Positions 1-64,000 of a stretch of DNA of 64,000 nucleotides are shown here, in pieces; the first letter of the stretch is position 1, and every line of letters starts with the position of its first letter. Source of the stretch: Sulfuricurvum sp. GTDB taxonomy: Bacteria > Campylobacterota > Campylobacteria > Campylobacterales > Sulfurimonadaceae. A model generated the notes under the pieces. The model ran no database searches and was not told the origin of the DNA. It was given only the letters and a program-made list of their open reading frames with translations. The stretch spans positions 1-64,000 of the forward strand of contig NZ_JAQTUH010000006.1 in NCBI RefSeq assembly GCF_028710345.1, in the 5' to 3' direction. Made by a program: the position numbers and the translations under genes.

Positions 1-1705
1 CCGCGCTGGCTGTAATGTAGGTTAGGGTATCTACGCCTGCTCCTCCATCCATGATATCATCTCCTAAGCCGCCGGATAGAATGTCATTACCTCCTAAGCC
101 TAGTAGGGTGTCGTTGCCCTCTAAGCCACTTAGGGTATCGTTACCGACTCCACCAACAAGGTTATCATTACCACTTGTTCCGGTGATAATTAAATCATTA
201 CTCAATGGAGTGACATTAAATGTTACTGTATTCGCAGATGCTGAGTAATCGATTCCATCAGAGACTTTAAATCCGAATGATGAATAGCCAGGACCACTAG
301 CACCAGTCACAGGTGTGAATACAAGATGTCCTGCACTGATATCATTGGTAGTAATTTCTTGATTGAGAGTTACGGTAGTTCCATTAAGTGCTAGTGTGCC
401 CGCAGTAGGTAGTGATGTGATCATTATCGATGTAAGAGTATCACCTACGTTAGTATCACTGAATGCAAAATCTGCAAGAACTAATGCTTTAGACGCATTT
501 TGGTTTAAAGTTTCTGTTGCATTTGCTGATGTAGGTGCTGCATTTGGGACATAGACTAATGTAGAAGATTGAATTGTCGTATCTGAAAATTTCAGTTGCT
601 CAATATTAAGGAGAGTATCGCGTCCATCACCATTAGCAGATTTATCGGTTACTGTAATAGAATTATCAAGATTTTTTCGAATAATATAATTAGATGAAAT
701 ACCACTAAAAACTGCAGTATCACTTCCACCTCCACCATTGAGAACGTTATTTGCCTTATTCCCAATCAATGTATCATTTAAACCTGTACCTGTCGCATTT
801 TCAATAACTGCACCATAAGCGATAGTTAAGTTATCATTAACGTATGCTTGTCCGTTCCAAATAGCTCCACCGATCGTAGACCATTGTCCTGAGTTAAGAT
901 TGATCGTAACTGCGCTAGATTGATTTGAAGCATCGATAGTATCATTCCCGCCTGCATCCCAAATGGTTTCAAATATTTTTTGTCCGTCACTCCATGTATA
1001 GGTGTCGTTACCTGTTTTATAGCTCATGTTGGCACCATACAAATACTGTATAGCAGCAATATCGTTGAGCATTGGTGTTGTTGGGAAAAAATCATTTCCA
1101 TAATCAACAGCAGTGTCTCCGTTAAAAGAAGCATAACTCATAATCGAATATTTAAGCTGATCTTCACCCGCAACCGGTGTTATAGCACTAGTATGTGGAT
1201 GATCAAGTCCTAATGCATGGCCAAGCTCATGCATATAAGAATCCATACTGTAACTACCCATAACAGCACTGCGATATCCACCGTACCCCGGTCCTATCCA
1301 TATATCACCATTTGATGCCGTATTTGGGGCAGAAATTTCATTCATGACTAATAGATCAGCAGAAGTTGTGGCACTAAAACGGATGTCACCGGCGATGGTT
1401 GCTGTTTCGCTCACGGCGCTAAACGTTACCTTAGCGACATTGGACCATGCCGCCATCGCTTTGGTCGCGGCACTTTGTTGTTCAGCACTCATAAGCATTA
1501 ACCCCGACATTCCTGTCGTGGTATAGTTAAAAATCGAAGAATAATTGGTAAAACTATAAGTCAAATCGGCACTTGTGCCGATAGCACCTCCCCACTTGTT
1601 ACCTGCGAGAAGATTTTGAATCGATTGCGTATGCGCAATCGGAACAACAGATTGAGGCGTAAACACTGTTGATGCAACAACAGATCCAGTAATACCATTT
1701 CCCAT
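1..1705 (-). CDS. Secreted serralysin-like metalloprotease with RTX repeats (C-terminus cut by window edge)
   Basis: An open frame runs leftward from an ATG at 1705 (ribosome site AAGGG just upstream) to the window edge, giving 568 visible residues. Residues 159-169 read HELGHALGLDH, the zinc site HExxHxxGxxH of metzincin (M10) peptidases, followed by the Met-turn SIMSY. A serralysin C-terminal type domain follows, then a cadherin-like/VCBS-like module, then glycine-aspartate nonapeptides (GGxGxDxL type) that bind calcium. There is no N-terminal Sec signal, which fits type I secretion by a C-terminal signal outside the window. The gene starts 37 bases after the cytochrome stop, so co-transcription is possible. 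The substrate is unknown. The metalloprotease call is firm; its role is inference. Confidence 0.88.
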   Translation of the reverse strand, partial: MGNGITGSVVASTVFTPQSVVPIAHTQSIQNLLAGNKWGGAIGTSADLTYSFTNYSSIFNYTTTGMSGLMLMSAEQQSAATKAMAAWSNVAKVTFSAVSETATIAGDIRFSATTSADLLVMNEISAPNTASNGDIWIGPGYGGYRSAVMGSYSMDSYMHELGHALGLDHPHTSAITPVAGEDQLKYSIMSYASFNGDTAVDYGNDFFPTTPMLNDIAAIQYLYGANMSYKTGNDTYTWSDGQKIFETIWDAGGNDTIDASNQSSAVTINLNSGQWSTIGGAIWNGQAYVNDNLTIAYGAVIENATGTGLNDTLIGNKANNVLNGGGGSDTAVFSGISSNYIIRKNLDNSITVTDKSANGDGRDTLLNIEQLKFSDTTIQSSTLVYVPNAAPTSANATETLNQNASKALVLADFAFSDTNVGDTLTSIMITSLPTAGTLALNGTTVTLNQEITTNDISAGHLVFTPVTGASGPGYSSFGFKVSDGIDYSASANTVTFNVTPLSNDLIITGTSGNDNLVGGVGNDTLSGLEGNDTLLGLGGNDILSGGLGDDIMDGGAGVDTLTYITASA

Positions 1706-1742
1706 AACTGTATTCCCTTATAAATTAATTTTTAAAACTTTC

Positions 1743-3953
1743 TTAATCTCCGCTTGGTCCATTATGACATTTGTAACAGGTAACCATTTCACCAGCAGCA
1801 AATGTTTTACCACTAACCGTTCTTGCTTTTGCTGTTTTAGAGAGAACCGTTCCTCTATAATCCGTACCATGACAAGCGGCACATGCATCCGTCCCTAACC
1901 CTTGAGTAGCACCGGCTGCTTTAGCAGCACTTCTATGATTTTTGTACCATGTTGTCGATCCTATCGGATGCAATCCATGTGGACCTGCATTGGTTGTAGT
2001 TGGAATCGTTGAGTGACAGGTTGTACACTCACCAATCGTTCCGGTATGCCCTTGGAGTGCGATACTTTGAACGTTATCGTTAGCATGAGAACTTGGATAC
2101 TCTGCATGGGTCGCACCGTGACACGCTTCACATTGCAGATTTCCATGCCCTTTACTAAATCGGTACAGTGATTTACCCGCCATTGGTGTATTGGCAGTGG
2201 TTGCGAATTTTGTATCTATCGTCGCACGCAATGTTCCCGGAGAAGAGAATACAGACGTAAAGCGCGTAAAGTTAGCGGTAGCTGCGGTACGGTCATGGCA
2301 TTGTTGACAGTTAGGTTGATCTAACCACCCCTCACGTCCAGATTTGCCTACATCAGACATTTTACCATGACAGCTTTGACAATCAATGGCGTTACTTCCA
2401 TTTGCATTTTTTGCATTCCCCATCGCACCTCGTAAACATTTGGTTACTGAACCTGGATGACATTTATAACACGAATCACGATTCGTACTGCTATCCATAG
2501 AGAGACCTGTTGTCGGATCGGTAACAGTCGCATGCTTACTGTGTAATGCTTCGGTTAATGGTTTAATACCTGCTATCAATCCTGTACCCAACGCATTAGA
2601 TTTATGGCATTTCGCACACAATACCGGTTGCCCTGCATCAGCATTTGCTAGTAAAGTTGACCCATTTTTATAAGTTCCTGCCATCCCTGCATCACTAATC
2701 GCTGTCGGATGTTTTTGATCATGGAGACGGAGAATATTTTGTTTCCAATCTTTTTCTACACTCGCAGTATTATTTATCCATCCCGCTGTCGGTTTTGCCG
2801 CTGCAACACTGTTGGAGGCGTGACATGTGACACAGCTCATCTCATCGGATACAGGAAGAACCACTTTCGTCGTCGCGATTATCGTACCTGTAGCATCTCT
2901 CGCCACTACTTTTACCATCGGATAGTAGTTTTTGCTAATATTTTTATCATCCATTGGAGTTACTGGGATACCCTCAGCTTCCCACCATCCATTAGCACCA
3001 TTGTACGTCATACCCGCAGGTGTCAAACTTGGTGTCGGATTAGCAGCCCCTCCGGACATATTTAATCCATGATCATCCGCTGGTCTACCACCAAAAAGGG
3101 AAAGAACCCAATCCCAAAAGTTGGTTTTACCTGCACTATAGGTGTTTATCGATCCCGTAGTATCGGCGACCGCTTCATAGGTAAGGGTTACACCCGTGGT
3201 AATACTTTTCCCTGCTGTTAAAGTTTTATCAATCAAATGTGCATGGAGATTGTTATACGGTGGGAGAATACTAAAAACCGAGTAGTCTTTCCCATCCATA
3301 CAGTGCATCCCTAAATCATTCCACGCGACTAGAGTATATTTGCCGGTATTACCGATATCGGTACCTGCTGTTGCCGGTGTTGTCGGAGAATACCCTTTAC
3401 TGGCATTTGATGCAGTATTTGGTTTAAAATTAGATTGTGCAACTGATGCATTAACATCAAAAACACTTTTTCCGATTATCCCCAAAACATCGCTATCGGT
3501 TGCATTTTTCATATCAATACGTGCCGGTATTTTTAAGGTAGCAACAATCGCTGGATCAATCGTAATACCGTTAGTAGAATCTTGATCATTATCCAATGAT
3601 TGAAGAGTTTGAAGCATACGGACAACCCTCGGATCAGTCGAATCGGTTGTTCCAATGAGATCAAGTGGAGTTACTTTTCCATTTTTCGGTACGGCTGAAC
3701 CTAAATAAAGATTACCGATATGAAATGCTACACTCTCACCCTCTGTATATCTGAAATTACCATTAGCATCAGTCACAGCATTCGTCTCATACGACGTATC
3801 AAACTCAAGACCACTAACAGGAGAATCAATAAAGGTTGCTACCGACGTTCCAGCAACGCTATTTCCTCCGGTTGAACTACTTCCGCCACCACCACAACCG
3901 ATGAAAACGAATGCCGCTAACACCGATGAAGCAAGACCAATTGCTTGACGCAT
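1743..3953 (-). CDS. Nine-haem c-type cytochrome lipoprotein (copy 1)
   Basis: 736 residues. The N-terminus is a lipoprotein signal with lipobox FIGC followed by a Gly/Ser linker. An N-terminal beta-rich domain of a type common in bacterial lipoproteins comes first, then a conserved AWNDLGMHC segment, then nine CxxCH haem sites (CVTCH, CAKCH, CYKCH, CQSCH, CQQCH, CEACH, CTTCH, CAACH, CYKCH) in the C-terminal two thirds. This implies an exported, membrane-anchored multihaem electron carrier. The neighbouring gene at 4189-6411 is a tandem paralogue; the N-terminal halves have diverged but part of the C-terminal half is almost identical in DNA. The electron donor and acceptor cannot be read from sequence. 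The RTX protease gene follows at once. Confidence 0.9.
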   Translation of the reverse strand: MRQAIGLASSVLAAFVFIGCGGGGSSSTGGNSVAGTSVATFIDSPVSGLEFDTSYETNAVTDANGNFRYTEGESVAFHIGNLYLGSAVPKNGKVTPLDLIGTTDSTDPRVVRMLQTLQSLDNDQDSTNGITIDPAIVATLKIPARIDMKNATDSDVLGIIGKSVFDVNASVAQSNFKPNTASNASKGYSPTTPATAGTDIGNTGKYTLVAWNDLGMHCMDGKDYSVFSILPPYNNLHAHLIDKTLTAGKSITTGVTLTYEAVADTTGSINTYSAGKTNFWDWVLSLFGGRPADDHGLNMSGGAANPTPSLTPAGMTYNGANGWWEAEGIPVTPMDDKNISKNYYPMVKVVARDATGTIIATTKVVLPVSDEMSCVTCHASNSVAAAKPTAGWINNTASVEKDWKQNILRLHDQKHPTAISDAGMAGTYKNGSTLLANADAGQPVLCAKCHKSNALGTGLIAGIKPLTEALHSKHATVTDPTTGLSMDSSTNRDSCYKCHPGSVTKCLRGAMGNAKNANGSNAIDCQSCHGKMSDVGKSGREGWLDQPNCQQCHDRTAATANFTRFTSVFSSPGTLRATIDTKFATTANTPMAGKSLYRFSKGHGNLQCEACHGATHAEYPSSHANDNVQSIALQGHTGTIGECTTCHSTIPTTTNAGPHGLHPIGSTTWYKNHRSAAKAAGATQGLGTDACAACHGTDYRGTVLSKTAKARTVSGKTFAAGEMVTCYKCHNGPSGD
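2020..2253. repeat. Near-identical tract shared with 4466-4699
   Basis: These 234 bases match 4466-4699 with a single difference (C at 2136 against T at 4582), although the flanking parts of the two cytochrome genes differ at many synonymous and non-synonymous sites. The tract encodes the segment around the sixth and seventh haem sites. It points to recent gene conversion between the paralogues rather than purifying selection alone, because silent positions are conserved too. Confidence 0.85.
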
Positions 3954-4029
3954 ATTGACTCCTTTATTTTAACTTTATCCGTTATATTAGACTACGTTTA
4001 TGAATTTTTAATGAATCAAGGAATTGGGG

Positions 4030-4125
4030 AGATATTTATTATCGATAAGTATGAAGAACTACCCTATGCACTCCAGCAATTGCTGGGGGATGCATAGCAT
4101 CATGTTGATATGACTACACATGAAA
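4030..4125 (+). pseudogene. Remnant of the 5' end of the response-regulator gene
   Basis: Translating this stretch gives IIDKYEELPYALQQLLGDA, a stop, then HHVDMTT. This lines up with IIDDNEELLYALQQLLRDA and YHVDVATT at the start of the intact regulator at 6487. The DNA just upstream (3954-4029) also aligns with the divergent promoter region 6412-6486. The start codon is lost and an in-frame TAG interrupts the fragment. It is therefore a non-functional scar of the tandem duplication that made the two cytochrome genes. Boundaries are approximate. Confidence 0.85.
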
Positions 4126-4139
4126 ATTAATAAAAATAA

Positions 4140-4154
4140 GTTGCTAAAAGCAAC
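4140..4154 (-). terminator. Intrinsic terminator of the 4189-6411 cytochrome gene
   Basis: A six-base stem (GTTGCT/AGCAAC) with a three-base loop lies about 35 bases after the stop of the leftward cytochrome gene and is followed, reading leftward, by a T-rich run (TTATTTTTATT). A T run also follows it on the plus strand, so it may work in both directions. Confidence 0.65.
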
Positions 4155-4188
4155 CTATTTTTTAAAAGCAAATTTTTAGTATTTATAT

Positions 4189-6411
4189 TTAGTCTCCTTG
4201 TGGTCCATTATGACATTTGTAACACGTAACCATTTCACCTGCGGCAAATGTTTTACCACTAACCGTTCTTGCTTGTGCTGTTTTAGAGAGAACCGTTCCT
4301 CTATAATCTGTACCATGACAAGCGGCACATGCATCCGTCCCAAGTCCTTTACTAGCACCGGCTGTTTTAGCTGCACTTCGGTGATCTTTATACCATGTTG
4401 TCGATCCTATCGGATGCAATCCATGTGGACCTGCATTGGTTGTACTTGGAATCGTTGTGTGACAAGTTGTACACTCACCAATCGTTCCGGTATGCCCTTG
4501 GAGTGCGATACTTTGAACGTTATCGTTAGCATGAGAACTTGGATACTCTGCATGGGTCGCACCGTGACACGCTTCACATTGTAGATTTCCATGCCCTTTA
4601 CTAAATCGGTACAGTGATTTACCCGCCATTGGTGTATTGGCAGTGGTTGCGAATTTTGTATCTATCGTCGCACGCAATGTTCCCGGAGAAGAGAATACAC
4701 TGTTATAGCGGGTAAAATTGCCAGAAGTTGTATTTTTATCATGACACTGTTGGCAGTTAGGTTGATCATACCATCCCGCACGTCCAGATTTGCCCACATC
4801 GCTCATTGTACCGTGACAGCTTTGACAATCAATGGCGTTACTTCCATTTGCATTTTTTGCATTCCCCATCGCACCACGTAAACATTTGGTTACTGAACCC
4901 GGATGACATTGGTAACACGAATCGCGATTCGTACTGCTGTTCATTGTGCTCCCTGTTTTAGGATCGATAACATTGGCGTGTCGAGAGTGCAATGCTTCAG
5001 TAAGAGGTTTAATGCCTGTTTTAAGTGGCGTACCTAAAGCATTTGATTGATGACACGACGCACATAGAACCGGTTGCCCCGCATCAGCATTTGCTAGCAA
5101 AGTGGTACCTTTCGTGTAGGTGCCTTGCATATTTGCGTCAGCAATAGCAGTGGCGTGCTTTTGATCGTGAAGTTTAAGGATATTGCGTTTCCAATCTTTT
5201 TCAGCGGCACTATCATTAACCCATCCAGCCGTCGGTTTTGCCGCGGCAACACTGTTGGAGGCATGACAGCTGATACAACTCATTTCATCAGATACCGGAA
5301 GAACTACTTTTGTACTTGCCAAAATTGTCCCTGCTGCATCTTTAGCAACCACTTTGACCATCGGATAGTAATTTTTGACACCATTATCATCGTATGGCAT
5401 CGCAGGGATTCCCTCTGCTTCCCACCAACTGTTAGTACTGTTATACGTCATCGTTTGAGGAGTACTGCTTTGGGTTTTGTTACCTGTAAGACCGGTATCA
5501 ATTCCCAATGCAGCGGCAGCAGAACCAAAAAGTTTTCCAACATAATCCCAAAAATTGGTTTTAACTCCACCATTTTTATCTTTATTGCTGGTTGTGTTGA
5601 TCGAACCGGTCGTATCGGCAACCGCTTCATAGGTCAATGTTACACCGCTTGTAATATTTTTACCACTTGTCACATCTTTACTGATGAGATGAGCATGAAG
5701 ATTATTGTATGGAGGGAGAATACTAAAGATTGAGTAATCTTTACCATCAACACAGTGCATACCTAAATCGTTCCATGCTACAAGGGTATACTTGCCATTC
5801 CCAACTGATGGAAGAGTAACAGGAGGGGTTGTAGTCGTAGGAGGAGGAGTGTATCCTGCTGTCCCATTAGATCCATCATTTTTATGATCTTCAAAATGTG
5901 TTTTTGCTTCCGACTCGCTTACTCTATAGTGTTGCCCAATCGTATTTTGAATAGCTTCATCATCATCCGTCTCACTCAAGTCGATCCGATTTTGATTTTT
6001 AAATGTTTCACGATGTAATGTGTCAATAGTAATTCCATTAGATGTATCATTATCACTATCAAGTGTTTGAAGCACTTGGAGCATATTGATTACTTTTGGA
6101 TCATCAACCGTTGTACCAACCAAATCCAGAGGTGTTATTACACCATTCTTAGGTTTAGCCGATCCTAAATACAAATTTCCTATGTGAAATGTAATGGATT
6201 CACCCTCTTTGTATTGGAAATTACCATTTTTATCAGTAATCCCACCTTTTTGTGTTGGAGTTTCGAATTCCAAACCTTGCACAGGGGCATCGATAAACGT
6301 TGCCGTTGATAGACCCGTAGCTGGATCAACAGTTCCCCCGCTTCCTCCACCACATCCACTAAGAATGAACGCCGCTAACACTGACGAAATAAGAGCAATT
6401 GGTTGTCGCAT
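4189..6411 (-). CDS. Nine-haem c-type cytochrome lipoprotein (copy 2)
   Basis: 740 residues with the same plan as copy 1: lipobox LSGC, Gly-rich linker, beta-rich N-terminal domain, AWNDLGMHC segment and nine CxxCH motifs (CISCH, CASCH, CYQCH, CQSCH, CQQCH, CEACH, CTTCH, CAACH, CYKCH). The start is supported by the sequence upstream, which is conserved between the two copies (AAAGGAGTCAC before ATG). This copy is the one that lies divergently next to the intact response regulator, with 75 bases between the two starts, so it is the more likely direct target of that regulator. An extracellular or periplasmic electron-transfer role is inferred from the haem count and lipidation only. Confidence 0.9.
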   Translation of the reverse strand: MRQPIALISSVLAAFILSGCGGGSGGTVDPATGLSTATFIDAPVQGLEFETPTQKGGITDKNGNFQYKEGESITFHIGNLYLGSAKPKNGVITPLDLVGTTVDDPKVINMLQVLQTLDSDNDTSNGITIDTLHRETFKNQNRIDLSETDDDEAIQNTIGQHYRVSESEAKTHFEDHKNDGSNGTAGYTPPPTTTTPPVTLPSVGNGKYTLVAWNDLGMHCVDGKDYSIFSILPPYNNLHAHLISKDVTSGKNITSGVTLTYEAVADTTGSINTTSNKDKNGGVKTNFWDYVGKLFGSAAAALGIDTGLTGNKTQSSTPQTMTYNSTNSWWEAEGIPAMPYDDNGVKNYYPMVKVVAKDAAGTILASTKVVLPVSDEMSCISCHASNSVAAAKPTAGWVNDSAAEKDWKRNILKLHDQKHATAIADANMQGTYTKGTTLLANADAGQPVLCASCHQSNALGTPLKTGIKPLTEALHSRHANVIDPKTGSTMNSSTNRDSCYQCHPGSVTKCLRGAMGNAKNANGSNAIDCQSCHGTMSDVGKSGRAGWYDQPNCQQCHDKNTTSGNFTRYNSVFSSPGTLRATIDTKFATTANTPMAGKSLYRFSKGHGNLQCEACHGATHAEYPSSHANDNVQSIALQGHTGTIGECTTCHTTIPSTTNAGPHGLHPIGSTTWYKDHRSAAKTAGASKGLGTDACAACHGTDYRGTVLSKTAQARTVSGKTFAAGEMVTCYKCHNGPQGD
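4466..4699. repeat. Near-identical tract shared with 2020-2253
   Basis: Second member of the 234-base pair described at 2020-2253; one base differs (T at 4582). Confidence 0.85.
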
Positions 6412-6486
6412 AGTGACTCCTTTATTTAAACTTTCTCTGTTATGGTAAGATACGTTTATGAAGTTTTAATGAAATAAGGATTTTTT

Positions 6487-7149
6487 ATGCATTTACTAAT
6501 TATTGATGACAATGAAGAATTACTCTATGCCCTCCAGCAACTGCTCCGTGATGCCCAATACCATGTTGATGTTGCAACAACATTAGCAGATGGAAAAGAG
6601 TGCATTGATGAAAAAAAATACGATTTGATTCTTTTAGACTGGATGCTCCCTGATGGTAGCGGAGTTGATTTGCTTATCCGTTTACGCAAAAATAATATTA
6701 GTACTCCAATATTACTCTTCTCCTCTAAAAAAGAGGTGGAGGATAAAGTAGAAGCACTCGATGGAGGGGCGGATGATTATTTGGAAAAACCTTTTTCTAA
6801 TATAGAGCTACTAGCAAGAATACGTGCCTTACTCCGTCGAGAGTGTGCACAAAAACAAACAATCATACAATTAGGAGATTTAACAATCGATTTTTCTTCC
6901 CGTAGTGTTCATATCAATAATACCCCTATTAAACTCTCTGCTAAAGAGTTTGAACTACTCGAATTACTCGTCTTAAATGCCAACACTGTATTAACACGCT
7001 ATCAAATATCAGAACATTTAAGCCGCGACTTTGATCATCTCAGTGCGAGTAATATCGTCGATGCTCATATTAAAAATTTACGAAAAAAGCTTGATGGTGA
7101 CAATCTCATTCAAACAATCCGAGGGGTTGGGTATATGATTGCCCGCTAA
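6487..7149 (+). CDS. OmpR/PhoB-family response regulator
   Basis: 220 residues. The receiver domain has the acidic pair D7-D8, the phosphorylation site D51 (LILLDWMLP) and the conserved lysine in LEKPF. The C-terminal half is a winged-helix DNA-binding domain (KLSAKEFELLELL...IRGVGYMI). The ribosome site AAGGA precedes ATG. It is divergent from the cytochrome gene and convergent with the sensor kinase gene, whose stop is three bases away; the kinase is the likely partner. The duplicated scar at 4030 shows that the cytochrome and regulator 5' end were one unit when the duplication occurred, which supports a regulatory link. The signal is unknown. Confidence 0.9.
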   Translation: MHLLIIDDNEELLYALQQLLRDAQYHVDVATTLADGKECIDEKKYDLILLDWMLPDGSGVDLLIRLRKNNISTPILLFSSKKEVEDKVEALDGGADDYLEKPFSNIELLARIRALLRRECAQKQTIIQLGDLTIDFSSRSVHINNTPIKLSAKEFELLELLVLNANTVLTRYQISEHLSRDFDHLSASNIVDAHIKNLRKKLDGDNLIQTIRGVGYMIAR

Positions 7150-7152
7150 TCA

Positions 7153-8844
7153 CTATTTAAACGATCTAAAATGAAACAAGGCGATAGTCCCCTCACCCTC
7201 ACCCTCACTGCGAAGATATAAATCTCCTTGTAGTAATAACGCGATACGCTTACTAATAGCAAGTCCAAGTCCACTCCCTTCTGTGATATTTTGGTTGTTT
7301 GTCCGTACTTGGTAAAAATCATCAAATAAATCGGCTAATGCTTCATACGCTATACCACATCCGGTATCTCTTACCTCTAGAATAAAAAGTTCTTCTAAAA
7401 AATGGAGCTGTACATCTATAAATCCGTGATCGGTAAATTTTATCGCATTGGAAAGCAGGTTGATGATTACCTGACCCAACAGTCGTGAATCAGTTCTAAA
7501 ATCTGCTTCAAATGGCTCAAACATTGTCCGAATCACTAACCCTTTATCCTCCGCCAAAGGAGATACGAGATCCAATGCCTCTTGTATAATCTCAATCGGA
7601 TTACATACAGAGATATGGGGTTCAATTTTTCCCGATTCTACTTTGGCATAGTCCAAAATATTATTAATAACACCCAAAAGGTGATGCGCTGAATTTTCGA
7701 TTTTTTCCAGTGTTTCACATACTGGGCTCGGAGTATTTGGCTGTGTGATCAAATACTGTGTCAAGCTCAAAATAGAGCCAAGAGGTGTGCGTAATTCGTG
7801 TGACATAGCGGATAAAAAAGAAGATTTTGCTTGAAGAGAAGCTTTTGTTTTTCCGAGTAATTCCAAACGCTTCAGATTCACCATTGTCGTAAACATCAGA
7901 GCATTAAAAGAGTGCGCCATAACCCCGATTTCATCGTACCCAGTTTCTGTTACCGTTTGAGAATAATCACCCGTCGTGGAGATTCGCATGGCGGTGTCGG
8001 AAAGTTCACGCAAAGGTTTAATAATACGCAAAACAATAATCCATACCAAAAAAGCAATAAGAACAAGTCCAATCCCAAACACACTCAACAAAAGCATTTG
8101 AAAATGGTACAAGAGGGCAAGTGCGTCACTTTTTGGCATTGCATTATGAAAAGTCCACCCCTCTAACATACCTGAAAGGGTTATCTTGTCATGGAGAAAA
8201 TCATCCATATCATAAAGAGCATTACTGTCTTTATAATGGATAGAAGGGGGAGCGGTCAGCCATCTATACGGATTTTGTTCGATTTCTAACTGCTTAACAA
8301 AATTTTTTGCTGGATATGAAATAACTAAATATCCTAAAAAATAATGTGTATCAAATGACCCATACAAAGGTGTAAATAGATAAAGGGTATCATCGACAAA
8401 TAAAAAGTTTTTCCCTTTTTTAACTTCAGCAGCAACACTAGTTCCTTTTGCAAAAAGTGTATTAATTTTTGCAGTTTGAGATGAAGCAATAACCGTAAAA
8501 TCAGGTGCGACTGTATAGAGGATTACGGATTCTCCTAAATCATCCATTTTTTGTTCCAAAATATTGGTAATACGTCGATCGATATCTCTAACTACCATAT
8601 CATCCATTACTTCTAAATGGGATAAAAAATACACTTCTTTCTGTAAATGATTCAGATGTAATGTTAATTCTTGTGCGACTGAAATGGATTGTATACGTAG
8701 AAGATCTTGTTCTTTTTTGAGCATTAATTCCGATTCATACCCCCACAAATAGGTTAATAATGCAATAATGATTAAACCAATTCCCCCTATAAGTGTTATA
8801 AACAGCTTATAAACGATAGGCAATGAATCCCATTTAAATTGCAT
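7153..8844 (-). CDS. Membrane sensor histidine kinase
   Basis: 563 residues. A transmembrane segment near residues 12-32, a periplasmic sensor region of about 200 residues, and a second membrane segment (around LLLSVFGIGLVLIAFLVWIIV) are followed by HAMP, the dimerisation/phosphoacceptor box SHELRTP with H349, and an ATPase domain with the G boxes DTGCGIA and GSGLGLAIS. There is no receiver. It is read three bases after the PstS-like protein gene in one operon and converges on the response regulator, which it probably phosphorylates. The sensor domain looks CACHE-like, but the ligand cannot be named. Confidence 0.9.
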   Translation of the reverse strand: MQFKWDSLPIVYKLFITLIGGIGLIIIALLTYLWGYESELMLKKEQDLLRIQSISVAQELTLHLNHLQKEVYFLSHLEVMDDMVVRDIDRRITNILEQKMDDLGESVILYTVAPDFTVIASSQTAKINTLFAKGTSVAAEVKKGKNFLFVDDTLYLFTPLYGSFDTHYFLGYLVISYPAKNFVKQLEIEQNPYRWLTAPPSIHYKDSNALYDMDDFLHDKITLSGMLEGWTFHNAMPKSDALALLYHFQMLLLSVFGIGLVLIAFLVWIIVLRIIKPLRELSDTAMRISTTGDYSQTVTETGYDEIGVMAHSFNALMFTTMVNLKRLELLGKTKASLQAKSSFLSAMSHELRTPLGSILSLTQYLITQPNTPSPVCETLEKIENSAHHLLGVINNILDYAKVESGKIEPHISVCNPIEIIQEALDLVSPLAEDKGLVIRTMFEPFEADFRTDSRLLGQVIINLLSNAIKFTDHGFIDVQLHFLEELFILEVRDTGCGIAYEALADLFDDFYQVRTNNQNITEGSGLGLAISKRIALLLQGDLYLRSEGEGEGTIALFHFRSFK

Positions 8845-8847
8845 AAT

Positions 8848-9297
8848 TTATTTGTGCTCCCTAAACAATATTTTTAGATGATACTTTTGTGCCATAGACT
8901 CATCTACGTATCCTATAGAGTTATCTACTTTGGACAAAAACTCAGCAACCATCTCCTGAGTTTTAAATGTTTTTGGGGGTTTATACCCTAAAAAATGGGC
9001 CTGAAGCCATATACGAGATAATATATCCCTATCAACATTGACAACTTCGGATTCAAACTTCAATCTTAATGGATTGTCAATGCCTAAATTTATAGGAATC
9101 ACCTTTTGACCCCCTACATGAAATTTTTTTGCTACATAAATACTTCGAATTTCCTCTTTCGTTAACGTATTTACACTAAAATTTTCACCTGCAACAACTA
9201 CAAGAGTATCTGCAAACAAAGATTGTATTATTACGTTAAAAAATAATACTACAACAAACATTTTCGACATAAATATTAGTTTTTTGAATTTTTTCAT
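8848..9297 (-). CDS. PstS-like periplasmic binding protein, small
   Basis: 149 residues with an N-terminal hydrophobic export signal (VVLFFNVIIQSLFA). The body resembles the small phosphate-binding-like proteins: TLTKEEIRSIYVAKK, then PINLGIDNPLR, then SRIWLQAHFLGYKPPK and SIGYVDES. These proteins often accompany sensor kinases rather than ABC permeases. It precedes the kinase by three bases, so it may feed a ligand to it or tune it. Whether it binds phosphate is not shown; no pst transporter is in the window. Confidence 0.75.
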   Translation of the reverse strand: MKKFKKLIFMSKMFVVVLFFNVIIQSLFADTLVVVAGENFSVNTLTKEEIRSIYVAKKFHVGGQKVIPINLGIDNPLRLKFESEVVNVDRDILSRIWLQAHFLGYKPPKTFKTQEMVAEFLSKVDNSIGYVDESMAQKYHLKILFREHK

Positions 9298-9364
9298 ACT
9301 CTAATTATATACACTTTTCTAATAAACTACTGTATATGCATATAGCGTACTTTAGCAAGTATGC

Positions 9365-9370
9365 TACAAT
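9365..9370 (+). promoter_or_regulatory. Putative -10 box for the transglycosylase gene
   Basis: TACAAT in the context GTATGCTACAATTG, 35 bases before the ATG at 9406. No clear -35 box is seen, as is usual in this group. Confidence 0.45.
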
Positions 9371-9405
9371 TGTGACCAACGAATCGATATTTTAATGGAG
9401 ATTGC

Positions 9406-9834
9406 ATGTTACGTTCACTAGCGATTATCTTTTTTATTGCACTCTCATTGTATGCAAAAGTATCCGATTACAACCCCTATTTCCAACAAGCAGGAAATTA
9501 CTACAACATCCCCCCTCTCTTACTCAAAAATATTGTAGCTATCGAAAGTGCCGGTAATCCTAATGCTATCCGCATCAATGATAACGGAACCAAAGATTAC
9601 GGATTGATGCAAATCAACTCCATCCATTTCAAAGAACTAAGTCGCTGGGGGATAAATGAGAATAATATTCTCAATCCTCAAATCAATATCTATGCGGGAA
9701 GTTGGCTCCTCTCCGAACATATCAAAGAGCAAGGATTTAATCTCCAAGCCATCGGAAATTATCACTCCAAAACACAGGTACATAAAGAGAAATGGCTACG
9801 ACGACTCATCGTCGCACTGAAAACCTCACCCTAA
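9406..9834 (+). CDS. Lytic transglycosylase (SLT domain), small
   Basis: 142 residues with an N-terminal signal peptide ending near LYAK. The SLT/lysozyme-like fold shows the catalytic glutamate in VAIESAGNPNA, the GLMQIN motif and the AGSWLL segment. It cleaves peptidoglycan glycan strands in the periplasm. A ribosome site (TGGAG) precedes the ATG. The gene overlaps the convergent gspF by nine bases. Such small transglycosylases often help secretion or pilus machines cross the wall, so service to the adjacent type II system is plausible but only inferred. Confidence 0.85.
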   Translation: MLRSLAIIFFIALSLYAKVSDYNPYFQQAGNYYNIPPLLLKNIVAIESAGNPNAIRINDNGTKDYGLMQINSIHFKELSRWGINENNILNPQINIYAGSWLLSEHIKEQGFNLQAIGNYHSKTQVHKEKWLRRLIVALKTSP

Positions 9835-11043
9835 ATTCAACGAGAAAATAGGTAACAGCATCGCGGTGACCATCACCCCGATAATCCCTCCGATAATAAG
9901 CATCAATGAGGGTTCGAGTACTGAGAGAAAAAGAGCTATTTTATCTTTGTTGGTATCGATGTAAAATGCCGAAAGGTGCTCTAACATCGAGGAGAGTTCA
10001 CTTGTTTCCTCCCCGATAGCCACCGCTTCGATAAATGCATCATCGATGGTGTATGTCCCCTCTTGTTTGAGCGCTTTAGAGAGTGATGAGCCCTCGACGA
10101 CCCGTACCGATGCCTCTTGAAACAGCGCTTTTATCACTTCGGAGGAGAGGGTAATGCAGGAGAGTTTGATGGTATTAACGACCGGTATCCCTGAGCGCAT
10201 CAAGAGCGATGAGATGGTGCAAAATCGTGCCAAATCGGCGGTTTCCACCATTTTTCCCACAATCGGGAGTTTTAGTATTAGCGCATGAATCCCTTTTTTA
10301 AAGGTGTAATCGGTTGCCATTTTATACGAAAACAACCCCACGGCGCCCAATACTCCTGATGCCAAAAAGAACCAATTTTGGGCGAAAAAATGGGCGAGGG
10401 AGATAATAATCTGAGTCAACATCGGTAACGCTTGCCCCGTCGATTCGAAAATCGCGGTGATTTTCGGAACCACTACGGTGAGCATAAACGAGATCATCAA
10501 AATCGATACGACAATGATAAATGAGGGGTATACGAGGGCTTGGGAGAGTTGTTTTTTCACTTTTTCTTGGAGGATTAGATAGTGAGAAAGCTCGTTTAAC
10601 ACCTCCGCCAATATTCCGCGATCTTCGGATATTTTGAGAGTTCCGGTGTAAAAGACGGGGAGAGTATAGTGCTCTTGGGATTCAAGGGATTGGGCAAAGC
10701 TTTTCCCCTCATGGATAGAGTTTACCAATGACTCAAAAAAACGCTCCAACCGAACGTTGGAATGGTTTTGGTGTTTCAAGAGGCTCAAGGCTCGTGTCAA
10801 CGGAATCCCTGCATTAAGATAAACCGCGAGATCACGGCTTAAAATTGCCAGTTGTGAAGAGGGGAGAGATTTTTGTTTAAAAAGTGCCAACACACCGAAA
10901 AAGGATTGCTCACGCATCGAGATATCCGAATACAAAATCCCCAACGATTTGAGTTTTATTTTCGCATCCTCATACGATGAAGCCTCAATGGTCGATTTTA
11001 GGGGATTACCTGCATTATCTAGCCCTTTGTAATGAAATTCCAT
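9826..11043 (-). CDS. gspF: Type II secretion inner-membrane platform protein GspF
   Basis: 405 residues. Two GspF/PilC domains (around SSQLAILSRDLAVYLNAGIPL and LARFCTISSLLMRSGIPVV) and three hydrophobic stretches are visible, ending in the typical LEPSLMLIIGG...LLPIFSLN tail. It forms the inner-membrane platform that couples the ATPase to pseudopilus assembly. The start codon directly abuts the gspE stop, and it is last in the leftward operon. Confidence 0.95.
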   Translation of the reverse strand: MEFHYKGLDNAGNPLKSTIEASSYEDAKIKLKSLGILYSDISMREQSFFGVLALFKQKSLPSSQLAILSRDLAVYLNAGIPLTRALSLLKHQNHSNVRLERFFESLVNSIHEGKSFAQSLESQEHYTLPVFYTGTLKISEDRGILAEVLNELSHYLILQEKVKKQLSQALVYPSFIIVVSILMISFMLTVVVPKITAIFESTGQALPMLTQIIISLAHFFAQNWFFLASGVLGAVGLFSYKMATDYTFKKGIHALILKLPIVGKMVETADLARFCTISSLLMRSGIPVVNTIKLSCITLSSEVIKALFQEASVRVVEGSSLSKALKQEGTYTIDDAFIEAVAIGEETSELSSMLEHLSAFYIDTNKDKIALFLSVLEPSLMLIIGGIIGVMVTAMLLPIFSLNLG

Positions 11044-12557
11044 TACGCCTCTTTTACCCCCACACGGATGATCTCATCGAGACCGGTCGTGTGATTAAGC
11101 AATAATGCTATTAGTTGATGGGATAGAAACTGCATCCCGCGTAATCGCATCATTTCACGGATTTCAAAATCGTTATCACTGTTTTTGAGAAGTGGTCGAA
11201 GGGTATCATCAAGCATAAAAAATTCCCCTATCGCAACACGCCCCTGATACCCTGTGTAATGGCAATGGACACACCCTTTTGGGTGGGCTACACTATGCCC
11301 ATGTTCAATCGCTAACTCATCGGCATCCACATCGGAGAGTGTAACAATCTCTTTGCATTCAGGACATAATTTCCGTACAAGACGCTGTGCCAAAACCCCT
11401 ATCAACGTCGAGGTAATCAAAAATTTATCGATTCCCATATCGGCTAATCGGGTCAGTGCAGCGGTGGCATTGTTAGTATGGAGTGTCGAGAGGACTAAAT
11501 GCCCCGTCATCGCCGCTTGGATAGCGATATGGGCGGTTTCGCTGTCGCGTATCTCCCCGATCATGATGATATCGGGGTCTTGACGCAAGATGGAGCGCAA
11601 CCCGCTAGCAAAACTCAACCCTGCTTTGGTGTTGACCGCGATTTGACTCACATGGGGAGCATCGTATTCAACCGGATCTTCGATGGAGATGATGTTTTTC
11701 TCAGGAGTTGCAAGCTGTTGCAAAAACGAATGCAACGTGGTCGATTTACCACTCCCTGTAGGTCCTGTGACTAAGATAATACCGTGGGAGAATTTCAGAA
11801 GCTCTTCAAACTCGGAGGTGGTTTTCTCATCAAACCCTAACTCCCGCAATGCGGGTATCGACGATGCTTGCATCAGCAACCGTAAAACTACCCTCTCACC
11901 ATGATAGGTAGGGAGAACTGAGACCCGTATGTCGAGATTTTTTCCCGCTACTTTCACCTGTGTTCGTCCATCTTGTGGGAGCCGTTTTTCGGAGATATCG
12001 AGTGCAGAGATAACCTTTATACGGCTAATGATGAGATCGATGATATTTTTATCCAAATCGATATGTTTAATCAGTGCCCCATCAATCCGAAACCGTACTT
12101 CCCCTTTTTTCTCATGGGTTTCGATATGGATATCACTCGCTTTGCGTTTAATCGCTTGATAAAAGATGGTATTGACGAATTTGATAATGGGAGCTGATTC
12201 TTCACTACTAAGCAGATCGGCAGAGTTTTTAATAAAATCGACCAATGAGAGCTCTTCATCAATAAAATCACTATTACTCGGAGTACTCTGGGAGATATCC
12301 TGATCGGTTTTATGTTCTAAAAATTTTAAATAGAGATTTTCATACCCTGCATGAGAAAGGTGCGCTATCGGGTACGTGAGGAAGAGTTTATTATAAAGCT
12401 GTAATGCCGATAAATGGTCTGCTTCAGGGATAATGGCATAGGTCACCTCCGCATACGAACAAAACAATAAAGAGTGACGTATGCACACCGAAGTATCAAT
12501 GTTTTCGGGGTAATGGACAACAATACCCGTTTCATCTAAAAACGGAAATACAATCAC
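11043..12557 (-). CDS. gspE: Type II secretion ATPase GspE
   Basis: 504 residues. Walker A GPTGSGKST near residue 262, Asp box, Walker B IIMIGEIRD and His box are present, followed by a zinc-binding CPEC...CVHC insert typical of GspE/PilB. The N-terminal GspL-binding region is present but short. It powers pseudopilus extension from the cytoplasm. It overlaps gspD by four bases, so translation is probably coupled. Confidence 0.95.
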   Translation of the reverse strand: MIVFPFLDETGIVVHYPENIDTSVCIRHSLLFCSYAEVTYAIIPEADHLSALQLYNKLFLTYPIAHLSHAGYENLYLKFLEHKTDQDISQSTPSNSDFIDEELSLVDFIKNSADLLSSEESAPIIKFVNTIFYQAIKRKASDIHIETHEKKGEVRFRIDGALIKHIDLDKNIIDLIISRIKVISALDISEKRLPQDGRTQVKVAGKNLDIRVSVLPTYHGERVVLRLLMQASSIPALRELGFDEKTTSEFEELLKFSHGIILVTGPTGSGKSTTLHSFLQQLATPEKNIISIEDPVEYDAPHVSQIAVNTKAGLSFASGLRSILRQDPDIIMIGEIRDSETAHIAIQAAMTGHLVLSTLHTNNATAALTRLADMGIDKFLITSTLIGVLAQRLVRKLCPECKEIVTLSDVDADELAIEHGHSVAHPKGCVHCHYTGYQGRVAIGEFFMLDDTLRPLLKNSDNDFEIREMMRLRGMQFLSHQLIALLLNHTTGLDEIIRVGVKEA

Positions 12558-14158
12558 GGCTTAGCCTCTTTTTTGGCTTCGATATTTTTCGTTATATTGG
12601 CTATATAACGCTCTTGTATCGCATCGAGTTCGCTCAATTGAGTACGCAATGAATTTAAATCACCACTTTTTTCGATGATATAGGGGGTGAGCATAATGAC
12701 AAGATTGATTTTATCATGCTTTGTTGCTTTGTCTTTAAAAAGGTATCCCAGTACGGGGATATCTCCTAAGAGGGGGACTTTTGTGTCGGTTTCATCAATT
12801 TTTTCTCGAATTAGCCCTCCGATAATAACACTCTCACCATTACTAACAATCGCCGAAGTAAGAACCTCCCGTTTCGTCGTACTCGGACGGTCCGCAATCG
12901 AGTTAGGTTCGATATCTTCGAGTTTGGCGGTTACCCCTAATAACACTTTGTTATCATTAGAGAGACGGGGTTTGATTTTGAGGGTTAATCCGATATCTTG
13001 ACGGGTATAGTTTTGCGTTATCCCTGTCCCAACTCCTTGTGTTACTCCTGAACTAATCGATTCGGTTTTTCCCACATAGATAGAGGACTCTTGGTTATCG
13101 ATACACAAAATAGAGGGTTCGGATAAAACATTTGCCGCACCGTTGGAGTTTAGCAATGAAATATTAGCTCCCAAAGCAATCCCACTGGTAAGACTGGGGA
13201 GGGTAATCGCCCCTAAAAGGGTCGAATCGAGTGAAATAGCAGAGGTTTTGCCATCACCCAACAAAGAGTTAAAGGTAAAAAGTCCGTTTGAGCCCAGTTT
13301 TCCACCGGAAAGCCCGTATTTAATCCCCACCTCTTGCGATTTGTTTTCGCTGATTTCGATAATTTTAGCACGTACATAAACTTGTTGTCGATTATGATCC
13401 AACTCACGAATCGTCAATTCAAGACTCTTAAACAAATCTTCGCTAGCAATAATAATCAATGAATTAGTAGCATCATCACTCGTAATACTCGGTGGTTGTT
13501 GTCCCGGTATCAAAGTCATTTTTCCGATAATCGTATTAAGCGTCGTCACAATCGATTTGGCATCGGCATTTTTGAGGGGGATAACGTGAGTAGTATTGGC
13601 AATACTGTCATCTTTAGCATCCAAAATAGCCATCGCTTTTTTGATAGTAGCAATGTTATCGGGAAAATCGGTGACGATAACGGAGTTGGATTCTTTAGAA
13701 GCAGTTACTTTGCCATTTTTACTGGCGAAGTGTTTAATCTTTGTCCCCATCGTTTCGGCATTGGAATTATGAAATGTAAAAATACGGGTCTGCATCTGCG
13801 GAATATCACTTTTTTCCATAAAAGGGAGATTCATTTGCGTCGCGTCTGCCGTTTTAACGACACTCAAATACCCTCCTCCCGAATCGATGAGGGTATATCC
13901 CCGCGCATCGAGGGTGCTTTGGAGTATCCCGAACAAATCTTTTTTGTTAATCGGTTTGTTACCGGCATAACTGATGGTTCCCGGAATCTCATCGGTGATA
14001 AAAATATTTTTATGGGTCGTTGCTGCAACCAGTTTGATTAAATCGGTAATCCCCATCCCATCGATAGAGAGAGAAACCTTCTCATTATTTGCCGAAGCTC
14101 CCCATAATACGGTACACAACGAAAGCGATAAGAGTAATAATTTAGCGGGTGATTTCAT
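12554..14158 (-). CDS. gspD: Type II secretion outer-membrane secretin GspD
   Basis: 534 residues, shorter than many GspD proteins of about 650, with fewer N-terminal modules. A signal peptide is followed by an N0 domain (VSLSIDGMGITDLIKLVAA), an N1-type repeat (TRIFTFHNSNAE, SVIVTDFPDNIATIKK), a second repeat (THVIPLKNADAK), and the C-terminal secretin barrel (VLSEPSILCIDNQESSI, GESVIIGGLI, VPLLGDIPVLGYLF). It forms the outer-membrane channel. The start overlaps gspC by 17 bases. Confidence 0.95.
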   Translation of the reverse strand: MKSPAKLLLLSLSLCTVLWGASANNEKVSLSIDGMGITDLIKLVAATTHKNIFITDEIPGTISYAGNKPINKKDLFGILQSTLDARGYTLIDSGGGYLSVVKTADATQMNLPFMEKSDIPQMQTRIFTFHNSNAETMGTKIKHFASKNGKVTASKESNSVIVTDFPDNIATIKKAMAILDAKDDSIANTTHVIPLKNADAKSIVTTLNTIIGKMTLIPGQQPPSITSDDATNSLIIIASEDLFKSLELTIRELDHNRQQVYVRAKIIEISENKSQEVGIKYGLSGGKLGSNGLFTFNSLLGDGKTSAISLDSTLLGAITLPSLTSGIALGANISLLNSNGAANVLSEPSILCIDNQESSIYVGKTESISSGVTQGVGTGITQNYTRQDIGLTLKIKPRLSNDNKVLLGVTAKLEDIEPNSIADRPSTTKREVLTSAIVSNGESVIIGGLIREKIDETDTKVPLLGDIPVLGYLFKDKATKHDKINLVIMLTPYIIEKSGDLNSLRTQLSELDAIQERYIANITKNIEAKKEAKP

Positions 14159-14966
14159 AAACGATATCCTTTGGTAGGTTATTACGCAGTACCGTTATAC
14201 GGATACTCCGAAGGTGTGGAATTTGAGAGTAAATACTTAATACATCGGCATAGGAGGAGAGTTTTTTGTTATTAACCGATTGGATAATATCCCCATTAAG
14301 AATCCCTAACTGTACAAAAAGGGAATCGGAGTCCACTCTATTGACACGGAAACCATCGATTTTTGTCCCGTTAAACACTTCAGCAATATCAATACTTTTG
14401 GTGATATTCTGGATATTGTTCATCTGTGCCATCACGGCTTCATGCTTGATTGTATGCCACTCATTCATCTTGATATTAGAGGATGGATCGGATATTGCCT
14501 CACTCACCATCTCTTGGCGAGCGAGCGGGTCATCATGTCCCAACCTAAGGGTATATTTTTTCCCAAATCCGGAAAAGGTAGCTGTTTTGTCACCTACCGA
14601 AATCAGCTGAAAGAAATTTTTGTATTTCCCCCCCAACGGAACAACCGTCGTCGTTTTTGAATCGCTGATACTGATAAAAGAATCCGAATTAGAGCGATAA
14701 ATTGCTTTGATTCGGTGCGGGTCTGGGACAAGTGTCTGTTTTGTAACTGTTTTCGATTGCGATATCGATGAAGATTGGTTGGTTAACCCAAATTTTTCTC
14801 CAAAATGAAAAAGATCAAAAAACGGATCAAACTCAGAGGTAAACCCCTCTGTTGTTGAGCTTGGTAAAAACAGACTTCCTGCCGTTGAGAGACTCCATGC
14901 CAACACTAAAGGTAACGCAAATTTGTTAAAACGTTGGAGGGTTGATTCGTTAAAAACTACTTTCAT
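14142..14966 (-). CDS. gspC: Type II secretion protein GspC-like
   Basis: 274 residues. One N-terminal membrane segment (ALPLVLAWSLSTAGSLFL), a linker, a homology-region domain (KAIYRSNSDSFISISDS...VGDKTATFSGFGKKYTL) and a C-terminal PDZ-like domain (VDSDSLFVQLGILNGDIIQSVNN). This is the GspC plan: it links the inner-membrane platform to the secretin and helps select substrates. Position directly before gspD supports the call. Confidence 0.85.
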   Translation of the reverse strand: MKVVFNESTLQRFNKFALPLVLAWSLSTAGSLFLPSSTTEGFTSEFDPFFDLFHFGEKFGLTNQSSSISQSKTVTKQTLVPDPHRIKAIYRSNSDSFISISDSKTTTVVPLGGKYKNFFQLISVGDKTATFSGFGKKYTLRLGHDDPLARQEMVSEAISDPSSNIKMNEWHTIKHEAVMAQMNNIQNITKSIDIAEVFNGTKIDGFRVNRVDSDSLFVQLGILNGDIIQSVNNKKLSSYADVLSIYSQIPHLRSIRITVLRNNLPKDIVYEITR

Positions 14967-15462
14967 AGACCAGCCCCTCCTTCTCTTGATGTAAACGTCC
15001 TACCAGTAGCGGATAACGACGAAGCTGAGGAGTAGGATCAAAAACGATACGGATTTTTTCATCCATTAGATCATACGCACCACTACAATGACCAAAATCC
15101 CCCTCCCCCTCTATCGTTACTAGTAACGGATGAATAAGCGAGTAGGTCATCCGTATCGAATCGATATTACCGGGGAAAAAAGTACGGTATAGCGGTGAAA
15201 ACGAGAGGTTTTCAAACGAAAGTTGGTTGAAAACTATCCACGGGGTAAAATGGATATGTTCGAGTGTCCCTAACACTCCGTTATCGAGCAACAACTCGCC
15301 GTTCTCAATCTCCAAAGTGAGTAATCGGTTGCTAAACGTTTCGTTATTGATAAACAAATGGTGTTGTGAGAGGAGAGATTCAAACTCAAAATAGAGTCTC
15401 TCTTTGGGTATCATCACCACTAAAATGAGAAAAATATAGAGCGGGTAAAGGAGACGTTTCAT
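14950..15462 (-). CDS. GspN-like type II secretion protein
   Basis: 170 residues with a single N-terminal membrane anchor (LLYPLYIFLILVVMIP) and a periplasmic body of beta strands (LTLEIENGELLLDNG, VTIEGEGDFGHCSGAYDLMD). It lies between the gspM-like gene and gspC, overlapping both by a few bases. Fold pattern and place suggest GspN, but sequence identity is too low for me to be sure by eye; it could be lineage specific. Confidence 0.55.
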   Translation of the reverse strand: MKRLLYPLYIFLILVVMIPKERLYFEFESLLSQHHLFINNETFSNRLLTLEIENGELLLDNGVLGTLEHIHFTPWIVFNQLSFENLSFSPLYRTFFPGNIDSIRMTYSLIHPLLVTIEGEGDFGHCSGAYDLMDEKIRIVFDPTPQLRRYPLLVGRLHQEKEGLVYESSF

Positions 15463-15842
15463 GATTCAATCTCCACGATAATCGAACCCTTAGATGAGCC
15501 GTTATGCCGAAGGGTCATTTTTTTAATCACCAACATGGAGTTGAGAAGCTTGTTTGAGAGGAGATTAAATTCGCTCGATGAGAGGTTGTTGTATTCGAGA
15601 TAAATATTCCCGCCCCGTTTCTCTTGTTTGGTTAGATTAGGGTGATTTTTAAAATACTCAAAATCACTCTGAGAGGTTTGTGTTGACCAACGTGTTTTAA
15701 GAGACTCAATCTCTTTTACCTCTGCCCTAAGAGCATCTTGTTGTTCTCTTAGCTCACTTACATTGGTATACTCCCACAATGCTGCTGCCATACTCACAAT
15801 GACTAACACAACCATAACAAAAAGAGGGGATTTGGTTTTCAT
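15459..15842 (-). CDS. GspM-like type II secretion protein
   Basis: 127 residues. One N-terminal membrane helix (FVMVVLVIVSMAAALWEY) is followed by a coiled-coil region (LREQQDALRAEVKEIESLK) and a small ferredoxin-like C-terminal domain. That is the GspM/PilO-like plan, a small protein that pairs with GspL in the inner-membrane platform. It overlaps the gspL-like gene by four bases, the expected order. Confidence 0.65.
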   Translation of the reverse strand: MKTKSPLFVMVVLVIVSMAAALWEYTNVSELREQQDALRAEVKEIESLKTRWSTQTSQSDFEYFKNHPNLTKQEKRGGNIYLEYNNLSSSEFNLLSNKLLNSMLVIKKMTLRHNGSSKGSIIVEIES

Positions 15843-16972
15843 CGTAATCGAACCTCCAGTTGTTTATTATCCTCTCTCACCTCTGCATGGCGAAGCTGTT
15901 TTTTAATCTCCTCTTTGAGTTTTGCCCCCGCATTGCTATCATGGGTATCGATGAGTAGAGTGATTGTTTTACCGTCATAATTCAATTCACGCATCCCTTC
16001 TGTGTGAAATGCAACGACCGGTGCGGAGAGGGTATTATCCACTATGAGACGGTTTGCTTCACCCGGCTTGGAACCCGGTATTAACACAATCCCCTCAGCC
16101 GAAGAGCTCACAGGAGGTGGAGTAATCGGCGCGGGTGGTGGAGGGTTCGCTGTTTTAACCTCTACGGGGATATCACTCAGCTCTTTACAGGCTTGTCGCA
16201 AACGGAGCTGTTTTTTCTCTTTTATTTTTAACGTTTCCGCTATCGATTGACGTTCAATCGACGTTTCAGGGAGTTTTGAGCGTTGCAACTCTTCTTGAAT
16301 CGTTCTCTCTATGTTCACCGATTCTTGATAATTTACTACCGCATGGGTAGCAAAATTTCCAAACAAGAGCACGGCTATGATAAACGTCACCCTGAGGGTT
16401 TTAGGGGTGAGAACAGCAGGGGCAAAAGCTTCTCGCGGAAGTGTCGGGAGATGATATTTCGGATGGGATAATGCTTCATCGAGGGAGAGTGTCTCTTTTT
16501 GGAGCAAATACGACGAGTCCATCTCCACCACAACTCCATCCACTATCGCCAACGATTTTTCCTCACTAAGGCGAATCGGATGAGACTCGGTAGCAAATAC
16601 CCACTGTGCAAAGGTGATTTTCTCTATCGATTCGAATTTCGGATTCGATAACACTTCTTTGGCTATCTCTGATTGATTGTAGGCGATGAGGATAAAATCA
16701 TGATTTCCGATGGATTGCGCTTGATAGGTGTAGGTATCGTCCAAATCAAACAATGCCGTCCCATACGATGCGGCTTCTTTGGATGTTTTAACCTTTAGAT
16801 TGGCTCTTTTTACCCAATAGTATCGCGGGGGGATGACTAACACCGTCTCTTTTGAAGGAGGTGTCATCTGCGTGTGATCACCATAGACTAATGGGGCAGT
16901 GCGATAAAACAAACGGTGCAACAGAGGATATTTCTCAGCAATCAATCGTAGTTTATCAAAGGAGAGTGACAT
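15839..16972 (-). CDS. GspL-like type II secretion assembly protein
   Basis: 377 residues. A cytoplasmic domain of about 190 residues is followed by one membrane segment (LRVTFIIAVLLFGNFATHAVV), a coiled coil, a proline-rich stretch (PPPPAPITPPP) and a periplasmic ferredoxin-like tail (ITLLIDTHDSNAGAKLKEEIKKQL). This is the GspL arrangement, anchoring the GspE ATPase at the membrane. Operon place between gspK and gspM supports it. The cytoplasmic part is shorter than in enterobacterial GspL. Confidence 0.7.
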   Translation of the reverse strand: MSLSFDKLRLIAEKYPLLHRLFYRTAPLVYGDHTQMTPPSKETVLVIPPRYYWVKRANLKVKTSKEAASYGTALFDLDDTYTYQAQSIGNHDFILIAYNQSEIAKEVLSNPKFESIEKITFAQWVFATESHPIRLSEEKSLAIVDGVVVEMDSSYLLQKETLSLDEALSHPKYHLPTLPREAFAPAVLTPKTLRVTFIIAVLLFGNFATHAVVNYQESVNIERTIQEELQRSKLPETSIERQSIAETLKIKEKKQLRLRQACKELSDIPVEVKTANPPPPAPITPPPVSSSAEGIVLIPGSKPGEANRLIVDNTLSAPVVAFHTEGMRELNYDGKTITLLIDTHDSNAGAKLKEEIKKQLRHAEVREDNKQLEVRLR

Positions 16973-17870
16973 TTTTCACCCGCTTATCGACAAGATTATA
17001 ACGAAATTTCATGTGTTCATCATGGCTGTTTTCACGAATACGTACATCACACATAAGATCGTAAGAGACTCCCGATTTGTAAATAAAGAAATAGGTATCA
17101 AAAAGCGCTCCCAATGAGGGTTCAGCGGCAACAACCTCTTCTTTTGAGACAAAAGCTTTGGTTCGAAATTGGGTTAATGTACGAATTTTCTCAGGAGATA
17201 GCGTAGGTAAAACCAGTGATAAAACTTCAGGGGTAAGTGCATTAAAATCCATTTTATCCCCCTCATACCCAATGTAACGATCCCAAGGGATCGAGAGAAT
17301 CGCCGTGTCTTTTGTTAGCTCTATGTAGCGTTCTACAATCAGATTAAACTGTTTTGCATCACCAATCACCCCATTTTTAAAATCGGGATGACTCAATGCA
17401 ATCTCCGTATCTGTGCTACGTTCACTATTATCGGTATCGATTGTATCCAAAACGAGCTTAATGAAAATATCAGCGTCAGCAATCGGATACGTTGCAAAGA
17501 GCTTCATAAAGAGTGCAAGATTAGCCTCATTAACCTTCCCATCACCATTGCTTAGAGAATTAATATTCCATCTTCCATAGGGGGAAGATAGATTTGCGGT
17601 TAAAGTAAAGTCCCTTTTTTTACTCTCGATTTGTAATGGCAACCTCATCGCTAAATCGAGCTCTTCCGCACCTGTAATTGCACTCAGTAAAGAAGGAAGT
17701 TGTTGCTCTAAATCATCCAAAAGACGCAGCGATGCACTTTGGTAAAAAAGTCTATTCCCCTCACGTGAGAGCTTCTCACTCTGTCCCAATGCCAGTGCAA
17801 CGATCCCCATCAGTAGGGTTATCAACACCAACGTCATCATTAAAACTATTCCGCTTTTGTTCATGCTCAT
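16956..17870 (-). CDS. gspK: Type II secretion minor pseudopilin GspK-like
   Basis: 304 residues. The prepilin N-terminus cuts after KSG and continues IVLMMTLVLITLLMGIVALAL; position 5 of the mature form is Met instead of Glu, as is characteristic of GspK. A large globular part follows with an NINSLSNGDGKVNEA segment and an alpha-domain (LTPEVLSLVLPTLSPEKI), consistent with the pseudopilus tip. It is the first gene of the leftward secretion operon, with the next start overlapping by 17 bases. An alternative start two codons later is possible. Confidence 0.85.
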   Translation of the reverse strand: MSMNKSGIVLMMTLVLITLLMGIVALALGQSEKLSREGNRLFYQSASLRLLDDLEQQLPSLLSAITGAEELDLAMRLPLQIESKKRDFTLTANLSSPYGRWNINSLSNGDGKVNEANLALFMKLFATYPIADADIFIKLVLDTIDTDNSERSTDTEIALSHPDFKNGVIGDAKQFNLIVERYIELTKDTAILSIPWDRYIGYEGDKMDFNALTPEVLSLVLPTLSPEKIRTLTQFRTKAFVSKEEVVAAEPSLGALFDTYFFIYKSGVSYDLMCDVRIRENSHDEHMKFRYNLVDKRVKNVTLL

Positions 17871-18051
17871 TTTTAATACAATATTCTTTGTTATAGTTTT
17901 CCCTTAAGTATAGCGAGTAGAGATGAATTTTGTATGAAAATGGAAATACTAATAAAGAATGGTTACACGGTGATAACATTACAGTAATAGATTCGTAACC
18001 CCCATTCCCTACTATTTTGCCGTTATGAAAAACCAAAAAAAAGGGATTCCA

Positions 18052-19899
18052 ATGCATTTACGGACTTATTCTCTTGTTGCCGCAACGGCTATTTTAGGCA
18101 CTTTATTTTTTGTCGGATGTGGTAGTGATGATTCATCCCCTTCAATCCCTACAGTTGTTAGTACCGAGTTTATCGGGATGGATGCTCCGACAACGGCTGA
18201 TAAAATGGATCATGTTTATTCTGAAGCGTCTGTTAAAATCACTTATAGTGATGGAACTACTGTCACACAACCGCTCGAATATAAAACTCTTATGAGTACA
18301 GGCGATGTTATCGGTGGTACAACGGTCGGAGCGATTTTAGATGTTAACGGTAGTCCAATCATGGATACATCTGTTAGCCCTTCTACAGCCTTTGTTTCGG
18401 ATACCCCAGATGGTCAAAGTGTTATGCAAATCGGAAATACAATCCAAATGGTTTCTCAATTTGAATATGTTACAGCCGATGGAAGCGGAGCGAGTCGATA
18501 CGGAGTACTACCGGCTATGATGAATCTCAGCACATTAACACAAGCTGCAAACGGAGACTTCAACATCAGTAAAATCGCAAACATTGATTCTAGCAGTGTT
18601 GGTGGATTGTGGATTACGTGTGCAGCGAGTATGACACCATGGACAACACATCTGGGAAGTGAAGAGTATGAACCGGATGCTAAACTCGTTGAACTTGGAA
18701 CTGGTAGCGGAACCGATACACTCACTGGTCCAAATGCCTATTTTGGAGATACAACAACTGCAAATGTCTATAACTATGGTTATATCCATGAAACAACCGT
18801 TACGTCGACTGGTGCAACAACTCTCAAAAAACACTATAATATGGGACGTTTCTCTCATGAACTTGCGCAAGTAATGCCGGATAACAAAACCGTTTACTTC
18901 GGAGATGATGGCTCATATACTATGCTCTTTATGTACGTTGCCGATACTGCGGGTGATTTGAGTGCAGGTACATTGTACGCGGCAAAATGGACTCAAACAA
19001 GTACATCAACCGATCGTTCGGTTACAGCCAACCTCACTTGGATCAAACTCGCTCATGCAACCGATACAGAGGTTAAAGCAATCATTACCGCTAAACCTAA
19101 ATTTAGTGACATATTCGAAACCGCCGCATCTGCAACTGCCGGATTTATAAAAATCAAAACCTACAAAGGGACTGAATATATCAAACTTAAAACAGGTATG
19201 GAAAAAACAGCAGCTTACCTTGAATCTCGTCGTTATGGAGCATTGCTTGGTGCAACCAGCGAATTTAATAAAATGGAAGGGGTCACCGTTAACGCCAAAG
19301 ACAAAAAAGTTTACATGGCAATCTCTAACATGAGCGGCGGTATGGCAACAAGCTCTAGTGATCCAGTTGACGATATCAAAGCACCGATCGAAAAAGCAGG
19401 AGCAGTATTCGAGCTTGCACTTAGCAGTGGAAAAAGCGATACAGCCGGTACAGCTATCAACAGTTCTTATGTAGCGACAACGATGAATGCAATCCCTGAA
19501 TTGACAGGTTTGACTGTCTCTGTCAAAGATGTATTCGGTAACAGTGCTGATGTTTCCAAAGTCGCTAATCCGGATAATCTTAAATTCTCTGAAAAAATGC
19601 GCACACTCTTCGTCGGGGAAGACAGTGGAATGCATATCAACAACTTCGTATGGGCGTACAACATCGATACAAAAAAATTCTCACGTATCCTCTCAGCTAC
19701 TGCCGGTGCTGAATCAACAGGTCTTCAGGCCATCGAAAATCTAAATGGAACCGGATATGTTATGTCGAGTATTCAACATCCGGGTGATGCACTCTTGGTT
19801 GATTGGAACGCTTCTAATCCAATCGTTTCAGGACTCGCCGCTTCAATCAACAAGAAAAAATCGGCTATGGGATACATAAAACTTCCTGCTATCCGCTAA
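18052..19899 (+). CDS. PhoX/DUF839-family phosphatase-like lipoprotein
   Basis: 615 residues from the ATG at 18052, preferred over the ATG at 18025 because AAGGG lies six bases upstream of it; the lipobox FVGC then falls near residue 20. The body shows DUF839/PhoX traits: GGLWITCAASMTPWTTHLGSEEYEPDA, GRFSHELAQVMPDNKTVYFGDDG, LSAGTLYAAKW, FNKMEGVTVN and a late SSIQHPGDALL. PhoX proteins are exported Ca/Fe-dependent phosphomonoesterases, but this one has a lipoprotein signal and no twin-arginine motif, so enzyme activity is a family-level guess. It stands alone between the two secretion operons and may be a client of that system. Confidence 0.8.
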   Translation: MHLRTYSLVAATAILGTLFFVGCGSDDSSPSIPTVVSTEFIGMDAPTTADKMDHVYSEASVKITYSDGTTVTQPLEYKTLMSTGDVIGGTTVGAILDVNGSPIMDTSVSPSTAFVSDTPDGQSVMQIGNTIQMVSQFEYVTADGSGASRYGVLPAMMNLSTLTQAANGDFNISKIANIDSSSVGGLWITCAASMTPWTTHLGSEEYEPDAKLVELGTGSGTDTLTGPNAYFGDTTTANVYNYGYIHETTVTSTGATTLKKHYNMGRFSHELAQVMPDNKTVYFGDDGSYTMLFMYVADTAGDLSAGTLYAAKWTQTSTSTDRSVTANLTWIKLAHATDTEVKAIITAKPKFSDIFETAASATAGFIKIKTYKGTEYIKLKTGMEKTAAYLESRRYGALLGATSEFNKMEGVTVNAKDKKVYMAISNMSGGMATSSSDPVDDIKAPIEKAGAVFELALSSGKSDTAGTAINSSYVATTMNAIPELTGLTVSVKDVFGNSADVSKVANPDNLKFSEKMRTLFVGEDSGMHINNFVWAYNIDTKKFSRILSATAGAESTGLQAIENLNGTGYVMSSIQHPGDALLVDWNASNPIVSGLAASINKKKSAMGYIKLPAIR

Positions 19900-19907
19900 A
19901 TCACGAT

Positions 19908-19933
19908 GTCCCTTTTCGGAGGGGCTCTTTTTT
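19908..19933 (+). terminator. Intrinsic terminator of the PhoX-like gene
   Basis: Stem GTCCCT/AGGGGC (one T-G pair) with a six-base loop, followed by TCTTTTTT, starting nine bases after the stop codon. Confidence 0.75.
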
Positions 19934-20045
19934 GTCCAACAACCGCATACTCTCAATATTCACCCATATTTTATTTTGACGGTAACAATTACATCGAAGA
20001 TCACTTTCTCGATGAACGTGCAACAACGCTAAAGATGAGGAATTT

Positions 20046-21251
20046 TTACTGAGAAATCGGTGTTCCACCCTTTTGCCAATTTAAAATTGTTTTATTGATT
20101 AGATTATTGCCATCGGTTTCAGGATTGGTCTGAGGAGTATCTCCTGAACCGAAGAAAAGTCCCACTACGTGCGATGATGCAACATCATTGATGTGTGAAA
20201 AGAGCCAATCGACACGGTTGTCTTTGTAATGCTGATAGGTATTATTTTGATCCATATTTCCCAGTGGAATCTGCCACATAATCGTCGATTTACCAATACG
20301 TTCTGAGAACGTTTTACTCCATGCTAAATATGCGGTTGCTTTTTGATCATCCCACCAACGAAAACTTTGCCCTTGCAACTCATACCATCCCGCATCACGG
20401 TCTGAAGGATCGGTTACGATAAAATCGCCATCACCGGCACCCAATGCATTCATAAAAGTAGCAAGCGATTCAGCATCGCCGCTTTGAGCAGAATTCCAAG
20501 GAGATGCGTGTAACCCTACCGTAGTATTCGGTGCATATTTACGTGCCATCGAAATCATACACCGTGTTAACCCCGCCACACTGTTTTCTTGAGTAGAACA
20601 ATCGGTCGGGTTGGAGGTTCGAACAGGCGATGATATGGCATGAGGATCACTATTGACCTGACGTACATATCCCCATAAATCAGGCTCTACATGGATCATT
20701 ACACGCCGTGTACCTATCTTTTGGAGGAGAAAACGCCAGTCATTAAGATAACGGGTGAGGATCGCAGAATCACTCATTGCCGTCACTTCTGCTGAACCTT
20801 CCCCCATTTTTGCGGTATTAAGCCACAGATAGTAGGTAAAAACAGGAATTTGAGCGCGCGTTGACCCCTCCCATTTAGCAGAAGTTGCATTGGTAATATG
20901 GGCGTTTATGTACTCTCCCGGTGGAAGTTCATCCCATTGCCAACATCCCCACCAACCGCTACAAGAGGATGAAGCTTTACACGAATTCATGCACGCCTCA
21001 TCCGGTGCCGATCCCCCTGCTAGATAGAGATATCGGGCATCAAACGGTGCAGCAGATGCTGTTTCATTACTCATTTGGGCACCGATTAATAGGGTGTTTT
21101 TACCCATAAAACTAGCACTGGTCGTATTATTATCGGTATTATTAGTGTCAGATGTAGTATTTATACTAGGTGTTTCGCCACTCTCACCACCACCGCCACA
21201 AGCGCTTAAAAACAACGCAGAGAGAAATGCGATAACTATATTTCGAATCAT
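20046..21251 (-). CDS. Exported lipoprotein of unknown function, possible glycosidase-like fold
   Basis: 401 residues with lipobox LSAC and a Gly-rich linker. I do not recognise the family. A cysteine- and tryptophan-rich loop (CMNSC, CSGWWGCWQW) lies near residue 90. The remaining part alternates strand and helix like a TIM barrel, with VMIHVEPDLWGY and DRDAGWYELQG as acidic loops that could be catalytic. It is encoded 18 bases after the alginate-lyase-like gene in the same direction, so the two probably act together on the same polysaccharide. The function is inference; the export signal is seen. Confidence 0.7.
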   Translation of the reverse strand: MIRNIVIAFLSALFLSACGGGGESGETPSINTTSDTNNTDNNTTSASFMGKNTLLIGAQMSNETASAAPFDARYLYLAGGSAPDEACMNSCKASSSCSGWWGCWQWDELPPGEYINAHITNATSAKWEGSTRAQIPVFTYYLWLNTAKMGEGSAEVTAMSDSAILTRYLNDWRFLLQKIGTRRVMIHVEPDLWGYVRQVNSDPHAISSPVRTSNPTDCSTQENSVAGLTRCMISMARKYAPNTTVGLHASPWNSAQSGDAESLATFMNALGAGDGDFIVTDPSDRDAGWYELQGQSFRWWDDQKATAYLAWSKTFSERIGKSTIMWQIPLGNMDQNNTYQHYKDNRVDWLFSHINDVASSHVVGLFFGSGDTPQTNPETDGNNLINKTILNWQKGGTPISQ

Positions 21252-21269
21252 GGAATATCCTTTATATCA

Positions 21270-23444
21270 CTAATTATTACTTAAACTGCTAATCTCTGTC
21301 GCACTTAAAGCACCACTATAAAGCCTGAAATCTTCCATACGCCCTTTGAAATAAGGATCGTTTGAATATTGTGCCCGACCTAACCAATTTTGTGTCGTTT
21401 CACCCATCTGATAAGGCTCAAAGGTGACTGCATTATTACTGGCTACCTCCACACCGTTGAGATAAAGTGTTCCGATGCTACCCGATAACGTAACCGCTAC
21501 ATGTACCCATGTATTGGTACTGATTGCACTTGGGGCATTGATATTATGTTCTCCGTACCACATAGTGCCTGTTGTAGCCACACGCATCGTTTTATTGGAG
21601 CCGTTTAGAAGAAGTGCCAAATAAGCAATATCACTCGATCCAAAATCAAAAAGTCTCTGATTTCCGCTATTTCCCCCTGCCCAATTCATCCATACGCTGA
21701 TGGTAAAATCACCAATATCCGCCATAATCCCTGAGGGCAAAGAGAGAGAACCGCTCGTACCGTCAAACGCTAACGCACTCCCCGAAACACGCCCAGATCC
21801 CCAGCTAGTAGCTCCGTTTAAAGTACCGTTTTTTCCGTTTCCGCTACTATCGACGGCTACGAGACCGCTACCTTCTTTTAATGAAAGGTGAATTTTTTTC
21901 TCATACGGGGTAACGGTTCGGATGATATTCGATAACGCCGTCTCTCCTCTTGGTGTGGTTGCGGTTATAGCATAATACCAAATTCCATCACTTGGTGCAT
22001 CTGTGTAGGTACGTGGATCGGTTACGTTGGCAATAGTCGCAAATGGACCATTAGCAGAAGACGCACGTTTAACACTGTAACTTGTAGCATAAGCACTTCC
22101 CCACCATGAGAGTAACACTTTACCCTCATTAAGAACAGCACTTAAACCACTGGGAGCAACATCTCCAACATAAGGGTCACGTGACATTGTGAGTGTACCA
22201 AAACTAGGTTCATCACCACCGGTATCTCTCCATTCAGGACGCACTTTCGCCACCATAGTACTCACCCATGGTGCCGAAAGTCCCTTGCGATTGACATAAT
22301 GATTGTAAATTATTTCCCATGTAGGGCGTAAATGGGGACGTCCGGAATCGGATACAGTGTTCATCGTCCCCTGACGATTTGAGTATCTCGAGTACGGCAG
22401 GGTATAAAAATTGCCATTTGAATCGGTCAAATTTGATTTGGCGACATACTCCGCACCAGCTAGAAATCGGTTATTTCGATACCCATATAAATCAATCCCC
22501 TGATTCCATGCCATCTCACAAAACGATGCAATACAGCTGATACTGAGAGTACTGTGTCCCTGATCCCGTCCGCTCTCTTGCCATTGCCCGAGATATCCGG
22601 GATGGAGTACATACACGTTATGAGCCGATGCCCCATTGCCTCGACCCGTCGTCGTATAGTAATTCAACGCCTCATTACAAATATCTACCCTCTCGCAAAA
22701 AACACCGATTGCAAAAATTCCACATAACGTCAAAGCATCCCATGATGCCCAATAGTTGGTGATATCTGAACCGTTATGATCAGTAATAAAACTATGGCAA
22801 AGGGGATACCATATACTAAGTAACCACTCTTTAAAGTGGCTTTTGTCGGCGCTTAGCCATCCCGAATAGGTACTCATAATTTCAGCAGCATTCACCCACT
22901 GATACCCATACAGACCAGCAGCGATAAACCGATCCGCATTTCCGGTAAGTGTCGTCATCGTCGATGACCATTCATTGAGAAATCGAACCGCTAAATCGGC
23001 ATATCGTGTATCTCCGGTAATTTTCCAATACAACGCAATCTGATATGCCGATTCCATATCAAATACCATCGTTCCAAAATTCTGAGCCACAACATTTCCG
23101 TTCGCGTCCGTTACCCCCGCTCCGCGTACAACCGTTACCAACGGGTTAGGTACACGATTTAGACTCGTGTAATCGTGATCGTCCAACTTATTCCAACCCG
23201 AAATCCACGGCTCCGCATTCGCTGATACTTTAGCCGCCATACGGGAAAAATCAGCTTCGGTATGTAAAAGTCCGGGATGACGAATGGTGGTCATTGTTAA
23301 TGACTCAGTTGATCCACCTCCGTTAGTACCAGCGCCCGTTGCACTACCACTATCACCTCCGCCACCTCCACAAGCACTAAGACTTAAGACACCCATAATA
23401 TAGAGAAATTCGCGACGGGTTAAACCTTCATAGAAATTTTTCAT
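21270..23444 (-). CDS. Alginate-lyase-like exported enzyme with FN3 and LamG domains
   Basis: 724 residues. The N-terminus TRREFLYIMGVLSLSACGG carries both a twin-arginine motif and a lipobox, suggesting Tat export and lipidation. Residues of roughly 50-400 resemble the alginate lyase/heparinase-type alpha-toroid family (HPGLLHTEADFSRM, YGYQWVNAAEIMS, QWQESGRDQGHSTL, EMAWNQGIDLYGYRN). A fibronectin type III domain follows (around APSGLSAVLNEGKVLLSWWG), then a LamG/concanavalin-like C-terminal domain (LSLKEGSGLVAVDSSGNGKNGTL) likely for carbohydrate binding. It is the first gene of a two-gene leftward unit. The exact substrate (alginate or another uronate polymer) is not proven. Confidence 0.82.
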   Translation of the reverse strand: MKNFYEGLTRREFLYIMGVLSLSACGGGGGDSGSATGAGTNGGGSTESLTMTTIRHPGLLHTEADFSRMAAKVSANAEPWISGWNKLDDHDYTSLNRVPNPLVTVVRGAGVTDANGNVVAQNFGTMVFDMESAYQIALYWKITGDTRYADLAVRFLNEWSSTMTTLTGNADRFIAAGLYGYQWVNAAEIMSTYSGWLSADKSHFKEWLLSIWYPLCHSFITDHNGSDITNYWASWDALTLCGIFAIGVFCERVDICNEALNYYTTTGRGNGASAHNVYVLHPGYLGQWQESGRDQGHSTLSISCIASFCEMAWNQGIDLYGYRNNRFLAGAEYVAKSNLTDSNGNFYTLPYSRYSNRQGTMNTVSDSGRPHLRPTWEIIYNHYVNRKGLSAPWVSTMVAKVRPEWRDTGGDEPSFGTLTMSRDPYVGDVAPSGLSAVLNEGKVLLSWWGSAYATSYSVKRASSANGPFATIANVTDPRTYTDAPSDGIWYYAITATTPRGETALSNIIRTVTPYEKKIHLSLKEGSGLVAVDSSGNGKNGTLNGATSWGSGRVSGSALAFDGTSGSLSLPSGIMADIGDFTISVWMNWAGGNSGNQRLFDFGSSDIAYLALLLNGSNKTMRVATTGTMWYGEHNINAPSAISTNTWVHVAVTLSGSIGTLYLNGVEVASNNAVTFEPYQMGETTQNWLGRAQYSNDPYFKGRMEDFRLYSGALSATEISSLSNN

Positions 23445-23578
23445 TTTGCTTCCTTGTAACTCTATTTAAATATGTTCTTGTCCTGCATTTGCCTTGATGG
23501 ATACTGAAACTATTTAACAAATTACACTAATATTTATTAATTAGTTTTTTTTAACTTATCCGTATAATAACAATTTAC

Positions 23579-23598
23579 TGGTCATATATTGGTCATAT
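23579..23598. promoter_or_regulatory. Paired TGGTCATAT direct repeat, possible regulator site
   Basis: TGGTCATAT occurs at 23579-23587 and 23590-23598, spaced 11 bases start to start (about one helical turn), in the 279-base divergent region between the lyase gene and gspG. Such spacing suits a dimeric regulator bound to one face of the helix. The rest of this AT-rich gap shows only the gspG promoter and ribosome site. Confidence 0.45.
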
Positions 23599-23678
23599 TT
23601 AGCCCAAAATTATGTGCATAGAAGTTACTGGATCTAAAGCTTTTAAAACTATTTTAAAATGGTTACAAAAGAGTATGT

Positions 23679-23684
23679 TACAAT
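23679..23684 (+). promoter_or_regulatory. Putative -10 box for gspG operon
   Basis: TACAAT in GTATGTTACAATG, 40 bases before the gspG ATG; the same extended form (TATGNTACAAT) precedes the transglycosylase gene at 9365. Confidence 0.5.
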
Positions 23685-23723
23685 GCGCATTATAATAATG
23701 AGTCAAAAATAGGAGCCCCTAAA

Positions 23724-24155
23724 ATGTCATCTCACCAACACAAAAAAGCCTTTACCCTCATAGAAATTATGGTTGTCATCATCATTTTAGGACTCTTAGC
23801 GGCGTTCGTTATCCCGAACATCACCGGTAAAAGCGGAGAAGCAAAACAAAAGCTCGTCTGTATTCAGATGAAAAGTTTAAACGAAAGTCTCAAAATGTTC
23901 AAAGTGGACAACGGTTCGTATCCAACGAGTGAAGAGGGGCTAAAAGCACTTCTCACCAACCCCAATCCCGATGCGTACACCTCCTATTCGCCTAACGCCT
24001 ACGTCGAGGGTAAAAATCTCCCTAAAGACCCATGGAATCATCCCTATCTTTATCTCAACGTGGATGGTGATATTGAACTCATCTCTCTAGGGAGTGATGG
24101 CAAAGAGGGCGGTAAAGATGAAGAGAAGGATCAAAAACTCTCCGAGTGCCGTTAA
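23724..24155 (+). CDS. gspG: Type II secretion major pseudopilin GspG
   Basis: 143 residues. Prepilin motif KKA|FTLIEIMVVIIILGLLAAFVIPNI; the residue before the cleavage point is Ala rather than the usual Gly. The globular part has the GspG core (LFMFKVDNGSYPTSEEGLKAL-like segment, then PKDPWNHPYLYLN) and the calcium-loop region ISLGSDGKEGGKDEEKD. It builds the pseudopilus shaft. A ribosome site (GGAG) precedes the ATG. It is the first gene of the rightward operon G-H-I-J. Confidence 0.95.
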   Translation: MSSHQHKKAFTLIEIMVVIIILGLLAAFVIPNITGKSGEAKQKLVCIQMKSLNESLKMFKVDNGSYPTSEEGLKALLTNPNPDAYTSYSPNAYVEGKNLPKDPWNHPYLYLNVDGDIELISLGSDGKEGGKDEEKDQKLSECR

Positions 24156-24706
24156 TGAAAATGTCACGTTCGGGGATGACGCTCTTTGAACTGCTCATCG
24201 TTATGACGATAGTGGGAATCATCTATTCGATTGGGTTATTCACCTTAAAGAAAGAGCATATAACCGCCCCGACATTGAATCTCACAACCCTAAAAACAAC
24301 CCTTTTAGCTCTATCGCAATCGGGTGAAATTCGACTTAATTGCGATACATCGTGCCATGAGTGTCGCATCATCTCCAACGATGACACCCTCCTCACCACC
24401 GCCAATCTAAAAGCTACTGGGGTACTACAACGTTATGGCTTTAATCGTTTCGGCGAATTAACCCCGTGGGGCAAAGTGGTGACACAATCCAAGGGAGAAA
24501 TGAGTCAAGGGTGCTTTGAAATGACCCTCCATCCCGATGGCTCTACCACCCCTTTAATCCTCAAAAGTGATACCACATTTTACGCCTATACACCGTTAGG
24601 GGGAAATAAACCCTACATCACCCAAAGCGAAGAAGAGTTACAAAAATTCATCTTTAATGAAGCCCTTTATCCACTCAAAGGAGACGATATTTATGGGGCA
24701 CAGTAG
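24146..24706 (+). CDS. gspH: Type II secretion minor pseudopilin GspH-like
   Basis: 186 residues. The cleavage motif SRSG|MTLFELLIVMTIVGIIYSIG is typical of type IV pilin-like proteins, and the gene overlaps gspG by ten bases. The globular domain carries paired cysteines (LNCDTSCHECR and a later QGCFE). Position after gspG supports GspH; the body is too divergent to confirm by eye. Confidence 0.8.
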   Translation: MPLMKMSRSGMTLFELLIVMTIVGIIYSIGLFTLKKEHITAPTLNLTTLKTTLLALSQSGEIRLNCDTSCHECRIISNDDTLLTTANLKATGVLQRYGFNRFGELTPWGKVVTQSKGEMSQGCFEMTLHPDGSTTPLILKSDTTFYAYTPLGGNKPYITQSEEELQKFIFNEALYPLKGDDIYGAQ

Positions 24707-25130
24707 AGGATTTTCCCTTATCGAAACACTGGTTGCCATCACGATTGCCTCCATCGCCGTCCTGGCACTCATGAAAATCGTTTCTCAAAGCACCGCTCTC
24801 TCTACCAACATTCTCCAACGCTTTGACTCCTCTATCATGATGAGCTTGGTTCAAGGAGAGGCAAACGAGACCTTGGATGGGAGAACACTCAGCGTCGATG
24901 AGATTCTCAGTTCTCGTTATAACATCGATCACTCAGTTATTCGAGAATCACTCCAATCGGTAAGCTACGAAATCGAGCTGTTACCCAAAGAGAGTATTAA
25001 TCCTCTGATGGATACACCCGCATCATCAACACTCTCTTCGACCATCAACACCCTCGCACTCCAAAAGGTGATGCTCAAAAATCCCCATGAGCACAGCAGT
25101 TTTTTTCGCCTCACCTCGGAGCAAAAATGA
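24693..25130 (+). CDS. gspI: Type II secretion minor pseudopilin GspI-like
   Basis: 145 residues from the ATG at 24693, chosen because AAAGGAG lies nine bases upstream and it puts the prepilin motif SRG|FSLIETLVAITIASIAVLAL at the N-terminus; an earlier in-frame ATG at 24657 would add 12 residues and a long overlap. Small pseudopilin of the tip complex. It overlaps gspH by 14 bases and gspJ by four. Confidence 0.82.
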   Translation: MGHSRGFSLIETLVAITIASIAVLALMKIVSQSTALSTNILQRFDSSIMMSLVQGEANETLDGRTLSVDEILSSRYNIDHSVIRESLQSVSYEIELLPKESINPLMDTPASSTLSSTINTLALQKVMLKNPHEHSSFFRLTSEQK

Positions 25131-25630
25131 GACGCAACGGTTTTACCCTCATCGAGCTAGTCATATCGATAGCCCTCTTCGGATTGATTACTATTTTTCT
25201 CTTCGGTGCCATCAATCAGCTACGAAAAGAACAAACTTTTTTTCAACAAAAAGAGCTTATCCTCTCCCATAAAAATCAAATACTCTCTCTACTACGAACC
25301 GATTTCGACCGCGCACAATCACTCACCCTCTCGACGAGTTCCAACAAAAATTTTGATACCATCTCCATTGTCGGCTCCAACCACTCATTATACGGAATCG
25401 ACCGCCCCTACATAACATGGCTCGTCCTCAAAGCCGATAATTCACTGGTACGACTCGAATCTTCATCCCTCATCACGATTCCCATCCTCCCCGAAAAGCT
25501 CTATTTAACCCATAGTGACCTCATCGGGAAGCAATGTGAGCTTTTTCGTCTCTATGACTCGACGAAACATCGTCTCATCTATTTAAAATTTGAAAACGAA
25601 TCCCCTCTGATAGTCGAAACGACGAAATAA
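25127..25630 (+). CDS. gspJ: Type II secretion minor pseudopilin GspJ-like
   Basis: 167 residues with motif RNG|FTLIELVISIALFGLITIFLFG. The gene overlaps gspI by four bases and ends the pseudopilin operon. With GspI and GspK it should form the pseudopilus tip. No prepilin peptidase (GspO) is present in this window, so it must be encoded elsewhere. Confidence 0.82.
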   Translation: MRRNGFTLIELVISIALFGLITIFLFGAINQLRKEQTFFQQKELILSHKNQILSLLRTDFDRAQSLTLSTSSNKNFDTISIVGSNHSLYGIDRPYITWLVLKADNSLVRLESSSLITIPILPEKLYLTHSDLIGKQCELFRLYDSTKHRLIYLKFENESPLIVETTK

Positions 25631-25633
25631 TGA

Positions 25634-25639
25634 TACAAT
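25634..25639 (+). promoter_or_regulatory. Putative -10 box directly before the ABC exporter start
   Basis: TACAAT ends seven bases before the ATG at 25646, and no ribosome site separates them. The expected transcription start would coincide with the A of the start codon, giving a leaderless message. Confidence 0.4.
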
Positions 25640-25645
25640 CGCATC

Positions 25646-27406
25646 ATGCTCACTTTTAAAACCCTTTTTTCATTGATGCTTCGCCATAAACGCTCACTCG
25701 TTTGGGGCAATATCATCGCGATAATCGCCACATTAATCTCTATACCGATCCCTTTGCTCATCCCGCTTATGGTGGATGAAGTGCTTCTCAAAAAAGGGGG
25801 AAAGATTACCGAAGCGATAGATTGGCTCACCCCTGCACATGAACCGTTTCTCTATATAGGGATTGTTTTAGCGACCACTATCGCATTACGTTTTTTATTT
25901 TTTATCCTCAGTGTCGTATCGCAAAAGTTTTTTATTACCCTCTCTCAGGAACTCAGTTTTTCACTCCGTGTTCGTGCACTGGAACATCTCAAACACGTTT
26001 CTATGAGTGCATACGAGCGTTTGGGAAGCGGGAAAGTGATTACTCACCTCATCACCGACATCGACACTATCGAGCAGTTTTTAGGGAGTGCTCTCTCTAA
26101 ACTGATAGTCTCTATCGCTACGTTAATCGGTGTCGGAGCGGTACTGATATGGATTAATCCCCTCTTTGGAATCCTTATCCTTATTTTTCAGCCCCTCATT
26201 ATGATTGTGACCCGCAAAATATCGAGTCGGGTAGGTGTACTCAAAAAAGAGCAAAACCGTACCATAGGGGAACTCTCCGATACCTTAACCCAAATGTGTG
26301 ACCTTTTCGGACAGATTCGCGCCAGTAATAAAGAGGAGCGTTTTATCACCAATGCGATTGACCAATCTCATCGTTTGCGTCAAAGTGCGAGCCTTTATGG
26401 GATAAAAGCATTGATGGGTGAGCGGTATTCGTATACCCTATTTTTGAGCGGATTTGAAATTTTCCGTGCATTAGGTCTCGTAATGGTACTCACCTCCGAT
26501 CTCTCCATCGGAGTGATGTTTGGGATATTCGGCTATTTGTGGTTTATGATGACCCCCGTGCAGGATTTATTGTCTCTCCAATACAGCTTTGCCAATGCCA
26601 AAAATGCCCTATCGCGTCTCAATGAACTCCTCACACTTCCGAGTGAACCAATAATCTCTGCACACAACACACTCGATAAAAATCATCCTCTCTCTATCAC
26701 GACGAAGAACCTTCTCTTTGGGTATAACGATAATGAACCCATCCTCAAAGGGGTAAATCTCACCATCCCCGCAGGAAGCACCGTTGCCATCATCGGAGCA
26801 AGCGGTAGCGGAAAAAGTACCCTCTCTCAGCTGTTAGTCGGCTTTTACCCCCCTACTTCGGGTGAAATCTTATACAACGGTATCAATGTCAACGACATCG
26901 GTTTTGCCCACATTCGTGATGCTGTTTTTGTCGTCTTACAACAGCCATTAATGTTTAATGAGACGCTCCGATTTAACCTCACCATGGGGGATGAAATCTC
27001 TGAAGATTCTATCTGGGAGGCGTTGCGGATTGCCCAACTCTCACCGTTTATCCAAGAGCTCCCCGATGGGTTGGAGACTCAGGTAGGTAAATTCGGTATC
27101 CGCCTCTCAGGAGGTCAACGCCAACGACTCAGCATCGCACGGATGATACTGGCTAATCCACAAGTTGTCATCTTCGACGAATCGACCTCAGCCCTCGACG
27201 TCCATACAGAGAGCGCCCTTTTCGAAGCATTGGAAGAGTTTTTGAAAAATAAAACGGTCATCATCATCGCCCATCGCCTTAGCACCATCACCCGTGCCGA
27301 CTATATTTATGTCCTCGAAAACGGTATCATTCTCGAAGAGGGAACATACAAAGAACTCGAAAAATCAGAAGGGAGTTTTCACTCCTTTATCTCAGTACAA
27401 GGATAG
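25646..27406 (+). CDS. ABC exporter, fused permease-ATPase (MsbA-like)
   Basis: 586 residues. An N-terminal six-helix exporter domain (about 1-310) is followed by an ATPase with Walker A GASGSGKST, Q-loop VLQQPLMF, signature LSGGQRQR, Walker B VVIFDEST and H-loop IIIAHR. One polypeptide has one permease and one ATPase, so it works as a homodimer or half of a heterodimer. The family exports lipids, peptides or drugs; the substrate cannot be read. It follows gspJ by 15 bases but may have its own promoter. Confidence 0.92.
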   Translation: MLTFKTLFSLMLRHKRSLVWGNIIAIIATLISIPIPLLIPLMVDEVLLKKGGKITEAIDWLTPAHEPFLYIGIVLATTIALRFLFFILSVVSQKFFITLSQELSFSLRVRALEHLKHVSMSAYERLGSGKVITHLITDIDTIEQFLGSALSKLIVSIATLIGVGAVLIWINPLFGILILIFQPLIMIVTRKISSRVGVLKKEQNRTIGELSDTLTQMCDLFGQIRASNKEERFITNAIDQSHRLRQSASLYGIKALMGERYSYTLFLSGFEIFRALGLVMVLTSDLSIGVMFGIFGYLWFMMTPVQDLLSLQYSFANAKNALSRLNELLTLPSEPIISAHNTLDKNHPLSITTKNLLFGYNDNEPILKGVNLTIPAGSTVAIIGASGSGKSTLSQLLVGFYPPTSGEILYNGINVNDIGFAHIRDAVFVVLQQPLMFNETLRFNLTMGDEISEDSIWEALRIAQLSPFIQELPDGLETQVGKFGIRLSGGQRQRLSIARMILANPQVVIFDESTSALDVHTESALFEALEEFLKNKTVIIIAHRLSTITRADYIYVLENGIILEEGTYKELEKSEGSFHSFISVQG

Positions 27407-27410
27407 TTAT

Positions 27411-28472
27411 ATGGAACACAACCTTTTTGTTCGATCATTGATTTTTATAACTTTTGGACTCTTTATTTGGCTTTTTTTACCGTTTTTAAATAGCTTTGTC
27501 GTAGCACTATTGTTGGTTACTGCCTTTACCCCCATCCACTTGTGGATGGAAGGGATTATTCAAAAAAAACCTTTTCTAAACGCTAACAAAGCACTTTGGA
27601 GTGCCTCTATTATGACTCTGCTCCTTTTTATCGTCCTTTTTGTCCCGATTATCTTTTTCATCGTTTATATCGCCACGCACCCCTCAGAACTGATTCAAAT
27701 CGGCAATACTTTTGCCACACAAATTACTAAAATTGCTTCTCATCTCCCTGATTCATTGCATTGGCTTCAAGAGTACGTTGATCAGGGAATCGCTAAAACC
27801 AAAGAGCACCAAACCCAAATCGCAACAACTCTCGCCATTAACCTTGGAAACGGCGTTTTAGGATTTTTAGGAGCCGTAGGGGATATGATATTAATTATCA
27901 CTTTTTTCTTTTTTCTCTCGTGGTATCGACGCCCGATTTTACTCTCTATATCTCCCGTTATCCCGATGCGCCGAAAAATACGCCAAGAGTTTATCCTCGA
28001 TATGATTGCCACCTCAGCGGCAGGTTTTTATACCCTCGTCGGTGTTGCCATCGCACAAGGGTTAGCATTTGGGATTTTTATCAGCTTTTTTGACAATTAT
28101 AACCCTTGGCTTTTTGGGCTATTGATTGCTGTCACTTCGGTCATCCCGATATTTGGAACAGCTTTGATTTTTGTCCCTGTAGCACTCAATGAATGGTTTA
28201 GCGGCAACGGGATGAATGCCCTTATTATTGTGATTTATTCATGGGCGATGCTCTCATTTTTCATCGATAACATTGTCCGATTATTGATTTTGCAACAGCT
28301 CAACCGCTATTTGAGTCAGGGGAGAAAGCCGATTGATGATTTTCTCATCTTTTTTTCGATCATGGCGGGGTTAGTGACGTTTGGTTTTTGGGGATTTTTG
28401 ATTGGACCTGCGATTGTGGCGTTTACCGTTACCCTGCTGAGGGTATTACGGCGTAATCATATAACAAAATAA
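27411..28472 (+). CDS. AI-2E family transporter/permease
   Basis: 353 residues from the ATG at 27411, which follows the exporter stop by four bases and has AAGGA upstream; a longer frame starting inside the exporter gene is not credible. About seven to eight hydrophobic segments, with the typical late GLLIAVTSVIPIFGTALIFVP and ILQQLNRYLSQGRK regions. The family contains TqsA-like exporters and Na+/H+ antiporter-like members; the substrate here is unknown. Confidence 0.88.
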   Translation: MEHNLFVRSLIFITFGLFIWLFLPFLNSFVVALLLVTAFTPIHLWMEGIIQKKPFLNANKALWSASIMTLLLFIVLFVPIIFFIVYIATHPSELIQIGNTFATQITKIASHLPDSLHWLQEYVDQGIAKTKEHQTQIATTLAINLGNGVLGFLGAVGDMILIITFFFFLSWYRRPILLSISPVIPMRRKIRQEFILDMIATSAAGFYTLVGVAIAQGLAFGIFISFFDNYNPWLFGLLIAVTSVIPIFGTALIFVPVALNEWFSGNGMNALIIVIYSWAMLSFFIDNIVRLLILQQLNRYLSQGRKPIDDFLIFFSIMAGLVTFGFWGFLIGPAIVAFTVTLLRVLRRNHITK

Positions 28473-28475
28473 AAA

Positions 28476-28775
28476 CTATGCTTTTAACGCGGCAACTTCG
28501 GCACGTAAACGCTCTAGCTCTTCCATGATGCTAGCAACCTCTTCACTTTTATCTTCATGAGGGCTAAAACGACCAATAGTGGATTGAACATTTTGGGTCA
28601 ACTGATCCAATTTATGTTTAGCATTCGCAATCAGTTCATTATGATCGAGGTTTAGATTCTCTTCAAGTTCATGGATTTTATCGATAATCTCATCTTGGTG
28701 TTTGAGAGCATAATAGGTCGCGACACCGCCCAATGCGGCTCCGATCAAAAAACTAAGGGTATTATTGGTATTCAT
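28476..28775 (-). CDS. Small YtxH-like membrane-anchored coiled-coil protein
   Basis: 99 residues: a short N-terminal glycine-rich membrane segment (LSFLIGAALGGVATYYAL), then charged heptad-like helices (IHELEENLNLDHNEL, IMEELERLRAEVAALK). This resembles YtxH-type stress proteins. It lies ten bases after the gene at 28786 and converges on the AI-2E gene. No biochemical role can be assigned. Confidence 0.65.
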   Translation of the reverse strand: MNTNNTLSFLIGAALGGVATYYALKHQDEIIDKIHELEENLNLDHNELIANAKHKLDQLTQNVQSTIGRFSPHEDKSEEVASIMEELERLRAEVAALKA

Positions 28776-28785
28776 AGTAAACTCC

Positions 28786-29184
28786 TTATTGAGATTTCTT
28801 TTTTAATAATTGCGATAAAGCACCGATAAGAAGCGAACCCATCGTCACTTTGGCGATACCGTTAGAGGCTTTTAGTGCTAACGATTTCGTTTGGTCATGG
28901 AGATAATCAATCATCTCATGAGCTTCATGCAATGCCTCAAGGGCTTTTTGGCTCAATGTAAACGTTTCCCCTTTAAGTTGAATAATCAACTCATTGAGTT
29001 CATGCAAAGTTAATGCCGCTTTCGTCGAGAGGAAACTGAGCTCATTTTGAGCATGTCCGATAAATTCACGAACACGCTGCATTGTTTTGAACGCTTGAAT
29101 TCCGATTAGTACAATCACCGCGGTAATCAAGATCATACACAGTGCAATCACTCCGACAAAAGTTGTCAACATTTGATTATCCAT
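28786..29184 (-). CDS. Small membrane protein, DUF948-like
   Basis: 132 residues: one N-terminal membrane helix (VGVIALCMILITAVIVLIGI) followed by long amphipathic helices and a C-terminal glycine-rich hydrophobic stretch (KVTMGSLLIGALSQLL). It is co-directional with the YtxH-like gene, and the pair probably forms one unit. Function unknown; such pairs are often stress or envelope related, which is only inference here. Confidence 0.65.
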   Translation of the reverse strand: MDNQMLTTFVGVIALCMILITAVIVLIGIQAFKTMQRVREFIGHAQNELSFLSTKAALTLHELNELIIQLKGETFTLSQKALEALHEAHEMIDYLHDQTKSLALKASNGIAKVTMGSLLIGALSQLLKKKSQ

Positions 29185-29313
29185 TGCTATACTTTCCTTC
29201 TTACTTGAGCTTCGATTATCTTAACGTACTCACCCTTTAATCACCTTCAATTATACACTATGTTCAAAAAAGTTCGCTATGATTAAGTAATAACATTATT
29301 CACAAGGTTTGTA

Positions 29314-30039
29314 ATGAAAAAACAAATATTTTTAGCTATTTCCCTCTCTCTTCTCTTCACCGGATGCGTTACTTCACAACATGAAGCACCCGTTCCTCAA
29401 ACCTCACTTGATGGGAGCTGGAAATCTACCACTTCCAACGCACATATCCGTTTTGAAAAAGGGAAACTCAGCGGAAATGACGGATGCAATCAGTTCATAG
29501 GGAGCTATTCGAGCGATGGGACACGAATCACCGTCTCTGAGAATATGATGTCCACCATGATGGCATGTCCTGCTATGGAACAATCAGCCAACTTTAAAAC
29601 CGCATTAATCTCCGCTAAAATTTACGAAAATAACACCTCCACGTTAGTGTTACTCGGAGCTGACGGAAAACCATTACTCGAATTGCAAGCACTCTCTAAA
29701 ATACCGGTAGAGGGAGTTTATAGCCTTAACTATCTCAATAACGGCAAACAAATCATCACCCAAGTCAAATCACCGATTACGATGATACTAAGCAATGATG
29801 GAAAAATGGACGGCTCGACAGGGTGCAACCAATACACCACCACCTATACCATCAAAGAGAATCAAATCACTATCGGTTTTCCCGCAACCACCCGCATGAT
29901 ATGCACCCCTGAACTGATGGAGCAAGAGCAAAATTTTATCAGTGCACTCCAAAAAAGTTCAAAAATCAGCCGTAACGGTGAGAGATGGGAAGTTCGTGAT
30001 GATACGGGAGCATTACAGTTTTCGATGATACAAAAGTAA
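29314..30039 (+). CDS. Lipoprotein with two META (HslJ-like) domains
   Basis: 241 residues with lipobox FTGC. Two META/HslJ repeats are visible, each with the GxxGCNQ core: KLSGNDGCNQFIGSYSSDG with MMACPAMEQ, and KMDGSTGCNQYTTTY with TRMICTPELMEQE. META proteins are outer-membrane-associated and are linked to stress or antibiotic tolerance. The stop codon TAA is part of the 26-bp repeat that bounds the insertion at 30037-31992, so before the insertion this gene was immediately followed by fetB (TAAATG). Confidence 0.88.
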   Translation: MKKQIFLAISLSLLFTGCVTSQHEAPVPQTSLDGSWKSTTSNAHIRFEKGKLSGNDGCNQFIGSYSSDGTRITVSENMMSTMMACPAMEQSANFKTALISAKIYENNTSTLVLLGADGKPLLELQALSKIPVEGVYSLNYLNNGKQIITQVKSPITMILSNDGKMDGSTGCNQYTTTYTIKENQITIGFPATTRMICTPELMEQEQNFISALQKSSKISRNGERWEVRDDTGALQFSMIQK

Positions 30040-30062
30040 ATGCAATACTCTTTTTTAGCCTC
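30037..30062 (+). repeat. Left 26-bp direct repeat of the toxin-antitoxin islet
   Basis: Perfectly repeated at 31967-31992. It contains the META gene stop (TAA) and the first codons of fetB; read from the ATG at 30040 it gives only MQYSFLASLL before a stop. It is therefore a duplicated copy of the fetB start, created or used by the insertion. Confidence 0.92.
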
Positions 30063-30165
30063 TTTGTTATAAATATTGCATATTGTCATTTTTTTCTTTC
30101 TCATGACAAATAATCTCTATACTCTTACTATCTTTACAAAGGTATTATTATGAGTATCGATAAAA

Positions 30166-30195
30166 TTGACAAAAATATATCTAATAAGATATAAT
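30166..30195 (+). promoter_or_regulatory. Consensus sigma-70 promoter of the toxin-antitoxin operon
   Basis: TTGACA at 30166-30171 and TATAAT at 30190-30195 with an 18-base spacer, a near-perfect consensus unlike the -35-poor promoters elsewhere in the window. The -10 box ends four bases before the higB ATG, so the message probably starts at or just inside the first codon. Confidence 0.75.
30176..30193. promoter_or_regulatory. Inverted repeat between -35 and -10, likely antitoxin operator
   Basis: TATATCT-AATA-AGATATA, seven-base half sites, lies across the spacer and into the -10 box. Binding there would block RNA polymerase, which is how HigA-type antitoxins repress their own operon. The binding itself is inference. 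Confidence 0.6.
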
Positions 30196-30199
30196 ATCC

Positions 30200-30541
30200 A
30201 TGCAGTGGAAAATACATTATTATCAAAACCAAAACGGTAAATTACCCGTAAAAGAGTGGTTAGATGAGATCGGCAATGAACCGAAAGCTGAAATATTCAG
30301 AATATTCACCCTTTTACAAAAATATGGTACAGAATTAGGTCTCCCATTTATAAGACCGTTGGAACAAAAGATTTATGAAGTACGAGCAAAAGACAAATCC
30401 GGCATTTATCGGGTACTCTATTTTGCCTACACCGATAAAACGTTCGTCATGCTTCACGGGTTTCAGAAGAAAACCCAGAGCACGCCAAGAAAAGAACTTG
30501 ACATTGCCATCAAACGGCTAAAAGAGGTACAAAATGGATGA
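30200..30541 (+). CDS. higB: HigB-type toxin (RelE/ParE superfamily, Gp49-like)
   Basis: 113 residues. The pattern KLPVKEWLDEI...IFRIFTLLQKYGTELGLPFIRPLEQKIYEVR...GIYRVLYFAYTDKTFVMLHGFQKKTQSTP is that of Gp49-like HigB toxins, which act as ribosome-dependent mRNA interferases. The order toxin first, antitoxin second, with an eight-base overlap, is characteristic of higBA. No ribosome site is seen before the ATG. It lies inside the insertion bounded by 26-bp repeats. Confidence 0.88.
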   Translation: MQWKIHYYQNQNGKLPVKEWLDEIGNEPKAEIFRIFTLLQKYGTELGLPFIRPLEQKIYEVRAKDKSGIYRVLYFAYTDKTFVMLHGFQKKTQSTPRKELDIAIKRLKEVQNG

Positions 30542-30806
30542 TTTTCAACACCATCTAAACGAATCACTACAAAACGAAGAGTTTAAAACAGCGTATGAGC
30601 AAAAAGAGTTACGCTTTAAAATTATTGATATTTTAGTCGGGCTCAGATTGCAATACAAACTTACCCAAGGTGAATTGGCAAAAAAACTCGGAACGACACA
30701 AACGGTCATTAGCCGTATTGAAAACGGCTCCGTCAATGTGGGGATTGATTTTTTACAGAAGCTTGCAAATGCTTTTAATAAAAAGATAGAAATTACAGTG
30801 GTGTAA
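30534..30806 (+). CDS. higA: HigA-type antitoxin with XRE helix-turn-helix
   Basis: 90 residues. A short N-terminal helical part precedes an XRE helix-turn-helix (residues about 41-63, LTQGELAKKLGTTQTVISRIENG). It should neutralise the toxin and repress the operon, probably at the inverted repeat 30176-30193. It overlaps higB by eight bases, so translation is coupled, and is followed five bases later by the nuclease-like gene, which implies a three-gene operon. Confidence 0.88.
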   Translation: MDDFQHHLNESLQNEEFKTAYEQKELRFKIIDILVGLRLQYKLTQGELAKKLGTTQTVISRIENGSVNVGIDFLQKLANAFNKKIEITVV

Positions 30807-30811
30807 TCAAC

Positions 30812-31969
30812 ATGAACGAGACTTTAGTTCCTTTTGCTATTTGTTCAGATGGTAATTATGTTTATACAAACGAATTATCTGAAAAGCACCGAGAACTGTC
30901 TCGTGGAGACATCTATACGTGTCCTGAATGTGGTACATATCTAACTATAGGTGTTAAGAAAAGATACTATTTCAGTCATAAACGAAATCAGTCGTGTCGT
31001 ATAGATTCAAATAAAGAATATCAAACCTATTTATTACAACAAAGTCATGAAAGTGAAAAACATAAGTTTTTAAAAAATAAACTCCGAGAAAAATTGGAAT
31101 TGTCCGATGATCCGTTGATCGATAAAAGTACAGTATGTATCGAAAAATTTACTGATGGACGAAGAGCGGATGTGTATTGTGAAAGAAACGATAAAAAAAT
31201 TGCTTTCGAAATCCAAATAAGTCCTCTATCTCTATCCATAATACTTGCTCGCATTGATCATTATCGTGAAAAAGATATTCATCTATTTTGGGTAATTGAA
31301 CCAAGTGAATTTAGTAAACCCCAATTCCAAAAAGATATAAAGCATTATGGATTATCAGAACATATTTACGAATTATCATCCGACGACAAACTATTAAAAT
31401 GTCATTTTAAAGCTCCAGAAATTTATTATGCAGATGGTTCTTTAAATATTAAACCAACAAATAGAACAATAGATATTGACCTGTCTGATCTTAAATTAAT
31501 CAATAGTAATCCTGCTCTTTTTGACTATGAAAAAGAAGGAAAAAAATTAAATAAACATCAAATAGGAGAAAATTCTATTTTCGAAGAAAGCTATAAAATA
31601 ATTAACAGTTATCTCTCTTGGTTTAAAAAAGATCCGAATGTAAATCAAAAAACTGTTTTTGAAGCAGCACATTTAATAGATTTTATTCCCTATATTGAAG
31701 CTTCTCATCCTAAATTTATTCATTGGGATTTGGATGATCCTGATGATAGTCCATATATGTATTTAGATTGTCCAATATGCCAACATTATAAGAATAGTGG
31801 ACATTTTGAAATTAAAAACAATACGGGTTCTTGTATGTATTGTGATTATAAAATTATTGATCTCATCCAATACCTAGCAGATATGAGGCACAACAGCAAT
31901 AAATTCAAAGCTGCACAAGAAATATGCCACACACATGCTATTCCATACGACAATACAAAAAGCCAATAA
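30812..31969 (+). CDS. CoiA-like predicted nuclease with N- and C-terminal zinc-binding segments
   Basis: 385 residues. The N-terminus has a CoiA-like zinc ribbon (C37-x2-C40, then YYFSHKRNQSC). The core has the CoiA nuclease signature: D120 in RRADVYC and E133-x-Q135 in IAFEIQIS, a PD-(D/E)xK variant, followed by HLFWVIEP. The C-terminus adds a four-cysteine cluster (C320, C323, C341, C344; CPIC...CMYC) followed by a helix rich in His and Cys, like a primase-type or single-strand-binding zinc finger. Classic CoiA works in natural competence, but this gene is the third member of a HigBA operon in an insertion. Third codon positions are mostly A or T by eye, unlike neighbours. Defence or DNA-processing role is inference. 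Confidence 0.7.
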   Translation: MNETLVPFAICSDGNYVYTNELSEKHRELSRGDIYTCPECGTYLTIGVKKRYYFSHKRNQSCRIDSNKEYQTYLLQQSHESEKHKFLKNKLREKLELSDDPLIDKSTVCIEKFTDGRRADVYCERNDKKIAFEIQISPLSLSIILARIDHYREKDIHLFWVIEPSEFSKPQFQKDIKHYGLSEHIYELSSDDKLLKCHFKAPEIYYADGSLNIKPTNRTIDIDLSDLKLINSNPALFDYEKEGKKLNKHQIGENSIFEESYKIINSYLSWFKKDPNVNQKTVFEAAHLIDFIPYIEASHPKFIHWDLDDPDDSPYMYLDCPICQHYKNSGHFEIKNNTGSCMYCDYKIIDLIQYLADMRHNSNKFKAAQEICHTHAIPYDNTKSQ

Positions 31970-31992
31970 ATGCAATACTCTTTTTTAGCCTC
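31967..31992 (+). repeat. Right 26-bp direct repeat of the islet
   Basis: Identical to 30037-30062. It supplies the TAA stop of the nuclease-like gene and the real ATG of fetB at 31970. Confidence 0.92.
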
Positions 31993-32713
31993 ATACCTTC
32001 TTATCATTTTTGCCCTTTGGTATTCACGCCGTGAACAGTTCGGTTTGGAAAAAACAATCCTGACCAACTCAATCCTCGCGATGGTGCAATTAGGACTCCT
32101 CGGATACGCTCTCGTTTATCTCTTTAAAATTGAACACCCTTCCCTGCTCTTTTTTGTACTACTGGGAATGATAACATTCGGTGCCTATACCGCCAAAAAA
32201 CGCTCTCCTTTAGGTGAACACAGTTTTAAAATCGCTTTTTTTACCCTCGGAGCCTCTTCGGGAATTGTCTTTTTATCGATGATGGCGTTCGGGGTGATTC
32301 ACATGGTTCCCCATGAGATGATCCCTATCGGAGGAATGATTATCGGCAACGCCCTAAACGTCTATACCCAAAGCACTGAGCGATTTCGCGCCGAAGTCAA
32401 AAATACAATAGAGACGATAGAGGGGATGGTAGCGCTCGGTGCACCTATGAAAGAGGCTCTCAGATTTGCTTCCAAAGCCTCCGTCAAAGCATCGATGATT
32501 CCCACACTCAATATGCTCCAGACGGTCGGGATTATCCATATACCTGGGATCACGACGGGGATGCTCCTCGCAGGTGCCGATCCGCTACAAGCAATTTCAT
32601 ATCAACTCGCCGTTATGTATATGATGGTCGCTGTAGCATTGCTCGCGGCGGTATTTAGCACGATGTTTTCGTATCGGGTCATTATCGAAGCGGCGTTTAC
32701 AACCCCTCGCTAA
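31970..32713 (+). CDS. fetB: FetB-like iron-export ABC permease (UPF0014)
   Basis: 247 residues with about seven membrane helices and the family core (GNALNVYTQSTERFRAEVKN, GAPMKEALRFASKASVKASMIPTLN, HIPGITTGMLLAGADPLQAISYQ). FetB pairs with the ATPase FetA to export iron or modulate iron homeostasis, but no fetA lies beside it here. The ATG overlaps the stop of the preceding gene as TAAATG. The insertion has separated it from its former upstream partner, so its expression now probably depends on the islet operon. Confidence 0.88.
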   Translation: MQYSFLASYLLIIFALWYSRREQFGLEKTILTNSILAMVQLGLLGYALVYLFKIEHPSLLFFVLLGMITFGAYTAKKRSPLGEHSFKIAFFTLGASSGIVFLSMMAFGVIHMVPHEMIPIGGMIIGNALNVYTQSTERFRAEVKNTIETIEGMVALGAPMKEALRFASKASVKASMIPTLNMLQTVGIIHIPGITTGMLLAGADPLQAISYQLAVMYMMVAVALLAAVFSTMFSYRVIIEAAFTTPR

Positions 32714-33935
32714 ACCTCTTCGCCTTGGGATGAACGAAACAAAGTTTCTCCCATCCGCGATTCGGACGTATCAACGTAACACGATGTGCTGATACTGATC
32801 GCGATAGTGCCACATAAAACTGTGAAGGAGCGAAAATCTCATTGGTTTCGATGACGTAATCCGCCAAACTCATCCCTTGTGATTTATGGATTGTGATGGC
32901 AAAGGCTAACGTGATAGGGAACTGGCTGAGGGTGATGAGTTTCTCTTCGCTTAATGATTTCCCTTTTTCAACCCAGCGTGTTTTTGTGGTATCGACACGC
33001 TCCACTTTGACACTGACACCATCGGTTTTTTTAATCCAAATAACCTCTTCTTCGATGGAGGTGATTCGTCCCCGCTCACCGTTGTAGTAGTTCCACGCAT
33101 TACGGGTAAAGAGGATAGGTGCTCCCACTTTGAGTGCCAGTGTAGGCTCTATACGACTTTCGCTCATAAACCGCTCCACATCACGATCCTGCATCTTTTT
33201 ATCATGGAGTGTTACATGGGTTTCCACTTCGACCACTTCGCCGTGCAGATGTTCCAACTGGGAACGGTTATGGTTTTGGGCACTGATATTTTTGCCGAAT
33301 AACAAGGTGATCGTACTCATGTCTTCATTCAATTCTCGAACCAATTCATCGAGAGCACCATACGCCTCCTCATCGATACGAGCATGACGTACTTTCTCCA
33401 ACAATGTCAAAAACTCCGCTTCATGGGTACGGTATGACCCCTCCAAATGCAACGTCTCAAATCCGAGTCGCTCCCATGAGGGAGATTCAAAAGCAAAATA
33501 GATCGGTTCACTCCCACGCGTCACGGGTGGAAGCTGTAAAAAATCCCCCACCACAATGACTCGTCCGCTAAATTCCGCTTGAAGCAGACGAAGCCGTATC
33601 ATATCGAGCAGTGGCGCACCCACCATCGAAATCTCATCGATGATAATAATTTGCATGGAATGAATAAGTTTGATAATTTTTTTAGCAGGTTCGAGTTTGC
33701 CGTTACGCTCCAACTCTTCTTGAGAGTTAGCAATACCCAAATCAAAAAAGCTGTGAAGCGTCTGCCCCCCGATTAGCGTTGCCGCCATACCTGTAGAGGC
33801 GAGACGGGCAACTGATTTCCCCTTTTGCACCGCATCATCGATCAGTGCACGAGTAAGGGTCGTTTTCCCAGATCCCGCACCACCGGTGATAAAGAGGTTG
33901 GAGGTTTCTAAAATACTAAGAGCAGTTTTAATCAT
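32697..33935 (-). CDS. PIF1/RecD-like DNA helicase
   Basis: 412 residues. Superfamily 1B motifs: Walker A GGAGSGKT (residues 18-25), motif II IIDEISMVG, motif III VGDFLQLPPV, and the late ITIHKSQGMSL and VALSRSVSA motifs. These are 5'-3' DNA helicases acting in recombination or replication-fork repair. It is shorter than RecD and lacks a RecB/C neighbour. It converges on fetB with a 17-base overlap. Confidence 0.88.
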   Translation of the reverse strand: MIKTALSILETSNLFITGGAGSGKTTLTRALIDDAVQKGKSVARLASTGMAATLIGGQTLHSFFDLGIANSQEELERNGKLEPAKKIIKLIHSMQIIIIDEISMVGAPLLDMIRLRLLQAEFSGRVIVVGDFLQLPPVTRGSEPIYFAFESPSWERLGFETLHLEGSYRTHEAEFLTLLEKVRHARIDEEAYGALDELVRELNEDMSTITLLFGKNISAQNHNRSQLEHLHGEVVEVETHVTLHDKKMQDRDVERFMSESRIEPTLALKVGAPILFTRNAWNYYNGERGRITSIEEEVIWIKKTDGVSVKVERVDTTKTRWVEKGKSLSEEKLITLSQFPITLAFAITIHKSQGMSLADYVIETNEIFAPSQFYVALSRSVSAHRVTLIRPNRGWEKLCFVHPKAKRFSEGL

Positions 33936-33978
33936 ACTGTTATTATATTCAGATAGGTCTAAAAAAAGAGAAGATAGC

Positions 33979-33984
33979 TATAAT
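33979..33984 (+). promoter_or_regulatory. Putative -10 box for the Sel1-like gene and tonB
   Basis: TATAAT in GATAGCTATAATATC, 29 bases before the ATG at 34014, which also has an AAAGGA ribosome site. Confidence 0.5.
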
Positions 33985-34013
33985 ATCATCAACAGTTTAA
34001 AAGGATTTTACCA

Positions 34014-34274
34014 ATGGAAGAACTTTACGCAGGGATTGCCGCTTATGATGCAGGAGATTATACAAAAGCATACGAGCTTCTCTACCCATTAGCCGCCTAT
34101 AAACGTGATTCTGAAGCGCAATTTCATTTGGGAATGATCTATTTTTACGGCGAAGGGGTCGAAAAAGATATTCCTCAAGCAATGGAATGGTGGAAAAAGG
34201 CAATGAAAAATGGGCATGTTGATGCCGCCTATCGCCTCAGTGAGATCGCAACCTCTACAAAAACGACGTTTTAA
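34014..34274 (+). CDS. Small Sel1/TPR-like repeat protein
   Basis: 86 residues: a Sel1-type repeat (AQFHLGMIYFYGEGVEKDIPQA MEWWKKA pattern) preceded by one degenerate repeat (YDAGDYTKAYELLYPLA). It has no export signal, so it is probably a small cytoplasmic adaptor. It precedes tonB by 15 bases. Confidence 0.8.
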   Translation: MEELYAGIAAYDAGDYTKAYELLYPLAAYKRDSEAQFHLGMIYFYGEGVEKDIPQAMEWWKKAMKNGHVDAAYRLSEIATSTKTTF

Positions 34275-34277
34275 AAG

Positions 34278-34283
34278 TATAAT
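34278..34283 (+). promoter_or_regulatory. Putative -10 box directly before tonB
   Basis: TATAAT ends six bases before the tonB ATG at 34290 with no ribosome site between, so a message started here would be leaderless. It could be chance because the gene may also be read from the promoter at 33979. Confidence 0.35.
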
Positions 34284-34289
34284 TCCACT

Positions 34290-34961
34290 ATGACATACCA
34301 ACTTCGATCTTTTCTCTATTCTCTCGCACTGCATACTTTTTTCGGTGCGATTTTCATTTTTTTATTGACCCATAATCCTGTTCCTCCACCCCCTGAACCT
34401 ATGAAAATAACATTGAACTCGTATGTTCCACAAACACAGCCCCCTAAAAATATCCCTATACAACGCCCGATAGAAGAACAAAAACCTATTCCAAAACCAA
34501 AGCCTATTCCACAACCGATAATCCAAACTCCAATCCCGGTTAAACCATCCGTACCGCAACCCCCATTACCGATAGTTCAACCGGTTACACCAGCCATAAC
34601 ACCTCCTCCCATCACCCCACCACCAGCTCAACCACCCAAAAAAATCGCACCTCCACCACCTCCACCTCCAAATGTTCAAAAAGAGTTTTTAAACGCCCAC
34701 TTGGGTGAGATTCGAGAATTGTTAGTTCAAAATCTCAAATACCCGAAAATGGCACAAAAATTAAAGATGCAAGGGGAAGTGCGGATTGCATTTTCACTCG
34801 ATAGTGATGGAAGTGTGAGCAATATCAAAGTGACAGAGGGTTCAGGATTTGAGATTTTAGATAACGACGCAGTAGCACTGATCGAGAAAATGGCATCCCG
34901 TTTTCCAAAACCGACTGAATCGGTTCGGATCAACGTACCGTTGAGTTACGTTTTACATTAA
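34290..34961 (+). CDS. tonB: TonB-like energy transducer
   Basis: 223 residues. One N-terminal membrane helix (SLALHTFFGAIFIFLL) is followed by a long proline-rich, lysine-containing spacer (about residues 30-125) that spans the periplasm, and a TonB C-terminal domain (LVQNLKYPKMAQKLKMQGEV, SDGSVSNIKVTEGSGFEILD). It passes proton-motive energy to outer-membrane receptors. ExbB and ExbD are not adjacent. It ends two bases before the convergent exonuclease gene. Confidence 0.9.
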   Translation: MTYQLRSFLYSLALHTFFGAIFIFLLTHNPVPPPPEPMKITLNSYVPQTQPPKNIPIQRPIEEQKPIPKPKPIPQPIIQTPIPVKPSVPQPPLPIVQPVTPAITPPPITPPPAQPPKKIAPPPPPPPNVQKEFLNAHLGEIRELLVQNLKYPKMAQKLKMQGEVRIAFSLDSDGSVSNIKVTEGSGFEILDNDAVALIEKMASRFPKPTESVRINVPLSYVLH

Positions 34962-34963
34962 AG

Positions 34964-35704
34964 TTATTCTAGTACTTTTCCAATACTGTATTTCATATCC
35001 TCATCGAGATTTTCCATATTGGCAAGCATCCACGAAAGATAGCCACGGTCGCTATCGGCAATCTCACTAAGGGTTTTCCCTTTGTGTTTACCGAATTTAA
35101 GCGGTTTGGTAATGTATACCGGTGTTTGGGTTAATTCCACCATCTTATCGATAGGATTTACATCTCCGAAACGTTCGCTAAGCCGTTTACGCAATTCGGT
35201 AAGAAAGAGTTTAAGTACCAATACATCGCCGATGGCATCGTGCGCTTTGACAACGATACCCAGAGCATCCGCTTCGGCTTGTTCATTTTTATAGAGTCCT
35301 AAACGGTAGCGAAAATACTGTAATCTATGAGATTCTTCCTCATCAAAGAGGTGTTTCGCGCATCGCAACGTATCGATGAGACGCATTTGAGAGGTAAAGT
35401 TCTCTTTTGCTAACATTCCCAAATCAAAAGGGGCGTTGTGAATAATCATCACATTTTCCGAAGAATTGAGTTCTTGAAGTGCCTTGAACGCATCCGTCTC
35501 AAGGCATGAGGGTTTCCCCTCTATCATTTCGGGGGTGATTCCGTGAACTTCCATCGCACCATATCCGATAGGGACGTCACTACTGCACAAATCGTTATGA
35601 ACCTCGACATTTTTACCCTGAAGGACTAAAAAGCCGAGCTGTATAATACGATCATTCTCTCCCGCACCAGTCGTTTCAGTGTCGAGTACAACAAATGCCG
35701 CCAT
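34964..35704 (-). CDS. DEDDh 3'-5' exonuclease (DnaQ-like) with C-terminal DUF3820-like tail
   Basis: 246 residues. Exo I DTETTG (D8, E10), Exo II HNAPFDLG and Exo III AHDAIGD give the complete DEDDh catalytic set of the DNA polymerase III epsilon/RNase T family. The tail LKFGKHKGKTLSEIADSDRGYLSWML resembles DUF3820. It may proofread or trim DNA or RNA ends in the cytoplasm. It abuts the acidic-protein gene, sharing one base with its stop codon. Confidence 0.88.
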   Translation of the reverse strand: MAAFVVLDTETTGAGENDRIIQLGFLVLQGKNVEVHNDLCSSDVPIGYGAMEVHGITPEMIEGKPSCLETDAFKALQELNSSENVMIIHNAPFDLGMLAKENFTSQMRLIDTLRCAKHLFDEEESHRLQYFRYRLGLYKNEQAEADALGIVVKAHDAIGDVLVLKLFLTELRKRLSERFGDVNPIDKMVELTQTPVYITKPLKFGKHKGKTLSEIADSDRGYLSWMLANMENLDEDMKYSIGKVLE

Positions 35705-36057
35705 TAATACTGATCGTCTTCGTCTTCAAGATCAAACTCATCGTAATCGTCTTCGTCCTCTTCTTCCTCTTCATCGTATCCGAGGTCATCTTCCTCATCA
35801 TCCCCCCCCTCACGCATCGAGGTAAGTTCGGTATAAAGTTGTTCTGCCTCTTCTTCATCAATATCACCGCTGTTGAGCTCTTTTAAGAGCTCTTTGTACT
35901 CATCGCGAAGCGCTTGCATATCTTCGAGTTCTGCACGCTCTTGGACGGTAGCATCTTTAGCAGAAGCGATCCCCTCGAAAAGGTCATCGATGTGATCTTC
36001 CACATCGGGAATCAGTTCGTTTTGTATCAAATGTTTTAATTGCATAATGTAGGCCAT
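35704..36057 (-). CDS. Acidic protein of unknown function
   Basis: 117 residues. I do not recognise it. The N-terminal two thirds is predicted helical (LKHLIQNELIPDVEDHIDDLF, LEDMQALRDEYKELLKELN), and the C-terminal 40 residues are almost all Asp, Glu and Tyr. A ribosome site AAAGGA precedes the ATG at 36057. It forms a two-gene unit with the exonuclease, so it may bind or regulate it, but nothing in the sequence proves that. Confidence 0.7.
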   Translation of the reverse strand: MAYIMQLKHLIQNELIPDVEDHIDDLFEGIASAKDATVQERAELEDMQALRDEYKELLKELNSGDIDEEEAEQLYTELTSMREGGDDEEDDLGYDEEEEEDEDDYDEFDLEDEDDQY

Positions 36058-36201
36058 GCTATGTCCTTTTAGTTGGTTTGAACACTAATTATAGCAAACT
36101 CTTTTGCGAGATGGTACTGAGATTTTATCTTTCATACTCCATAATGAATTCTCTTTGATAAGTTGTATCCGATTTTACTTGCAATTTTTACTCTCCATTG
36201 C

Positions 36202-36240
36202 TTTAATATTAGATCAAAAAAATAATAATATAATATTAAA
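36202..36240. promoter_or_regulatory. AT-rich inverted repeat upstream of the GGDEF-EAL gene
   Basis: TTTAATATTA (36202-36211) and TAATATTAAA (36231-36240) form a ten-base inverted repeat in the 221-base region between two divergent genes, just upstream of a TTATTATAT stretch that may be the -10 region. It may be an operator or simply AT-rich promoter DNA. Confidence 0.35.
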
Positions 36241-36278
36241 AATGTGTTATTATATTTGTTATTGATTAGGAGATTCGC

Positions 36279-38378
36279 ATGGTTGATGATACTTATTTAA
36301 TAGCCGAATCTGATTTTTTAACTCCTGAACAAGCGCATGAGTTTCGTCGCCTCAAGTTCGCTATCAGCACTTCTGAAGATGGGATTTGGGAATACAATAT
36401 TCAAACCAATACCACCTATGTATCCAAACGATGGCTGGAGATAATAGGATACGGAGAAGATGAATACGAAAGCTCCATCGAAGCATGGAAGGCTCTCCTC
36501 CACCCCGATGATCTTGAAAATGCCACAAATGTCCTCTACAGCTCTATTATCAATAAACTCTCCGGAGCACACGTCCGATATCGTGTTCTTCATAAAGAGG
36601 GGCATTGGATTTGGATTTATGACCGTGCCAAAATTCTTTTTGATGACGCAGGTGAACCCATCATCGTTGCCGGATTTCGGACCGATATTACTAAACAAGT
36701 AGAGCTCGAAACGCATAACCAAGAACTTGCGGCAATCGTTCAGCATACCGCAATAGAGGTTTATATCCTTGATGCCGAAACACTCTATTATCTCTATGCC
36801 AATGATGGGGCGCTCAAAGCACTCGGCTATACCCTTGAGGAGCTTAAACAGCTCACTATTTTAGATACCAATCCCGATTTAACCATTGAGCAAGTGAATA
36901 TTTTTCGTCAATACCTTAGCACTATTAGTCCTGTTTTAAGCAATATTTCCCATCACAAACGTAAAAATGGGAGTGTCTATCCCGTCCAAGCAAGTGTCTA
37001 TAAACTCACTTATCAGGGGCGTAGTGCAGGTGTTATTTTTGATACCGATATCAGCGAACTCACCTCTACCCAAGAAAAACTGCTCCATTTGGCAACACAC
37101 GATCCCCTCACCAAACTTCCCAATCGTGTCTTATTTTACGATCGACTTCAAATGGCGATCAAACAGAATAATCGTAAGAAAAATAAAATAGCAATCCTTT
37201 TCGTTGATTTAGACCATTTTAAAGAGATTAATGATTCATTGGGACATCCGATAGGGGATCAACTCCTTATTCATGTGGCTCAACGACTCCAAAGTTTATT
37301 ACGCGAAAGCGATACCATCGCTCGTATGGGTGGTGATGAGTTCAATATCTTACTAAATGATTTTGGTAACTCAAAAATTCTTATTGAAATTTGTGAAAAA
37401 CTTACTCGCTCCTTTCAAGAACCGTTTATGCTTGAAGAACATCAACTCTATACTTCCCTCAGCATCGGTATTGCTATTTATCCGGAGGATGGTCAGGATG
37501 CTCAAACATTGTTAAAAAATTCCGATACCGCAATGTATCGAGCCAAAGAGGATGGACGCAACGGCTATAAATTTTATGCCAACGAAATGGGTGAAAAAGC
37601 GTATGAACGGGTTATCTTAGAAAATGCTCTCCGAATCGCACTCAAAGAGCACCAGTTTGAAGTCTATTATCAACCTCAAATTGATATATTAACTGAATCA
37701 TGGGTCGGTATGGAAGCATTAGTACGGTGGAATCATCCCACATTGGGGGTAGTTTCACCCACAACCTTTATACCTCTATGCGAAGAGACGGGACTTATTC
37801 AAGAGATCGATTTTTTTGTTCTTGAGAGTGTTGTGGAACAACATGCACAATGGCAACTCGCCGGTCTTGATTCCCCTAAAACGGCAATCAATTTTTCGGC
37901 AAAAACCCTTGCTAACCGTTTTATAGCCAAAGAGGTAGAAGCAATTTTACGATTTCATCACTGCTCTCCACACTGTATTGCTATCGAAGTGACCGAATCA
38001 CATATTATGAAAAATCCTCACGAGGTTATCGAAATTTTAAAAGAGCTAAGGGCATTGGATTTGGAGATATCGATTGACGATTTCGGCACCGGATATTCAT
38101 CGCTCTCGTATCTCAAACGTTTTCCGATCAACAAACTCAAAATCGATCAAAGCTTTATCCGTGATATCCCCGATGATGAAGACGATATGGCTATTACCAA
38201 AACCATTATCGGGCTCGGGAAAAACCTTAAACTCAGCGTTATCGCAGAAGGTGTAGAGACAACTTTACAACGGGATTTCCTCATCGAAAACGGATGCACA
38301 CAAGTCCAAGGATACCTCTATTTCAAACCGCTACCAGTGGAGAGTATTACCCATTATCTTATTGATTTTAAGGATTAA
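36279..38378 (+). CDS. PAS-PAS-GGDEF-EAL c-di-GMP signalling protein
   Basis: 699 residues, no membrane segment. Two PAS domains (about 25-140 with GIWEYNIQTNTTYVSKRW, and 145-265) precede a GGDEF domain with an intact GGDEF motif near residue 351 and an inhibitory RESD (RxxD) site five residues before it, then an EAL domain with EALVRW near residue 478 and the DDFGTGYSSL loop. Both synthesis and breakdown of c-di-GMP are therefore possible. The PAS domains probably sense a small molecule or redox state. It is a single gene with its own promoter. Confidence 0.92.
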   Translation: MVDDTYLIAESDFLTPEQAHEFRRLKFAISTSEDGIWEYNIQTNTTYVSKRWLEIIGYGEDEYESSIEAWKALLHPDDLENATNVLYSSIINKLSGAHVRYRVLHKEGHWIWIYDRAKILFDDAGEPIIVAGFRTDITKQVELETHNQELAAIVQHTAIEVYILDAETLYYLYANDGALKALGYTLEELKQLTILDTNPDLTIEQVNIFRQYLSTISPVLSNISHHKRKNGSVYPVQASVYKLTYQGRSAGVIFDTDISELTSTQEKLLHLATHDPLTKLPNRVLFYDRLQMAIKQNNRKKNKIAILFVDLDHFKEINDSLGHPIGDQLLIHVAQRLQSLLRESDTIARMGGDEFNILLNDFGNSKILIEICEKLTRSFQEPFMLEEHQLYTSLSIGIAIYPEDGQDAQTLLKNSDTAMYRAKEDGRNGYKFYANEMGEKAYERVILENALRIALKEHQFEVYYQPQIDILTESWVGMEALVRWNHPTLGVVSPTTFIPLCEETGLIQEIDFFVLESVVEQHAQWQLAGLDSPKTAINFSAKTLANRFIAKEVEAILRFHHCSPHCIAIEVTESHIMKNPHEVIEILKELRALDLEISIDDFGTGYSSLSYLKRFPINKLKIDQSFIRDIPDDEDDMAITKTIIGLGKNLKLSVIAEGVETTLQRDFLIENGCTQVQGYLYFKPLPVESITHYLIDFKD

Positions 38379-38394
38379 TTTTTTATCAATCGTG

Positions 38395-38400
38395 TTATAA
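38395..38400 (+). promoter_or_regulatory. Putative -10 box of the chemoreceptor gene
   Basis: TATAAT in CGTGTTATAATCG, 33 bases before the ATG at 38434, which follows an AAGAAGG ribosome site. Confidence 0.55.
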
Positions 38401-38433
38401 TCGAAAAACACTATTATTGAAAGAAGGTTATCC

Positions 38434-40041
38434 ATGTTTAATCTCTCAACAATCAAAGGTAAACTTATGGCTATGATGGCACTAAGTTTGGTGACCTATT
38501 TGGCGCTTATTTACTTGTCCTATAGCAATAATCAAGATGCGGACGCAACCGCAGAGAAGATGGTGCATTTGGCTGATATACGGGCAAATACCAACGGTGC
38601 GATCATGGAGTTGCGAGGATTTCAGCTCCATGGAGGAGATTCTAAGTATTTATCGGAATACGAAGATCGTAACAAAAAGCTCACCAAATCGCTAGAAGAG
38701 CTCTCAGCCATCACAAAACTGGAAAAACATAAATCGGCGCTCAAAACGTTAATCTCTCAACACAAAGATTGGATGGACGGTAATACTCCGCGTATTGAAA
38801 TGATCCAAAAATACGGTGACAAAATTTTTAGTGATGAGTTTAAAAATTCTCCTGAAGGGGCAAAACTCAAAGAGCTTGGCAAAAAATCAGAAGAGTTGCA
38901 AAAAACTTATATTGATGAGTCAAAAGCATTGAATAAAGATATGGAAGAGGCCAATCTCGCAAAACTCGATCATGATGCAACCGTTATGGATACCCTCATG
39001 ATTCTCACCGCCGTTGCAATGCTAACGATGTTTTATCTACTCATCCAAAACATCACAGCATCTGTCGCACGTTTGCAAGATATGATCCGAGTTGTAGCGC
39101 AAGAGCGTGACTTTACCCATATCACCAAAATCGAAGGACACGATGAACTCGCCGATATGAGTCGTAGTGTTAATGAGCTTGTCAATACACTTCGACAAGC
39201 ATTCCAAGGTATCCGCTCCGCATCCTCTGAAAATCTCTCTGTCTCTGCAGAGCTTTCTGCAACTACCCTCTCCATCGGTAAAGCGGCAGAAGATGAAGCT
39301 AAAATAGTTAATCAAACTACCACTGAATCGGATCGTATGAAAGAGGCAATGAAAGCATCTGCGCTAGAAGCTCAAAGTGTCCGCACGAAAGCATTAAATG
39401 CACGTGAAAACCTCCAAGAGGCGCAATCGGCTCTTCACAACACGATTGAGCAGCTCTCCTATACCGTACAAATGGAAGGGGAGATCAATCAACGTTTAAA
39501 CTCCCTCTCCCAAGAGGCATCCCAAGTGAAACAAGTCCTCACTGTTATCGCCGATATCGCCGATCAAACCAATCTCCTTGCTCTTAATGCCGCTATCGAA
39601 GCGGCACGTGCAGGTGAACATGGTCGCGGTTTTGCCGTTGTTGCCGATGAAGTGCGTAAACTCGCAGAACGTACCCAAAAAAGTCTCGTAGAGACCAATG
39701 CTACAGTCAATGTCATTGTTCAATCGATTAATGACATTACTGATCAAATGAATAACAACACCAAACGGATAGAGAGTTTGGTTAATGCGTCCGAAGAGGT
39801 CAACGATCATACGGAAACCGCCGTTAGTGCCCTAGCCGATACCGTCAGTGCTATCGAAAAACTCTCTAGTGACACTCAAACCAATGCGGCTACGACCGAA
39901 TCGATTATTAACAAAATCAGCAATATCAATGAACTCTCAACCTCCAATGCCCGAAGTGTTGAAGAGATTGCCGCGGCCGCGGAACATCTCCATCAGATGA
40001 CAGAGCAACTCACCGCACAAATTGCTATCTTTAGAACCTAA
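38434..40041 (+). CDS. Methyl-accepting chemotaxis protein
   Basis: 535 residues. Membrane helices near residues 8-28 and 185-205 enclose a helical periplasmic sensor domain of about 155 residues (four-helix-bundle or CHASE3 type). A degenerate HAMP region follows, then a signalling coiled coil with the conserved hairpin [21 protein letters not shown]. It passes ligand signals to CheA. The stop codon overlaps that of the convergent cheR gene, so receptor and adaptation enzymes are paired. Confidence 0.92.
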
Positions 40042-40799
40042 AGGGTATAGATTGCTCCCCGCTGTAAACGCAGCGGGGTAAATATTTCTTTCGCATTGGT
40101 ATGATCATCAGCATGACCAAGAATCAAATATCCTCGCAAATGTTTTTTAAACCGTAACAACAACTCTTTATTTTTAGTTGAATCAAAATAAATCATCATA
40201 TTACGGCTAAAAATAACATCAAAATCACCCAACTCTCCCCACAACCTATCATCAAAAAGATTTCCTGCTATAAAACGGATAGAGATGCCATGTAGAGGAA
40301 GCAATCGATACCCTCTCGCTTCATGGACAAAATAGTTCGCCAAAATCTCTTTGTCGAGAGCATGGACAGAACGTTCTGAATAGATCGCTTCTTGTGCTTT
40401 GAGTATCATCTCCTCTGTGATATCCACCCCTATGATCTCTATAGGACGATACAATTTTTTTCCCATACTTAATAATCGCAATGCTATCGTATAACTCTCC
40501 TCACCGCTGGAACACGGTGCCGATAAAATACGGATAGGTGCAGAGGAGTGTGCAGCCTCTAATTTCGGTAAAATCTCTTGGATTAAATAATCGAAATGGT
40601 GTGCTTCCCGTTCAAAATAGGTCTCATTCGTCGTTACAAGATTAATCAAAGCACTTCCGATAGGTTCAGATGGGTTTGGAATAACCCCACCGTTATCAAG
40701 ATAGCGCCGTATTCGATCACGATCTATTTCTCGTGTTAGGACAATCCCTGTTTCACGCTGTATCCGTTCTAAAATCGATGTTATCGTTAGTTCACTCAT
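40038..40799 (-). CDS. cheR: Chemotaxis protein methyltransferase CheR
   Basis: 253 residues. An N-terminal helical domain ([17 protein letters not shown]) precedes the SAM-binding domain ([48 protein letters not shown]). It methylates receptor glutamates. It overlaps cheB by four bases and reads in the same direction, forming the adaptation operon. Confidence 0.93.
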
Positions 40800-41395
40800 C
40801 GTATTCCAAATCCTATTATTCTTTGGGCTATCTCATCTACCGATAAGACATCAGATGCACCGCCCCGCTCTATAGCACGTCCTGGCATTCCAAACACGGC
40901 GCAACTTTTTTCATCTTGGCACAACGTTGTCCCCCCCATCGATTTAATCTTCACCATCCCCTCAGCACCATCATCTCCAATACCACTTAAAAGGACGGCT
41001 AAGATGTACGAAGGTTCAAAGAGCTCTTGTGCACTGAGCATCATGACATCAACACTCGGGATAAAATCATCACGAACCCCTTCTAATGTTTGAGTAATGA
41101 GCGCACGGTGATTCTCTAAGCGAAATCCCAAATGGATACCCCCTTTTGCCACCACGATAATCCCATCTTCTAAGACCAAACCATCGTATGATTCCACAAC
41201 TTTATTGGTCGTATAGGTTTGGAGACGCGAAACAAACGATTGGGTCAATTCGGAGGGAAAATGTTGGACGATACAGATAGGAACACTAAAATGGTCCGGC
41301 AATGCGGTCAAAAGTTTTTCGATTATTCCAGGTCCACCGGTAGAGGCACCGATAAGGACGATTTTAGAGGGCAACATAGATTTCATACTACTCAT
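40796..41395 (-). CDS. cheB: CheB methylesterase domain protein without receiver
   Basis: 199 residues, only the catalytic domain: Ser18 in IGASTGGP, His45 in VQHFPSE and the Asp in SGIGDDGAEGM form the triad. The usual N-terminal receiver domain is absent, so activity is not controlled by CheA phosphorylation through its own receiver. This short form is known from Campylobacterota. It precedes cheR with a four-base overlap. Confidence 0.92.
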   Translation of the reverse strand: MSSMKSMLPSKIVLIGASTGGPGIIEKLLTALPDHFSVPICIVQHFPSELTQSFVSRLQTYTTNKVVESYDGLVLEDGIIVVAKGGIHLGFRLENHRALITQTLEGVRDDFIPSVDVMMLSAQELFEPSYILAVLLSGIGDDGAEGMVKIKSMGGTTLCQDEKSCAVFGMPGRAIERGGASDVLSVDEIAQRIIGFGIR

Positions 41396-41513
41396 TTAAC
41401 AATTTAGATACACCATTATACAAGACAAAAACGATTCAGTGCTATTAGGTTTAACTTAAAATGGTAATAGAAAAAAGGTGATAAAGAAGCTTAATTAAAG
41501 AGAAGAGTTTTAA

Positions 41514-41597
41514 TGGTGCGCAAGATGGGATTTGAACCCACACACCCGAAGGCACTGGCACCTCAAGCCAGCGTGTCTACCATTCCACCACCTGCGC
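41514..41597 (-). tRNA. tRNA-Leu (anticodon GAG)
   Basis: 84 bases including an encoded CCA. Acceptor stem GCGCAGG/CTTGCGC, a D-arm with GGTGGAATGGTAGAC, an anticodon stem CTGGC/GCCAG with loop TTGAGGT (GAG in positions 34-36), a class II variable arm (TGCCTTCGGGTGTG) and a T loop GGTTCAAATCC. It reads CUC and CUU codons. It lies just downstream of the atpE terminator on the same strand. Confidence 0.95.
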
Positions 41598-41609
41598 ATA
41601 AAGAGAAAG

Positions 41610-41635
41610 TGACTTGCCTTAATAAAGACAAGTCA
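41610..41635 (-). terminator. Intrinsic terminator of atpE
   Basis: An 11-base stem (TGACTTGTCTT/AAGGCAAGTCA on the minus strand, one T-G pair) with a TATT loop, followed by a T-rich run (CTTTCTCTTT), about 17 bases after the atpE stop and before the tRNA. Confidence 0.8.
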
Positions 41636-41652
41636 AATGAGGTTTTAAAAAC

Positions 41653-42030
41653 TTACGCAGCCAAATATGGGTTAGCGTAAAGAGCGATAAGAGCGATAAC
41701 AAGTGTATAAATAACTTGTGCTTCGATCATAGCAAGAGCGATGAACATAGTAGTCATCAATTTTCCGCCAAGACCTGGGTTACGTGCAGTACCAGCGATA
41801 GTTGCAGCAGCAGTACTACCCATACCGATAGCTCCACCAAGAGCAGCTAAACCAAGACCAACACCCGCAGCGATCATAGAATACGCTTTAAGAGTTTGGT
41901 TAGCAACATCACCAGATGCAGCTGCAACAGCAGGTGCAGCATCAACAGCCGCTTCAACAACAGCTACCGCTTCATCAGCACCAAATACTGAAGCAACAAG
42001 AGCGAGCATAAGAAAAAATACTTTTTTCAT
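41653..42030 (-). CDS. atpE: F0F1 ATP synthase subunit c with N-terminal signal sequence
   Basis: 125 residues. A cleavable-looking signal (KVFFLMLALVASVFGA) and an Ala/Val-rich linker precede the two-helix hairpin (YSMIAAGVGLGLAALGGAIGMG and LMTTMFIALAMIEAQVIYTL); the essential carboxylate is Glu103. It forms the proton-driven rotor ring. The extended N-terminus is typical of this phylum but long. The other atp genes are not nearby. It is 93 bases downstream of pnp and may be read with it. Confidence 0.92.
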   Translation of the reverse strand: MKKVFFLMLALVASVFGADEAVAVVEAAVDAAPAVAAASGDVANQTLKAYSMIAAGVGLGLAALGGAIGMGSTAAATIAGTARNPGLGGKLMTTMFIALAMIEAQVIYTLVIALIALYANPYLAA

Positions 42031-42123
42031 GAGGAATCTCCGTGTTTTATATCAAAGTCTGTTCGGATAGTGTCCCTACTTATCACTTTGTGGGTGGAAT
42101 TATAAAATCAAAGAGCTAAAAAC

Positions 42124-44295
42124 TTACTTAGCCCGAGCAAGTCCGATCTTATTTCCTTTGAACTCGACGATCTCTACCATCAATTCATCCCCTTCGCTCA
42201 CAACATCGCTTACGCGGTTAATGTGTCCATCGGAGAGTTTAGAGATATGAATCAACCCATCAATACCTCCGGGAAGTTCGATAAAAGCTCCAAAATCAAC
42301 AATTTTTTTAACTTTTCCGTTGACCACATCACCCACTTTATACTCTACTTTTGGGGTTGATTCGACACCGCTAACAATCCCTTCGATATGATCACGTGCA
42401 CCGCGTAACCCTTCACGATTTTTACCGGTCAATTTCACTGACCCTTTTTTCTTATCGATATCGATGGCAACATCAAATTTTTCGATAATTTCACGAATCG
42501 TTTTACCCGCTTGACCGATAATATCTCCGATGAAACTTGGATCTACATGGAACAAATCGGTACTTGGTAACGTCCCCTCATTAAGCTCGATATTCTCTTC
42601 TGCACCTATCATAATATCGATGATATGGGCACGTGCTTCGGCGGCTTGATACAAAGCACTGCGAAGAACATCCAAATGGATTCCTCCGAGTTTGATATCC
42701 ATCTGCATAGCGGTAATCCCATATTTAGAACCGGCTACTTTGAAATCCAAATCACCGTCATGATCTTCAAGCCCCATGATATCACTCAAAATGGCGTATC
42801 GATCATTCTCTTGAACCATCCCCATTGCGACACCAGCGATGGGTTCAGAGACTTCGATATCCCCTGCACGTAATGCCATATATCCACCACATACGGTTGC
42901 CATCGATGACGAACCGTTAGACTCTAAAATCTCAGAAACCAACCGAATCGTTTGTCCGTTTCGGCTCGTTGCCCCCTCTAGGGCACGTTTTGCCAAATTT
43001 CCATGCCCCAGTTCACGACGTCGCGGTGCACCGATAGGGGAAGGTTCTCCAACACTGAATCCCGGAAAGTTATAGTGAACCATAAAAGCTTCGTTTTGAG
43101 TACCGCTATCGGTGAGATTTTCAAACATTTGGGCATCTTTTGGTCCACCCAACGTCAATATGACCAAAGCCTGTGTTTGTCCGCGAGTAAAGAGGGCTGA
43201 TGCATGAGCACTTGGCAATACATTCGTCTCGATAGTAATCGGGCGCACTTGGTTGAGTGCACGTCCATCGGCGCGTACTTTTTCATCCAAAATCTGAGCA
43301 CGTACCATTGTTCGTTTTACCGACTCGATTGCTTTTTTAAGCTCATGTTCATTCCACTCAGGCTTCTCTTGCATGATAGCTTTACGAATGGTACGCAATG
43401 CGGTAGAGCGCTCTGTTTTTGCCATATTATTGATACCGCGTTTCAAATCATCGGTATGGTGTGTACGAACATACTCTACCATCTCTCCATCAATCTCACT
43501 CACCACACATTTAAGCTCAAACGGAGATTTAGCCAGTGGTTTAAAACTATTTTCATACGCTGTATTGGCTTTTTTTAATTCTGCTTGTGCTTGAGCCAAG
43601 ATTTCTATCAACTCATCTTCAGCCACCGCATTACTCTGACGTTGCATGAGTGTTTGAGCCGATAACGCGGGTTCAATAAACGGTTCAACTATATCCATTA
43701 CAACCGCTTCATCACTACCACACGCTTGCATCTCAATCATCAACATATCATCGACACTACCGGCAAGATACAAATCAAGGGTGCTATTTTTGAGTTGAGA
43801 AAGGGTTGGATTAAACACTATCTCTCCATCGATTTTCCCGACACGTACCGCACTCACTGAGGTAAAAATATCCAAATCAGATAGATAGAGTGCTGCGGAC
43901 GCGGCATTGAGTGCCAATACCTGCAAATCGGCTTCGCTGTCACAACTCAGCACCATAACGGTTATTTGGATAGGATTAGCGAACCCTTTTGGAAACAATG
44001 GACGTAATGAGCGATCCACAATGCGCGAAGTGAGTGCTTCAAAATCGCTCGGTTTGGTTTCCCGTTTGATAAACCCTCCCGGAAACTTCCCTGCCGCATA
44101 GCTTTTTTCGACATATTGCACCGTTAAGGGTAAAAAATCCTCATCGACAAAATCGGTCTCATCGACTACAACCGTAGCTAAAATAACGGTATTTCCCGAT
44201 TTGAGCCAAACGGCTCCATTGGCTTGTGCCGCTACTTGATTCAGTGCATAAGACTCTTCTTTATTGGTCAACGCCAACGTTATATCGTATTTCAT
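42124..44295 (-). CDS. pnp: Polyribonucleotide nucleotidyltransferase (PNPase)
   Basis: 723 residues. Two RNase PH-like domains, an intervening helical domain, then KH (DPSFIGDIIGQAGKTIREI) and S1 (GDVVNGKVKKIVDFGAFIELP) RNA-binding domains. The enzyme degrades RNA 3'-5' with phosphate. Length is normal. It follows the MCE-domain gene by 24 bases. Confidence 0.96.
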   Translation of the reverse strand: MKYDITLALTNKEESYALNQVAAQANGAVWLKSGNTVILATVVVDETDFVDEDFLPLTVQYVEKSYAAGKFPGGFIKRETKPSDFEALTSRIVDRSLRPLFPKGFANPIQITVMVLSCDSEADLQVLALNAASAALYLSDLDIFTSVSAVRVGKIDGEIVFNPTLSQLKNSTLDLYLAGSVDDMLMIEMQACGSDEAVVMDIVEPFIEPALSAQTLMQRQSNAVAEDELIEILAQAQAELKKANTAYENSFKPLAKSPFELKCVVSEIDGEMVEYVRTHHTDDLKRGINNMAKTERSTALRTIRKAIMQEKPEWNEHELKKAIESVKRTMVRAQILDEKVRADGRALNQVRPITIETNVLPSAHASALFTRGQTQALVILTLGGPKDAQMFENLTDSGTQNEAFMVHYNFPGFSVGEPSPIGAPRRRELGHGNLAKRALEGATSRNGQTIRLVSEILESNGSSSMATVCGGYMALRAGDIEVSEPIAGVAMGMVQENDRYAILSDIMGLEDHDGDLDFKVAGSKYGITAMQMDIKLGGIHLDVLRSALYQAAEARAHIIDIMIGAEENIELNEGTLPSTDLFHVDPSFIGDIIGQAGKTIREIIEKFDVAIDIDKKKGSVKLTGKNREGLRGARDHIEGIVSGVESTPKVEYKVGDVVNGKVKKIVDFGAFIELPGGIDGLIHISKLSDGHINRVSDVVSEGDELMVEIVEFKGNKIGLARAK

Positions 44296-44319
44296 TCTAT
44301 TTCCTAAACTGTAATTTTT

Positions 44320-45720
44320 TTAACGTGCTAATGAGCTTGCACCCGATAGATACTTAATATCATTGTCGATAAATCGAACCCCTAATCCAAAGAAAAGATT
44401 TTGTGACTGAGAGTTAAAGAAATTATCCCATCCTCCGTACAATTCCAAATGCTTTAACATTTGATATCGAACCTGTGCTTTAAAGTGGGGATTACTTCCT
44501 CGTACATCATTAATCGCATTCCAATCAAACGCTTCAGCAGAGAATTTAATCTTATCATGATTCATAAAATAATCGATTCCTACCCCACCGGTCGATTCAA
44601 TCGCACCGAAACGCAACAATGTGTTATCAAAGCGTTTTCCATAGAGTGCCGTAATGTAATGCTTCCCTTTTATATGTGTTCCCGGAGGTTGAACGTAATA
44701 GTTTGAGTAATCATCGGTACTGATTAAATCAAGTATATAATAGGTGTTTGGATTCGGTAAATAGGTGGCTCCTAAATAAATTTTTGCGTATCCATCACGC
44801 ATCATATAGTCGGTATTCATGGCAACTTGTAATTCGCTGGTAGTGAAAGTTGAGAGAAGAGTATCCACTTTCTCAAACGCATTTTCGGCACTTTTGAAAA
44901 AACTTCCTGCCGAATCAATCGTATTTTTAATTCCGCTACGATTTTCAGTCAAAATCGTTGTTACGTTGTCTTCGATGTCATTAAACTTATCAATCGATTC
45001 AGGAAGGGTGTGTTCCAATGAGCCGCTGATATTGTCCATACGGGTCGTCAATGAGTTGATTCGTGCCATAATTGTCGGAAGGTCTTTGTTGACCGTATCG
45101 GCTGTTTGGGAAAAACCTTCAGACATTGTTTTAAAATTAGCAATTGCCGAATGTAAATCGTCACGGTTATCCACTATCACCCCATCCAAATTTACCCCAA
45201 CATTACGAAAGGCAACAATAGCTTCTTGAATCGCTTTGCGGTGTTCATCATCAAGAGTGGAACGAAAATCTTTCAATAAAAGTTCTAACTCTTTAGCGGC
45301 AGCATTGACAGAATCGCTGGTTTGATCAAACGAAGCATACCGTTTAGACTGCACAAGGGTACTCCCCTCATGAAGCATTGCCGTCGAGTCACCAACGATG
45401 ATATTAATAACCTTAGCCCCTAGCAACGACTCTTGAGCAACAACTACCGATGAGTCATCGGGAATTTTCACTGTTTCATTGATTGATAATGTTAGTCGAA
45501 CCCGTTTTCCTTCAATACTGATAGCTTGAACTTCACCGACCAAAACACCGTTCATAGAGACATGTGTCCCCTTTTCAATCCCAGATGCATCTTCAATATA
45601 GGCTTCTAGCGTATACCCTTTTTGCCCCCATTTTCCAAAAGAGGTAACTTGTGTTGAGAGCAACAACAGCGCTACAAGAGCCGTAACAACAAACATTCCT
45701 ATCTTTGCTTCGAGTTTCAT
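44320..45720 (-). CDS. MCE/MlaD-domain lipid-transport protein
   Basis: 466 residues. One N-terminal membrane anchor (IGMFVVTALVALLLLSTQV), an MCE domain (YIEDASGIEKGTHVSMNGVLVGEVQAI), a long helical region, and a C-terminal beta-rich part (YYILDLISTDDYSNYY...FFGLGVRFIDNDIKYLSG) that looks like outer-membrane strands. MCE proteins carry lipids between membranes. No MlaE/F genes are adjacent; it follows lptD by ten bases, so an envelope role is supported by context. Confidence 0.85.
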   Translation of the reverse strand: MKLEAKIGMFVVTALVALLLLSTQVTSFGKWGQKGYTLEAYIEDASGIEKGTHVSMNGVLVGEVQAISIEGKRVRLTLSINETVKIPDDSSVVVAQESLLGAKVINIIVGDSTAMLHEGSTLVQSKRYASFDQTSDSVNAAAKELELLLKDFRSTLDDEHRKAIQEAIVAFRNVGVNLDGVIVDNRDDLHSAIANFKTMSEGFSQTADTVNKDLPTIMARINSLTTRMDNISGSLEHTLPESIDKFNDIEDNVTTILTENRSGIKNTIDSAGSFFKSAENAFEKVDTLLSTFTTSELQVAMNTDYMMRDGYAKIYLGATYLPNPNTYYILDLISTDDYSNYYVQPPGTHIKGKHYITALYGKRFDNTLLRFGAIESTGGVGIDYFMNHDKIKFSAEAFDWNAINDVRGSNPHFKAQVRYQMLKHLELYGGWDNFFNSQSQNLFFGLGVRFIDNDIKYLSGASSLAR

Positions 45721-45730
45721 ACCGTCTCCA

Positions 45731-47881
45731 CTAATTTCGGGTCAATTTATAGTTAAATTCAGAACCACCGATAGGTTTCAAAATCAATGTTATAAACACA
45801 TAAGAGTCATTTACTGAGTCAGATCCTGATATATTCGTTAATATCGGACGTCGATTTTGGACGTATCGAAGACCAAAATCAAAACATCGTTGCGTATATA
45901 AAAAACCAATCTCACTATGCTTCAACACATCTTCATGGTAATCATACGCTACTAATCCAAAGATTTTATAATGTCGATTATATTTGTATTCGAGATCAGC
46001 ATTCCAATACGATGCATATTGCGGATAGCTATTCAATAATGTATCGGTGTAATAATGCCCTAGACTTCCTTTTACCACACCATCATTATAGCGAATGGTG
46101 TTTTGCTCTTTGGTAACACGATCACGATCATGATTATAAGCTGTTTGGTTATAATAGGAAATAGCGGAGCTTATCTCCCACTCCAATTCATTTTGAAGTT
46201 CCCCGTAATAACTACGGATATCATCATAACTAAAGGTTTGGCTCAATCGATCCACCAGCCATTGCTTTTGATGGTCATACCAATAGTTGTTAACCCCTAA
46301 AGAGAGAAAATCTGTCGGTTCATTAAGCCCGTAAAATTCACAAGGGTACCCTGCATAATTGCTGTTTGTTGCATCACATTGCCCATGGTATTTGTCATAA
46401 TATCCATGATAATCACGTGCCCCTGATTTCGAATAACTAATGTTAGGGGCTATAACATGGGTCATATTTTCATCATAGTTTTTTACTAACATAGACCCTA
46501 CCGAAAAGATGTGATCCAGTTGCGTATAGTATCCTGATGGATAGAGGTTCTCATTTTCTCCGGTTCGTGTATTACCGTAAAAAGAGATTGCGTGTGCTGT
46601 AGTATTAGCGGTATAACTAAGATCTACATAATCATCAAAAAGGGCTGTTTGCAATTTTACCGGTACGTTCATATCGGTTTGGACAGCACGCTTTCCATCG
46701 GGGCGATAAAAATTGGTTGCCGTGATATCGCCATTGGCAAGAAGATGATTATTAAAAAAAGTCTCTAAATAACGATGATATTGAAGTGACGGTAACGTTT
46801 GAATGGTTTGAGCATTATCGGTTTGATCTAGATATTGATAATGTTTAAAATAGGTACCGAAATAATTATTTTCACTGCTATAGTAACCATTAATACGCGA
46901 GAGAATCTGATTAGTCGTCACATTTTTAGTTTCATCACTTTGGAGAAGATTGAGATAATCAACATCGTTCATCCACGACCCGCTTAGATAAAGTCCCGAT
47001 TCTCCTACCGCATCTATTCCAAACCAATTTTTCAAAATATCATCATGATGATAATTCAGATCAAAACCATAATGTTTATCATGGGCTAAATCATATTTTT
47101 GGGCATAATCACTTTGTTCTTGAAAGTATCCAAAACGGATAGAGCCTCCGGATGTGGGAGAATCAACAAAACGGAAATCACTGTACATCCCCCCTCCACG
47201 AGAAGTTCGGATTTGGGGACGGAACTCTGCATCGAACCAATTCGTAGGAGCCCAATAGATAGGCTGCTCATAAGAGATCCCCTCAGAGTTTGAAAGAGCA
47301 AAAGAGGGGATTAATAATCCACTTCGGCGTGTATGATCGGTCGGATATCCAAAATAGGGTGAATAGACAACAGGGACATCATCGATATACAATGTTGCAT
47401 TGTAAACATTCACCCACATGTTATTCGTATCATAATCGGCACTTGTAAAATGTATTTTCCAAAGAGGGTCAACCGAATCGCACCCTGATAACATACCACT
47501 CGATAAATCAATCTTACTTTGGCACCCCATCGCTTCAGAGGTACTTATCCATGCACTACTATTGGCATCAAAGGCATAATAAGGTTTGGAGTAACGGGTA
47601 TCTTCTTTTAAATTGATTCGAGAATACTCACTAAGCGCATGGTATTGACCCGATCCTTTAAACGCATTGACCGAGCCTGTAGCTTCAATAATCGAGCTAT
47701 TATTGTCATAACTAAGCTTTTGTGCACTGAGTATCTGATCTTGATATATTATTGTGGGGTAAGTAGTTGAATTAATAATAGAGCCGTTTGCATCCACTTG
47801 CGTTGCTACCAATTCTACTCTATCACCGGCACACAATAGTGTAGCAGTAACAAGACTAACAAAGAGGTATTTAGACATCAA
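45731..47881 (-). CDS. lptD: LPS-assembly outer-membrane protein LptD
   Basis: 716 residues. A signal peptide, then an OstA/LptA-like jellyroll region (VDANGSIINS TTYPTIIYQDQ, LSYDNNSSIIEATGSVNAFKGSGQYH), then a large tyrosine-rich barrel (PYFGYPTDHTRRSGLLIPSF, YEQPIYWAPTNWFDAEFRPQI). It inserts LPS in the outer membrane with LptE. It overlaps the RDD gene by 11 bases. Confidence 0.92.
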   Translation of the reverse strand: MMSKYLFVSLVTATLLCAGDRVELVATQVDANGSIINSTTYPTIIYQDQILSAQKLSYDNNSSIIEATGSVNAFKGSGQYHALSEYSRINLKEDTRYSKPYYAFDANSSAWISTSEAMGCQSKIDLSSGMLSGCDSVDPLWKIHFTSADYDTNNMWVNVYNATLYIDDVPVVYSPYFGYPTDHTRRSGLLIPSFALSNSEGISYEQPIYWAPTNWFDAEFRPQIRTSRGGGMYSDFRFVDSPTSGGSIRFGYFQEQSDYAQKYDLAHDKHYGFDLNYHHDDILKNWFGIDAVGESGLYLSGSWMNDVDYLNLLQSDETKNVTTNQILSRINGYYSSENNYFGTYFKHYQYLDQTDNAQTIQTLPSLQYHRYLETFFNNHLLANGDITATNFYRPDGKRAVQTDMNVPVKLQTALFDDYVDLSYTANTTAHAISFYGNTRTGENENLYPSGYYTQLDHIFSVGSMLVKNYDENMTHVIAPNISYSKSGARDYHGYYDKYHGQCDATNSNYAGYPCEFYGLNEPTDFLSLGVNNYWYDHQKQWLVDRLSQTFSYDDIRSYYGELQNELEWEISSAISYYNQTAYNHDRDRVTKEQNTIRYNDGVVKGSLGHYYTDTLLNSYPQYASYWNADLEYKYNRHYKIFGLVAYDYHEDVLKHSEIGFLYTQRCFDFGLRYVQNRRPILTNISGSDSVNDSYVFITLILKPIGGSEFNYKLTRN

Positions 47882-48320
47882 TTACCAGTGTTTTAGCACT
47901 TAAATCGTGCCATGAGCGACGATAAGGATCAAACATTGCCCACAAGAATCCAAGATAGAAAAGGACTTCGCTGACAATTCGAAAAACACTCCGATTGAAA
48001 GCACTTAAAAAACTGGGATGCGAGAGGGTAGTGATTTCAACAACCCGTATTTTCATAACAATTTTCCCGATGGTTGCACCGTATTGCATTGTAAAAAATG
48101 TTTGGTACGCAATTTTAATCATCATGTATTCTAAAATGAAGGTGTTAATCACTTCAATCATTGCTTCTACGGTTGTAGCCGCATTTATAGAGTCCCATAA
48201 AATAATCATTAAAAGCATCGAAAGCAATAATTCATCAATCCCAAAAGCAGCCGTTCGAGAGCGTATCGAAGAGAGTTGAAGCTTTTCGCGTAATATAAGC
48301 GTTTCGATGTCGTTGTTCAT
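47871..48320 (-). CDS. RDD-family membrane protein
   Basis: 149 residues with an N-terminal RTAAFGIDELLLSMLLMIIL segment and two further hydrophobic stretches, the RDD plan (RDD is replaced by RTA/AFGID). The family is small, membrane bound and functionally diverse. It overlaps purD by one base as TAATG, so it is translationally coupled to purD, and overlaps lptD at the other end. Confidence 0.82.
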   Translation of the reverse strand: MNNDIETLILREKLQLSSIRSRTAAFGIDELLLSMLLMIILWDSINAATTVEAMIEVINTFILEYMMIKIAYQTFFTMQYGATIGKIVMKIRVVEITTLSHPSFLSAFNRSVFRIVSEVLFYLGFLWAMFDPYRRSWHDLSAKTLVIDV

Positions 48321-49588
48321 TAGCGCAGTGCTTGATAAGCAATATCGGTACGGAGTTTTTTACCGGCATAATGGACTTGACCGCATAACATATAGGCACG
48401 ATCACGCGCCTCTTTAATACTCTCACCCACACCGACACACACAAGAACCCGTCCACCCGTGGCATAGAGCTTCCCATCTTCTTCGGCTACCCCCGCATAC
48501 GCGATATGGGTGTTTTCGGCAATATCACCGTGATGTATCTCATCCACCACAATCTCAGCAGGGGTAGAGTTATCATACGGATAATTTTTACTCGCCATCA
48601 CCACACCGACGGCATATTTTTCGTAAAACTCAACAGTGAGAGAATCTAATTGTTTCGTCGCCGCTTTGTAAAAAAGTTCACGGGCAGGAGTTTTGAGCAG
48701 TGGCATCAAAATCTCACACTCAGGATCACCGAAACGGACATTGAATTCGAGCGTAATCGGTTCACCCTTGACCACCATAATTCCGATAAACAAAACACCC
48801 TCAAACGGCGCACCCTCTTCTTGCATCCCGAGCAACGTTGGGCGAATAATACGCTCTTTTACTTTTTCATAAATCACATCATCTACAAGTGGAGTCGGTG
48901 CATACGCTCCCATCCCACCAGTATTAGGACCCTCGTCATTATCCAAAAGACGTTTATGATCTTGCGCGGCAGGGAGGAGGATAAAATCTTTTCCATCACA
49001 CAGTGCAAACATGGAAAGCTCATACCCATCTAAAAATTCTTCGACAACAACCCGTTTACCTGCATCCCCGAACGATTTTCCGCTCAACATCTCAGAGACA
49101 GCTACCTTTGCCTCTTCGTGACTCATCGCGATGATAACACCTTTACCCGCGCACAAACCATCTGCTTTAACAACAATCGGAGCCGTTAATGATTCGATAA
49201 ATTTGAACGCATCACCGATGTGGTCAGTTTCAATATAGCGAGCCGTCGGGATATTATATTTGGCCAAAAAGTTTTTCATATAGACTTTTGAGCCTTCCAA
49301 CTGTGCGGCGGCTTTACTTGGACCGAAAATCACCAACCCTTTGGCTTTAAAAATATCGACAACTCCATCAGTTAGCGGTCCCTCAGGGCCAACAATCGTC
49401 AAATCAATGCCATTATCGAGTGCAAACTGAGCCAATTCATGATAATCTTTGATACCGACATTTTCGCCCAACATAGGAGTTGCACCGTTACCGGGGGCGA
49501 AATAAAGCTTAGATACTTCAGGGTCTTGTTTTAAAACCCGACCGATTGCAAATTCGCGTCCACCGCTACCGATTACCATTATTCGCAT
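48320..49588 (-). CDS. purD: Phosphoribosylamine-glycine ligase (GAR synthetase)
   Basis: 422 residues. N-terminal [10 protein letters not shown] loop, ATP-grasp core ([49 protein letters not shown]) and the C-terminal domain. It makes glycinamide ribonucleotide in purine synthesis. The ribosome site AAGGTG sits directly behind a strong intrinsic terminator and a structured leader (49600-49927), which suggests that its expression is controlled by attenuation or that a small RNA gene is placed in front of it. Confidence 0.95.
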
Positions 49589-49599
49589 AAATCACCTTG

Positions 49600-49649
49600 A
49601 AAAAAAATTATCTTATCTAAAACACGTTAACGTTTCTCAAATAAGATAA
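49600..49649 (-). terminator. Strong intrinsic terminator directly before purD
   Basis: On the minus strand a nine-base stem (TTATCTTAT/ATAAGATAA) continues into a second stem (TTGAGA and ACG against CGT and GTTTTAG-side bases, one mismatch) closed by a TTAA loop, followed by eight T residues. The purD ribosome site begins two bases after the T run. Confidence 0.85.
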
Positions 49650-49652
49650 ATA

Positions 49653-49927
49653 TAACTCTGCTTCGTCAGAAGCTAGCTTCAGTAGCCCAAGCGGCTAGCG
49701 TAGATGGAGGGATTTCATTCCTCTATCGTCAAATTAGTCCCGGGCGGGCGTCTCGCAGTAGCTTCGGTTCTCAAAGCCGAAAAAAGCCACTCGAGCGTCT
49801 TTTCCGGCGACAATCTCTCACGTAAAAAATACGTTCAAACGAGACCACCGACACTCAAAAACGACTACGGCTGTGACTCCATGTATATGTAGAACCCTCA
49901 AAATGCGATTACTCGCTTCGCCCAGAG
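49653..49927 (-). ncRNA. Candidate structured RNA, about 275 nt, upstream of purD
   Basis: This non-coding stretch fills most of the 362-base gap between hemD and purD. Its ends pair (CTCTG at the 5' end, CAGAG at the 3' end). Inside are nested hairpins: GAGTGTC/GACGCTC enclosing CGGTG/CGCCG and ACGTA/TACGT, then TTCGG/CCGAA, GAGG/CCTC, TAGCC/GGCTA and GAAG/CTTC. A -10 box lies just upstream and a terminator just downstream. Conserved RNAs upstream of purD (purD motif, related to 6S RNA) are described in Epsilonproteobacteria, but this branched fold and length do not clearly match. It may be a free RNA or a purD leader. I do not assign a family. Confidence 0.6.
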
Positions 49928-49933
49928 TTAATA

Positions 49934-49939
49934 ATTATA
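49934..49939 (-). promoter_or_regulatory. Putative -10 box of the purD leader RNA
   Basis: TATAAT on the minus strand, placed so that transcription would start at about 49927, exactly at the base of the terminal stem of the candidate RNA. No clear -35 box. Confidence 0.5.
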
Positions 49940-49950
49940 ACTCTAAAATC

Positions 49951-50631
49951 TTAAAAGGGTGATGAATTTACGTTTTCAGAGGCAATTTGACGCGCTAAAG
50001 TGACAGCAGATTCGACACTCATCGTTGGACTAAGATACGAAACTATCCCGCAAGGAAGAGCTTTTTGGGTTGTTAAGCCGATGACAACAACTTTATGAGA
50101 GGGGAGAATAGAATGATTTTGGATAAAACATCGGATGGTGGATGGTGAAGTAAAAATCAATACCCCCTCTTGCGAGAGGTGAAAATTATTCGCTTCGGGG
50201 TTACATGTTGTCTCATACCCTATCACCTCATTGATATCATACCCATATTCACGTGCCACCTCAATCCAATCCGATGCCACTACTTTCGGACGGAGATAAA
50301 GCCATTTACCTTCACGTTTTTTTGAGTTTAAAACACTCGGAATCGACTCTCCATACCCATCTCCTACTTCAACATCAACTGCCCCAACTTCCCTTGCTAA
50401 CGTAGCCGTACCTTCCGATACACAGATGCATTGAAGCTGATTCCAATCGAACTTATAATTTTCTAAAGCTAAAACAGCCTGTTTGGAGGTGAGGATAACT
50501 CCTTCATATTGGGAAAAATCGATAGATGGAGCTAAAAAAGAGATAGTGAGTATAGGGATGTGAATAACCCCATCATAAGGGGTTTTCGAGATGAGATAGA
50601 TGGGGCGCAAAAGCGTACCCCTTACTCCCAC
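49951..50631 (-). CDS. hemD: Uroporphyrinogen-III synthase
   Basis: 226 residues with the two-domain HemD pattern: [65 protein letters not shown] and [13 protein letters not shown]. It closes the tetrapyrrole ring in haem synthesis, needed for the multihaem cytochromes encoded here. It overlaps guaA by ten bases; the start is chosen from the frame alone. Confidence 0.85.
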
Positions 50632-52166
50632 TCGATGGTTGCGGGTGGTTTTGAGCTGATATCATAAACAACACGGTTAATGCCGTCTACTTCGTTGATA
50701 ATACGACGACTGATACGCTCTAACAACGTATGCGGAAGGTGAGCAAATGTTGCCGTCATTCCATCCACCGCTTCGACAACGCGGACACATACGGTGTTGT
50801 CATAAGTACGGTTATCCCCCATAACACCGACCGATTTGACGTTCAAGAGAACCGCAAACGCCTGCCATGTTTTGGTGTAATAACCGCTCGCTTTAAGCTC
50901 ATCGAGCAAAATCGCATCGGCTTCACGAAGCAAATCCAAATCGACTTTGTTCACTTCACCCATGATACGGATACCCAAACCCGGTCCCGGAAACGGATGG
51001 CGATTGACCAAAGATTCAGGGAGACCAAGTTCAATTCCTAATTTACGAACTTCGTCTTTAAACAAATCACGTAATGGTTCAATCAACTCGAAATCCATCC
51101 AATCAGGTAATCCACCAACGTTATGATGGCTTTTGATTGTCACCGATGGACCGTTAACCGATACTGATTCAATAACGTCAGGGTACAACGTCCCTTGTGC
51201 TAGGAATTTAATCCCATCGTGTTTTTTGGCTTCTTGTTCAAACACTTCGATGAATGTATGCCCGATAATTTTACGTTTCGTCTCAGGATCGGTTACACCT
51301 GCGAGTTTACCGAGAAAATTTTCTGATGCATCAGCGACCACGAGAGGAACTTTGAGATGCACTTTGAAAATATTTTCGACCGAATCACGCTCTCCCTTGC
51401 GAAGTAAGCCGTTATCGACGAATACGGGAATCAGCTGATTGCCGATTGCTTCGTACAACAATGCCGCAACAACGGATGAATCAACACCGCCGCTGAGTGC
51501 ACAAAGAACTTTTCCATCACCCACTTGAGCACGGATTTTGATGATTTGCTCTTTGAGGAAATGTCCCATATCCCATTTTTCGGTAATTCCACAGATTGTA
51601 CGAGCGAAATTACGGAGCATCAAATACCCCTCTTCTGAGTGGTTCACTTCCGGATGGTATTGCATCGCATAGACCATCTTCTCTTCATTGGCGATAGCCG
51701 CATAGGGAGAATTCGGAGAATACGCGATAGGAACGAACCCCTCCGGTAATACATCTACTTTATCCGAATGGCTCATCCAAACGGTACGCTCATCTTCACA
51801 CCCACTAAAAAGAGGGGAGTGTTGCGTCATATCGATGGTAAGTTCCGCTTTGCCATACTCATGGTGATCACTTCGGATAACACTTCCGCCGAAATCGACC
51901 GCGATACGTTGCATCCCATAACAGATACCCAAAACAGGGATACCAAGTGCATAAACCCCTTGATCGACCGTATAAGCGTCTTTGTTATAAACCGATGAAG
52001 GTCCACCGCTGAGGATAATCCCTTTAGGATTTTTTGCTTTGATAGCATCGATTTTAGTGTGGTACGGAAGTACTTCACAATAAACTTTATCTTCGCGCAA
52101 ACGGCGAGCAATGAGCTGAGTATACTGGGAACCAAAATCGAGAACGATAATATTGACGTCTTTCAC
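50622..52166 (-). CDS. guaA: GMP synthase (glutamine-hydrolysing)
   Basis: 514 residues. Glutaminase domain with Cys82 in GICYGMQ and the [10 protein letters not shown] motif, then the ATP pyrophosphatase domain with [10 protein letters not shown], and the C-terminal dimerisation part ending TIEWE. It converts XMP to GMP. Together with purD on the same strand this makes a purine-linked stretch guaA-hemD-[RNA]-purD. Confidence 0.97.
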
Positions 52167-52238
52167 GCTGAAGCCTTTAGGTGCAAGATTGGATAGATTT
52201 AAGTATGTAATGATATTCTAAACTTGTTTAAGATTAGA

Positions 52239-52244
52239 TACAAT
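52239..52244 (+). promoter_or_regulatory. Putative -10 box of the antiporter gene
   Basis: TACAAT in TTAGATACAATCAC, 25 bases before the GTG start at 52270. Confidence 0.45.
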
Positions 52245-52269
52245 CACACTAAAAAAGAGATACACCCTC

Positions 52270-53598
52270 GTGGAAATAGTTACAACATTAATTTTACTCT
52301 ACCTTCTAATCATCATTACCGCCTCATTATGGGCTTCTCAAAAAACAGGCATTGCCGATGTTCTCTTTTACCTTATCGGTGGACTGGCAGCCGTTAATCT
52401 CCACCTTTTATCACCCCATTCGGCGACCATAGAGACATTTGCTTTTATCGGGAGTATTTTTCTATTTTTCTATTTGGGTCTTGAAGAAAACCTACAAGGC
52501 TTTAGTGACGGGATAAAAAAAGGGTGGAAAATAGCGATAGCAGGGGTTATACTCCCTTTTGGCGTCATCTACGGTACACTTTTTTTGCTAACACATGATA
52601 CGATTAAATCCATCGTTTTTGCTATGGCATTTGCCCCGACCTCTATCGGTATCGCTTTTTTAACCCTTAATACCCTTAAATTTAACGCTAAATCAAAACT
52701 TCAACCCACTATCGTCGCCGCCGCACTCACAGACGATGTTCTCTCCCTCATCTTGTGGGGGATTCTCGGAGGTGTTTTAGTTTCACTTCAAAATTCTTCA
52801 TCGGTAGCAATTTCACTCGAAACACTCGGTACACTTGCGATTAAACCCATTTCAAATTTTCTTTTCTTTGCCATATCGATGGCACTTATCGCTTATCTTT
52901 TTTTCCTTTTTCGCCCCACATCGGCATTGTTAGAACAAAATACCCTATCCTCACTCTTCATCAAAACAAAAAATTCTATCTACCGACGTATTGGAGCAAA
53001 CCAATTTTTGGGGAGACAAGAGCTCAATTCAGCCATCATCATTATGATATTTTTGGCCTTTTTAGGCGCATTTATTGCAGAATATTTTGCTACCAGCGTT
53101 GCATTAGGTGCTTATTTCATGGGACTTATCATTAACAAAGAGCATTTTGGTGATGAAAGCGCAGGACAAGAACAACTCTTTCATGAATCGAGCGAAAAAA
53201 TTCGCTTTTTAACCCTCTATTTATTTGCACCCATTTTTTTTATTAGTATCGGCTTGCAAATGGAAATCGCAAGTTTTACACTATTAGCGAGTATTTTAGG
53301 AAAAGCACTACTCGTTTCGGGGGTACTCTTTTTAGCTCAATTTGTTGCAGCGAGCTTTACAGCACGCTACATTAATCATCTCCCATGGCGTTCCGCTACA
53401 CTCATCGGGATTGCGATGCAAGGGCGCGCCGAAGTGACTTTTTTGGTCGCGATGGCAGCTTTATCGATGAAACTAATCACCTCTACCGATCTATTACTCA
53501 TCTCGATTAGTGCATTTATCCTTAACCTCAGCGTCCCATTTTTATTAAAAATGGCTGCTCACTATCATGAAAAAAAAGATTACGAAGATATCCGATAG
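52270..53598 (+). CDS. CPA2-family cation/proton antiporter
   Basis: 442 residues with a GTG start (AAAGAGA upstream). About 12 membrane helices and the CPA2 signature regions (FLYLGLEENLQGF, APTSIGIAFLTLN, AALTDDVLSLILWGILGG with a DD pair). It should exchange Na+ or K+ for H+ at the inner membrane. It has no TrkA-N domain. It converges on nadB with a 19-base overlap of coding ends. Confidence 0.88.
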   Translation: MEIVTTLILLYLLIIITASLWASQKTGIADVLFYLIGGLAAVNLHLLSPHSATIETFAFIGSIFLFFYLGLEENLQGFSDGIKKGWKIAIAGVILPFGVIYGTLFLLTHDTIKSIVFAMAFAPTSIGIAFLTLNTLKFNAKSKLQPTIVAAALTDDVLSLILWGILGGVLVSLQNSSSVAISLETLGTLAIKPISNFLFFAISMALIAYLFFLFRPTSALLEQNTLSSLFIKTKNSIYRRIGANQFLGRQELNSAIIIMIFLAFLGAFIAEYFATSVALGAYFMGLIINKEHFGDESAGQEQLFHESSEKIRFLTLYLFAPIFFISIGLQMEIASFTLLASILGKALLVSGVLFLAQFVAASFTARYINHLPWRSATLIGIAMQGRAEVTFLVAMAALSMKLITSTDLLLISISAFILNLSVPFLLKMAAHYHEKKDYEDIR

Positions 53599-55022
53599 TG
53601 AACCCCTATCGATTCGTGTCGATTTAATGCCGATTGGACAATAGCACGAGCACTCAATAATCGTAATTTTAACAATCGCCCAACCTTCGAGCTTAACATC
53701 TCTTCGATAAGACGCAACGCTTCATTTAACCCCTCTTGAGTCCGAACAATAGATACTTTGTCCCACATCAATCGTCGCAAAGCATCTTTTTTCTCTTTAT
53801 CACCCACCATCTCTAACGGCTCGCTAGAGAGCTCAAATATTTGTCTGCAATGGCTCGGTATCGACGAAAGGATTGATTCTGAAGCACGACGACCGAAAAC
53901 CAATCCCTCTAACAATGAATTACTCGCTAAACGATTCGCTCCATGCACTCCCGTACACGCCGCTTCCCCGACAACATACAATCCATCGTAGTTTGGAACT
54001 CTCCCTTCCAAATCACTTTTTATCCCTCCGATAGCATAGTGAAATGCAGGAGAAATAGGGACACGATCTTGTGGAAGGTTATATCCCAAATCACGTAAAG
54101 CCTTAAAAATATTGGGAAAACGGTTTTGAAAGTACTCTTTATCAAAATGTGCACAAGAGATATAAACCTGACTCGATGTACGCTGTTTATAATCAAATAT
54201 AGCTCGACTCACGATATCACGCGGAGCCATTTCCCCCCGCTCATCGTATTCATACAAAAAGCGATACCCGTTTTCATCCACAATCCATGCACCTTCTCCA
54301 CGAAGAGCTTCTGTGAGGAGTAATTTTCGTGCACCACTCCCTGAAACAAAGACCGTAGGATGGAACTGCATCATCTCCATTGATTCGAGTTTAATCCCTT
54401 TTTCGAGACAAATACCATGAATATCAGCACTAATAAAACTGGAATTTGTATGATATTCATAGAGTGAACCCACACCGCCACTGGCAATAATCACATTGTC
54501 GGCATAAATAAGCTTACGAGCACCTTCCGTATACACCTCAACACCGCAACAACGGTTATCCTCAATCAGTAAATCGGTAACGGTTGCATTGCACAACATC
54601 GGATGGGGATTTTGATGGAGTAAAAAATGGTGCAAATACCGCCCCGTAGCATCTCCGCCCGCATGTAAAATTCGGCTTCGCGAGTGGGCAGCCTCTTGGG
54701 TATAGAGCAAATTTCCGTTTGCATCGGTATCAAATAAAAATCCCCGCCCAATTAAATCCTCAATAACCTCTTGCGATTGTTCACTCATCATTTGAACGGC
54801 TTGCTTATCACACATCCCTGCTCCGGCTTCGAGTGTATCGCTTACATGCAGCTCAATATCCTCCGTATCATACGCGGTAGTAACGCCCCCTTGTGCATAG
54901 TAGGTATTACACTCCCACGGATGAGATTTACTGAGTATTAGGACTTTTAAATGTTTCGGTAATCCTATCGCCGCGTATAATCCCGCAACTCCGGCACCGA
55001 TAATGACAACATCATAACGCAA
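53580..55022 (-). CDS. nadB: L-aspartate oxidase
   Basis: 480 residues. FAD-binding VIIGAGVAGLYAAI at the N-terminus, QGGVTTAYD, the catalytic-arginine region HAGGDATGRYL, GRVPNYDGLYVVGEAACTGVHGANRLASNSL and a short C-terminal helical domain. It oxidises aspartate for NAD synthesis. It overlaps the small lipoprotein gene upstream by 11 bases. Confidence 0.95.
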   Translation of the reverse strand: MRYDVVIIGAGVAGLYAAIGLPKHLKVLILSKSHPWECNTYYAQGGVTTAYDTEDIELHVSDTLEAGAGMCDKQAVQMMSEQSQEVIEDLIGRGFLFDTDANGNLLYTQEAAHSRSRILHAGGDATGRYLHHFLLHQNPHPMLCNATVTDLLIEDNRCCGVEVYTEGARKLIYADNVIIASGGVGSLYEYHTNSSFISADIHGICLEKGIKLESMEMMQFHPTVFVSGSGARKLLLTEALRGEGAWIVDENGYRFLYEYDERGEMAPRDIVSRAIFDYKQRTSSQVYISCAHFDKEYFQNRFPNIFKALRDLGYNLPQDRVPISPAFHYAIGGIKSDLEGRVPNYDGLYVVGEAACTGVHGANRLASNSLLEGLVFGRRASESILSSIPSHCRQIFELSSEPLEMVGDKEKKDALRRLMWDKVSIVRTQEGLNEALRLIEEMLSSKVGRLLKLRLLSARAIVQSALNRHESIGVHYRISS

Positions 55023-55125
55023 CTTTTTTTACCTCTTCAGACTTTGGTTCGTAATAGGGAGGAGCTTTATATCCGCAACCGCTTAACACGACCAGTGCCA
55101 CCACAAACAATAACACTTTTTTCAT
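55012..55125 (-). CDS. Small lipoprotein, LptM-like
   Basis: 37 residues from the ATG at 55125, which has GGGAG seven bases upstream; a longer frame reaching into uvrC is not credible. Signal LLFVVALVVLSGC with lipobox LSGC is followed by GYKAPPYYEP, which is like the GxKxPxYxP core of LptM, an LPS-assembly accessory lipoprotein that helps LptD. It overlaps nadB by 11 bases. Confidence 0.7.
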   Translation of the reverse strand: MKKVLLFVVALVVLSGCGYKAPPYYEPKSEEVKKVAL

Positions 55126-55173
55126 TCTCGACTCCCGCCATAGTCTACCTATCAATTCTTTAAAGGGGGATGG

Positions 55174-55179
55174 TATAAT
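55174..55179 (+). promoter_or_regulatory. Putative -10 box of uvrC
   Basis: TATAAT in GGTATAATAGC, 32 bases before the GTG start of uvrC. Confidence 0.5.
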
Positions 55180-55211
55180 AGCTACCATAAATACTTTATT
55201 AAGAAATAGCC

Positions 55212-57017
55212 GTGATTGAAAAAATACGCTCCTTGCCCCACTCTCCTGGAATCTACCAATATCTCGATCCGAAAGGGAGAATTCTCTACATCGGAAAGGC
55301 AAAAGACCTCTCCAAACGGGTGAAAAGCTATTTTAACCTCACCCCTACCCTCTCCCCAAAATCAACCCTTTCGTTGCGCATCCAAAAAATGCTCTCCGAG
55401 GCAATATCGTTACACTATATCGTCGTCGAAAAAGAACATGACGCACTAATTTTAGAGAATTCTCTCATCAAACAGCTCTCTCCCAAATACAATGTCCTCT
55501 TGCGCGATGACAAAACTTACCCCTACATTTACATCGATTTAAATGAACATTACCCCCGTTTCGACATAACCCGAAAAGTTTTAAATGGTAAAAATATCCG
55601 CTATTTCGGACCCTATTCGAGCGGTGCACGCGATATTTTGGATTCTCTGTATGAGATGCTTCCGCTGGTGCAAAAAAAGAGCTGTTTACGTAGTAAAAAA
55701 GTGTGCCTTTTCTACCAAATGCACCAATGTTTAGGTCCTTGTGAATTGGACGTTGCTAAAGAGTACTACCTCACTTTTGTCAACACGGCAATTTCATGGA
55801 TTCAAAATAAAGCATTACTTATCCCAAAAATCAAAGATAAAATGGAATTTTATGCCGAAGCACTGCGATTTGAAGAAGCGATGGGACTGCGTGATCGGTT
55901 AGAGCGGATTGAAAAAAGTGTCGTCGCTACCGCTATCGATTTGGCACGAAACGTCTCGTTTGATATTTTTGCCATTGCTACCCACAAAAACCGAGGATGT
56001 ATCCTCCGTCTTTTCATCCGTGATGGTAAAATCGCCTCCAGTTCACACGATTTTTTTACCATCAACGATAATTTTTCACTCGATGAGGGGTATGAACAAG
56101 CACTCCTTAACTACTACGGAACGACTAAACCCCCCATTATCGTCCCCATTCTTACCACACATACGTATGAAGAAAAAGGGTGGATAGAGGAGTATCTCAG
56201 CCAGCTTTTCGAGAAGAAAGCACTCTTAGAAACTCCAAAAATAGGGGTTAAAAAAGAGCTAACTACCTTAGCTTACAATAATGCTATAGAACTGTTAAAA
56301 ACCGATAAACCGAAAAATTATGAACTTCTTGCACCTCTTAAAGAGCTTTTTGAACTCGAAAAACTTCCCAACCGTATCGAAATTTTCGATAACTCTCACC
56401 TAAGCGGAGTCGCTACAGTGGGGTCAATGGTCACCTATGCCGATGGTGAATTTCAAAAAAGTAGCTATCGTACCTATCATCTCCACCAAAGGGATGAATA
56501 TGGGCAAATGGACGAAATGCTCCGTCGCCGAATAGAGAGTTTTAGCGAAAATCCCCCTCCTGATTTGTGGGTTCTTGATGGGGGATCAACCCTGCGTAAT
56601 CTTGCAGTAGAATTACTAAATTCTATGGGAGTTTCGTTAGACGTTATTGCAATTAGTAAAGAAAAAATTGATGTAAAAGCACATCGAGCCAAAGGTTCGG
56701 CACGAGATATTCTCCATATTCACAACGACATTTTGAGACTTGAACCCTATGATAAAAGACTTCAATTCATCCAAATGTTACGAGATGAAGCACATCGAAG
56801 TGCCATCACTTTTCACAAAAAAACAAAATTAAAATTAGATCAAGAGACCAAATTTCTCTCTCTTAAAGGGATAACAAAACCTAAAATTGCTAAACTATTG
56901 GAATATTATGGGACTTTTGAAGGAATCAAAAATAGCTCTTTTGAGACACTTGTCGAGTTAATTGGGACACAAGATGCCACAATTATTCAAAATATATCAC
57001 GAATTGAGCAAAACTAA
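55212..57017 (+). CDS. uvrC: UvrABC excinuclease subunit C
   Basis: 601 residues with a GTG start. N-terminal GIY-YIG nuclease (SPGIYQYLD, ILYIGKAKDL), cysteine-rich region (SCLRSKKVCLFYQMHQCLGPC), UVR helix, RNase H-like nuclease domain (IEIFDNSHLSGVATVGSMVTY, PDLWVLDGG) and helix-hairpin-helix tail. It makes both incisions in nucleotide excision repair. Confidence 0.95.
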   Translation: MIEKIRSLPHSPGIYQYLDPKGRILYIGKAKDLSKRVKSYFNLTPTLSPKSTLSLRIQKMLSEAISLHYIVVEKEHDALILENSLIKQLSPKYNVLLRDDKTYPYIYIDLNEHYPRFDITRKVLNGKNIRYFGPYSSGARDILDSLYEMLPLVQKKSCLRSKKVCLFYQMHQCLGPCELDVAKEYYLTFVNTAISWIQNKALLIPKIKDKMEFYAEALRFEEAMGLRDRLERIEKSVVATAIDLARNVSFDIFAIATHKNRGCILRLFIRDGKIASSSHDFFTINDNFSLDEGYEQALLNYYGTTKPPIIVPILTTHTYEEKGWIEEYLSQLFEKKALLETPKIGVKKELTTLAYNNAIELLKTDKPKNYELLAPLKELFELEKLPNRIEIFDNSHLSGVATVGSMVTYADGEFQKSSYRTYHLHQRDEYGQMDEMLRRRIESFSENPPPDLWVLDGGSTLRNLAVELLNSMGVSLDVIAISKEKIDVKAHRAKGSARDILHIHNDILRLEPYDKRLQFIQMLRDEAHRSAITFHKKTKLKLDQETKFLSLKGITKPKIAKLLEYYGTFEGIKNSSFETLVELIGTQDATIIQNISRIEQN

Positions 57018-57030
57018 GAATTCTTTTACC

Positions 57031-57060
57031 TTGTTTATGCCATATTCCATACACTATAAT
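57031..57060 (+). promoter_or_regulatory. Promoter of the PAS-HPt-kinase operon
   Basis: TTGTTT at 57031-57036 and TATAAT at 57055-57060 with an 18-base spacer, about 30 bases before the ATG at 57091 (ribosome site AAAGGGA). Confidence 0.6.
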
Positions 57061-57090
57061 TTCAGAAGTTTTTTAGTAAAGGGATAAAGC

Positions 57091-57504
57091 ATGGAGAGAC
57101 CAACCGCACTCGATGAAGAATATTTTTTCGAAGGACGTGCTATTGTTAGCGAAACTGATCTTGACGGAGTTATTACTTTTGCCAATCGACGCTTTTGTGA
57201 AATATCGGGATACAGTGCCAGTGAACTAGTAGGTCAGCCTCATAATATCATTCGTCATCCCGATATGCCCAAAGCTGCGTTTGCTCAAGTATGGAAAACA
57301 ATTCAATCCGGGACTATTTGGCATGGACTTGTAAAAAACTTACGCAAAGACGGAAAATATTATTGGGTAGATACTGAAGTCTCTCCTATCTATGATAATG
57401 ACGGAGTTGTCAAAGGGTACATGGCGGCTCGCAAACCCGCATCACGAAAAAATATCGAAGAGACCGCACAAATTTACAAACAAATGCTTGAGCAAGAAAG
57501 CTAA
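57091..57504 (+). CDS. PAS-domain protein, Aer-like
   Basis: 137 residues, a single PAS domain: VITFANRRFCEISGYSASEL, IIRHPDMPKAAF, GTIWHGLVKNLRKDGKYYWVDT, IYDNDGVVKGYMAARKP. This is the Aer type that commonly binds FAD and senses redox state. It has no output domain and no membrane segment, so it must signal through partners, probably the HPt and kinase proteins encoded next in the same operon (nine-base gap). Confidence 0.88.
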   Translation: MERPTALDEEYFFEGRAIVSETDLDGVITFANRRFCEISGYSASELVGQPHNIIRHPDMPKAAFAQVWKTIQSGTIWHGLVKNLRKDGKYYWVDTEVSPIYDNDGVVKGYMAARKPASRKNIEETAQIYKQMLEQES

Positions 57505-57513
57505 GGAGAAAAC

Positions 57514-59352
57514 GTGTTACTATATAATCATAGACAGGAGTTCATGGGGATTGATGATGAAGGTCTTAGACTTTTAAATTATTCTTCCATGAGTGATCTC
57601 TTAAACGTTTGCAGTGACGTTGCCGATCTCTTTGCCAATGAACCTGGATACATCCATAACTTCAAAAATTTTGGATGGATTGATTTTCTACTCCATGCCG
57701 ATTCGGATGCGTCCAGTGCCATTGTTCATGCTAACGGGCGTGTTTTTAGCTGTAAACTCTCCGTCAGCTCTTTTTACCTTAGTGAAAATCCACTACAAAA
57801 TGGCTATTCCATTGATATGTCTCATATCCAAACGCTAAGCGGTGAAGAAATCAAACCTCATACTATTTCACCTAAAATACCACTAAAAGAGTATGTTGCA
57901 CCTCCAATACAACCAAAACAACCAGAGAGCCCATCGCCCCTTCCAGATTATACTCATATCACACCTACACAACTTAAAGAGCCAACCGTATTAGATATCC
58001 CAAATCTTGAGATCAGTGCATTTGATGAAGTAGAAGAACAACCGGTTACAGAGACTCCTTTTATGACTATGCCCAAAGAAGAGTTTGTTGATGATTTAGT
58101 TAATTCCCCTTTTAAAACATACATCGAAGCTGAAACACCTATAGCACCAATAACAAAAAAACTTCCTGATAAGCCGATGCTTGGAAGTGACCGTTATAAT
58201 AAGCAAGAAAAAGAGTGTCTTAATCGTCATACTATTGATAAAAATTATAAATATGACCCTCAAGTAGCCGCTAATGAACTTGGGCTTCCGGTTGATTTAA
58301 TTGAAGAGTTTATCGGAGATTTTATTCAACAATCTTTAGAGTTTAAAGATGCCCTATTTGAATCGTCTGTAAAAAATGATTTTAATAACCTCCATATTTT
58401 ATCCCATAAACTTAAAGGGGTCGCAGCAAACCTCCGTATTGAAGATGCTTTTGAAACACTCAGTGTTATTAATACCTCCACAGACACAATGGAAATAGAT
58501 GCTAACCTCAAATTCTATTTTGACATCATTCGAAAACTTTCAGGCGAGAGTATTGAAGAAATCTCTTTTGCGGAAGAAGTTTTAGCACCAGCTGAGACCA
58601 CCAAAGAATCTATAGATGATATTTACTCTTTTGGATTAAAACATCATGATGATGAGCCACTCATTATTCATGAAGAAGAACTCACTGCTCACGATACTAC
58701 TGAAGAGCCTTTAGCTCAAGAAAAATTTGAAAAAACATATCTCAATCTTGATGATTCTTTTACCGAACCAACAGTTGTTTTCACTGAAGTAACGGAAGAA
58801 CTTTCAATTCAAGACGAGCCTTTTGAAAAGATTTTATTAAAAGATAGTGAATCTTTAAATGATTCATTAACAGCATTCTCTGATGAGCCTGAAATGCCTT
58901 TAACTAATACTAGTGCAGACGTTGAAGAAATTTTATTAAAAGAGGATAAATCTTTACAAAATCAAAACCTTGTGCTCGAAAAACCGCTAACAAATACTAT
59001 ATCTTCAGCTGAAGAAGAGTTTGATGAGCTAACAGTTAATACAGGGATTAGTAAAATCCATTACGACAAAATTTACATTGCTCATTCATTAGGTATCGAT
59101 CCTCATTTTATGGATGAATTATTATTTGATTACAAAAATGATTCACGACTTATTAGCAATCAAATCACCGAAGCCATTAAAGCTTTTGATACAGTATCTT
59201 GGAATGCAAGTGCTACAAAACTTAAGGGGATAAGTGATAATCTACGTCTCACTGAAATATCGGAAGAATTAGCTATTCTTTCTAAAACCCATGATGCTCA
59301 AGAAGCTAAAAAAGCTTCTATACGCCTTAACGCTTATCTCGATCAACTTTAA
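57514..59352 (+). CDS. HPt-domain protein with one active and one histidine-less HPt domain
   Basis: 612 residues from a GTG start with AAGGAG six bases upstream. An N-terminal PAS-like region of about 110 residues and a long acidic, proline-rich linker precede two HPt-like bundles. The first has the phosphoacceptor H298 in SHKLKGVAANL; the second has the matching segment ATKLKGISDNLR with Thr568 in place of His. It could relay phosphate from the hybrid kinase to a receiver while the second HPt only binds. It is the second gene of a four-gene signalling operon. Confidence 0.8.
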   Translation: MLLYNHRQEFMGIDDEGLRLLNYSSMSDLLNVCSDVADLFANEPGYIHNFKNFGWIDFLLHADSDASSAIVHANGRVFSCKLSVSSFYLSENPLQNGYSIDMSHIQTLSGEEIKPHTISPKIPLKEYVAPPIQPKQPESPSPLPDYTHITPTQLKEPTVLDIPNLEISAFDEVEEQPVTETPFMTMPKEEFVDDLVNSPFKTYIEAETPIAPITKKLPDKPMLGSDRYNKQEKECLNRHTIDKNYKYDPQVAANELGLPVDLIEEFIGDFIQQSLEFKDALFESSVKNDFNNLHILSHKLKGVAANLRIEDAFETLSVINTSTDTMEIDANLKFYFDIIRKLSGESIEEISFAEEVLAPAETTKESIDDIYSFGLKHHDDEPLIIHEEELTAHDTTEEPLAQEKFEKTYLNLDDSFTEPTVVFTEVTEELSIQDEPFEKILLKDSESLNDSLTAFSDEPEMPLTNTSADVEEILLKEDKSLQNQNLVLEKPLTNTISSAEEEFDELTVNTGISKIHYDKIYIAHSLGIDPHFMDELLFDYKNDSRLISNQITEAIKAFDTVSWNASATKLKGISDNLRLTEISEELAILSKTHDAQEAKKASIRLNAYLDQL

Positions 59353-59363
59353 GAGGATACACC

Positions 59364-62300
59364 ATGCACTTAGGACTTAAAAATCGACTTCGACTTATCA
59401 GTCTCCTCCCGATTCTGATTTTATTTTCGCTTGCCAGTTATTACGTTTATTCTTCATATTTGAGCTTTAAATCTGCTCAAACGCTACAAGCGCACTTAGA
59501 AAAATCTCAACAGCTCAATGACATGATTAGTAATATCGCACGTGAACACGGTATGACAGTTATGTTATTAGGGAATGCATCTGACGCTACGCTCAAATCC
59601 CTTCAAGCTCAGCGCATCCTTGTTGATAAAAAAATTCAAGAATTTGATGCAAAAAGTATCTCTCCTGAATTATCCGTGATTATCACTAATTTGCAAAAAG
59701 CACGGATACAATCGCGCCCATCAATCGATAATCACACAGCAGATTTCAATGAAGTCTTTGATGACATTTATGGAAAATCTCAAACAGCTCTTTTAAATGA
59801 ACTTACTGCTCTATTCTCGGTTCAATTTGATGAACAAATTTCTACTATGGAGAATAGCTATCTAGCATTGGTTCGTGCAAATGAATTTACTGCTCAAGAG
59901 CGCGGTTATCTTACTTATTTGCTCTCACGTAATACACCGTTAAAAGAAGAAGAGCTTAGCCGATGGATTACTTATATTGCAAAAGCTGATAGTATTAATT
60001 TTGATTCTATTACCAATAAAGAGCTCAAAACTTCCCTAACTTCATCACTCTTTACAGAAGATAACAAAGAATTATTAACGGATATCAATGTCGAACGTGG
60101 TTCTATTTTAGCTGCAGCAAGTAAAGGTGCTTATGAAACCGAGTCAGGTATTTGGTTTGCGATGCTCTCTGAAAAAATCAATGCTATCAATGAAACTGAA
60201 AAACTTTTACTTGATAATATGAACAATCGATCATCAGTTGTAAAATCAAATTCTGTTCAATATCTCATTATTTCCATTACTGTATGGATTCTTGCATTAT
60301 TAATTGGTATTTTGGGAATGCTTCTCTCTAATGAGATCGCTAAAAATATTAAAAACCTTGAGTCGGTTCTTAAACGGGTTGCTGAAGATACCCACGATAA
60401 CGAGGCAGACGCTCTTAGTAAATCGATTAACCTTGATACTGCTACAGGTACTGCACAAGCGTATGCTCTATTGGAACGTATTATTGAACAAACACTCGGT
60501 GATAAACAATACGCACAAGAAGCTTCTGAAGCCAAATCCATGTTCTTGGCAAATATGTCACACGAAATTCGTACACCACTTAACGGTATCGTTGGATTTA
60601 CTGAACTTCTCAAAGATACCGAGTTGCATGATGAACAACGTGAGTTTATTGAAATTATCGAAAAAAGTTCTGAAAATCTACTCGAGATTATTAATAACAT
60701 CCTTGACCTCTCTAAAATTGAGAGCAATAAACTTGAAATTGAAGATATTGCCTTCAATCCGATGGATGAGTTTGAAAGTGCTGTTGAAGTTTATGCGGTA
60801 CGTGCCTCTGAGAAACACATTGACCTTGCTTGTTTCATTGATCCAAGTCTTGAACGACCACTTAAAGGGGATCCAACCAAAATCAAAGAGGTTATTATTA
60901 ACCTTCTTAGTAATGCGGTTAAATTTACCAACAGTGGCGGTTCTGTCAGCGTTGACGTCCGTCGTATCGAATCGGATGAACCAAATCGTGCACGTGTACG
61001 CTTCCAAGTTAAAGATAGCGGTATCGGTGTTACCAGTGAGCAAAAATCACGTATCTTTGAAGCATTTGGTCAAGCTGATACTTCTATTACTCGCAAATAC
61101 GGCGGAACGGGTCTTGGACTTACAATTTCTAGTCGCTTCGTTGAGCTTATGGGTGGTAAACTTGACCTTACCAGTGAACCTGGCAATGGAACTACATTCT
61201 TCTTCACCCTCTCATTTGATGAGATTGAAACCCTTAATGAGCCAATAAAAGGGTCATTCTCAAATATCAATGCTGTTATTCACGAAAGTAAAACCAAAAA
61301 GAAACTTCAAAGTACTTATCTTAAAGAGTATCTTGATTATCTTGGTGTCAGCTATACCACTTTCAGTGAAATGGATGAGCTACGTATACTAGAACGTCAA
61401 GTCAACTATGATTTACTCTATATCGACAACGATTATATAAATGAAGATGAATTAGTTGCGTATGCTGCGGCGAATGAGCAAACAGTTCTTATTACTAAAT
61501 CGTACTATATGAAAAAAATCGATTCCATGGGACTTGATCTCTTTAAAGTTCTCTATGAGCCACTAAACAGCAGTAAAATCCGAGCCGTATTGGAAGCATA
61601 TGATGCTGAAGCCTACAATACACGAAAACAAAAAACTACGCGACGTAAAAAATTCGATGAGAAAAATTCCCGTTTTGCAGCGAGTGTTCTCGTAGCTGAA
61701 GATAATGTAATTAACCAAAAACTTATCCGTCGAACACTAGAAGATTTAGGTCTTACCGTTACTGTTGCAAATAATGGTCTAGAAGCATTTGAAAAACGTA
61801 AAAATGGTGAATATGATATTATTTTCATGGATATCCAAATGCCTGTTCTTGATGGTATGGAAGCCACTCAAGAGATCTTGGATTTTGAAGAAGATTATCA
61901 ACAACACCATATCCCAATTATTGCGCTTACAGCAAATGCACTCAAAGGTGACCGTGAACGCTTTATGTCTGTCGGTATGGATGAATATACCACCAAGCCA
62001 TTGGTTCGAAGTGATATTATTTCATTGCTCAATAATTTCTTATCACATAAAATTATTGATCTCAATATCGTACCTAAATCAGCCGATGAGCTTATTACAC
62101 AAGAACAAGATGAGAACGTATTAGATAGTAGTGATAGCGAAATTATGAGCGAATCTGAAACCCTCATGGACGAAAGATCTCTATTGGACGATGCAGTAGA
62201 GCTTAATGAATTTGCTCCCGATATAACTACGGACGATGCAGAAGAAGCGATATTACCTCAAGATGATAACACTGAGATGGATAATGAAGATACAATCTCA

Positions 62301-62708
62301 TTAGATGAGATTAATGAACCTTTTGCAACGCAAGAGAGTCCATTACCAATCTCAAGTCATGCAGCCGATATTATCTTGGCAAAAGAGAATCCATTAGAGC
62401 TTAAATTATTTATACATATTCTTGAAGACTTAGGTTATACCTATATAGCCGTTAGTACAACCGATGAATTCTATTCTTTTCTAGCATCAGAGGATTATAA
62501 ATTAGCTTTATTTGATAAATCGTTGCCTAATCTAAATCTAAAAGAACTCTATGATATAATTCGTTCTAACGATAGTGATACTTCATTAGTGATGCTCGTC
62601 GATCCTTCGATTGAGAACGATGAGAATGATGCGATGTACGTCCATGAGATGATTAAAAATAGTGTTAATAAAGACTTATTGCGTCTTGTGTTTGAAAAAT
62701 TTATCTAG
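59364..62708 (+). CDS. Hybrid histidine kinase with NIT-like sensor and two receivers
   Basis: 1114 residues. Membrane helices near 15-30 and 300-318 enclose a helical periplasmic domain with NIT-like features (DMISNIAREHGMTVMLLG, AQERGYLTYLLS). Then come the phosphoacceptor box SHEIRTP with H400, an ATPase domain (DSGIGVT, GTGLGLTIS), a receiver with D823 (FMDIQMPVLDG), an acidic linker, and a C-terminal receiver-like domain (about 1010-1114, D1051) that lacks the usual acidic pair and the KP motif. NIT domains are proposed nitrate/nitrite sensors; the ligand here is not proven. Confidence 0.88.
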   Translation: MHLGLKNRLRLISLLPILILFSLASYYVYSSYLSFKSAQTLQAHLEKSQQLNDMISNIAREHGMTVMLLGNASDATLKSLQAQRILVDKKIQEFDAKSISPELSVIITNLQKARIQSRPSIDNHTADFNEVFDDIYGKSQTALLNELTALFSVQFDEQISTMENSYLALVRANEFTAQERGYLTYLLSRNTPLKEEELSRWITYIAKADSINFDSITNKELKTSLTSSLFTEDNKELLTDINVERGSILAAASKGAYETESGIWFAMLSEKINAINETEKLLLDNMNNRSSVVKSNSVQYLIISITVWILALLIGILGMLLSNEIAKNIKNLESVLKRVAEDTHDNEADALSKSINLDTATGTAQAYALLERIIEQTLGDKQYAQEASEAKSMFLANMSHEIRTPLNGIVGFTELLKDTELHDEQREFIEIIEKSSENLLEIINNILDLSKIESNKLEIEDIAFNPMDEFESAVEVYAVRASEKHIDLACFIDPSLERPLKGDPTKIKEVIINLLSNAVKFTNSGGSVSVDVRRIESDEPNRARVRFQVKDSGIGVTSEQKSRIFEAFGQADTSITRKYGGTGLGLTISSRFVELMGGKLDLTSEPGNGTTFFFTLSFDEIETLNEPIKGSFSNINAVIHESKTKKKLQSTYLKEYLDYLGVSYTTFSEMDELRILERQVNYDLLYIDNDYINEDELVAYAAANEQTVLITKSYYMKKIDSMGLDLFKVLYEPLNSSKIRAVLEAYDAEAYNTRKQKTTRRKKFDEKNSRFAASVLVAEDNVINQKLIRRTLEDLGLTVTVANNGLEAFEKRKNGEYDIIFMDIQMPVLDGMEATQEILDFEEDYQQHHIPIIALTANALKGDRERFMSVGMDEYTTKPLVRSDIISLLNNFLSHKIIDLNIVPKSADELITQEQDENVLDSSDSEIMSESETLMDERSLLDDAVELNEFAPDITTDDAEEAILPQDDNTEMDNEDTISLDEINEPFATQESPLPISSHAADIILAKENPLELKLFIHILEDLGYTYIAVSTTDEFYSFLASEDYKLALFDKSLPNLNLKELYDIIRSNDSDTSLVMLVDPSIENDENDAMYVHEMIKNSVNKDLLRLVFEKFI

Positions 62709-62723
62709 GATGGGAACTTACTA

Positions 62724-63101
62724 ATGGACGGTAAAAAACTAAAAGTTCTTGCAGTTGATGATGATATGATCAACTTGAAACTTCTGAAATCGATGCTTAT
62801 GAAAGCGCCAAATGTTGCTCAAGTTATTGAAGCAAAAAATGGTGCAGATGCTATCGGTGTACTAAAATCACAAGATGATATTGATATTATTTTGCTCGAT
62901 ATTATTATGCCGGTTATGGGAGGAATTGAGATGCTCAAAGTTATCCGTGCCGATGACTCTCTTCGACAATTACCTGTTATTATCCTCACAACAGATGAGA
63001 CCAAAAAAACTGAGGCACTAGAGTGTGGAGCAAACGGTTTTCTTATGAAACCGGTTCGTGAAAAAGATGTTGTTGCTAAAATAGCACAACTTACTATCTA
63101 A
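62724..63101 (+). CDS. CheY-like single-domain response regulator
   Basis: 125 residues. AVDDDMINLKL, phosphorylation site D59 in ILLDIIMPVMGG, TTDET and the lysine in FLMKPVRE are all present. It has no output domain, so it acts by protein contact or as a phosphate carrier. It ends the operon with the PAS, HPt and hybrid kinase genes, 15 bases after the kinase, and is the natural end point of that phosphorelay. Confidence 0.92.
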   Translation: MDGKKLKVLAVDDDMINLKLLKSMLMKAPNVAQVIEAKNGADAIGVLKSQDDIDIILLDIIMPVMGGIEMLKVIRADDSLRQLPVIILTTDETKKTEALECGANGFLMKPVREKDVVAKIAQLTI

Positions 63102-63117
63102 TATCTTCTTTCTTCTG

Positions 63118-63135
63118 TTCCCGTATATACGGGAA
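63118..63135. terminator. Perfect 18-bp palindrome between convergent genes
   Basis: TTCCCGTATATACGGGAA lies 16 bases after the CheY-like gene and 13 bases from the end of the convergent pilin gene. It can form a hairpin in both transcripts. No long T run follows, so it may be a two-way terminator or a factor site. Confidence 0.5.
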
Positions 63136-63148
63136 TTTACTTACTCTT

Positions 63149-63607
63149 CTAAAGCACTTGCCAAGAACGTTTATACACTCTAATAGGTTGCAATGACAAA
63201 TTAGCATCATCATTCGTTTTTACTACGGTATCTATTAGCATCATAGTAGGGTTTCCAGTATTGTCAGTTAACGTGTTACATTGATTATTTACCGGTCGAA
63301 TACCTTTAAATGAATAACGTATTGTTACATTTACATCATACGCAGCTGCACCAGATGAATCATTAACGGTAACATTTACTTGATTAAGACAATTTGCACC
63401 CGATGTATTAAAATCCTGCGCACGCATTACGGCAAACTCTGTTGCACTCATTGCTAACATTTCTGCTTGGGTATGAACGTATTTATCTCCTATCATTCTG
63501 TCGCTCAAGACCGTTTTACCAAGCAATAGAACCCCCCCCATGGATACAAGAACGACAATGAATATCGCCAATATCATAGCAAAACCACCATGTTTAGTAA
63601 CGTACAC
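63149..63607 (-). CDS. PilX-like minor pilin/pilus assembly protein
   Basis: 152 residues from a GTG at 63607, chosen because AAAGGAGA lies just upstream and it removes a long overlap; the longer ATG frame to 63646 is less likely. The N-terminus HGGFAMILAIFIVVLVSMGGVLLLG is hydrophobic like a PilX-type protein without the pilin Glu5. A cysteine pair (ANCLNQV, NQCNTL) lies in the C-terminal part. It overlaps the upstream pilin gene by 14 bases, so they are coupled. Confidence 0.72.
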   Translation of the reverse strand: MYVTKHGGFAMILAIFIVVLVSMGGVLLLGKTVLSDRMIGDKYVHTQAEMLAMSATEFAVMRAQDFNTSGANCLNQVNVTVNDSSGAAAYDVNVTIRYSFKGIRPVNNQCNTLTDNTGNPTMMLIDTVVKTNDDANLSLQPIRVYKRSWQVL

Positions 63608-64000
63608 GGACTCTCCTTTCACGGCAAATTGCCTGTTGTACTTCATCTGATGTCGATAGATTTGATTCTAACCCACGCATACATACTTTTAGTCTCAATA
63701 CCCCACCTCGTTCATTATACGAGTTAGTGTTATTATAATCAGCATAAAGACTTGAAACATTTTGACCTAACAATACCGTTTTTCCAGAGGTATATTTCTC
63801 ATTTTTCCATGGTCTAAAATTAGTGTATAAAGTTAAATCTCCAGTGTTCAATACCCGAAGAGCATATCCAGAACGGATCAAATATTTTTGGTCATTTTTT
63901 GGTGTTGCAACGGGATAATGAGTGGTTAAAGTCAATGTATTGTTACCATCGAAATTATTGATAGTATAGTAAGCTCCCAATCCATTTGATCCATCCCAAT
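63594..64000 (-). CDS. PilW-like minor pilin, C-terminal part only (runs off the window)
   Basis: The frame is open to the window edge and gives about 134 residues. It ends in a globular pattern (GGVLRLKVCMRGLESNLSTSDEVQQAICRERRVRVRY) with two cysteines, like the C-terminal part of PilW-type minor pilins. The N-terminus and the prepilin motif lie outside. The first ATG-like start inside the window is not the true one because the frame continues upstream. Assignment rests mainly on the coupled PilX-like gene. Confidence 0.6.
   Translation of the reverse strand, partial: WDGSNGLGAYYTINNFDGNNTLTLTTHYPVATPKNDQKYLIRSGYALRVLNTGDLTLYTNFRPWKNEKYTSGKTVLLGQNVSSLYADYNNTNSYNERGGVLRLKVCMRGLESNLSTSDEVQQAICRERRVRVRY

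Follow-up and report, generated by a model that had tools for sequence, protein, structure and literature searches.

A 6S RNA gene and a dispersed structured element in the gap upstream of purD in Sulfuricurvum

What occupies the 362 bases that separate purD from a hemD-like gene in a Sulfuricurvum genome? The gap (49589-49950) lies in a window of 64,000 nucleotides, the whole stretch of DNA that was analysed (Sulfuricurvum sp. GCF_028710345.1, contig NZ_JAQTUH010000006.1, positions 1-64,000), and the original prediction, made from the letters alone, had placed in it a single undescribed RNA of about 275 nt, possibly serving purine-linked attenuation of purD. The content of the gap is a 6S RNA gene, an inserted dispersed element and an intrinsic terminator, not one 275-nt RNA. 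The reading as a 6S RNA gene with a passenger insertion is held at a probability of roughly nine in ten; the 6S RNA gene is the ordinary part of this arrangement and the dispersed element is the new one.

The gap and its signals

No database-supported gene lies between purD and the hemD-like reading frame, so the gap is non-coding as first described, and a tmRNA/tRNA search of it gave none. A low-stringency Rfam scan across the gap returned RF01069 alone, the other matches being due to chance. The -10 box that had been pointed out, TATAAT, stands at the same place in nearly all of 100 homologous loci (Table 1), with TAnnAT at that position in 100 of 100, figures that are biased upward since these loci are mostly the best-scoring RF01069 matches; the sequence agrees with gnTAnaAT, the sigma70 motif of Epsilonproteobacteria (PMC3847290). 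The terminator with eight T residues ahead of the purD ribosome site is likewise borne out by its fold energy, and was missed by a GC-based terminator scan.

Table 1. Features of the purD upstream gap and its flanking genes, in window positions and in the order of transcription
Feature	Position	Strand	Basis
hemD-like uroporphyrinogen-III synthase	49951..50631	-	NF004590, 90 bits, under its cut-off
-10 box TATAAT, 6S RNA promoter	49934..49939	-	same place in 98/100 homologous loci
6S RNA, ~190 nt (ends placed from the closing stem)	49738..49927	-	stem, alignment, fold
Closing stem P1, 5' strand UCUGGGCG	49919..49926	-	8 pairs
Inner helix past bubble, 5' strand GGUUC	49892..49896	-	98.7% of cells paired
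RF01069 (purD RNA motif) match	49738..49868	-	77.1 bits, full model 1-125
Inner helix, 3' strand GAACC	49766..49770	-	alignment
Closing stem P1, 3' strand CGCCCGGG	49739..49746	-	alignment
Dispersed ~82-nt three-hairpin element between 6S RNA and terminator	49653..49734	-	91 bits, model R1
Element hairpin 1 GAUAGAGG...CCCUCCAUC	49703..49727	-	both-side change at 7/8 pairs
Element hairpin 2 AGCCGCUUGGGCU, near-invariant sequence	49684..49696	-	alignment of copies
Element hairpin 3 GCUUCUGACGAAGC	49660..49673	-	both-side change at 4/5 pairs
Intrinsic terminator: hairpin 49649-49608 + T8 49607-49600	49600..49649	-	-15.5 kcal/mol, z -5.5
purD ribosome site AAGGTG	49593..49598	-	sequence; close behind T8
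purD (phosphoribosylamine-glycine ligase)	48320..49588	-	TIGR00877, 493 bits

Identity and structure of the 6S RNA

A search with Rfam models and a covariance comparison of purD upstream regions had both been proposed as checks. The window was scanned with all Rfam models, and RF01069 was matched well above its gathering threshold (77.1 versus 41 bits), which places the RNA in that family by curated score, likewise upstream of purD. The earlier pointer to an epsilonproteobacterial purD motif connected with 6S RNA was thus right, and the description of the RNA as undescribed was wrong for this part, which RF01069 covers. In C. jejuni the RNA upstream of purD, once proposed to be a purine riboswitch, was reported to be a 185-nt 6S RNA whose 5' end lies upstream of the predicted motif and whose fold comprises a closing stem, a bubble and terminal loops; only rRNA and tRNA are more transcribed among the non-coding RNAs, a 13-nt antisense pRNA is present, and the corresponding region of H. 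pylori is also 6S RNA (PMC3847290). RF01069 is a truncated model of this RNA: it leaves out the initial ~60 nt, and with them the 5' strands of closing stem and bubble, and its Rfam type is Cis-reg, whereas the whole molecule here is ~190 nt. The Sulfuricurvum RNA shares with its C. jejuni and H. pylori counterparts the locus, closing stem, bubble, sigma70 promoter and approximate length (~190 versus 185 nt), and differs in the ~82-nt repeat that here separates the RNA from its terminator.

A sample of 298 genomes from across Campylobacterota gave RF01069 in 286, with a single match per genome, and 39 of 41 congeneric genomes have it as well. Twelve complete-looking genomes gave no match (G006, G007, G028, G040, G117, G174, G218, G224, G245, G274, G283 and G294), a single genus (g42) accounting for four, and may hold a diverged 6S RNA or have lost it. 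The canonical 6S model RF00013 gave no match at E <= 10 in the Sulfuricurvum genome and matched 0 of 121 Campylobacterota genomes, while control genomes do give matches. Because RF00013 is absent and RF01069 is near-universal and single-copy, the RF01069 RNA occupies the 6S slot in this phylum. Canonical 6S RNA (E. coli ssrS) resembles it in the overall rod, closing stem and internal bubble, in contrast to the covariance-model result; since RF00013 misses the Campylobacterota RNA, the tie to other 6S RNAs is made by the fold and by the published C. jejuni and H. pylori data.

The structure was evaluated in an alignment of 45 diverse loci, cut from closing-stem start to closing-stem end, in which the RNA measures 179-200 nt. 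The first eight pairs of P1, which lie outside the Rfam model, contain one unpaired cell in 45 loci with varying sequence (UCUGGGCG/CGCCCGGG here, at -14 to -17 kcal/mol; CCUAGAUG/CAUUUGGG and CCUGAGCG/CGCUCGGG elsewhere), so that the closing stem covaries strongly, and the inner helix shows both-side change at four of its five pairs. Over 25 pairs, 97.5% of cells are paired versus 85.1% in shuffled alignments, both-side change is seen at 16 pairs versus 10.1, and the covariation score is 0.513 versus 0.276; all of these figures collapse once the partner is slid. Folded by itself, the 6S part is an unbranched rod with a closing stem and central bubble, and the earlier objection that the branched shape is unlike 6S RNA fails. 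The fold energy of the full length has z = -2.9 and that of the 6S part z = -1.65, which is unremarkable, and the structural case is built on covariation because single-sequence folding is weak evidence. As a separate observation, a conserved UCGUUUG in the terminal part pairs with the P1 5' strand in 94% of cells (alignment A3, columns 4-10 and 96-102), possibly as an alternative fold or by chance G-U pairing.

The dispersed element

The element that follows the 6S RNA was described with a covariance model (R1) built from 34 copies, which show strong covariation and a near-invariant middle part. It has no match in Rfam, and nothing was found in a literature search for such a repeat. The covariance model detected 14 strong copies in the Sulfuricurvum genome; in a wider sample of the order, 32 of 150 genomes gave matches, and 14 of 61 genera were represented among them; element-like sequences occur in 35 of 41 congeners. 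Copy numbers run from 9 to 45 in six genomes counted in detail, 45 being reached in each of two congeners, and 37 and 38 copies occur in two genomes of other families. A scan of 84,980 species genomes for the exact core gave 83 stretches, all in Sulfuricurvum, Sulfurimonas, Sulfurospirillum, other Campylobacterota or Helicobacteraceae. The exact core also occurs in an IMG/VR viral contig (L346:1309-1339), which may reflect phage transfer or host flank. Tandem copies with short spacers (L208:1403-1583, L322:384-488, L276:60-191) and, in two congeners, a longer form of 116-121 nt with an internal insertion of ~38 nt (G330:C14:317620-317740, G332:C74:157557-157672, G332:C14:6784-6901) were also seen.

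At the 6S site itself, 30 congeneric loci could be compared: the element is present in five, a remnant in one and absent in 24, and at most insert-free congeneric loci the 6S-purD gap is about 70 nt and holds the terminator only. The carriers are scattered in the purD tree, yet their copies at this site have identical hairpin sequence, and the simplest reading of the two together would be one old gain followed by several losses.

On these data the insert probably belongs to an undescribed family of structured dispersed sequences of ~82 nt confined to Campylobacterota, either mobile or a multi-copy intercistronic RNA. Of the two, a REP-like non-autonomous mobile DNA, whose single-stranded hairpins would be substrates of a putative transposase, is our first choice by a modest preference. 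Like REP/REPIN-RAYT systems, the element is a short hairpin sequence dispersed between genes in tens of copies, with only one of 66 distinct copies with context overlapping a large ORF and the rest intergenic, and it is found in both orientations; where the flanking genes are co-directional (51 of 60), it is oriented with or against them without bias, 26 versus 25. Its presence or absence at one site, the 6S locus, and the existence of tandem copies also favour mobility, and a CTAC (GTAG on the other strand) adjoins the first hairpin as in REP/REPIN. Unlike those repeats, it is 82 nt long with three hairpins, has a core whose near-invariance would be unusual for a dead repeat, and is confined to Campylobacterota in the exact-core scan. 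Against a REP-like origin it also counts that terminal inverted repeats were not seen and that no link to a RAYT gene appeared at the tested loci: with the covariance model no copy was found within 1.5 kb of 24 Y1/RAYT transposase loci, the Sulfuricurvum genome has no Y1_Tnp match and no RAYT gene flanked by the repeats, and transposase presence does not track element presence across genomes. An autonomous mover flanked by element pairs was sought as well; the pairs examined flank an asparaginase (NCBIfam) and a porin-like gene (by eye), neither of which is a mover. Integron attC sites carry a core-site pair GTTRRRY/RYYYAAC, and a reading of the element as attC was rejected, no such pair being seen.

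The second choice, tentative yet worth keeping in view, is a functional structured RNA or intercistronic element, acting in mRNA end protection, processing or termination and selected at many sites. Compensatory changes in two hairpins together with the conserved core (34 copies) argue for it, as does the position of copies just behind stop codons, at a median of 2 nt after the upstream stop in the 25 copies whose two neighbouring genes are both sense-strand genes. The equal use of both orientations and the scattered losses at the 6S site argue against it.

Relation to purD and to a longer RNA

The proximity of purD raises the question of whether the 6S RNA acts on it. Rfam types RF01069 as a cis-regulator, and a cis-acting purine-responsive attenuator or riboswitch would agree with the terminator ahead of the purD ribosome site, with guaA upstream and with purD directly downstream of the RNA in 96 of the same 100 loci, a share subject to the same upward bias (here purD lies at 150 nt); such synteny counts against a purely trans-acting RNA, which needs none. 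However, four congeners retain the RNA without purD directly behind it, with purD not found in the flank examined at three of these loci (L046, L050 and L051) and 1.3 kb away at the fourth (L058), so that at the four loci checked the RNA does not occur only in cis to purD. The RNA also has an independent closing stem and its own promoter, no anti-terminator pairing between RNA and terminator was seen by inspection, and the terminator sequence varies among congeners. The C. jejuni homologue is abundant, constitutive and accompanied by a pRNA (PMC3847290). Given these points and its near-universal single copy, the purine-linked attenuation first suggested is unsupported, and a purD attenuator is judged very unlikely. 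Retention of the RNA without an adjoining purD and the abundance and pRNA reported in the literature speak for a 6S RNA that acts in trans rather than in cis, with read-through into purD possible; the other suggestion, a small RNA made in abundance and perhaps feeding purD by read-through, fits.

Barely credible is one new structured RNA of ~275 nt that would span 49927 to about 49650, have its ends paired and contain five or more hairpins. The minimum-energy fold computed for this full length does pair both ends, through AACUCUG/CAGAGUU (-10.7 kcal/mol in the window sequence), but this pairing links the beginning of the 6S RNA with the end of the inserted element, reaches only -4.4 to -5.4 kcal/mol in four other insert-carrying relatives, where the genuine closing stem has -14 to -15 kcal/mol, and is impossible at loci without the insert. 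The last ~82 nt are a repeat with further copies in the genome that is missing at 24 of 30 congeneric loci. The paired ends and branched shape of the original prediction arose because the 6S RNA and the insert were folded as one molecule.

Returning to the 6S RNA gene with its insertion, the family match, covarying structure, promoter, terminator, single copy per genome and insertion are shown by the present analysis. Transcription would start ~7 nt past the TATAAT (49939-49934) and yield a ~190-nt RNA with its covarying closing stem around a central bubble; the transcript would continue through the ~82-nt element to end at the terminator, and the 3' tail is probably trimmed. Trapping of RNA polymerase is the established mechanism of 6S RNA. 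Accumulation of an abundant transcript, the 6S fold and a pRNA would be expected from the C. jejuni and H. pylori homologues. Acting in trans, the RNA would mimic an open promoter and occupy sigma70 RNA polymerase, and synthesis of a short pRNA by the polymerase, with the bubble as template, would set it free; some read-through may feed purD.

In summary, the identity of the gap is settled as that of an ordinary but important housekeeping regulator, and two repairs to the annotation of RF01069 are suggested, namely a 5' extension of ~60 nt and a change of type, with 6S RNA in place of cis-regulator. The dispersed element is present in many intergenic regions of environmental Campylobacterota, where it will again be taken for a leader or small RNA. 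If it is indeed an undescribed family, one of its members has here entered the transcription unit of a 6S RNA.
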